Assembly: GCA_902529795.1 (NCBI GenBank)
Contig: CABZXY010000008.1
Coordinates: forward strand, 1 to 34,096
Origin: an uncultured Alphaproteobacteria bacterium
GTDB taxonomy: Bacteria; Pseudomonadota; Alphaproteobacteria; HIMB59
Length of the DNA stretch: 34,096 bases
Reading direction: 5' to 3'
Positions 1 to 34,096 of the stretch are shown here, in pieces (the first letter of the stretch is position 1; each line of letters starts with the position of its first letter). The notes below the pieces were generated by a model, which was not told the DNA's origin, did not search any database, and saw only the letters and a list, made by a program, of their open reading frames with translations. The position numbers and the translations under genes were made by a program.

Positions 1-439
1 GTACTAATTTAAAATAATTGAGCCTATCTATATTAAATTTAAAACCATTTTTTGATTTATGGTAATTATATTCATCTAAGAAAAAATTATTTTCAAGCAT
101 AAGATTAGATTGCTTAATACAATATTGTAAATAAACAGAGCGACAATATTCACTAGGTCTTCTTATAAAACAAATAATTTTTACTTTATTGCCATATGTC
201 TTGAATAAAATATTAATATATTTTAGCCAATTATGGGGGTCATAATTTAAAATTTCTTCATTTGAAATTAAATACTTTCTTTGAGAATTGATCATATTCT
301 TTACTTCTTCTTTATTACACTTTTTGAATGTCTTGTAATTAAGAAGGATTATAAATTTTTTTTTTTCTAATAGTTTAAAATATTTTTTTTGAATAAAAGT
401 TGAAGAAGTTCTGGGAAGGCCTATGTGAAGATAAAGCAT
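1..439 (-). CDS. Sulfotransferase-like protein, partial (C-terminus off the left edge)
   Basis: An open frame of 146 codons reads leftward from an ATG at 439 and runs off the window without a stop. The N-terminus (MLYLHIGLPRTSSTF) matches the PAPS-binding 5'-phosphosulfate loop of sulfotransferases (IGxPRTGTT type). A second segment around residue 90 (FIRRPSEYCRSVYLQY) matches the 3'-phosphate motif with R, P, S and Y in the expected spacing. Such enzymes in glycan clusters add sulfate to surface sugars, and the glycan genes to its right support that role. One glycine of the loop is replaced by serine. The C-terminal half is not visible, so the acceptor cannot be guessed. A 29-bp repeat with a TATAAT box lies 53 bases upstream and may be its promoter. 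Confidence 0.7.
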   Translation of the reverse strand, partial: MLYLHIGLPRTSSTFIQKKYFKLLEKKKFIILLNYKTFKKCNKEEVKNMINSQRKYLISNEEILNYDPHNWLKYINILFKTYGNKVKIICFIRRPSEYCRSVYLQYCIKQSNLMLENNFFLDEYNYHKSKNGFKFNIDRLNYFKLV

Positions 440-491
440 TTTAATTATTCAATATAATATTGGTTTATTCCTCATTATTTAAATATTTTAA

Positions 492-520
492 ATTTTATTC
501 GAGTAAGATTATAGAAAAAT
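492..520. repeat. 29-bp direct repeat, left copy, with a leftward TATAAT box
   Basis: This copy is identical over 29 bases to 2532-2560, in the same orientation and exactly 2040 bases apart. Read leftward it contains a perfect TATAAT (508-513) followed by CTTACTCG. It lies upstream of the leftward sulfotransferase-like gene that starts at 439. No good -35 box is visible. It may be a promoter duplicated with glycan cassettes, or a recombination scar. Confidence 0.75.
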
Positions 521-606
521 AAATAAAGAGATTTTCAGAAAATTTATTTTAAAAGGTTTTTTGTTAGAATATATTGTAGGTTGATATGGAGTTAATCCAG
601 TAGCAA

Positions 607-714
607 ATGTTTCAAGCAAAGAAGCACAAACCTGCTAAAATACTCAATAAAATAAAGAGTTTTTGGAAAGCATTTAGTTTTACTGTAAAGTTACTAAATT
701 ATGATCATGCGTAA
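607..714 (+). CDS. Possible 35-residue basic peptide or gene remnant
   Basis: An ATG-initiated frame of 35 codons, rich in lysine (MFQAKKHKPAKILNKIKSFW...), directly follows an in-frame TAG. It overlaps the first possible start of the ATP-grasp gene. There is no convincing ribosome-binding site and no family is recognised. The rest of the stretch 440-700 holds only the repeat at 492-520. This could be the debris of an older gene at a rearranged boundary. Confidence 0.2.
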   Translation: MFQAKKHKPAKILNKIKSFWKAFSFTVKLLNYDHA

Positions 715-1591
715 GGGTGTGGTGAAAATTATGTTTAAGCAAGCAATAAAACCTATTTATTACACCTTGATAAAAGTCATTCCTAGAAACAATTTTGGAG
801 ATAAAATTTTTTCTTTAATTCATTTTTACATAACTTTTCGTCAGTTACCTAATCAAAAAAAGCTGCTGCGTAACTATCTATTTAAACTTAAACACAGCTA
901 CGAAGGCTACAATCCACTTAGAGCCTATATTACTGACAAAGCGTTTGTTAAAGATTATGTTAAAGCGAAAATCGGAGATGTATATAATGTTCCAACAATT
1001 AAAGTTCTTAGTAGCCTAGATGAAGCAAAAGACTTCAACTTTCCACAGCGTTGTTGTATCAAGCCAACGCATCTAAGCGGAGCAGTGATATTGAGAGAGA
1101 ATGACGAAAAAATAGATTTTTCGGTTATTGAAAAATGGTTTATCACGAATCGTTACGAATTAACGCGCCAAAAGCATTTGCGCTACCTAAAGCCAAAACT
1201 TATAGTTGAACCGTTAATTTTTAACACTACTAAAAATTTAGACTATAAGTTTTTTTGCTATAAGGGAAAAGCTAAATTTTTACAAATAGATATTGACAGA
1301 AGGTCAAATCACACTCGTTTGTATTACGACAGAGATTGGAATAAGCAAGGATTTAGTATTATTCATCCAATGTCCTCCAAAAATATTGATAAACCAGTTA
1401 ATTTCGAATTAATGCTGAGTGTAGCTGATAAATTAAGTAGAGACTTCGAGTTTATACGTGTAGATCTTTATACAAATGGTAAAAAAATATATTTAGGTGA
1501 GTTAAGCAATTTTCCTGAAAACGGAAATGCATATTTTGTTCCAAGAGAAGCCGAGGAGATTGGTTCTAAGTTGTTATTTAATGAAACATAG
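701..1591 (+). CDS. TupA-like ATP-grasp protein of glycan biosynthesis
   Basis: The 296-residue product fits the TupA-like ATP-grasp family (PF14305), found in capsule and teichuronic-acid-type clusters and thought to ligate or modify surface glycans. Diagnostic stretches are DKAFVKDYVKAKIGDVYNVP (residues about 79-98), IKPTHLSGAVI near 120, DYKFFCYKGKAKFLQID near 180-196, and the C-terminal VDLYTNGKKIYLGELSNFP with the acidic metal-binding residues. The start is uncertain: ATG at 731 has a GGTGA five bases upstream and may be the true one, giving 286 residues. The gene is visibly richer in G+C than the neighbours at 1810-6345, as if it came from another source. It sits alone on the plus strand between two leftward genes, inside the pair of 29-bp repeats. 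Confidence 0.75.
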   Translation: MIMRKGVVKIMFKQAIKPIYYTLIKVIPRNNFGDKIFSLIHFYITFRQLPNQKKLLRNYLFKLKHSYEGYNPLRAYITDKAFVKDYVKAKIGDVYNVPTIKVLSSLDEAKDFNFPQRCCIKPTHLSGAVILRENDEKIDFSVIEKWFITNRYELTRQKHLRYLKPKLIVEPLIFNTTKNLDYKFFCYKGKAKFLQIDIDRRSNHTRLYYDRDWNKQGFSIIHPMSSKNIDKPVNFELMLSVADKLSRDFEFIRVDLYTNGKKIYLGELSNFPENGNAYFVPREAEEIGSKLLFNET

Positions 1592-1613
1592 CGTTAAATA
1601 GAAAAGGAACTAG

Positions 1614-1739
1614 ACAATACACTACGCACAGACGAAAAGAATTAAGCTTATCGAAGAATTCCAAAAGAAGGGAATACAACTTAAGAATGAAGAAGTGAAT
1701 ACTGATAATGTCCTTGCTTGTAATCATGAATTCTCATGA
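1614..1739 (+). other. Gene-poor spacer with a start-less open stretch
   Basis: Between the ATP-grasp gene and the methyltransferase (1592-1809) there is no gene with a start. One plus-strand frame stays open for 41 codons from a TAG to a TGA and reads like ordinary protein (KRIKLIEEFQKKGIQ...). It has no initiation codon and no recognised family. It may be a remnant of a lost gene. Confidence 0.2.
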
Positions 1740-1809
1740 CAAGATAAGTATCAAAACTTTTGTAGTGAACTAGTACAGTAGATTAGTGAATATGATTTTA
1801 AAGGATTAA

Positions 1810-2526
1810 TTATTTAAATATTTTAATTAAATGTAAATTACCAGGATGCCCCCAATTTCTTCCAATATATTCAAAAGACAACTCATGTTTTATTAAAATT
1901 CTTTCAATTTGTTGCATCGAATATGAAAAATTACGATGTGGATGAGATCTTCCAAAAAATTTGAAATTATACTTTGAAAAGTGGATACTGGTATAAAATA
2001 CAAAGTTTTTTTTTGTGATTTTAAGTAAATTTTTAATGAGTGTATTGATATCCTTGGTGTTTAAATGAGTAAATAAACTGTTTGCAAAAATAAAATTAGG
2101 TTCAGAATTTACTTCACTAAAATCAAATGAACTATTAATAATAAATTGAGGATTTTTAACTTTAATAATTTCAGAGGATATTTCTTTTTCTAGAGCTAAG
2201 TCAATAAGTAGTTGTTCTTTATCGAAACCTACATAGCAATTCTTATCTAGAAATTTAATTAAAAATCGGCCATATCTCAGCGAACCACAACCTAAGTCAA
2301 GAAAAATATCAGATTTCTTTAGTCCTAATTCAGTAATTATTGAATTATAAATAGCGTTTCCATAAAGTTCATAATCAAAACCAACATAATTTCTATAACC
2401 TTTTCTATTTATACCTTTTTTACCTTCTGGATTAATATATTCTGCAAGAAAATTGTAAATTATTCTTCTTAAATATAGGATAATTTCGCTATTATATAAT
2501 TTACTATTTTTTAATATTGTTAACAT
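1810..2526 (-). CDS. SAM-dependent class I methyltransferase
   Basis: This is a 238-residue protein with the class I methyltransferase motif I at about residues 96-104 (FLDLGCGSLRYG), followed by the acidic end of strand 2 (VGFDKEQLL) and a motif like FIFANSLFTHL for strand 4. The acceptor is unknown. Its place among sulfotransferase, ATP-grasp, aminotransferase and oxidoreductase genes suggests methylation of a sugar or lipid of the cell surface. The start lies six bases downstream (leftward) of the right copy of the 29-bp repeat. The TATAAT box there would give a leader of about 15 bases with no ribosome-binding site. It is more AT-rich than the ATP-grasp gene next to it. Confidence 0.75.
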   Translation of the reverse strand: MLTILKNSKLYNSEIILYLRRIIYNFLAEYINPEGKKGINRKGYRNYVGFDYELYGNAIYNSIITELGLKKSDIFLDLGCGSLRYGRFLIKFLDKNCYVGFDKEQLLIDLALEKEISSEIIKVKNPQFIINSSFDFSEVNSEPNFIFANSLFTHLNTKDINTLIKNLLKITKKNFVFYTSIHFSKYNFKFFGRSHPHRNFSYSMQQIERILIKHELSFEYIGRNWGHPGNLHLIKIFK

Positions 2527-2531
2527 TTCAT

Positions 2532-2560
2532 ATTTTATTCGAGTAAGATTATAGAAAAAT
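2532..2560. repeat. 29-bp direct repeat, right copy, with a leftward TATAAT box
   Basis: This is a perfect copy of 492-520. The TATAAT (2548-2553 read leftward) is suitably placed to transcribe the methyltransferase gene. The repeat stops at 2560, and the homology of the truncated aminotransferase begins at 2564, so it marks a rearrangement junction. Confidence 0.75.
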
Positions 2561-2563
2561 TAA

Positions 2564-3586
2564 TTATATGAAAATAAATTTAAGCAAATATTTTTCTCAC
2601 AATATTCTATAACATTTTCTAGTGCAACAGCAGCTTTTGACTCTCTAATTAGTACTTTTAATTTTCCTAAAGGTACAAAAGTACTTTCAACTGAATTAAT
2701 CTTTAATACTTTTTTTTTAAATATTATTTCTCGTGAATGGAAAATTGATTTTTTAAAATTGGATAAAGAATTTAAACTACCCAATAGTTTTGAACTTATA
2801 AATTCAGATTATAAGATTATTTTATTAACTCATCCTTTTGGAATAATCCAAAAGTTTGAAAAAATAAGAAAATTTGCTAAAGAAAATAATATCTTAATAA
2901 TAGAGGATTGCTCTCATGCTATTGGAGGGCAAATTGATTATAGTACAGTAGGTATCGATTCAGATTTTAGAATATTTAGCATAGGCGGAAAGATGATATC
3001 TGGTGGAGAAGGGGGGGTGTTATTAACAAATGATAAAACATCATATAACAAATTAATCATATCTAGCCATCCTTTCAGGAGTGAATTTCAAACTAATATT
3101 GAAAATCAATTTTATCATGAATTTTCGTCACCAAAAAAAAATAGAATCAATCCTATAAACGCTATTTTTGCCAATTATGATTTAAAAAATTTTACAAAAA
3201 AAAATTTTATTATTAATAAAAATATAACGAATTTTAACAAGTTAATTGACAAAATAAATTTTTCAAAAAATATTATCGAATACATCAAACCAGAAAAAAA
3301 TGTAACTTATGGAGGATTTTTTTTTGGCTATCCAATAAGAATTAACGATAAAAATGTTTTAAAAAAATTATTAAAATTTTCTGATATTTTTTTAACTTAT
3401 CCTTGGATTGATTTTAAAAACCTTAATTCAATATACTTTCAAAATAATGAATTTTTTCTAAAGAGGTATCCCTCAGATGAAATTCTTAATGATAAAGATT
3501 TTTTAATTTTTATTAATTATAAATACTTAACTTATAATTATTTATCTTTTAAAATTTTTTTTAGGTCAATATTTAATGATATATGA
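2564..3586 (+). pseudogene. DegT/DnrJ/EryC1/StrS aminotransferase, 5'-truncated
   Basis: The frame is open from 2564, straight after an in-frame TAA, and encodes a PLP-dependent sugar aminotransferase of the DegT family. Aligned from memory with ArnB, the first readable residues (YENKFKQIFFSQYS...FSSATAAF) match about residue 38 onward, so about 37 N-terminal residues and the start codon are gone. The rest is intact: the PLP-binding SSATAA, the aspartate in IIEDCSHAIGG, and the Schiff-base lysine in SIGGKMISGGEGG (codon 2990-2992). The only near-standard start is a TTG at 2759, which would discard the PLP phosphate-binding segment. An ATG at 2568 is in another frame and stops after 14 codons. 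The truncation abuts the right 29-bp repeat. It overlaps the next gene by 11 bases, so it was once an operon partner. It is probably non-functional unless it starts at a rare codon. Confidence 0.75.
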
Positions 3587-4955
3587 TTTTAATCAAGAGA
3601 CTAATTTTTTCAAAGATAAGATATTTGACTATTGCATAGTGGGTTCAGGACTAGCAGGATCAATAATATCAAATAATTTAATTCTCAAAAATCCTAAGTA
3701 TAAAATTTTATTAGTTGAATTTGGCGGTAGATCGTTTGACCATAAAATAATTTCAACAGTTTTTCAAAAAAATAAATATATCAATAAATCTTTTGTAAGT
3801 GGTTTAGGAGGTTCAACAAATACTTGGGCAGGTACGTTAAGTATTCCTAATCTTGAAGAATTAAAAGATTTAAATATTACAAAAGAAACTTTAGATAAAT
3901 ATCAAGCAAAGGTAAAAAAAGAATTAAATATACATTCCCCATTATCTTATAAATCAAATCCTATTTTTAAAAAAAATAAAAATCCATTAAGAGCAAAAAA
4001 TTTATTACTTACTGAAAGTTATGATCTTTTAATAAATTCTTATGTTCAGAGTATTTTTTCTGATAAAAAAAAAATTAAGTATTTAAAGATAAAGAGTAAC
4101 AATTTTAAAAATAGTTCAAAATTATTTTCTAAAAATTTTATTCTTTGCAATAATTCATACTCTATTATTCAGCTATTATTAAATTCTATAAATTCAAAAG
4201 ATTTAAAAATAAATAATATTAATATTGGTAAAAATATATCAAATCACCCAATTATAAATCTTGGCTATTTTGTAAATCATAATAAATATGATCTTGCAGA
4301 CTATACAATTAATAATGATAAAAATTTATATAAAGGATATCGCTTTTTTAAAAAAAATAAATCACATATTAGTTTTTACAGAGTTGATAAAATGAATTTA
4401 AATATTTTTATATTTTATATTAAACAACTTCTGAAAAAAATTTTATTTTTAATTAAATTTAAAAAAGATTTTAAATATTTAAAGATTCCTTTTATTTTTA
4501 AAAACTTTTTTTCAATTAAATATTTAATATTTATGTTTATTGAAATTGATAACTCTGTTAAGTATCAAACAAATCTTTCAAATGTAAAAAATCAATACGG
4601 TAATTATTTTTTAAAACTCAATTTTAATTATAACTTTTTAAAAGATTTTGATTTTGAATATATTTATAAAAAATTAAAGTTAGATTTTAATATTGAGGAC
4701 ATAAATAAAAGTAAAAATCTTTTGTCTTTTGATACTTCACATCATATGGGTGGATTGCTTATGGGTCCGAAATGTAGTAACTCAGTAATAGATTTTAATT
4801 TTAAATATCATAATGCTGATAATTTATATATAATTTCAAATGGAATCTTTCCAAATCATGGCTCTATAAATCCTTCATACCTATTAATTTTACTTTGTTT
4901 TATTTTTGTTGATAAGATTTTCAAAAAAGATGAAAAGACTCCTAAGAATATATGA
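3576..4955 (+). CDS. GMC-type FAD-dependent oxidoreductase
   Basis: The 459-residue protein opens with a dinucleotide-binding fold (YCIVGSGLAGSIISNNLI, residues about 19-36) and an acidic strand end (LLVEFGG). A GLGGSTNTWAG segment near residue 78 is typical of the FAD site of glucose-methanol-choline oxidoreductases. The C-terminus has the GMC active-site region, SHHMGGLLMGP near 391 and NLYIISNGIFPNHGSINPSYL near 420, with the histidine and asparagine expected for catalysis. It probably oxidises a sugar or sugar alcohol during glycan assembly. The middle is extremely rich in lysine, asparagine and isoleucine, reflecting the AT bias. Its start overlaps the end of the DegT gene, indicating one transcript. 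The substrate cannot be inferred. Confidence 0.75.
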   Translation: MIYDFNQETNFFKDKIFDYCIVGSGLAGSIISNNLILKNPKYKILLVEFGGRSFDHKIISTVFQKNKYINKSFVSGLGGSTNTWAGTLSIPNLEELKDLNITKETLDKYQAKVKKELNIHSPLSYKSNPIFKKNKNPLRAKNLLLTESYDLLINSYVQSIFSDKKKIKYLKIKSNNFKNSSKLFSKNFILCNNSYSIIQLLLNSINSKDLKINNINIGKNISNHPIINLGYFVNHNKYDLADYTINNDKNLYKGYRFFKKNKSHISFYRVDKMNLNIFIFYIKQLLKKILFLIKFKKDFKYLKIPFIFKNFFSIKYLIFMFIEIDNSVKYQTNLSNVKNQYGNYFLKLNFNYNFLKDFDFEYIYKKLKLDFNIEDINKSKNLLSFDTSHHMGGLLMGPKCSNSVIDFNFKYHNADNLYIISNGIFPNHGSINPSYLLILLCFIFVDKIFKKDEKTPKNI

Positions 4956-5001
4956 GTAGATTAGTAATTTTTTTTAATTTATATTTTCTAAGTTTATAAT
5001 T

Positions 5002-5881
5002 ATGAAGTCATTATTAAACATATCTGATCTTAGTAAAACCGATTTTTTTGAAATTATTAATAGTGTTGAGATTAAATCTTCTGATTTCGATAATTGTCTT
5101 CTTAATAAAAATATTGGACTAATTTTCGAGAAAAACTCCACAAGAACAAGACTTTCATTTCAAGTTGGCATAAATCAATTAAATGGGAATTTTATTAATA
5201 TTAATTTAAAAGATTTAAATTTAGATAGAATTGAGTCTTTTGAAGATACATTTGAAATAATGGCATGTTATCTGGACTGCCTTGTTTTTAGAACTGTTGA
5301 CCATTCAAAACTTGAAATTGCTAAAAAATATTTTAAGAAACCAGTAATTAACGCTCTGTCAGACATTTCTCATCCTTGTCAAGCTATTTCAGATATTTTT
5401 ACATTAATTGAACATTTTAATCGTAAAGACAATTTTAATATAGTTTGGCTAGGTGATTTAAATAATGTTTTGTATAGTTTAATTGAAACTATTGATTTTT
5501 TTGAGTCTTCTTACATAAATATTTTTACAGATAAAGATATTTATAAAAAAAAAACAAAGATACTTTGATATATCAGAAAAAGTAAATTTTCTGTTTGATA
5601 CTGATAATAAAATTTTAGCAAACGCTGACTGTATTATGACCGATGTTTATAACTCTATGAATGATAGAGAAAATAAAGAAAAAAAATTGATTAAATTTCA
5701 AGTTAATGAGTTGTTAATGAATAATACAAAAAAAGAATGTATTTTTATGCACTGCTTGCCAGCTAAAATTGGCTCAGAGGTAACTGAAAATGTAATTAAA
5801 GGATCAAAATCTATAGTTATTCAACAAGCAAAAAATAGAATGGTAACTCAAAAAGGAATTTTAAAGTGGTTAGATTTTTAG
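5002..5881 (+). pseudogene. argF: Ornithine carbamoyltransferase, split by a frameshift at an A10 run
   Basis: Two adjacent frames (5002-5568 and a second ending at 5881) together encode one ornithine carbamoyltransferase of about 292 residues. The first carries the carbamoyl-phosphate motif STRTR (residues 46-50) and HPCQ (124-127). The second carries TDVYNSMND, in the place of the ornithine-binding SMG loop, and MHCLPA. The break lies in ten consecutive A at 5545-5554. With nine A the frame reads on through FDISEKVNFLFDTDNKILAN into CIMTDVYNSM, a typical ArgF sequence. This may be a real mutation, a sequencing slip, or a gene rescued by polymerase slippage on poly(A). The enzyme makes citrulline for arginine synthesis. 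Its 3' end overlaps the next gene. Confidence 0.85.
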
Positions 5882-6345
5882 TTTTAATAATTATTTTTTT
5901 ATTTGGCTGTGAAATTAATGGCACACAAATTATCAAACCTGAGAAATTTAAATATGATATAATTAAATTCAATACTGTTTCAAAAATACTAGATAATGAA
6001 TTCGCGGCTAATAGCTCCGATCATGAAATTATGAGTGAGATAATTCAGTATTGGTTTGATAATAGAATTAAAACAGATGGATTTGAGGGTAATTTATTTG
6101 TAAATTTAAAAAAAATACAATTTAATAGAGAAAAAAGAAAAGATTACTATAAATTTTCAATTTCTTTGTCATTAGAATTTGTGGAAAAAAAATCTTCAAC
6201 TAACATTAAAAAATATAATGTAAACTCGAATGAATATGGTGAAATTGTTGGTAGTTTTGCTATTAAAGATCAAGATAACCTTGATATAAATTTAATGCAT
6301 AAGGCCCTTGAGAGTATTTCTTCAAAGCTTATAGAGGTAAATTAA
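5866..6345 (+). CDS. Small lipoprotein of unknown function
   Basis: This 159-residue protein starts at a GTG inside the last codons of argF. It has a short hydrophobic signal and a lipobox (FLVLIIIFLFGC, cysteine near residue 15), so it should be lipid-anchored in the periplasm. The rest is soluble, charged and not recognised. Spans near residues 85-115 alternate polar and hydrophobic residues as in a beta-rich fold. Coupling to argF suggests cotranscription but not necessarily shared function. Its stop codon and that of trkH share the bases TTAA at 6342-6345. Confidence 0.6.
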   Translation: MVRFLVLIIIFLFGCEINGTQIIKPEKFKYDIIKFNTVSKILDNEFAANSSDHEIMSEIIQYWFDNRIKTDGFEGNLFVNLKKIQFNREKRKDYYKFSISLSLEFVEKKSSTNIKKYNVNSNEYGEIVGSFAIKDQDNLDINLMHKALESISSKLIEVN

Positions 6346-7790
6346 TTCTTCCAAAATGAGGGGAGAAATAAAATTAAAATGGTAAGCATTTCAAGTCTCC
6401 CTAGAAACATTGTAGCGGTTAAAATTGTTTTAGAATAGTCACTAAGCGATGAATAATTTCCTTCTGGACCAATAATTTCTCCTAAACCGGGTCCAACATT
6501 TGAAATAGCTGAAGCAGCAGCTGAAATACATGTTAAAAAATCTAGACCACTAAACGATAGTAGAAGAGCTGAAGAAGCAAAAGTAAAAATATATAAAAAG
6601 AAAAAACTCATAACTGACTCATATGTTGACTCAGGAATACTTTTATTATTAAAGTAACTAGCAATAACAGCATGAGGTTGAAGCATTTTTTTAAGATGTA
6701 AGTTTAAATATTTCAAGAGTATTTGAAATCTAAATACCTTTAGCCCACCTGTTGTTGATCCTGCGCAACCACCAATAAACATTAAAATTAAAAACAAAAC
6801 TGAAGCGTAATTACCCCAACTTTCAAAATTTTCACTCACATATCCTGTGCCAGAGATGATAGAAATAGTATTAAAAGAAATTGAAATTAATTTTTCAAAA
6901 AAATTCCCATCAATGTAAACTTCGGCAAATAAATATATTATAAAAATAGATACAAATAATATTAATAAAAATATTCTTACCTGATGATCTTTGATGGTTG
7001 CAAAAACATTATTAATACCTGTTTGTGCTATTACTAAAAAGGGAAGGCTGCCAATTATCATAAAAATAATAGCAATAAATAAAATTGAATTGTTTTGAAA
7101 ATAAGCAAAAGATTGATCGTGAGTTGAAAAGCCACCTGTAGAAATTGTTGTGAAACTATGGGCTAAGGCATCAAAAAAATCCATTCCATAAGAAAAATAT
7201 AAAACTATTAGGAATAAAGTCAGAAGAACATATAAGGCCACAATCTTTGATATGACAGATGAGATTTTTGGTAAAAATTTCTCATAAGGGTCATCGCCTT
7301 CTAAATGAAAAAGTTGCATTCCACCGACTCGTAGAAACGGTAAAATAAATAAAGCAATTACTATAATTCCAATACCACCTAACCATTGAAGCATTGCCCT
7401 CCAAATCAGAATTCCTTTTGGAAGATAATCAAGATTATTAATTACAGTTGATCCAGTAGTAGTAATGCCACTCATAGACTCAAAAAGAGCATCTACAACA
7501 CTTAAGTTTACTTTTGTGTAAATAAAAGGGACGGCGCTAAGAAAAGCAAGAAGTATCCAAGATAAAACTGTAATAATGAAGGCCTCTTTTGTAGATATTT
7601 TGAGTTTAACATTTCGATTAGTTATAACGAGTGAACCCCCTACAATGAGATATAAAAGAATGGGAACGGCATATGACTGCCAAGACTCAGTTTGATAAAT
7701 TAACTCAGTAATTAAGGGGATAAAAAGTAAAAAACCTACAGCACATACAACCGTTCCTCCTACTAGCGCAATTGGTTTTAAATTCAGCAT
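6342..7790 (-). CDS. trkH: Trk-type potassium uptake membrane protein TrkH
   Basis: At 482 residues it has the normal length for TrkH, the K+-conducting subunit of the Trk system in the inner membrane. The four pore-loop filters are visible in order: GITTTGSTV near 109, TISTGGFST near 217, ISGTGYVS near 315 and ISNVGPGLG near 430. The GGCAGSTTGG segment near 340 is the conserved intramembrane loop after the third repeat. Hydrophobic segments span the rest of the chain. The partner TrkA is not in the window. It lies six bases downstream of apaG on the same strand and is probably cotranscribed with it. Confidence 0.93.
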   Translation of the reverse strand: MLNLKPIALVGGTVVCAVGFLLFIPLITELIYQTESWQSYAVPILLYLIVGGSLVITNRNVKLKISTKEAFIITVLSWILLAFLSAVPFIYTKVNLSVVDALFESMSGITTTGSTVINNLDYLPKGILIWRAMLQWLGGIGIIVIALFILPFLRVGGMQLFHLEGDDPYEKFLPKISSVISKIVALYVLLTLFLIVLYFSYGMDFFDALAHSFTTISTGGFSTHDQSFAYFQNNSILFIAIIFMIIGSLPFLVIAQTGINNVFATIKDHQVRIFLLILFVSIFIIYLFAEVYIDGNFFEKLISISFNTISIISGTGYVSENFESWGNYASVLFLILMFIGGCAGSTTGGLKVFRFQILLKYLNLHLKKMLQPHAVIASYFNNKSIPESTYESVMSFFFLYIFTFASSALLLSFSGLDFLTCISAAASAISNVGPGLGEIIGPEGNYSSLSDYSKTILTATMFLGRLEMLTILILFLPSFWKN

Positions 7791-7796
7791 TTAAAT

Positions 7797-8189
7797 TTAA
7801 TGAAGATTTTTTTTATTATAGGGACTATCTAAAGAGAAGGTTGGAATATCAATTTTTAGTTGTTCCCCATTATCTTGAGACATAAGGTAAAATCCTTGCA
7901 TTATTCCATTAGATGTTTTTAGTGGAGTACCACTAGTATATTCAAAACTCTCACCAGGTTTAAGTATAGGAAATTCCCCAACTACTCCTTCACCTTGGAT
8001 GTTAATAATTTTTCCATTCGCATCAATAATCACCCAATTTCGATGATTTAACTTTATTGTTATGGGACTAGTATTTTTTATATTAACTTGATATGCCCAA
8101 ACATAATGACTTTCCTGTGGTGAGGATTGATCATCTAGAAAGTATGGAGTTACAGTAACGGTCACACCGCTAGTGGTCTTAGAATACAT
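7797..8189 (-). CDS. apaG: ApaG protein
   Basis: The product of 130 residues matches ApaG, a single immunoglobulin-like beta-sandwich domain found across proteobacteria, linked to diadenosine polyphosphate and magnesium or cobalt phenotypes. Diagnostic stretches are YVWAYQVNIKN, LNHRNWVIIDANGKI, GEGVVGEFPILKPGESFEYTSG and a GIMQGFYLM near the end. I chose the ATG at 8189. A TTG at 8207 would add six residues, but it lies inside a strong hairpin whose right arm ends four bases before the ATG. That hairpin would hide the only G-rich candidate ribosome-binding site. Same strand as fhs upstream and trkH downstream. Confidence 0.93.
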   Translation of the reverse strand: MYSKTTSGVTVTVTPYFLDDQSSPQESHYVWAYQVNIKNTSPITIKLNHRNWVIIDANGKIINIQGEGVVGEFPILKPGESFEYTSGTPLKTSNGIMQGFYLMSQDNGEQLKIDIPTFSLDSPYNKKNLH

Positions 8190-8193
8190 TGAA

Positions 8194-8223
8194 TAACTAT
8201 ACCCCAATTAAGGGGTATAGTTA
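8194..8223. promoter_or_regulatory. 12-bp perfect inverted repeat between fhs and apaG
   Basis: TAACTATACCCC (8194-8205) and GGGGTATAGTTA (8212-8223) pair perfectly around AATTAA. On the leftward transcript the hairpin follows the fhs stop by about 20 bases and ends four bases before the apaG ATG. There is no U-run after it, so an ordinary terminator is unlikely. It could attenuate, stabilise the fhs message, or occlude apaG initiation. Confidence 0.7.
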
Positions 8224-8244
8224 ATTAAATTTGGAATATTAAAA

Positions 8245-9915
8245 TTAAAATAAGCCTTGAATAAAACCTTTTTCATCAAGCATAATTGAATTAGCACTCG
8301 GAACTCTTGGTAGACCAGGCATTGTCATTATAGCTCCTGTTACAACTACTATAAATCCCGCACCTGCTGATAACCTCACCTCTCTTACAGGAACCGTAAA
8401 TCCTGTTGGTGCACCTCTAAGAGCCGGATTAGTAGAGAAACTGTATTGAGTTTTTGCAATACATATTGGGAGTTTTCCATATCCACTTTCTTCAAAACCT
8501 TTAAGCTGATCGCTAACTGCTTTATCAATAACAATGTCATCAGCACGATAAATCTTTTGCGCTACAGATCTAATCTTATCTTCTAATGAAATGTCATCTT
8601 CATATGTAAAAGTAAACTTTGACGTGTCACTTGACTCAGAAATTTTTACAACTTCTTCTGCTAATTCTTTTGTGCCTTCACTTCCATTTGCCCAGTGTGA
8701 GCAAACTACTGCTTTTACACCTAATTTTTTACAACCTTCAGAGATGACTTTGCCCTCAGCTTCTGTATCTAGAGTAAAGCTATTGATAGCAACAATTGGC
8801 TGTAATCCAAAAGATTGAATATTCTCAATATGACGTTGAAGGTTCGCAAAACCTTTTTCGACAGCCTCAACATTTTCATTATTGAGATCTGCTTTTTCAA
8901 CACCACCGTGAGATTTTAGCGCTCTGACAGTTGCAACAATGACAACAGCATTTGGAGTGAGCCCAGCCTTACGGCATTTAATATCAAGAAACTTTTCCGC
9001 ACCAAGGTCAGCACCAAAACCAGCTTCAGTTACAACATAGTCAGCAAGCTTAAGTCCAGTTTGAGTAGCTATAACTGTATTACAACCATGAGCTATATTT
9101 GCAAAAGGTCCACCATGAATAATGGCAGGATTATTCTCTAAAGTTTGAACTAAGTTAGGCATTAATGCATTTTTTAAAAGAACAGTCATTGGACCGTCGC
9201 CTTTAATATCTCTAGCATAGATAGGTGACTTATCTCTACGATAAGCAACAATAATATCACCAATTCTTTTTTGTAAATCTTCAATACTTGTGGCTAAACA
9301 AAAAATAGCCATGATTTCAGAAGCAACAGTAATATCAAACTTATCTTCTCGAGGAAAACCATTTGATATACCACCTAAGTTGACGTTAACTTTTCTAAGC
9401 GCTCTATCACCCAAGTCAACTACACGACCCCAAGTAATTCTTCTTTGATCTATTCCAAGTTCATTGCCCCAGTAAATATGATTATCAATTAATGATGACA
9501 GAAGATTATGGGCTGAAGTAATGGCATGAAAATCTCCTGTAAAATGTAAATTAATTTCTTCCATTGGCACTACTTGAGCATAACCACCACCAGCAGCTCC
9601 ACCTTTCATACCAAAATTAGGACCAAGGCTTGGTTCTCTTAAGCAAACAATCGATTTTTTACCAATTGCATTTAAGCCGTCATTAAGTCCAACAGATGTA
9701 GTAGTTTTCCCTTCTCCAGCTGGGGTAGGGCTAATTGCTGTTACAAGGATTAATTTACCGTCAGGATTAGATTTACTTTTTTCAATAAAATTAAAGTTAA
9801 TTTTAGCTATATCATGTCCGTAAGGGATTAAACTTTCCTCTGGAATATTTATTTTTGCCGCTACATCGCGAATGTGTATTTTACTGGCAGCTCTTGCAAT
9901 TTCTATATCTGACAT
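8245..9915 (-). CDS. fhs: Formate-tetrahydrofolate ligase
   Basis: This 556-residue protein makes 10-formyl-tetrahydrofolate from formate, ATP and tetrahydrofolate in the cytoplasm, feeding one-carbon units to purines, fMet and serine/glycine metabolism. The ATP-binding loop [10 protein letters not shown] is at residues 64-73. It is followed by family signatures such as [23 protein letters not shown] and [10 protein letters not shown], and [11 protein letters not shown] near 270. The length is normal. Marine AT-rich alphaproteobacteria often rely on Fhs for C1 oxidation or assimilation. AGGAG and AAGGA lie 12-20 bases upstream of the ATG, and an operator-like palindrome lies about 30-50 bases upstream. 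Confidence 0.97.
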
Positions 9916-9945
9916 TTGAACTTATGTTCCTTTCTCCTCAAATTG

Positions 9946-9962
9946 TGGTATACAATATACCA
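9946..9962. promoter_or_regulatory. Operator-like palindrome upstream of fhs
   Basis: TGGTATACAATATACCA is a near-perfect 17-base palindrome in the divergent region between fhs and the binding-protein gene. Read leftward it overlaps an extended -10 (TGGTATATT) positioned to transcribe fhs. The form resembles GntR-family operators, so repression of fhs by such a regulator is plausible. No regulator gene lies in the window. Confidence 0.4.
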
Positions 9963-10040
9963 GTATCTTTAAATTTATTAAGTATTTAAATCAAAAAATT
10001 TAAATATTTCCTTAATAATTTTAAGCCCATGTGTCGCATT

Positions 10041-10069
10041 TTGACATCGAGGTGATGCTATGTTTTAAT
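10041..10069 (+). promoter_or_regulatory. Sigma-70-type promoter for the binding-protein gene
   Basis: A perfect TTGACA (10041-10046) is followed by 17 bases and TTTAAT (10064-10069), five of six to consensus. The ribosome-binding site AAGGAG (10076-10081) comes directly after, so the leader would be very short. The TSS would lie close to 10076. Confidence 0.6.
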
Positions 10070-10088
10070 AGTTAAAAGGAGACTGATA

Positions 10089-10862
10089 ATGTTTAAAAAA
10101 ATACTTGTTGTGATCGGTTTATTGGCCTTTGCTGGATTTGCCAATGCCGAATCAAGACTCCAAAAAATCCAAGAAACAGGTAAACTACGCGTGGGTACCA
10201 CTGGTGACTGGAATCCAATGTCGATGATTGACCCCACTAACAACTCTTATGAGGGGTTTGATATTGATGTAGTTACTCAATTAGCTGCAGATATGGGAGT
10301 AGAATTAGAGTTGGTGCCTACAGATTGGAAATCCATAGTAGCTGGAATTACAGCTGATAAATATGACATTTCAACTAGTGCCTCTTTAAGCCCTAAGAGA
10401 GCTCTTGTGTCAGGGTATTCTAATTCATATTTTAAGCTGGCCACAGTTCCACTGACCTTAAAAAAGAATTTAAACAAATTTCAATCTTGGGAAGATATTA
10501 ACAATAGTAATGTCATAGTGGCTGTCACTTTGGGAACCACTCAAGAAATGCAAGCTAAGTCTTATTTTCCAGATGCGCAGATCAAAGCCATTGAGTCTCC
10601 TGCTCGAGACTTTCAAGAAGTTTTAGCGGGTCGTGCAGATGCGCATATAACTTCAAATGTTGAAGCTGCAACTTTAGTGGAAACTTACCCTGAGCTAGCA
10701 ATAGTTCCTGTTGAAGAACCAAAATCACCAACACCGTTAGCTTGGTTAATTGATCAAGATGATCAAGTTTGGATTAATTATATTAATCATTGGATTGAGC
10801 TCAAGAAAGCCCAAGGATTTTTTGATGGGCTAATGAATAAGTGGAATTTAAAAAGCCTCTAG
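10089..10862 (+). CDS. Family 3 solute-binding protein, PheC-like
   Basis: This is a 257-residue periplasmic protein with a signal peptide cleaved after about residue 20 (GFANA). The body follows the family 3 binding-protein pattern: LRVGTTGDWNPMS, YEGFDIDVVTQLA and ADKYDISTSASLSPKR. Sequence features, from memory, are nearest to cyclohexadienyl dehydratase (PheC), an enzyme that evolved from this fold. The shared points are SRLQKI at the mature N-terminus, FQSWEDIN, GTTQEMQAK, and NVEA where PheC has a glutamate in the same surroundings. It could therefore be a dehydratase for prephenate or arogenate, or an amino-acid receptor. No permease is adjacent. The orphan permease at 26949 is a possible partner. 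A strong promoter and ribosome-binding site precede it. Confidence 0.8.
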   Translation: MFKKILVVIGLLAFAGFANAESRLQKIQETGKLRVGTTGDWNPMSMIDPTNNSYEGFDIDVVTQLAADMGVELELVPTDWKSIVAGITADKYDISTSASLSPKRALVSGYSNSYFKLATVPLTLKKNLNKFQSWEDINNSNVIVAVTLGTTQEMQAKSYFPDAQIKAIESPARDFQEVLAGRADAHITSNVEAATLVETYPELAIVPVEEPKSPTPLAWLIDQDDQVWINYINHWIELKKAQGFFDGLMNKWNLKSL

Positions 10863-10885
10863 TTTCATAAAAAATTCATATATAT

Positions 10886-10913
10886 AAATTAGGGGTTTTT
10901 ATGCCCCTAATTT
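10886..10913. terminator. Terminator-like hairpin after the binding-protein gene
   Basis: AAATTAGGGG (10886-10895) pairs perfectly with CCCCTAATTT (10904-10913) around an eight-base loop, 24 bases after the stop codon. The final AATTT would be the only U-rich tail. It probably ends the upstream transcript before ugd. Confidence 0.6.
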
Positions 10914-10981
10914 AGCCAAATCTTATATTTCCAAAAAAATAATTATTGAGCGAGTGTATTTTTGAACTAAATTAATAGTTC

Positions 10982-12145
10982 TTGAAAATACTTGTTTTAG
11001 GTCTTGGTTATGTAGGTACAGCTAATGCTGTATTGCTATCTCAACAAAATGAAGTCATTTGTTATGATATTGATGCCGATCGTATCAATCTAATAAACAA
11101 TAAAAAATCTCCGATTGAAGATAAGCTGGCCTTTGAATTCCTTTCTAAAAAGAATTTAAATATTAAGGGTGTTTCTGAGTTTCCTTCACAAAATGATTTT
11201 GATTTTGTTATAATTTCTACTCCTACTAATTACGATCCTGATACAAATTATTTTGATACCTCCACAGTTGAAACTTGTATTGAGAATTTGAATTCGCAAA
11301 ATTCCAAAGCTACAGTAATAATTCGTTCAACCCTTCCAGTAGGTTTTGTTGAACGTGTACAAAAAAAATATCTGAAACAAGAAATTATATTCGTCCCTGA
11401 ATTTTTACGAGAAGGCAAAGCTTTACATGATAGTCTTTATCCATCAAGAATTGTTGTAGGTTCTCATTCTGATCAAGCTAAAAAATTTGCTCAATTATTA
11501 GTTGAGGGAGCTACCAAAAAAGATGTAAAAGTACTCTATACTAAACCTACAGAAGCGGAGTCCTCTAAGCTTTTTGCTAATGCTTTTTTAGCGATGCGTG
11601 TGACATTTTTCAATGAACTTGATACTTTTGCTATGGCAAGAAATCTTGACACCAAAGAGATAGTAAAAGCGGTGAGTCTCGATCCACGAATAGGAGATTA
11701 TTATAACAACCCTTCTTTTGGTTATGGAGGCTATTGTCTCCCTAAAGACACCAAACAACTTTTACGTAACTTTGACCAAGTTCCTCAAAAAATTATGGAA
11801 GCAATTATTGACTCTAATACAATGCGAAAAGATTTTTTAGGTCAAGAAATTGCTAAATGTAAGCCAAAAAAAGTTGGGGTTTACAGATTGGCTATGAAGG
11901 AGGGTTCAGATAACATCCGTGAATCAAGCATGCAAGGTATAATGAAAAGGGTAAAAGCTAAAGGAATACCAATTATTATTTATGAACCTTTAATAATAGA
12001 AGAAATGTTTTTTAACTCACCTGTATATAATGATTTAGAGCAATTTAAAAAAGACTCAGATTTAATTATATGCAATCGTAATTCATCTGAATTAAGTGAC
12101 GTACAAGATAAAATCTTTACCCGAGATTTATTTCAGCAAGATTAA
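10982..12145 (+). CDS. ugd: UDP-glucose 6-dehydrogenase
   Basis: The 387-residue protein oxidises UDP-glucose to UDP-glucuronate with NAD+. The Rossmann loop is at residues 6-12 (LGLGYVG), the catalytic cysteine is C252 in GYGGYCLPKDT, and the family stretches STPTNYDPDTNYFDTS, VPEFLREGKALHDS and LDPRIGDYYNNPSFG are all present. It resembles the HasB/KfiD-length group of about 390-400 residues. The start is a TTG; no ATG gives the full Rossmann fold and no ribosome-binding site is visible. UDP-glucuronate would feed surface polysaccharide, which agrees with the glycan genes at the left end. Its stop and that of ybbP overlap in TTAA at 12142-12145. Confidence 0.93.
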   Translation: MKILVLGLGYVGTANAVLLSQQNEVICYDIDADRINLINNKKSPIEDKLAFEFLSKKNLNIKGVSEFPSQNDFDFVIISTPTNYDPDTNYFDTSTVETCIENLNSQNSKATVIIRSTLPVGFVERVQKKYLKQEIIFVPEFLREGKALHDSLYPSRIVVGSHSDQAKKFAQLLVEGATKKDVKVLYTKPTEAESSKLFANAFLAMRVTFFNELDTFAMARNLDTKEIVKAVSLDPRIGDYYNNPSFGYGGYCLPKDTKQLLRNFDQVPQKIMEAIIDSNTMRKDFLGQEIAKCKPKKVGVYRLAMKEGSDNIRESSMQGIMKRVKAKGIPIIIYEPLIIEEMFFNSPVYNDLEQFKKDSDLIICNRNSSELSDVQDKIFTRDLFQQD

Positions 12146-14679
12146 TTATTTCTAATTATTGGATAAACTTTAGGGCTTAGGTTTTTATAAGTATCTAAGA
12201 TAATCAATGCAATTGTAAAAATACCCGTTAACAAATAGACGAAGAAAATATTTAACAAGTCAAAGTGCCATTGAATATTAAAAATATAATTAATCACTAG
12301 ATACGAAGCAGTAAAGCTAATGAGCAATGTGAGTATAATTGTATTGAAAAATAAAATAGTAAATTCTAATAAACTGGTTTTGATAATTTGATTTTTATTC
12401 AGTCCCAAAATTTTAAATACTAAATTTTGATAAATTTTATTTTTGCCTTGAACTAGTATCGCACTACTGATCACTAACAAGCCAATAAAAATGATGACTG
12501 CTGCTAAGGCAAGCACAGCAATATTCACTTGATTTAAGAGTTGGTTTATTTTTTGAGCATAGTTTGCAATCTTGATAGAGGAAATATTTGGAAACATTTT
12601 TAAAAGTTCATACTCTTGAAAATTATTTTGTTCCGATAATTTTACTGTAGCTAGATACTCATGAGGTATCGCGTTGGCATAATTTGTGTTTAAAAGCATC
12701 GCAAAGTTTATTGTAAAATCTGCATAATCTACATCTCGAAAGTTTTTAACAATACCCGTTAACTCTCGACCATAAATAGATAAAGTGATGGTATCATTGA
12801 TTTTAATCCCTAAATCTTGAGCTGCATCATGGTCAAAAGAGATATACATCTGATCTGTGGGGTTATCTTCCCACCATTGACCTTCTACTATGGGATTATT
12901 GGAGGCCGGTTCATCAATCCAAGAAATTCTTCTTTCTTCTTGAATAACCCAGTATGAGGGGTTTTGACGTTCGATATAAGTTCTAGGATCAATACCATTG
13001 ATCGACTGAATTTTAGCGGTTGCTATAGGCACGACTACCAAATCACCTAAAGAGTCAACACCCATTACGAAATCTTGAAAATCTTTTTTAAGTGATTGGT
13101 CAATACCAATAAAAAAGAAATCAGGAGCTTTTATATCCATACTTTTTTGAATGAAGTTTTGAAAAGACCCTGCAATAGTTAAAATTGTAATCAAAAGGGA
13201 AATGCCTATCCCTAAAGTAGTCAAAATCAATGGCCCTACTGAACTAGGACTAGTTATATTTCGCTTAGCTAATAAAAGATTTAGTTCACGGATAAATTTT
13301 AATTTACTAAAAAAATAATTAAATAATTTAAAGACGAAATAAAAAAGAATTATAGCAATTAAAAAACCCAATAAAAAAATTACATTATAAAACCACAAGC
13401 TACTGCCAAGAGTGAATATACTAATCAACATTAAGATTAGAAGAATGATTAAAATAACAGTCTTTATTGAGAAACGAAAACTAACAAACTCATAGGTGTT
13501 ACGAAATAAACTATTAGCAGAAAGCTGTTGAATTGAATTGAGAGCTGGAAGAAGAAAAATAGTAATCGCTATAAATGCTACTAGAGTTATTTTTATAAAA
13601 ATAAAAAAACTACTTGAGTTGGATAAAGAAAAGTTAAGTCCTGAAGGAAGAAGTGTATTGACCATACCAGGTACCAGGCTACTTAAAAAGAAGGCAATGA
13701 TACAAATGACCAGTGTTATAAAAAATATTTGGTATCCAAGGATACCTTGAATAATTCTCGTATTAAGTCCTAGTGATTTTTGCACGGCTATTGCATTATA
13801 ATTTTGATTGATATAAGCGATAACTGTGTTGGAGATGCCTATGCCAGCAATCAAAATTGCAGCTAAAGAGATTAAACTCAAAAAATTTGCAAAATTATCT
13901 AAAGTTCGTTGAATGAAGTTGGTTGTATTTTCAGGAAAGCGAACTCTAATTTCTGGCTCAGAGGAAAATATATTTTGTAGTTTTTGTTTTCCAAGATCTT
14001 CACTAATACTATCAAAATATTTCACGCGATATTCAAACTCAAAAAAATTCTCTGAAGATGGAATTGATAAAGTATTAAGTCCTGATTGAGATATGACAAC
14101 CAAATCTCCAAATAAACCAGCTCCTCCTAAATCAGGCATTTGTTGAATGATGGAATGAACAGTAAAATTTTGATCTCTTATTATTAGAAAATCGCCCTCC
14201 TTTAGTTGAAGATTGGCTGCTAAATTTTCGTTGATGATGGCTTGATTTGAATTTTCGAAAAAGTCTATATCTACTTTTCCTCTTGTTGTGATGAAATCTC
14301 CGTAAAGTGGATACAGATTATCAACAGCTCTTAATTGTACAAAAGATGTTTTAGGTGTACTAAGATTTTCATTAGCCACCATGGAGGCAATCGTGGTATT
14401 TAAGGAGACTTCTGCAAAACTCTTAATTGATTTCACTATATCTTCATTTAATTCTTTATTATTAACTTCAATTTCTGCATCTCCCCCTAGGATAGATTTA
14501 GTATTTGATCTAATTTCTTGCAGTAAAGATTGATTTAAGGTGCTTATGACAAATAAAATAAAAACACTGATAAAAATCGTTATAAAAATTGTTATTTTTT
14601 TTTGAAGACTTCGCTTTAAGTCCTTGAACGCTTGACGATGGATAAAAAGTAATTGATTAAATAATTGTACCATTATCAA
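12142..14679 (-). CDS. ybbP: FtsX-family ABC transporter permease, YbbP-like
   Basis: An 845-residue integral membrane protein with the MacB/FtsX layout. A first membrane segment at about 30-50 is followed by a large periplasmic domain, then two blocks of helices (about 260-400 and 405-510), a second periplasmic domain, and three helices at the C-terminus. It pairs with the ATPase YbbA encoded just upstream, overlapping by 23 bases. In Escherichia coli ybbA-ybbP also sits divergent from tesA, and the same arrangement here is strong contextual support. The transported lipid or hydrophobic molecule is unknown. The start could be the ATG six bases further in. The 3' end overlaps ugd by four bases. 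Confidence 0.85.
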   Translation of the reverse strand: MIMVQLFNQLLFIHRQAFKDLKRSLQKKITIFITIFISVFILFVISTLNQSLLQEIRSNTKSILGGDAEIEVNNKELNEDIVKSIKSFAEVSLNTTIASMVANENLSTPKTSFVQLRAVDNLYPLYGDFITTRGKVDIDFFENSNQAIINENLAANLQLKEGDFLIIRDQNFTVHSIIQQMPDLGGAGLFGDLVVISQSGLNTLSIPSSENFFEFEYRVKYFDSISEDLGKQKLQNIFSSEPEIRVRFPENTTNFIQRTLDNFANFLSLISLAAILIAGIGISNTVIAYINQNYNAIAVQKSLGLNTRIIQGILGYQIFFITLVICIIAFFLSSLVPGMVNTLLPSGLNFSLSNSSSFFIFIKITLVAFIAITIFLLPALNSIQQLSANSLFRNTYEFVSFRFSIKTVILIILLILMLISIFTLGSSLWFYNVIFLLGFLIAIILFYFVFKLFNYFFSKLKFIRELNLLLAKRNITSPSSVGPLILTTLGIGISLLITILTIAGSFQNFIQKSMDIKAPDFFFIGIDQSLKKDFQDFVMGVDSLGDLVVVPIATAKIQSINGIDPRTYIERQNPSYWVIQEERRISWIDEPASNNPIVEGQWWEDNPTDQMYISFDHDAAQDLGIKINDTITLSIYGRELTGIVKNFRDVDYADFTINFAMLLNTNYANAIPHEYLATVKLSEQNNFQEYELLKMFPNISSIKIANYAQKINQLLNQVNIAVLALAAVIIFIGLLVISSAILVQGKNKIYQNLVFKILGLNKNQIIKTSLLEFTILFFNTIILTLLISFTASYLVINYIFNIQWHFDLLNIFFVYLLTGIFTIALIILDTYKNLSPKVYPIIRNN

Positions 14680-15322
14680 TTTTCATCAATCGATCACATT
14701 TATTTGCTAATTCTAGATCGTGGGTGACAAGGCAAAGGCTTTTCTGATATTTTTGAGAAACATTAAATAATAAGTCAGCAATAACTTGAGAGTTATCTTC
14801 ATCAAGATTACCTGTGGGTTCATCAGCTAAAATTAATTCAGGTTTGTTTATAATAGCTCTTGCGATCGCTACCCGTTGTTGTTCACCTCCAGAGAGTTGA
14901 CTTGGGAAATGATAAAGTCGATCTTTAAGCCCTAAATCAGTTAATATTTCTTCAGCTTGTACAAGAGCATTTTTTTGAAAATTTATCTCAAGAGACAAAG
15001 CAACATTTTCCAATGCTGTATAACTAGGAATTAAATAGAAAGATTGAAAGACGATTCCTATATTTTTTTTTCGAAAGTCTGTTAATTGGTCTTCAGAGTA
15101 TGATGTTAATTCTTGATTTTGAAACTTAATGCTACCCAATGTAGGTTTTTCTAAACCAGCCATTAACATGAGTAATGAAGTTTTCCCTGATCCACTTTTT
15201 CCAACAATAGCTAATCTTTCATTTTGATTAATCGAAAAATTAATACCTCTAATTACCTCTGTTAGGTTTTGTCCATTTTGATATTGTAAGTGGACATCTG
15301 AGAATTGAAGAAGTGTATTCAT
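14657..15322 (-). CDS. ybbA: ABC transporter ATPase, YbbA/LolD-like
   Basis: This 221-residue ATPase belongs to the MacB/LolD/YbbA group and drives the YbbP permease. Walker A is at 41-49 (GKSGSGKTS), the Q-loop is in [20 protein letters not shown], the signature is [14 protein letters not shown], Walker B is [12 protein letters not shown], and the H-loop is LVTHD. Length and N-terminus suit the ATG at 15322. That ATG lies on the opposite strand of the tesA start: the four bases CATG at 15320-15323 serve as start codon in both directions. No ribosome-binding site is evident for this strand. Confidence 0.93.
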
Positions 15323-15926
15323 GAAAAAAATAATCTTTATTTTAGTTTTACTTATATGTCCATTCCTTACGCAAGCTCAAGACCTTAAGATTATTCTTTT
15401 TGGTGACTCTTTAATGGCTGGTTATGGTCTTGATCAATCAAGCCATTTAGATCGACTTTTAGAAAAAGATCTTTTAGACAGAGGTATTGCAAGCAAGATA
15501 ACCAATGCATCAGTTTCAGGAGACACTTCTAATGGAGGTCTCAACAGAATTAACTGGAGCCTGCAAGATGACTATGATCTTTTCATTTTGGGCTTAGGAG
15601 CAAATGACATGTTACGAGGGATTTCACCCGAAACTACGAAAGCAAATTTGAAAGAAATAATTAATATTGTTCAAAAAAAAAATATTCCTATTCTTTTAAC
15701 AGGAATGCGGGCACCTAGTTCTTACGGACAAGATTATCAATCTTCCTTTAATTCTATTTATCACGAGTTAGCAGAGGAATATCAAATTTTTCTCTATCCT
15801 TTTCTGCTAGAGGGCGTAGCTTTGAATCCAAACCTGAACCAATCTGATGGTAAACACCCAAATGAGCTTGGTATTGCTTTAATTAGCAAAAAAATAGCTG
15901 AAAAAATAAAAAATATCTTAAATTAA
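15321..15926 (+). CDS. tesA: Periplasmic SGNH esterase/thioesterase, TesA-like
   Basis: A 201-residue secreted GDSL/SGNH hydrolase acting on acyl esters or thioesters. A signal peptide ends near residue 19 (LICPFLTQAQ). The catalytic Ser30 is in FGDSLMAGYGL. Block II is VSGDTSNGGLNR, block III is LGLGANDMLRG, and the Asp176/His179 pair is in SDGKHPNELG. Length and gene context (divergent from ybbA-ybbP) match the E. coli tesA locus. Its start codon overlaps that of ybbA, so any promoter and ribosome-binding site must lie inside ybbA coding sequence; GAAGAAG at about -14 to -8 is a weak candidate. Confidence 0.93.
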   Translation: MKKIIFILVLLICPFLTQAQDLKIILFGDSLMAGYGLDQSSHLDRLLEKDLLDRGIASKITNASVSGDTSNGGLNRINWSLQDDYDLFILGLGANDMLRGISPETTKANLKEIINIVQKKNIPILLTGMRAPSSYGQDYQSSFNSIYHELAEEYQIFLYPFLLEGVALNPNLNQSDGKHPNELGIALISKKIAEKIKNILN

Positions 15927-15998
15927 TTACTGTTTAACTTCATATCTGCTCAAGAATAGTCTATATTGCACAAGCTTATAATTATAAGGAGGAAAATA

Positions 15999-17042
15999 AT
16001 GACAAAAATTAAGTCTTTATTTATAGCTCTTATTTTATCACTCGGTGTCTCTTCAGCATTTGCTGATGGTCATGGTAGTACACTTGATTTGGTAAAAGAA
16101 AGAGGAAAATTAATGTGTGGTTCCAACACAGGTCTTGCGGGCTTTGGTGCTCCTAACGATGCTGGTGTTTGGGAAGGTATTGACGTTGACGTATGTCGTG
16201 CTGTTGCAGCTGCTGTTTTTGGTGATGCTAATGCAGTAGAATTCGTACCAACTACATCAAAAGTACGTTTCACTGTTCTTCAATCCGGTGAAATCGATAT
16301 GCTTTCTAGAAACACAACATGGACTCTACAAAGAGATGTTGAACTTGGTTTAGAATTTGTTGGTGTTAACTATTACGATGGACAAGGCTTCATGGTTAGA
16401 AAAGACCTTGGCGTTTCAAGTGCGACTGAATTAGATGGCGCATCTGTTTGTATTCAGGTTGGTACAACAACTGAAATGAACTTAGCTGACTATTTCAAAG
16501 CTAATGACATGTCTTATGAGCCAATTCCTGTTGAAACAAACTCTGAAGCTGATGCAGCTTACTTAGCAGGTAGATGTGATATCTACACTACTGACGCATC
16601 TGGTTTGTATGCAAGTAGAGCTGGATATCCAGACCCTTCTGCTCATATGGTATTACCAGAAATTATTTCTAAAGAGCCTCTTGGCCCTTCAGTAAGACAT
16701 GGTGATAGTGAGTGGGCTGACATCGTAAGATGGTCACTAAACGCTATGATTATTGCTGAAGAAAAAGGCATTACTTCAGATAATGTTGATGAAATGAAAA
16801 ACTCAAAAGATCCAGAAACTTTAAGATTACTTGGTGTTTCAAAAGTTGGAGATACTGGTGCTGGTTATGGAGCTTGGTTAGGCTTAGATGATGATTGGGC
16901 TTACAACATTATCAAACAAGTTGGTAACTACTCAGAGAGTTTTGAAAAGCATATTGGTGTAAACACACCTATTAATATCGCTAGAGGTTTAAACGCTCTC
17001 TATAAAGATGGTGGTATTCTTTACGCACCTCCATTTAGATAA
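15999..17042 (+). CDS. aapJ: General L-amino-acid ABC transporter, periplasmic binding protein
   Basis: This 347-residue protein binds L-amino acids in the periplasm for the AapQMP importer. A signal peptide ends at SSAFA (residues about 19-23). The mature part starts DGHGSTLDLVKERGKLMCG and continues with GVWEGIDVDVCRAVAAAVFG and SGEIDMLSRNTTWTLQRD, diagnostic for AapJ. I chose the ATG at 15999 because AAGGAGG lies seven bases upstream. A TTG at 15966 would put the ribosome-binding site inside the gene. Codon use is cleaner and richer in G+C than its neighbours, as expected of a highly expressed gene. A stable hairpin follows, then aapQ, aapM and aapP. Confidence 0.97.
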   Translation: MTKIKSLFIALILSLGVSSAFADGHGSTLDLVKERGKLMCGSNTGLAGFGAPNDAGVWEGIDVDVCRAVAAAVFGDANAVEFVPTTSKVRFTVLQSGEIDMLSRNTTWTLQRDVELGLEFVGVNYYDGQGFMVRKDLGVSSATELDGASVCIQVGTTTEMNLADYFKANDMSYEPIPVETNSEADAAYLAGRCDIYTTDASGLYASRAGYPDPSAHMVLPEIISKEPLGPSVRHGDSEWADIVRWSLNAMIIAEEKGITSDNVDEMKNSKDPETLRLLGVSKVGDTGAGYGAWLGLDDDWAYNIIKQVGNYSESFEKHIGVNTPINIARGLNALYKDGGILYAPPFR

Positions 17043-17051
17043 AATCTAATT

Positions 17052-17083
17052 TTTTCGGGCTATTTAAAATAATAGCCCGAAAA
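17052..17083 (+). terminator. Intercistronic 13-bp stem between aapJ and aapQ
   Basis: TTTTCGGGCTATT (17052-17064) pairs perfectly with AATAGCCCGAAAA (17071-17083) around six bases, ten bases after the aapJ stop. Like the malE-malF spacer, it can act as a partial terminator or 3' stabiliser. Either way more binding protein would be made than permease. Confidence 0.75.
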
Positions 17084-17108
17084 TTTCAAAGAATAATAAA
17101 CTAAAAAT

Positions 17109-18278
17109 ATGTCTGATAGTTTTTTAAGAAAACTAATTTTTGATGAAAAAATTAGATCATTAGTTGTTCAAACTCTCATAATCGGCATATTTGCTTTAAT
17201 CATTTATCTTGTCACGCAACAAACTGCTTACAATTTAGAAAAACGAGGCATCGGAACCGGTTTTGGTTTTTTAAATATGTCAGCTGGATACGATATTAGT
17301 ATTAGACTTATTCCTTATACAAGTGAAAGTACTCACTTTAGGGCTTATTTAGTTGGTTTAATAAATACTCTTATGATTTCAATATGTGGATGTTTTCTTG
17401 CCACTATACTAGGTTTTCTTGTCGGTATAATCAGACTCTCAAGCAACTGGTTATTTAGAAATATTGCATACGTATATGTAGAGTTTACAAGAAATGTACC
17501 TGTGCTTTTACAAATTATATTATATTACACAATTCTACTTTACCTTCCCAAGATTAAACAGGCTTTGATACTTTTTGATACTTTTTACATTACTAATCGA
17601 GGCATTTACTCTCCATCACCAATTTTTAAAGATGGATTTTCAGTAGTTGCATGGAGTTTAGTTATTGCAATCATATTCACAATTTTTTTAAAAAAATATT
17701 TAAAGAAAAAACAAGATCAGACAGGAAAACAATATCCAATATTTTATATTAACTCTGCATTAATAATTTTTACACCAATAATTTTTTACTATATCATGGG
17801 CATGCCATTAGATTTTGATCATCCTATTTTAAAAGGTTTTAACTTTAAAGGAGGTATGGTCGTTAGACCTGAATTTATGGGAATGCTATTAGGTCTTTCA
17901 ATCTATACTGCGGCATTTATTTCTGAAACAGTTAGATCTGGGATAATATCTGTTTCTAAAGGGCAAAGAGAAGCCTCACAAGCTTTAGGACTAAAAAATA
18001 ACTTAGTTCTAAGATTGATTGTTATACCTCAGGCTTTAAGAGTGATTATTCCACCTTTGACCTCACAATATTTAAATCTTACTAAGAACTCCTCTTTAGG
18101 AATTGCAATTGGTTATGCAGATTTAGTTCATGGTTTTGGTGGTATATCATTAAATCAAACCGGTAAAGCAATTGAAATTATGTCAATGGTGATGATCACC
18201 TATTTAACTATAAGCCTAACAATTTCGTTATTTATGAATATTTATAATAAAGCTGTTCAATTTAAAGGTAACGCATGA
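17109..18278 (+). CDS. aapQ: General L-amino-acid ABC transporter permease AapQ
   Basis: The 389-residue inner-membrane permease has the family's long N-terminus with a periplasmic insertion (ISIRLIPYTSESTHFRAYLVGLINT, written here in part), then the core HisMQ-type domain. The cytoplasmic EAA loop is EASQALGLKNNLVLRLIVIPQAL near residues 295-317. About eight hydrophobic segments are visible. It forms the channel with AapM, fed by AapJ and powered by AapP. It follows aapJ after a hairpin, and its TGA overlaps the aapM ATG (ATGA). Confidence 0.95.
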   Translation: MSDSFLRKLIFDEKIRSLVVQTLIIGIFALIIYLVTQQTAYNLEKRGIGTGFGFLNMSAGYDISIRLIPYTSESTHFRAYLVGLINTLMISICGCFLATILGFLVGIIRLSSNWLFRNIAYVYVEFTRNVPVLLQIILYYTILLYLPKIKQALILFDTFYITNRGIYSPSPIFKDGFSVVAWSLVIAIIFTIFLKKYLKKKQDQTGKQYPIFYINSALIIFTPIIFYYIMGMPLDFDHPILKGFNFKGGMVVRPEFMGMLLGLSIYTAAFISETVRSGIISVSKGQREASQALGLKNNLVLRLIVIPQALRVIIPPLTSQYLNLTKNSSLGIAIGYADLVHGFGGISLNQTGKAIEIMSMVMITYLTISLTISLFMNIYNKAVQFKGNA

Positions 18279-19381
18279 GTAGTTCAATTCCATTTACACA
18301 TAATAAATACTACTCATGGTGTAGAAACAACCTTTTCTCATCATGGATTAATGGGATAATTACAATACTTTCCATTTATTTTATCTATGAAGTATCCTCT
18401 TTCTTTTTAAATTGGACAATATTTGAAGCTGATTTTGTTAATAACTTTAGAGGAGAAAAAATAACAGACAGAACTTTTTGTTCAAAAAATATTGAACCTG
18501 GCCAGCACGGGGCTTGCTGGGCAATTATTATTGTAAGATTTCATCAATTTATTTATGGATTTTACCCTGTTGAGGAAGCTTGGAGAGTTAATTTAGTTTA
18601 TGGCTTATTACCTTTTGCCTTAGTTGGAATATTTTTTGATAATTTACCTTTTAGAAAGTATTTTATTTATTTCACTTTTTTATTTCCATTTATTGGGTAT
18701 TTCCTTTTATATGGTGGGGCTGGTTTAGATGTTGTTGGAACTAGTAAATGGGGAGGGCTTCTTGTTACTCTATTTCTAGGAGTAACGGGTATTCTATTAG
18801 CATTCCCCTTAAGCATTATTTTGGCTTTAGGTCGAAGATCTAAAATGCCGGTTATAAAAACTATTTGTGTAATTTTTATTGAGTTTATTAGAGGTGTGCC
18901 TCTAATTACATTGCTATTTACTGCTAATGTAATGTTACCTCTCTTTTTACCAGAGGGTGTCCGACCTGATAATTTATTGAGGGCTTTAGTTGCTGTTACC
19001 TTATTTCAATCTGCATACATGGCGGAGGCAATAAGAGGAGGATTACAAGCCATACCCAAAGGACAATTAGAGGCTGCTCAATCTCTAGGATTAACATATT
19101 GGCAAAGCACTAGAAAAATTATCCTTCCTCAAGCTTTAAAAATTTCAATCCCACCTATAGTGAATACATGCATAGGTCTTTTTAAAGATACTTCACTAGT
19201 TTTAATTATTGGTTTATTTGACTTACTAGGCGTGGGAAGAGCCGCAGTTGCAGACATTGATTGGGCAAAATTACATTACGAGGTTTATGTTTTTATTTCT
19301 CTAGTTTTCTTTATATTCTGCTTTGGTATGTCGAGGTATAGTTTATATTTAGAAAAGAAATTGAAGACGGATAATAGTTAA
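18275..19381 (+). CDS. aapM: General L-amino-acid ABC transporter permease AapM
   Basis: The 368-residue second permease of the Aap importer. It has an N-terminal membrane segment near 20-45, a periplasmic loop with [16 protein letters not shown] containing a cysteine pair, further helices, and the core domain. The EAA loop is [20 protein letters not shown] near 270-290, and [14 protein letters not shown] near 205 is the start of the core. It overlaps aapQ by four bases and ends one base before aapP. Confidence 0.95.
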
Positions 19382-19382
19382 A

Positions 19383-20123
19383 ATGACAGAGCAAGTAATC
19401 CAGTTAGAAAAAGTCAACAAGTGGTATGACGACTTTCATGTTCTCAAAGATATTGATTTATCTGTTGATAAAGGTCAAAAAATTGTGATTTGTGGTCCTA
19501 GTGGCTCCGGTAAATCAACTATGATCCGTTGTATTAATCGTCTTGAAGCGCATCAAGAAGGCAAAATAGTAGTTCATGGAACTGAGCTTACCAATGACCT
19601 TAAAAATATTGATTTAATTAGAAAGAACGTTGGAATGGTTTTTCAGCAGTTTAATCTTTTTCCTCACTTATCAGTTTTGGATAATATTTCTTTGGCTCCA
19701 ATTTGGGTTAAAAAAATGCCAAAAAAAGAAGCTGAAGAAATCGCCATGTCATACTTGGAAAAGGTAAAAATTCCTGAACAGGCAGAAAAGTTTCCTGGTC
19801 AATTATCAGGTGGTCAGCAACAGCGTGTTGCTATTGCGAGATCTCTTGCGATGAACCCAGATATCATGCTATTTGATGAGCCTACCTCGGCTCTTGATCC
19901 TGAAATGATTAAAGAGGTTTTAGATGTGATGATACAATTAGCGGAAGAAGGTATGACTATGCTGGTGGTGACTCACGAAATGGGTTTTGCAAAAACCGTA
20001 GCTGATCAAATGATATTTATGGATGAAGGGCGTATAGTAGAGCAAGCAAAACCAGACGAATTCTTTAATAACCCAAAAAGCGACAGAACAAAACTTTTCC
20101 TAAGCCAAATTTTAAATCACTAA
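19383..20123 (+). CDS. aapP: General L-amino-acid ABC transporter ATPase AapP
   Basis: This 246-residue cytoplasmic ATPase energises AapQM. Walker A is GPSGSGKST at 38-46, the Q-loop is in [18 protein letters not shown], the signature is [17 protein letters not shown], Walker B is [15 protein letters not shown], and the switch histidine is in [10 protein letters not shown]. It is the typical length of polar amino-acid importer ATPases and is the last of the four aap genes. A LysE-type exporter follows 13 bases later and may share the message. Confidence 0.97.
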
Positions 20124-20136
20124 AAATCATTTTTAG

Positions 20137-20763
20137 ATGTATGAAATATTTTTAGCTCTTCTTTCGGGCTGGATTGTATTTTATTTTGCAGTGTTCCTTC
20201 CAGGACCAAATACTTTTTTTGTTGCCTCAGTGGGCATGGGTGGAAATAAATATCAAATTTGGGGAGCTGCTATAGGAACTGCTGTTGGATCTTTTACTTG
20301 GTGTTTATTAGCTACTACCGGAATATCCTTTTTAATTTCTCAATTAATGGGTTGGGGTTTTTATGCTCTAAAAGTATTGGCTAGTGCTTACATGCTCTAC
20401 CTGGCTTACCAAATAGGAAAGCAATACTTCAACTCTCAAAATGAATTGATTAAGTCGACTAATGAAAAAAACTTCTTCTACAGTATGCGAAAAGCTATCA
20501 TCGTTGCCTACACTAATCCCAAGGCTTTTGCTTTTTGGTCAGCCTTAGCAACAATCAAATTCAGTGAGAATTTAAACTTTCAAATAGCTTTGATTTTTTC
20601 GATTGGGTCTTTTTTTATTTCAGCAATGAATTACTCTATTATCGGTCATTTTTTTGGGTTGAAGAAATTTTCAAATTACTTTAGCAGACCTAAAAATATC
20701 GTAAATTTAATCTTTTCTGGATTATTTATTTTTGTGGCTGTAGAGATTTGGCTATTGGGCTAA
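20137..20763 (+). CDS. LysE/RhtB-family amino-acid exporter
   Basis: The 208-residue inner-membrane protein has six hydrophobic segments and the family's N-terminal loop with the conserved prolines (FAVFLPGPNTFFVASVGM, residues about 19-36). The NPKAFAFWSAL segment near 131 is the typical second-half motif. It probably exports amino acids or derivatives. It directly follows aapP, and coupling an exporter to the importer could relieve amino-acid overload. The substrate is not predictable. Confidence 0.85.
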   Translation: MYEIFLALLSGWIVFYFAVFLPGPNTFFVASVGMGGNKYQIWGAAIGTAVGSFTWCLLATTGISFLISQLMGWGFYALKVLASAYMLYLAYQIGKQYFNSQNELIKSTNEKNFFYSMRKAIIVAYTNPKAFAFWSALATIKFSENLNFQIALIFSIGSFFISAMNYSIIGHFFGLKKFSNYFSRPKNIVNLIFSGLFIFVAVEIWLLG

Positions 20764-20765
20764 AG

Positions 20766-20788
20766 GCCCTTTCTTTTCAGAAAAGGGC
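20766..20788. terminator. Weak hairpin between convergent genes
   Basis: GCCCTTT (20766-20772) pairs with AAAGGGC (20782-20788), starting two bases after the stop of the exporter gene and just before the end of the leftward DUF3563-like gene. A bidirectional terminator role is likely, but T-runs are poor. Confidence 0.4.
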
Positions 20789-20791
20789 GCT

Positions 20792-20956
20792 TTAAAATTT
20801 TCTTGTAAAACGAGTATCGATCTCTTTTTGTCGACGCTCTAAATCAAACAAGTCTACTGATCCTGCAAGATATAATTCATCTCGATTGAGAACTTTGGAG
20901 TCTTTCTCCTTTTTAATCAGGATCACTTGTTGAAGAGTTTTGAAAATACTATTCAT
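20792..20956 (-). CDS. Small DUF3563-like protein
   Basis: A 54-residue gene. The C-terminal half (DELYLAGSVDLFDLERRQKE) matches the short DUF3563 pattern YLAxSxDxxDLERRxxxLD found in small proteobacterial proteins of unknown function. The frame is clean, and its ATG overlaps the stop of the upstream small gene as TAATG, a typical sign of translational coupling. The N-terminus is basic and helical in character. No function is known to me. Confidence 0.7.
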   Translation of the reverse strand: MNSIFKTLQQVILIKKEKDSKVLNRDELYLAGSVDLFDLERRQKEIDTRFTRKF

Positions 20957-21147
20957 TAAGCAGCTTGTTTTAGGGGTGATGGGAATGTTTTATTCCTTTG
21001 ATAATGAGAGTATGCCCACTGCCAATCAGTGCCATATTCAGTTTTGCAAAAGTTCTCAATTCCATCTTCTTTTGTCTTTGGAATAAAATCAAAAAGACCA
21101 AGCCAAAACTTGATTGATCTTCCTGTGAATGCATAAGATTTGTTCAT
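20956..21147 (-). CDS. Conserved-looking small protein, unknown function
   Basis: A 63-residue protein starting at ATG 21147, with AAAGGAAA about ten bases upstream. A start further upstream would put that site inside the gene. The middle is aromatic (FWLGLFDFIPKTKEDGIENF, then TDWQWAYSHYQ), suggesting a compact folded or membrane-associated peptide. I do not recognise a family. It precedes the DUF3563-like gene with a one-base overlap, so the two very small proteins form a bicistronic unit and may act together. Confidence 0.6.
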   Translation of the reverse strand: MNKSYAFTGRSIKFWLGLFDFIPKTKEDGIENFCKTEYGTDWQWAYSHYQRNKTFPSPLKQAA

Positions 21148-21226
21148 TTTTGTATTTCCTTTCAATCATATATATATGCTCAATTGGAAAATTTACTTTT
21201 GCTAATATAGAACAGCTAATGTCTCT

Positions 21227-21838
21227 TTATGAGACCACAAGCAATAATCCGACCAAAACCATCACACTGCCTGTAATTTGATTTAATCTTCTAGCAGCTG
21301 AAGGTTTCGTTACCCAAGACTTAATTTGATTTCCCGCTCCACAAACAACTACCAAAGAAGCAAAAACGCTAAAATAAACAGTGAGAATAATTTGAAAACC
21401 TGTCATCAAACTAATATTTGATAAGTCAAAAAAAAGAGGAATAAAAGAAAGATAGAATAAAATTACCTTTGGATTTGTTCCCCCAATTAAAAACCCCATC
21501 AAAAATTGTTTCACTGTATTTGTTGGGATCTGATTGGAAGAGTCTAACTCAAGTTGAGATAGTCGAAATTGCATAACTCCTAGATAAATTAAATAAACTG
21601 CGCCAATCCAACGAACAACATACATGATTGGCTCAAGGTAAACTGATAAATATCCCAAAGAAAGGATAGCCATAGTCAAATAAACAACATCTCCAACCGC
21701 TTCTCCGGCTCCTAAAATTAAACCGGAGCGTAGTCCTTGGGATGTGGAAACAGAAAGGGCGGCTAAAGTTCCTGGACCTGGAGAGATCCCAAAAACAAAA
21801 GCTGCTCCAGCTAATGATAAAAAAGTCGCCAAATCCAT
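21227..21838 (-). CDS. LysE/RhtB-family amino-acid exporter
   Basis: A 203-residue membrane protein with the RhtB signature near the start (GISPGPGTLAALSVSTSQGLRS cut here to its core), a second motif GTNPKVILFYLSFIP near 115-130, and six hydrophobic segments. It probably exports homoserine, threonine or similar amino acids. It is transcribed leftward, divergent from the dipeptidase gene at 21900. Confidence 0.87.
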   Translation of the reverse strand: MDLATFLSLAGAAFVFGISPGPGTLAALSVSTSQGLRSGLILGAGEAVGDVVYLTMAILSLGYLSVYLEPIMYVVRWIGAVYLIYLGVMQFRLSQLELDSSNQIPTNTVKQFLMGFLIGGTNPKVILFYLSFIPLFFDLSNISLMTGFQIILTVYFSVFASLVVVCGAGNQIKSWVTKPSAARRLNQITGSVMVLVGLLLVVS

Positions 21839-21899
21839 CGAGCGAACATTAAACTTTTCTTATATGGTCACAACTACAAAATGTTATTATGAAATTTAA

Positions 21900-22973
21900 A
21901 TGAACTATTCCATTTTTGATGGCCATAACGATGTCCTCTTTCGTTTATTTTTAAAAAATAAAATCAATGTTCATGAAGATTTTCTTTTAGGAGATAATGA
22001 GGGGCATTTAGATTTACCTCGAATGGAAGAGGTAGATTTTAGAGGAGGGTTTTTTGCAATTTATGTTCCTTCACCTGAAGCTGAAGTTAGCAGTAGTGAT
22101 AAACCTATCCGATATGACGATATGGAAAAAGATGAATATTCCCTACCATTACCTGACTTAATCGTAAGCGATCAAGCCCTACCTATTGTAATAAGAAAAA
22201 TATCTCTTTTATCTCAAATCGAAAAACACTCTCAAGGAAAAGTTAAAATCTGTCTTTCTGGCTCAGATTTGGAAAAAAGCTTTCACCAAAGAAGTCTCTG
22301 TATTTTAATGCACATTGAGGGGGCAGAGTGTATTGATGATAACTTTTATAATTTAGAGGCCCTTTATCGATCAGGCCTTCGTTCGATCGGGCCCGTATGG
22401 TCGCGTCCAACTATTTTTGGAGAAGGGGTACCTTTTGCCTTTCCAAATTCACCTGATACAGGAAAAGGACTTACGAGCAAGGGAGTAGAGCTAATCAAAC
22501 ATTGCAATGACTTAAAAATCATAATTGATAATTCTCATTTAAACGAAAAAGGTTTTTGGGATATAGCCAAATACTCTCATAATCCTTTAGTGGCAACTCA
22601 TAGTAATGCCCATCAACTATGTCCTCATACTAGAAACTTAACGAATAAACAACTTGATGCGATTAAAGAGACTAAAGGAATGGTTGGTGTAAATTTTGCT
22701 CCAGCTTTTTTAAGACCTGATGGGAAAATGATTGCGGAGACCGATATTCAACTAATAGTCGATCACTTTAAATATTTTATTGATTATTTGGGAGAAGAAT
22801 GTGTTGGATTTGGCTCAGATTTTGATGGTGCCATGATGCCGAAGAACCTATCAAGTGTCTTGGGGATGACACCTTTAATTGAATTAATGGTCAAGCAAGG
22901 TTTTAGTGAAGGTTTAATGAAAAAACTTTGTCATCAAAATTGGCTATCTCTAATAAAAAGAACTTTGAAATAA
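21900..22973 (+). CDS. Membrane-dipeptidase-type (M19) peptidase
   Basis: The 357-residue product belongs to peptidase family M19, which splits dipeptides, often with broad or D-residue tolerance. The metal ligands are visible: H9 and D11 in FDGHNDV, the glutamate in HIEGAE, the histidine in SHLNEKGF, the THSNAH pair, and the aspartate in GFGSDFDGA. No signal peptide is present, so it is cytoplasmic, as in many bacterial members. It starts at an ATG 61 bases from the divergent exporter and no ribosome-binding site is obvious. Confidence 0.92.
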   Translation: MNYSIFDGHNDVLFRLFLKNKINVHEDFLLGDNEGHLDLPRMEEVDFRGGFFAIYVPSPEAEVSSSDKPIRYDDMEKDEYSLPLPDLIVSDQALPIVIRKISLLSQIEKHSQGKVKICLSGSDLEKSFHQRSLCILMHIEGAECIDDNFYNLEALYRSGLRSIGPVWSRPTIFGEGVPFAFPNSPDTGKGLTSKGVELIKHCNDLKIIIDNSHLNEKGFWDIAKYSHNPLVATHSNAHQLCPHTRNLTNKQLDAIKETKGMVGVNFAPAFLRPDGKMIAETDIQLIVDHFKYFIDYLGEECVGFGSDFDGAMMPKNLSSVLGMTPLIELMVKQGFSEGLMKKLCHQNWLSLIKRTLK

Positions 22974-23024
22974 AAAATTTAATCAGAAACTTTAGTCTTA
23001 TATTTATTATGCTATAATTTTTAT

Positions 23025-23210
23025 ATGGGACTTCATTTTGACTATAAATCTAAAGCGGGTGAGCGTGCTATGGAAAAAGAACGCAAACGCCAAGAGAAGT
23101 TAGCAGCTAAAAAGGCTAAGAGAGAAGCTAAAAAAGAAGCTGAAGAATTGGCTGAATTAGAGCGTTTAACTAATCCTAATGCTTCACCAGAAGATAATCA
23201 GGAAACTTAA
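23025..23210 (+). CDS. Small charged helical protein
   Basis: A 61-residue protein beginning GLHFDYKSKAGERAMEKE, followed by a long run of alternating lysine, alanine and glutamate that should form one charged helix or coiled coil, with a polar tail. I do not recognise a named family. The sharply non-random composition and clean ATG argue that it is real. It lies 51 bases after the dipeptidase gene. Proteins of this composition often bind nucleic acid or ribosomes, but nothing here proves it. Confidence 0.6.
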   Translation: MGLHFDYKSKAGERAMEKERKRQEKLAAKKAKREAKKEAEELAELERLTNPNASPEDNQET

Positions 23211-23258
23211 AACTGATTATTTTCAAAAAAATATTTTTTTTCGATCAGTAGTATCGAC

Positions 23259-23972
23259 TCATCCATCTTTTGTCTTGTATGCTTTTTGTGCTAAGCTCAT
23301 TGATTTTATCTGATCTTGATACCATTTTTTAAAATAATCTGAGGTATCGGAATAGAGCATCACTTTTTTTCTGATTAAAAACAACCCTAGGTCTGCTTCA
23401 GGAATTCCGACAAAAGTTTGTCTTTCGGTATGCATAACTTTAGTAGAGGAGGTAAGAGGCTCTTCTTTGCAAAGAAAATATCCATAATGTTCTCCCCAAA
23501 CATAACGAATAATAGGAGTTGTTGCTTCCACCATCATGGATACATACTTTTGCTCATTTTTAAGAAAAGATTGCATCCCAGGAACTGGCTGGTGAATGGC
23601 AGCAAAGGTTAAGCCAATTTTTTCTTTGGGCACCCATACTGAAGGAAAAGAGACATGAAGAGCGATTAATTTATTACTTCGATGAAAAACTGCTAAATCT
23701 TCTTGAATAACAAAACCCAATTCTTGAAAATTGTTAAAGGATATTAGTTTAGAAGGATATTCCTTAGAAAGGATTGATTGAATTTTTTTACAAATGATCT
23801 GATCATGATCAGTTGTATACATTTTATCAAAGTATATATTCTCTTTTGCTTTTCTTTTTAAATTTAAATAACGATTTTCTTCTTCATCAAATTCAATAAT
23901 TGGCAATTCTCCAATTTTTTTTATTCCAGGAGCAACTGTATAAATAGGACCATAGGACTGCCAATCAATCAT
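23259..23972 (-). CDS. DUF3445 haem-dependent N-demethylase-like protein
   Basis: A 237-residue protein of the DUF3445/HODM alpha-subunit-like family (PF11927), which includes the haem-dependent oxidative N-demethylases of dimethylamine use. The core reads FVIQEDLAVFHR, LHVSFPSVWVPKEKIG, FAAIHQPVPGMQSFL and ERQTFVGIPEADLGLFLIRK, in the order of the family. I chose the ATG at 23972, which overlaps the stop of the upstream exporter as ATGA. A longer frame to 24074 would overlap it heavily. The substrate is unknown. The partner subunits of dimethylamine demethylase are not here. Confidence 0.8.
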   Translation of the reverse strand: MIDWQSYGPIYTVAPGIKKIGELPIIEFDEEENRYLNLKRKAKENIYFDKMYTTDHDQIICKKIQSILSKEYPSKLISFNNFQELGFVIQEDLAVFHRSNKLIALHVSFPSVWVPKEKIGLTFAAIHQPVPGMQSFLKNEQKYVSMMVEATTPIIRYVWGEHYGYFLCKEEPLTSSTKVMHTERQTFVGIPEADLGLFLIRKKVMLYSDTSDYFKKWYQDQIKSMSLAQKAYKTKDG

Positions 23973-24682
23973 TTTGTAACTAAAATTATTATTCCAATAA
24001 ATAAAATAGCAATAATTATTAATTTTTTGAATAAAAGCTCTGATATTTTTCTGTGGACCAGATAACCTAACCAAACACTAATCATCACCATAAAAGCAAT
24101 TGGATAGTAAGTTGATACAATTTCTAAATAGCTTCCACCCAACAAAATATAAAATATCACACGAAGACTGTTGATAATAAAAAAGTAGCCTGCCATTGTA
24201 GATCGCAGTTCTTGCTTTGAAGAAAAATGATCTTTGTATCCCATTAACACAAAAGGACCACCTATGGTGTACACCCCTTGAATAAAACCTCCCAAAATGA
24301 CAAGAGCTTTTTTGAGAATTTCTGGGATGAGTAGATTAGGTAAAAATAAATTAAAACAAGCATAAACGATCAACAGTAACGCAAAAAATTTGATCAGCCA
24401 CTCAGAGGTTATTGAAGAAATCAATAGCGTTCCTACTAAGGCACCTGGGATAGTATAAGCTAAAATTTTTACTAAATGACGCCAAGATAGATATTTGTAA
24501 GATTGAATTAATACTGCTAGCCCAGAGGAGAGGCCTACAATCATTGCTAGTTTTAGCAAAGAATTAAAATCAAAAAAAAGCCCACTAAGACCAAGAAATA
24601 TGATCGTTCCCCCAAAACCAAAAATACTCTCAATTCCATAGGCAACACAAGCGATCGTAGCGATAATAGGGAAACTTGGCAT
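23969..24682 (-). CDS. TauE/SafE-family membrane exporter
   Basis: The 237-residue protein has about eight hydrophobic segments and the two half motifs of the TauE/SafE family: a glycine-rich start (YGIESIFGFGGTIIFLG) and its repeat in the second half (GGFIQGVYTIGGPFVLMGY). Members move sulfite, sulfonates or other organic anions across the inner membrane. It overlaps the DUF3445 gene by four bases, so the two are probably one functional unit, for example uptake or release of the substrate or product of that oxidase. Confidence 0.85.
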   Translation of the reverse strand: MPSFPIIATIACVAYGIESIFGFGGTIIFLGLSGLFFDFNSLLKLAMIVGLSSGLAVLIQSYKYLSWRHLVKILAYTIPGALVGTLLISSITSEWLIKFFALLLIVYACFNLFLPNLLIPEILKKALVILGGFIQGVYTIGGPFVLMGYKDHFSSKQELRSTMAGYFFIINSLRVIFYILLGGSYLEIVSTYYPIAFMVMISVWLGYLVHRKISELLFKKLIIIAILFIGIIILVTK

Positions 24683-24732
24683 AGTGAATAAATCTCGAAT
24701 TAATTTAGAGTGTTTTATGTTAAAAGTAATCT

Positions 24733-25314
24733 ATGTATTTCAAATTACTTATTACTCTGATTTGTATTTTCATATTAAAATTCAATACTGTGATCGCGCT
24801 AACTCAAGATTTATCTCTGACAATATTAGTTAAATCTCCCATTACAATGGAATATGTCTTGGCAAAAAGTGTCTGTAAATTACTTGATCGTGAGTTAAGA
24901 ATATCTCATAGTTTTGGTGGATCCAACACCCTTGACTGTTTCACGCGCTTAGACGATAGCGTTTATGAAATAATAAAAAAAATTGAACAAAACCAATTTC
25001 AATATGCCATTATCAAGAAAGCAGATCTAGCAAATAGACCTTCAAATCTTGCGATAAGATCTATTTTATATTTTCCAGCTGGTGAAGATTATGTCTTTAT
25101 CACTAATCAAAACGTCGATCCCACAATAATTAAAGATATCAACTACGGCATCCTCAATCATTTATTAGAATTTCGTTATTTGCATGAAGCCTTCTATAAC
25201 TTTGATGAAGAAAATTTAATTGTTAAGCAAGATATTCCTATGCATATGGGAACCTTGAGATTTAGTGATGAATGGAAGACTGATAAAAAAAGAAGATTTA
25301 TAGAGGTAGACTGA
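24733..25314 (+). CDS. TAXI-like periplasmic protein, short
   Basis: A 193-residue protein with a signal peptide (hydrophobic residues about 4-22). The mature part resembles the first domain of TAXI-type solute receptors: KSVCKLLDRELRISHSFGGS, then a segment like FQYAIIKKADLANR where TAXI proteins have DFAIVQSD, and SILYFPAGEDYVFI. It is much shorter than the usual 320 residues, with the second half compressed. No TRAP membrane gene is nearby. It may be a receptor-derived protein with another job. The family call is tentative. Confidence 0.45.
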   Translation: MYFKLLITLICIFILKFNTVIALTQDLSLTILVKSPITMEYVLAKSVCKLLDRELRISHSFGGSNTLDCFTRLDDSVYEIIKKIEQNQFQYAIIKKADLANRPSNLAIRSILYFPAGEDYVFITNQNVDPTIIKDINYGILNHLLEFRYLHEAFYNFDEENLIVKQDIPMHMGTLRFSDEWKTDKKRRFIEVD

Positions 25315-25387
25315 TTTTTGTGAAACCTTCAGTTACAACATAAATAAAAAACAAAGCAAAGAAAACGGCTCCTATAAATACTCTCAT
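25298..25387 (-). CDS. Possible 29-residue single-span membrane peptide
   Basis: An ATG-initiated leftward frame reads MRVFIGAVFFALFFIYVVTE followed by a short polar tail: one hydrophobic helix with a positive N-terminus. It overlaps the end of the TAXI-like gene by 17 bases. There is no ribosome-binding site. The rest of 25315-25445 holds nothing else visible. Confidence 0.3.
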   Translation of the reverse strand: MRVFIGAVFFALFFIYVVTEGFTKISLPL

Positions 25388-25445
25388 AAGGGAAACTTAC
25401 TAAATAGATTTTAAGAGTAAAGTCTATAAACTGTGCAAAATTGTC

Positions 25446-26057
25446 ATGAGCGAATTTCTATTTGGTTTTACTACTGGCCTGAGCTTCATTCTGGCTATTG
25501 GAGCTCAAAATCTTTTTGTTATCGAACAAGGTATTAAGAAAAATCATATATTTCTGGTCACCACAATCTGCGCATTGAGTGATTTTTTATTAATTTTTCT
25601 GGGTATTTTTATTTTTTATTCAATCCAATCAATAATGACCACTAAAGTAACTTTGTTTCTCAATTTAGCCCTAATTGCATTTTTACTGCATTTTATATGG
25701 GGAAAAATTAAATCATTTCATACACCATTAGAGGTAAATACTTCAAAAGAAGCTATTCCTAAATCAGCCATAATAGCTCAAACATTTGGCTTCACCTTTT
25801 TAAATCCCCATGTGTATTCTGATACAGTTTTTATTTTAGGTAATCTCTCTAAATCTTTTGATTTCTTAAATCAAAAAATTTTATTTGGATTGGGCGCTAC
25901 CTTGGCTTCTTTTCTCTTTTTTTATTTTATTGGTTATATGGGATATTTTCTTAGGCGTTATTTTCTAAATAAAAAAATCTGGAATATTGTTAATGTTATT
26001 ATCATTATCTACCTGATTGGTTTAGTTATCTTTCTAGTTTTTTCAGAGTTTTTCTAA
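25446..26057 (+). CDS. LysE/ArgO-type basic amino-acid exporter
   Basis: A 203-residue membrane protein with the LysE/ArgO signature SFILAIGAQNLFVIEQGIKK (residues about 13-32), where GAQN replaces the PGP of the RhtB branch, and TFLNPHVYSDTVFILG near 118-133. Six hydrophobic segments are seen. It should export arginine or lysine. Its stop TAA and the leftward TAG of the next gene share CTAA at 26054-26057. Confidence 0.88.
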   Translation: MSEFLFGFTTGLSFILAIGAQNLFVIEQGIKKNHIFLVTTICALSDFLLIFLGIFIFYSIQSIMTTKVTLFLNLALIAFLLHFIWGKIKSFHTPLEVNTSKEAIPKSAIIAQTFGFTFLNPHVYSDTVFILGNLSKSFDFLNQKILFGLGATLASFLFFYFIGYMGYFLRRYFLNKKIWNIVNVIIIIYLIGLVIFLVFSEFF

Positions 26058-26278
26058 AACCATCTAATCATTCCAATAATTCCTGCACTAGCATAAAAGA
26101 ATTGTAAAAATAAAATCCCTTTGTGTTTTCCTAGATAAGCCCAGACTCCAATAGCTATCGCAGATATTAAAAGTAATGTAAAACCTAAAAACTCAGCACC
26201 TATATTGAATGCGACTAACAATGAGTAAACAATAGCTGTAATCACACCAAACCACTCTAATGATTTTTGTAGATTCAT
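26054..26278 (-). CDS. Small three-helix membrane protein
   Basis: A 74-residue protein consisting of three hydrophobic segments (about 10-25, 28-46, 52-71) with short loops and a C-terminal RWF. The layout resembles small PnuC-like or single-repeat membrane proteins (ending in GMIRW), but no function can be assigned. Convergent with the ArgO-type exporter, sharing stop-codon bases. Confidence 0.6.
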   Translation of the reverse strand: MNLQKSLEWFGVITAIVYSLLVAFNIGAEFLGFTLLLISAIAIGVWAYLGKHKGILFLQFFYASAGIIGMIRWF

Positions 26279-26326
26279 AAAAAATACTTTATTGTCTAAA
26301 AAATTAATAAGCTATTGGTATTTAAC

Positions 26327-26347
26327 TTGCGCATACTTATTGTGCAA
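26327..26347. promoter_or_regulatory. Short inverted repeat in the 26279-26492 spacer
   Basis: TTGCGCA (26327-26333) and TGTGCAA (26341-26347) can pair with one G-U. It lies between two divergent genes and may be an operator or the first helix of a transcript. Confidence 0.3.
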
Positions 26348-26386
26348 ACTTGGCAATACTCATTTTAAATAATTTTAGTAGATTAA

Positions 26387-26483
26387 TAAAAGAGAAGAGT
26401 GGAAATAACAAATTTTATTAAGTTTAACATAAGATTCTCAGCTATTCCCTCCTAAAAAGATAACTGACCGCTCTTCTCTTTTA
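26387..26483 (+). ncRNA. Candidate structured RNA or leader with an anti-Shine-Dalgarno loop
   Basis: The 16 bases 26387-26402 (TAAAAGAGAAGAGTGG) can pair with 26468-26483 (CCGCTCTTCTCTTTTA), all Watson-Crick except one G-U. Inside, TCAGCTAT and ATAACTGA form a second helix with one mismatch, exposing a loop TCCCTCCTAAAAAG. The CCUCC core is the complement of a ribosome-binding site, as in known alphaproteobacterial small RNAs. The outer helix ends nine bases before the ATG of the DUF2721 gene, which has no ribosome-binding site of its own. It could be a free small RNA or a leader element. Confidence 0.4.
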
Positions 26484-26492
26484 ACTTCAAAC

Positions 26493-26906
26493 ATGAGTAA
26501 CTTCACTACACTTTATCCAGCATTACTCTTCCCTGCTATTCCATTAATGATGATCTCATTTGGAAACAGATACACTTCTCTTGCTTCCTTAATTAGAAAA
26601 ATTCATGATTTAATTGTACTTAATAAACACTCCAAAAAAACCGCAGGGCATTATTTTGATCAAATTCTAATATTAACAAAGCGTTTAAATTTAGTTAGAT
26701 CTGTACAAACTCTATCAGGGTTAAGTTTCCTTTGTAATCTTTTTAGTATCTTTGCTAGTTATTTAGAGGAATATCAGTTGGCATTAAACTCCTTTGGTCT
26801 TGGTGTTTTAATATTTGCTATTGCAATTTTAATGTTCATTTACGAAATTCAATTATCTACTAGCGCTCTTAGTAAACACTTAGAAGATTTAAAAGACTTG
26901 AGTTAG
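26493..26906 (+). CDS. DUF2721 membrane protein
   Basis: This 137-residue protein matches DUF2721 (PF11026): an N-terminal hydrophobic LLFPAIPLMMISFGNRYTSL, SLIRKIHDL, a charged middle, then RSVQTLSGLSFLCNLFSIF and a last helix ending in YEIQLSTSALSKHLEDL. About three membrane segments are visible. No function is known for the family. The gene follows a 16-bp-stem leader and lacks a recognisable ribosome-binding site. Confidence 0.82.
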   Translation: MSNFTTLYPALLFPAIPLMMISFGNRYTSLASLIRKIHDLIVLNKHSKKTAGHYFDQILILTKRLNLVRSVQTLSGLSFLCNLFSIFASYLEEYQLALNSFGLGVLIFAIAILMFIYEIQLSTSALSKHLEDLKDLS

Positions 26907-26948
26907 ATCTGGTTTTCTAACCTACTTCCGCTATTTTATTGATTATTA

Positions 26949-27689
26949 ATGAAAAGATTTACTCTTTTATTTTCGGCTTTTTTTTTAACTAGCTGTGCTG
27001 GAACATATAATTTTGCATGGTTTTCTATCAATCCTTTTCATCCCCAAGGATCATCTAACATTGAGTTTTTAATTGGAGGACTTTGGACCACAATTTGGAT
27101 ATCATTAGTCAGTTTAATTATAGCGGCGATATTAGGGCTAATAGTAACTCTTCCCAACTTCAGCTCAAAAAAATCTATTCGATCAATAAATCTTATATAT
27201 GTAGAAATTTTTAGAGCAATACCAGTATTGGTTCTTTTGCTCTGGATTTATTATGGTTTACCATCCATATTTGGTGGAGGCTTATCTTTTAATCCCTTTG
27301 TTGCTGGTGTCATTACTCTAGTTTTACATGAGTCAGCTTTCATCTCTGAAATTTATCGATCAGGCATTCAGGCAATTAAAAAAGGTCAAATCGAAGCTGC
27401 ACGATCTCTAGGTCTTAAACCTAGTTTGGTTTTTTTAAAAGTGACTTTACCTCAAGCGATTAGAATTATCACACCTGCACTAATGAATCAGGGTATCTAT
27501 ATTTTGAAAATGAGCTCACTTATATCAGTTATAGGTTTAGGAGATCTTACAAGAAGAGCTAATGAATTAATAGTTACTACGTATCGTCCTTTGGAAATTT
27601 ACTCATTCTTAGTTTTAGAATATCTAGTCTTAATCTTAATAGCCTCTTTTTTTGTCCGTAAATTAGAGAAGAAATTTGAAATTAAGTAA
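26949..27689 (+). CDS. Polar amino-acid ABC permease with a lipoprotein-like N-terminus
   Basis: A 246-residue HisMQ-type permease. The core (GLWTTIWISLVSLIIAAILG, YVEIFRAIPVLVLLLWIYYG, and the EAA loop EAARSLGLKPSLVFLKVTLPQ near 158-178) is normal and near full length. Residues 1-16 read as a lipoprotein signal (LLFSAFFLTSC, lipobox cysteine 16), followed by a short periplasmic stretch before the first core helix, unusual for a permease. No ATPase or binding protein is adjacent. AapP and the PheC-like protein at 10089 are candidates to share. It overlaps the MATE gene by eight bases, tail to tail. Confidence 0.85.
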   Translation: MKRFTLLFSAFFLTSCAGTYNFAWFSINPFHPQGSSNIEFLIGGLWTTIWISLVSLIIAAILGLIVTLPNFSSKKSIRSINLIYVEIFRAIPVLVLLLWIYYGLPSIFGGGLSFNPFVAGVITLVLHESAFISEIYRSGIQAIKKGQIEAARSLGLKPSLVFLKVTLPQAIRIITPALMNQGIYILKMSSLISVIGLGDLTRRANELIVTTYRPLEIYSFLVLEYLVLILIASFFVRKLEKKFEIK

Positions 27690-29040
27690 CAGGATTAGTC
27701 TTAAGAGCTAATCCCTCTTTTTTAATTAAATATCGCATATGAAAGAAAATTAAGAAGGCGGCGATGATATTACTGCAAAGGATAGCCCACCAGATACCAT
27801 TTAACCCAAGCCCTAAAGTTTGAGAAAAAAAGTAAAAAGTAAAGGGAGGAATAATTGCGAGTCTTAAGAGAGTATAAAAAGCATTAATTGTAGGCTTTTT
27901 CATGCCCGATAGAACTGAGCCGCTTTGATGAATCACCTGATAAACAAAAGTAAGAAACGCAGCCATGAATAAATAGCTTCCAGCTATTTTAATTACTTCA
28001 GTATCTCGAGTGAATAAATATGCCATTTGTTCACCTGCGAGAAAGAGAATGGCTGAGCCAAAGACCATTAGTAATAAAGCTAATTTAAGCGAAGTAACAA
28101 AGGCCTCATAAATTCTGTCAAAATTTTTAGCCCCATAGTTTTGGCCTGTCATACTTAACATTGCTGTATTAAGACCAATAGCAGGTAAAAGGATAATTTG
28201 TTCTATTCTTAAAGCTATACCATATCCGGCACTAGCACTTGCTCCATAACCTGTCACATATTTTTGAATAATAAAAAAACCTATTCCAATAAGTAACATG
28301 TTCATACTTGCTGGAAGAGCTTGCTTGAAAATATCAATAGCCATCTTAATTTGGAGTTTACAGTAGCTAAATTGAAATTTTTTGGACAAAGGACTTTTAA
28401 GAACAAAATATCCTAAATAGATGACATTAAATATTTGGCAAAGAATGGTGGCAATTGCAATTCCCATTGTTCCCAATGCAGGGAAAGGACCAATACCTAA
28501 AGACAGAATAGGGTTAAAGATCAAATTTATTATAAAACCAATAATAAGAGCATTTCTATTTTTTTTTGTATCACCTTGTGCATATAAAAAAGAGTTGATG
28601 ACATTGGCAAAAATAAAAAAAGGAGCACCATATGCTAGAGTTTGCATATAGCGAAGACCATTTTCCAAAAAAAGATCACTAGCTCCAAAAAATATAAAAA
28701 CAGGTTCTGAAATTTTATAGGTGATATATCCAATTAAAACTGAAAGAATTAGAGAAATCGTTAAAGATTGAATGTATATGTAAACAGCATCTTCTTCTTT
28801 TTTTGCTCCTAGTAAGTTTGAAACTAACGCTGTTGTTCCTTGTCCAAAACCTACTGCAAAAGCTAACAGTATGAAATAGACTGGGAAAGAAATGGCAAGT
28901 CCTGCTAAAGCCTCGGTGCTAATAAGACCAGCGTAAAATGTATCAACGACATTATAAAGCGTGTAAAAAAGCATCCCAATACCGGCTGGTACGGCCATGC
29001 TTATCAACTGCTTTCGAATATTACCCTGTGTGAGATCCAT
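27682..29040 (-). CDS. MATE-family multidrug/metabolite exporter
   Basis: The 452-residue protein has the twelve hydrophobic segments and two-halved pattern of MATE exporters. The first helix pair is IGMLFYTLYNVVDTFYAGLI, with the typical GFGQGTTALVSNLLGAKK after helix 2. Cation-driven export of an organic compound is expected. It starts three bases after hemJ and is the last gene of the haem operon, so a porphyrin, haem or toxic by-product is a possible but unproven substrate. Confidence 0.9.
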   Translation of the reverse strand: MDLTQGNIRKQLISMAVPAGIGMLFYTLYNVVDTFYAGLISTEALAGLAISFPVYFILLAFAVGFGQGTTALVSNLLGAKKEEDAVYIYIQSLTISLILSVLIGYITYKISEPVFIFFGASDLFLENGLRYMQTLAYGAPFFIFANVINSFLYAQGDTKKNRNALIIGFIINLIFNPILSLGIGPFPALGTMGIAIATILCQIFNVIYLGYFVLKSPLSKKFQFSYCKLQIKMAIDIFKQALPASMNMLLIGIGFFIIQKYVTGYGASASAGYGIALRIEQIILLPAIGLNTAMLSMTGQNYGAKNFDRIYEAFVTSLKLALLLMVFGSAILFLAGEQMAYLFTRDTEVIKIAGSYLFMAAFLTFVYQVIHQSGSVLSGMKKPTINAFYTLLRLAIIPPFTFYFFSQTLGLGLNGIWWAILCSNIIAAFLIFFHMRYLIKKEGLALKTNPVT

Positions 29041-29043
29041 AAA

Positions 29044-29460
29044 TTAAAAAGGTTTCACTACTACAAGTATAATAATTAAGACAAGAAGGATAGTTGGAAC
29101 TTCATTGATTATTCGTAAATATCTCGAGGTATAATCTCTGTAATTATGCTCTAAGTTTTTTCTGATTTTTGCTAAGTACATGTGAAACCAAGTTAAAATA
29201 GCGACTAATATTAACTTCAAAATCAACCACCAAGCAAAACCAACGTAGTGAATTAACCCCAACCCAAAAACCCAAGTTAAGATCATAGCTGGATTCATGA
29301 TAATTCGAAGAAGCTTGTATTCCATTTTTTGAAAAACTTCATTCATTTCTTTATTGGTGTTATTTTCAATGTGGTAAACAAATAATCTTGGTAGATAAAA
29401 GAGTCCTGCAAACCAAGAGACAAAAGAAATAATATGAAGTATTTTTAATGTCTCATACAT
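29044..29460 (-). CDS. hemJ: Protoporphyrinogen IX oxidase HemJ
   Basis: A 138-residue membrane protein with four hydrophobic segments, of the HemJ family that oxidises protoporphyrinogen IX in many alphaproteobacteria and cyanobacteria. The conserved histidine is in LKILHIISFVSWFAGLFYLP, and the WLILKLILVAILTWFHMYLA segment carries the conserved lysine. Start is three bases after hemF. It supplies the step between HemF and HemH, so the operon covers all steps from porphobilinogen to protohaem. Confidence 0.92.
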   Translation of the reverse strand: MYETLKILHIISFVSWFAGLFYLPRLFVYHIENNTNKEMNEVFQKMEYKLLRIIMNPAMILTWVFGLGLIHYVGFAWWLILKLILVAILTWFHMYLAKIRKNLEHNYRDYTSRYLRIINEVPTILLVLIIILVVVKPF

Positions 29461-29463
29461 TGT

Positions 29464-30288
29464 TTAATTCCATTTTGCCTCTGGAGGCATTGACATAAGT
29501 ATGGCATCAATATTACCACCTGTTTTTAAACCAAATAAAGTTCCTCGGTCATATAATAGATTAAATTCCACATAACGAGATCTTTTTTGAGATAGGGTTC
29601 TTAAATCATCTTTGTTGTAATCAAAATCTTTCTTTCGATTTACATTATCGATAATGAAGTTAATAAAATACTGACCAATGTCTTTAATAAAAAATAAATC
29701 TTTTTCAAAATTATTACTAATATAGTCGAAAAAAACTCCTCCAACTCCCCTCGGCTCTTTTCGATGTTTCAAATAAAAGTATTCATCACATTGTTTTTTA
29801 AATTTTTCGTAATATTCTTTATCATGAGGGTCGCATGTTCTTTTTAAGCCCTCATGAAAATTTTCAGTTTCTTTATCTTCCGGAATAGCAGGTGTTAAAT
29901 CACATCCTCCGCCAAACCACTGTTTTCCTTTTGTGGTAATATAGCGAGTATTAAAATGAGCAGCTGCAATTTTAGGATTTTTCATGTGAGCCACGACGGA
30001 AATGCCACTAGCCCAAAAACTTGGATCTTCCTCAGTCCCCGGCATATTACCTCTAAATTCTTCACTAAATTCACCATGTACTGTAGAAATGTTCACACCA
30101 ACTTTTTCAAAGATCTCGCCCTTAAGAATAGACATTAATCCACCTCCTCCTCCAGGTCTTTGCCATTTATTCTCCTGAAAAGTTGAACCATCAACTTTTT
30201 GGATAGCGCCAACGATTTGATTACGTAGTTCTTTAAACCATTTTTCAGCTTGTTTTTGTTGATTTTGTACTTGTTCGCTCATACCCAT
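29464..30288 (-). CDS. hemF: Coproporphyrinogen III oxidase, oxygen-dependent
   Basis: The 274-residue protein decarboxylates coproporphyrinogen III to protoporphyrinogen IX using O2, which implies aerobic life. Signatures seen are WQRPGGGGGLMSILKG, FFDYISN, the histidine-containing HFNTRYI (near 115), WFGGGCDLTPAIP, and EFNLLYDRGTLFGLKTGGNID near the end. It is slightly shorter than E. coli HemF. The first ten bases overlap hemH. Confidence 0.95.
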   Translation of the reverse strand: MGMSEQVQNQQKQAEKWFKELRNQIVGAIQKVDGSTFQENKWQRPGGGGGLMSILKGEIFEKVGVNISTVHGEFSEEFRGNMPGTEEDPSFWASGISVVAHMKNPKIAAAHFNTRYITTKGKQWFGGGCDLTPAIPEDKETENFHEGLKRTCDPHDKEYYEKFKKQCDEYFYLKHRKEPRGVGGVFFDYISNNFEKDLFFIKDIGQYFINFIIDNVNRKKDFDYNKDDLRTLSQKRSRYVEFNLLYDRGTLFGLKTGGNIDAILMSMPPEAKWN

Positions 30289-31301
30289 CCATACAATTCG
30301 TTTTCCAATAACGAAGTTAGGAGGAGTATATGATCATCTCGATCATTAAGACAGGGGATATATCCAAATTTTTTACCACCATTTTCTATAAAAATTTCTC
30401 TATTTTCTTCATTTAGTTCCTCAATGGTCTCTAGGCAATCAGAAGAAAAGGCAGGGCTGATAACATGGATATCATCAGTACCTTCTTTAGCTAAACTTTC
30501 AATTGTCTTGTCTGTATAGGGTTGTAGCCACTCTGCAGGGCCAAACCTTGATTGAAAAGTTGTCATATAACTATCTTCAGATAAGTTCATGGACTCCGCA
30601 ACTAGTCTTGTTGTTTTCCTACAAAAGCAGTGATAGGGGTCCCCTTTGTCTAAATATTTTTTTGGAATTCCGTGGTAACTAAAAAGTAGTTTTTTTGGTT
30701 TATCATTTTTACTCCAGAATTCTTCAATACTATTTTTTAATGCTTGAATATAGAGAGGTTGATCATAATAACTTCCAATAAATCTTAAAGAGGGAACCCA
30801 ACGCCATTTTTGAAGCTCTAAGGCGACTGCATCAAAAGTTGAACCCGTTGTAGCGGCACAATATTGAGGGTAAAGGGGAAGGACAATAATACGATCACAA
30901 TTTTGTTTTCTTAGATTATTTAAACCTTCTGCAACACTAGGATTGCCATATCTCATTCCAATATCAAAAACTAGATTAGAATATTTTTTTTCTAATTTCT
31001 CTTTAATGAGGTTTTTTTGTTTTTTTGTGTAAAGCAATAAAGGTGAACCATCATCTGTCCAAACCGATTGATAGGCCTTTGCAGATTTAGCAGGCCTTGT
31101 GCGAAGAACTATGCCATTTAAAATTAACCACCAAATTGGTTTTGGAGTTTCGATTACCCTCTCGTCACTTAAGAATTGTCGGAGGTATGTTTTCAAAGAA
31201 GGAGCTGTTGGTTCATCTGGTGTTCCTAAATTCGTCAGAAGGATACCTGTTTTTAAACCAGATCCGTGGATATACAGATCATTGCCTTTAAAGTTTGCCA
31301 T
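30279..31301 (-). CDS. hemH: Ferrochelatase
   Basis: A 340-residue ferrochelatase that inserts Fe2+ into protoporphyrin IX. The order of motifs is TGILLTNLGTPDEP, LRQFLSDERVI, the catalytic histidine in SYHGIPKKYLDKGDPY, TTFQSRFGPAEWLQPYT, and the acidic SDCLETIEELNEE. It lacks the long N- or C-terminal extension of eukaryotes. CFC near residue 227 matches a place where some family members carry Fe-S cysteines, but only two are visible here. Confidence 0.96.
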   Translation of the reverse strand: MANFKGNDLYIHGSGLKTGILLTNLGTPDEPTAPSLKTYLRQFLSDERVIETPKPIWWLILNGIVLRTRPAKSAKAYQSVWTDDGSPLLLYTKKQKNLIKEKLEKKYSNLVFDIGMRYGNPSVAEGLNNLRKQNCDRIIVLPLYPQYCAATTGSTFDAVALELQKWRWVPSLRFIGSYYDQPLYIQALKNSIEEFWSKNDKPKKLLFSYHGIPKKYLDKGDPYHCFCRKTTRLVAESMNLSEDSYMTTFQSRFGPAEWLQPYTDKTIESLAKEGTDDIHVISPAFSSDCLETIEELNEENREIFIENGGKKFGYIPCLNDRDDHILLLTSLLENELYGWV

Positions 31302-31318
31302 TGAAAAAAGTACGTTTT

Positions 31319-32335
31319 TTAGGCTAATTTAGTTCTTATTTGTTCGATAAAAAGGTGAATATTGGTCTCAGGTGTGATCTTTTGCACTCCATGGTCTAAG
31401 CTTGCAATCCAGCCTGAGCGTTGACTGACATCAAAGGATTGACATAAATCAATGTATTCGTTAATTGCCATTAGAAAATCAGATTTTTCAGGAATAGCTA
31501 AAAGTTCATTGGAAAAATTACCCTGTAAGGATAGGTGGGTTTGAGAAAGTTCCTTAAAAATATTATGCTGTGTTCCAAGAACAGTTAATTGTAAATTTGA
31601 TACTCCTTTAAGAAGGTCAAACTTAGAGTGAGAAATATTTTTCGTGAAATAACCAATACGATTAGGATATTGATCAGCTATTTGTTCGATAAAGGGAAGA
31701 CTATAGTCCTCGAACTCCTTATCCGTTAGCTGATTGGCCTCAGTGTCAAAGATCATTAATAGATCAATGTCATTTTGAAATTGGATATCAATATTTCTAT
31801 TTAAAATCTTTTCTAATACTGGTAGGGCTTCAATTAATAAATTATCAGTAATTGGATTATTGCGAACTGCAAAGTGGTATAAAGTAATAGGACCCCCTGT
31901 AAACCCAATGAGAGATTTATTTTGAGGAAGAGATGAGCGAATATTTTGAAGAGCTAGGTGCTGGAATTGAATGTATTCTTCAAAGGCATCTAAGTGAATA
32001 TTATCGAGCATCGATCTAGATAAATTTTTCTCAAAGACTGGACCAGGACTAAAAGATAGTCCCATACCTAAAAAATCAAGTGGGAAAAGTATATCGCTAA
32101 ACAGAATGGCAGCATCAAAATCAAATTCTTGAATAGGACCTAATGTTACTTCACAAGCTAGTTCAGGCTCACGACATAGCTGTTCAAAAGTATATTTCTG
32201 TTTAAGTTGTTGATAGTGATTATGATACCGACCAGCTTGGCGCATCATCCAAATAGGAGGAACAGCTTGATCTACTTTTTGAAGAGCATTGCTGAATGAT
32301 TGATTACAAATGTGAGACAATATCTCTAGCTCCAT
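31319..32335 (-). CDS. hemE: Uroporphyrinogen decarboxylase
   Basis: The 338-residue enzyme decarboxylates uroporphyrinogen III to coproporphyrinogen III. IWMMRQAGRYHNHY (the two arginines), AILFSDILFPLDFLGMGL (the catalytic aspartate), FTGGPITLY and the C-terminal LDHGVQKITPETN place it in HemE. I chose the ATG at 32335, because it gives the normal N-terminus (LSHICNQSFSNALQKV). A longer frame to 32374 would add thirteen residues without family match. It overlaps the end of hemB by 32 bases, an unusually deep overlap. Several positions are divergent: GGP instead of GAP before the tyrosine. Confidence 0.92.
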   Translation of the reverse strand: MELEILSHICNQSFSNALQKVDQAVPPIWMMRQAGRYHNHYQQLKQKYTFEQLCREPELACEVTLGPIQEFDFDAAILFSDILFPLDFLGMGLSFSPGPVFEKNLSRSMLDNIHLDAFEEYIQFQHLALQNIRSSLPQNKSLIGFTGGPITLYHFAVRNNPITDNLLIEALPVLEKILNRNIDIQFQNDIDLLMIFDTEANQLTDKEFEDYSLPFIEQIADQYPNRIGYFTKNISHSKFDLLKGVSNLQLTVLGTQHNIFKELSQTHLSLQGNFSNELLAIPEKSDFLMAINEYIDLCQSFDVSQRSGWIASLDHGVQKITPETNIHLFIEQIRTKLA

Positions 32336-33224
32336 AGGTAATGATGTAATCTGCCTTAGCGCGACTAAACACATTCAAAGACTCTATTAATAAATCAGGG
32401 TATTTGCCCAGCCTTTGGGAGTCTAATAATTTTAAACTCGCGAATTCTCCACTGACTTGATAGGCCCCTGTAGGAAGTAAGGTTTCCGCCTTAATTTCTT
32501 GAATTAAATCAATTGAAGTCATTCCGGGTTTCACCATTAAATAGTTAGCTCCTTGAGCAGCATTGATAATTGAACTTTGAATAGCTTTAGATCGATCATT
32601 GACTGGAAGTTGATAAGAGGATCGGTCATAGCCTTTAGGCGTTGAATTAGCAGCCTCACGAAATGGACCATAAAATCCACTTTTGAATTTAGAGGAATAG
32701 CTCATTATTTGAGCAGCATTAAAATTATTTTCATTAAATATTTTTCTTAAATACTTGGTTGTATCTTTCATCATATCACTCGGAGCAATAATATCTGCCC
32801 CTGCTTCTAGATAAGTGTTTGCAGCTAATCCCAAAGCATAGTGAGTTTCTTGTAAATTAATTTTTTTATTATGAGATATACCACAATGACCATCTGGAGT
32901 AATAGAACATAAGCAAGTATCGATCAACAATGTGAGATCTTTTTTAAACTGTGTTTTTAATGATCGAATAACCTCATAATGAAAACTAAAATCTTCTGGC
33001 AGTTTTTGCTTTTCTTTTGGAACTATAAAAAAAAGAAAATTACGCAAACCTTTTTTTAAGTCTTTTTCAACCGCTTTAAGGATAGTGGATTGAGGCCAAC
33101 TATAGTTTTCTCCTAAGCCTTTAATATTTTTTGGAGATTGAAGCCTTTGATCAACAAACATAGGTTGAATTAACATTTGTCTAGAGAGTTTATTTGTTTT
33201 TCTAATTGGAAAATAGGATTTCAT
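32304..33224 (-). CDS. hemB: Delta-aminolevulinate dehydratase, zinc-type
   Basis: The 306-residue enzyme joins two aminolevulinates to porphobilinogen. The Schiff-base lysines are K179 (SYSSKFKSGFYGPFR) and K232 (LMVKPGM). The metal-binding segment is DTCLCSITPDGHCG with cysteines 104, 106 and 114, the zinc-type triad. Most alphaproteobacteria have aspartates there (DxALDP, magnesium type). The length is about 20 residues below the usual. Its ATG overlaps the hemC stop as ATGA, and its tail overlaps hemE. This metal signature suggests the operon came from elsewhere. Confidence 0.95.
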   Translation of the reverse strand: MKSYFPIRKTNKLSRQMLIQPMFVDQRLQSPKNIKGLGENYSWPQSTILKAVEKDLKKGLRNFLFFIVPKEKQKLPEDFSFHYEVIRSLKTQFKKDLTLLIDTCLCSITPDGHCGISHNKKINLQETHYALGLAANTYLEAGADIIAPSDMMKDTTKYLRKIFNENNFNAAQIMSYSSKFKSGFYGPFREAANSTPKGYDRSSYQLPVNDRSKAIQSSIINAAQGANYLMVKPGMTSIDLIQEIKAETLLPTGAYQVSGEFASLKLLDSQRLGKYPDLLIESLNVFSRAKADYIITYGARDIVSHL

Positions 33225-34096
33225 TTAAGTTCATATTTTTTAAAGTCTTCATAACTAAGATATACATTTAATTGTTCTTTAGGAATAATTTTAGAGATTT
33301 CTCGATAGGTATTACCTGGCCCACAAGCATTTCTTTTATTTAAGATATCAGGACGAAGTTGAATAGCCAATTTAAAGGCTGAATAACTCATCCAATAAAA
33401 ACTCTCTGCTAGAAAAAGATTATCAATCGTCTGCTCATTTAATGATGGAACTAATTGATAATGAGCAAAAGGCTGAAAGGAATTAGATACCTTATTGTTT
33501 TTATAAGTCAGTTTAATTGGTTTTGATTTGGATTGAATATAATAGCTTTCAATAGGCCGATATTTTTCCCCGAAACCATCAAAGCTATAGTTGACCTTGA
33601 CTCCAGTTTTATTGAATTTTCGCCAACTAGTTACACCAGCAGTTCCCAAAAATCCAGCTTTAGAAATTTTTGATTTAGGCAAATTTTCTGTTCTTGTTGC
33701 AAGAATATGTTTGTGAGAGAGGTCTTTTTTTAGAGGTAATGGCTCCCGATTAAACATTTTATAACTTTTAAGATTAGCAGGAAAAATATACTTTACTTTT
33801 TTAGTTCTAGGTTTTGATAAGTATTTTTTTTCATGAAAATATTTTTTAGTATGTTCATCTTTTCCTCTAGCAAAAAGAATTTGTTGATCTAAAAAACTTT
33901 CAATCGTCACACCAATATCTAACGCACATCCTCCACCCCATCGTGATAAAAATTTCCTTTCTAACTGAGCTTGATGAAAAGAATGAGGGTCATTGATTGA
34001 TTGTAGAATATTATCTAATTTTCTATTTTTTGCTGAGTACTCTAAAGCAATACATCCTTGTGCTGCGGCAGCTGGAAAATTGGATAAAGGTAAAAT
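33221..34096 (-). CDS. hemC: Porphobilinogen deaminase with a long C-terminal extension, partial
   Basis: The frame enters from the right edge and shows the end of porphobilinogen deaminase: PAAAAQGCIALEYSAKN, LERKFLSRWGGGCALDIG, where the cysteine 57 codons in should carry the dipyrromethane cofactor. A normal HemC ends about 70 residues after that cysteine; here 234 residues follow. The extra part includes HILATRT, GFLGTAGVTSWRKF and ACGPGNTYREISKIIP. It is not typical HemD, but may be a divergent uroporphyrinogen-III synthase fused to HemC, as described for Leptospira. No separate hemD is in the window. The 5' part lies outside. Confidence 0.85.
   Translation of the reverse strand: MLPLSNFPAAAAQGCIALEYSAKNRKLDNILQSINDPHSFHQAQLERKFLSRWGGGCALDIGVTIESFLDQQILFARGKDEHTKKYFHEKKYLSKPRTKKVKYIFPANLKSYKMFNREPLPLKKDLSHKHILATRTENLPKSKISKAGFLGTAGVTSWRKFNKTGVKVNYSFDGFGEKYRPIESYYIQSKSKPIKLTYKNNKVSNSFQPFAHYQLVPSLNEQTIDNLFLAESFYWMSYSAFKLAIQLRPDILNKRNACGPGNTYREISKIIPKEQLNVYLSYEDFKKYELK

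Follow-up and report, generated by a model that had tools for sequence, protein, structure and literature searches.

A DegT-family aminotransferase frame without start codon or N-terminus at an inner junction of a flexible polysaccharide island

Introduction

How does a sugar aminotransferase frame that is otherwise well preserved come to begin, without a start codon, at the very end of a perfect repeat? This question is raised by the window analysed here, which spans contig C8 completely (34,096 bases) in a 960-kb assembly (G000) that consists of 50 contigs and is about 70% complete. The host is most likely a marine alphaproteobacterium of the HIMB59 clade, and the order to which it was assigned divides into two families, matching the published description of HIMB59 (PMC10734472). 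The comparisons covered a genus with 52 species (51 congeneric genomes besides the host) and an order represented by 162 genomes.

Results and Discussion

The aminotransferase frame is open but lacks its N-terminus

On the forward strand, a frame of 340 codons plus stop (2564..3586, with the codons at 2564-3583 free of internal stops) encodes the larger part of a DegT/DnrJ/EryC1/StrS sugar aminotransferase. Residues 2-263 match the Pfam profile DegT_DnrJ_EryC1 (PF01041) at positions 29-285 of 360 (2e-21, 77 bits, cut-off 19.8), with homology setting in at codon 2567 and profile positions 1-28 missing. Alignment of the translation from 2564 with DegT proteins gave the same picture: the solved relatives 1o69 and 4ztc align from about residue 38 onward, and the 23 full-length homologues detected in the order have about 34-60 residues ahead of this point. 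The frame is shut upstream by a TAG (2552-2554), which lies inside the right copy of a 29-bp repeat (2532..2560), and by a TAA (2561-2563) immediately 3' of that copy. Between this TAA and the TTG at 2759, which is the first common start, there is no in-frame ATG, GTG or TTG. With the PglE-, PseC- and ArnB-like members of PF01041, the frame shares the fold-defining core, the GEGG motif and both residues that contact PLP, namely the Asp (codon 2906-2908, IEDCSHA) and the Lys (codon 2990-2992, FSIGGKMISGGEGG), which are aligned with those of the homologues. Unlike these members, it has neither the N-terminal ~28 profile positions nor any start codon.

The beginning of the homology could be placed more closely with a profile built from the homologues in the order. 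Inclusion of residues 1-10 raises the score by 6.4 bits, a gain that was equalled by only 1 in 1000 peptides sampled from the AT-rich 5 kb in which the frame lies. This indicates that the homology reaches within 4-7 bases of the repeat. The first-pass annotation, which had described a frame cut off beside the right repeat and intact downstream of it, including the PLP lysine, is thereby borne out on both points. At its other end, the aminotransferase frame overlaps by 11 bases the gene for a GMC-type oxidoreductase (3576..4955, forward strand, 459 aa, PF05199), and the two are likely to be translationally coupled.

A neighbouring frame offers an alternative start

Seven bases past the repeat, an ATG at 2568 opens a 14-codon frame in the neighbouring register (2568..2612, forward strand), the peptide of which comes close to the main frame in its fit to the DegT profile. 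When placed before the common tail, the main frame scored 158.2 bits with the profile of the order's homologues and the ATG-frame peptide 157.1 bits, compared to 151.8 bits with neither, and the gain of 5.3 bits for the ATG frame is so close to that of the main frame that the exact N-terminus is incompletely fixed. Codon usage did not separate the two frames and thus favours neither. It is therefore conceivable that the gene is naturally short and starts at this ATG, and that its frame was broken within the first 30 bases, either by a real mutation or through an error in the consensus. Two divergent genes would then share the repeat region as their upstream region, and the repeat would have beheaded nothing. 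Consistent with such a reading, the host retains elsewhere (contig C22, 1243-1842) a natural DegT-like protein with only about 10 residues ahead of the same motif, and argF on the window's own contig is likewise broken at a homopolymer. However, the conserved Tyr/Phe-Glu pair of the family is present in the main frame (YENKF, corresponding to FEnkF in the family) and absent from the ATG frame, a long N-terminus is found in all 23 full-length homologues of the order, and the break would have to fall in a run of merely five T. We prefer the main frame, because it has the aromatic-Glu pair that the family conserves and can be read without assuming a frame error, and we consider a naturally short gene to be quite improbable.

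The short DegT-like protein on contig C22 deserves a description in its own right. It belongs to the same island, has 200 aa and a short N-terminus, lacks profile positions 76-162, and has counterparts that are 97% identical in genome G046 and 66% identical in G149. It is perhaps a non-catalytic or repurposed form.

The repeat has no other copies and the block between its copies carries no recombinase

The right repeat copy, 5 bases upstream of the start of a methyltransferase gene on the minus strand, has a counterpart at 492..520, also upstream of a minus-strand gene. The direct repeat is perfect and maximal as an exact match, and none such is expected in shuffled sequence. The two copies bound a 2,040-bp block with a TupA-like ATP-grasp gene (701..1591, forward strand, PF14305) and the SAM methyltransferase-like gene that closes it (1810..2526, minus strand). 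Both genes stand alone in the order: among its 162 genomes the methyltransferase had no match at E <= 1e-8 and the TupA-like gene no relative, and a scan of viral contigs with the methyltransferase found no match either.

A block bounded so exactly by perfect direct repeats, with both of its genes missing from the rest of the order, could be a mobile unit that integrated at a pre-existing repeat beside a gene that was headless beforehand. However, neither a recombinase nor a transposase was detected among the genes of the block by Pfam searches. Further copies of the repeat were absent from the 960-kb assembly and, allowing up to 3 mismatches, from the 51 congeneric genomes, and its core was absent from IMG/VR. 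Hence neither a recombinase gene nor a recurring attachment site, by which an integrase- or transposase-mobilised element is recognised, was found. The base composition also differs between the methyltransferase and the TupA-like gene, which argues against a single unit. Taken as a whole, this makes a mobile unit very unlikely. Even less probable, in our view, is a small non-autonomous cassette system of HIMB59 islands in which these repeats would serve as attachment-like ends, single polysaccharide-modification genes would be exchanged, and whichever gene is adjacent would be cut.

Several further features of this block were recorded. The repeat did not match a tRNA, a known RNA or a shared element. 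Both copies (regions 439-520 and 2526-2560) lie upstream of minus-strand genes with a TATAAT on the minus strand and are possibly a duplicated promoter region. The stretch with the TupA-like gene (521-1800) has a G+C content of 28-38% in an island of about 15-25%, and the gene is flanked by short open stretches (604-711 and 1641-1736) that resemble remnants of neighbouring genes and had no match in Pfam.

The frame lies at the right end of a flexible island

As judged from the sequence, the first 5 kb of the window are the right end of a flexible island of the LPS/O-antigen type, which occupies a chromosomal slot between groEL-mscS and argF. The gene for ornithine carbamoyltransferase, argF (5002..5881, forward strand), is the right border, and the left edge beside mscS-groEL is found on contig C22 of the host and on contig C1 of G046. 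In the complete genome G001 (1,410,127 bp), groEL, mscS and argF are contiguous and the island is absent; the slot is likewise empty in G026 and others. It is occupied by polysaccharide genes in G010, G003, G009, G004 and G029, where reading of the sequences suggests a sugar transferase, another DegT gene, a PglF-like dehydratase and a ligase-like membrane protein. Several sisters have other types of DegT gene upstream of mscS/argF. Thus, one and the same slot varies in gene content, or has none, among relatives.

An LPS O-chain metagenomic island has been described in HIMB59 (PMC10734472), and replacement islands are swapped via homologous recombination (Lopez-Perez 2014, PMC4033161). The island studied here resembles the replacement flexible genomic islands of marine bacteria, including those of HIMB59 and the O-chain clusters of Pelagibacterales (PMC11898729), in the kind of locus, the fixed slot, the strain-specific gene sets and a flank at which identity changes abruptly between clonal frames. 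It differs from them at one of its inner boundaries, where a gene ends up truncated next to a 29-bp repeat. The mscS-argF position was read from the present genomes, and we came across no description of it in the papers on those replacement islands.

The right edge of the island was recently exchanged between species

The first-pass annotation had taken the aminotransferase to be the older resident, beside which the left-hand block arrived later. Identities between genomes do not uphold this order of events. The true sisters of the host are G001 and G007, to which it is 85-96% identical over fhs, ugd, the ABC genes and tesA. For argF, however, the identity to these sisters is no more than 73%, as against 98% to G046. 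The latter is a species of another backbone clade, and its ugd shares just 72-73% identity with that of the window. Likewise, the DNA of the GMC gene is 95% identical to a fragment at a contig end of G046. Along the window, identity to G046 amounts to 95-99% over 4623-6000, mostly to 80-91% as far as 9250, and to about 68-77% in ugd and most genes past 20000, so that the flank shows a step near 6000 of the kind produced by recombination, with discordant relatives on its two sides. G046 is itself a mosaic in this stretch, with a trkH that is 96% identical to that of G001 and a ugd that is 84-85% identical to that of another clade. The near-identity of argF and the GMC gene to G046, set against the 73% for argF in the true sisters, indicates that the GMC-argF edge was recently exchanged between species. 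With its 11-base overlap into the GMC gene, the aminotransferase is part of this edge. By these comparisons, the aminotransferase side is a recently exchanged tract and not an old resident, and the left block may have arrived before it, after it or together with it.

Three other observations concern the same genomes. The aapJQM genes are also mosaic, with identities of about 93-95% to G026 and G029 only. In the window, a break at a run of A leaves argF in two frames, whereas the gene is a single intact frame in G046 and other sisters; this break is either a mutation in the population or a consensus error. Lastly, the start of contig C4 of G007 (1-4000) holds open frames of unlike composition with proline- and glycine-rich translations, which may reflect contamination or a misjoin in that sister assembly.

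No intact counterpart was found

No intact close relative of the aminotransferase was found in the GTDB contigs, IMG/VR, phage records or the 162 genomes of the order, and none of the homologues in these collections had the same 5' end. The best matches, including the closest ones within the order, were 33-34% identical, and the score of the frame is far below every NCBIfam equivalog cut-off. The GMC gene was almost as isolated: a class-wide search matched G046 only, and neither a GTDB scan with a GMC alignment nor a scan of viral contigs found anything. The contig of G046 ends inside the GMC gene (C3:218349), short of the position of the aminotransferase. An empty site was likewise not found in the genomes compared.

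That the contig of G046 also breaks here, beside sequence of 12-15% G+C, is one reason to consider an assembly error, in which two unrelated stretches of a strain-variable and poorly assembled island would have been misjoined at or just past the repeat while the real gene is intact. In addition, the host genome is fragmented (50 contigs, 70% complete), the contig terminates within the island, and an exact match of just 29 bases is on the scale of a small assembly k-mer. However, a false join through the repeat would keep the repeat in front of the gene, including the TAG at 2552-2554, followed by the TAA at 2561-2563. With stops in and right after the repeat, a misjoin through it cannot explain the missing start; the mistake would be needed within a few AT-rich bases 3' of the repeat, or would have to occur without overlap. 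We therefore regard an assembly error as unlikely, though worth bearing in mind.

Proposed origin of the junction

A simple insertion into the aminotransferase gene was also considered. It can be rejected, since no piece of the missing N-terminus was found to the left of either repeat copy, and it is further countered by the in-frame stop within the repeat. A deletion or a replacement must therefore be assumed. The reading that we favour, with moderate confidence, is an illegitimate junction from island replacement that left a probable pseudogene. The aminotransferase and the GMC oxidoreductase would originally have been a two-gene unit beside argF. Recombination or illegitimate joining during replacement of the island would then have set the side with the repeat and the methyltransferase against the aminotransferase at about 2561-2567, thereby removing the promoter, the start codon and about 35 N-terminal residues. 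What remains of the gene would be a pseudogene in which decay is yet to come.

Whereas the truncation, the position in the island and the recent interspecies exchange of the GMC-argF edge are read from the sequence itself, we infer that the junction at 2561 was made by the same or a related exchange, with the repeat taking part. At the junction with the left block, we may be seeing the non-homologous end of that exchange, or else a deletion that preceded or followed it. Homology-facilitated illegitimate recombination during DNA uptake has one homologous and one non-homologous end. By analogy, the homologous end would be on the argF side here, and the non-homologous end would cut the gene at the junction.

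The initial annotation had also concluded that the cut gene implies loss of its product and hence a changed surface sugar. The first step appears sound: the frame has no start codon, is probably a pseudogene, and its product is likely lost. The second step is conjecture, because it depends on the substrate, the pathway and any paralogue in the missing 30% of the genome.

Implications

The locus represents no new kind of system, but an ordinary scar of the shuffling of island genes. On a small scale, it illustrates concretely how the surface-polysaccharide islands of oceanic HIMB59 bacteria are remodelled: the right edge has recently crossed between species along with argF, and at one inner junction a sugar aminotransferase has lost its start. 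If the gene is truly dead, the surface glycan of this strain may miss one amino sugar, which, as a conjecture, could bear on its recognition by phages.
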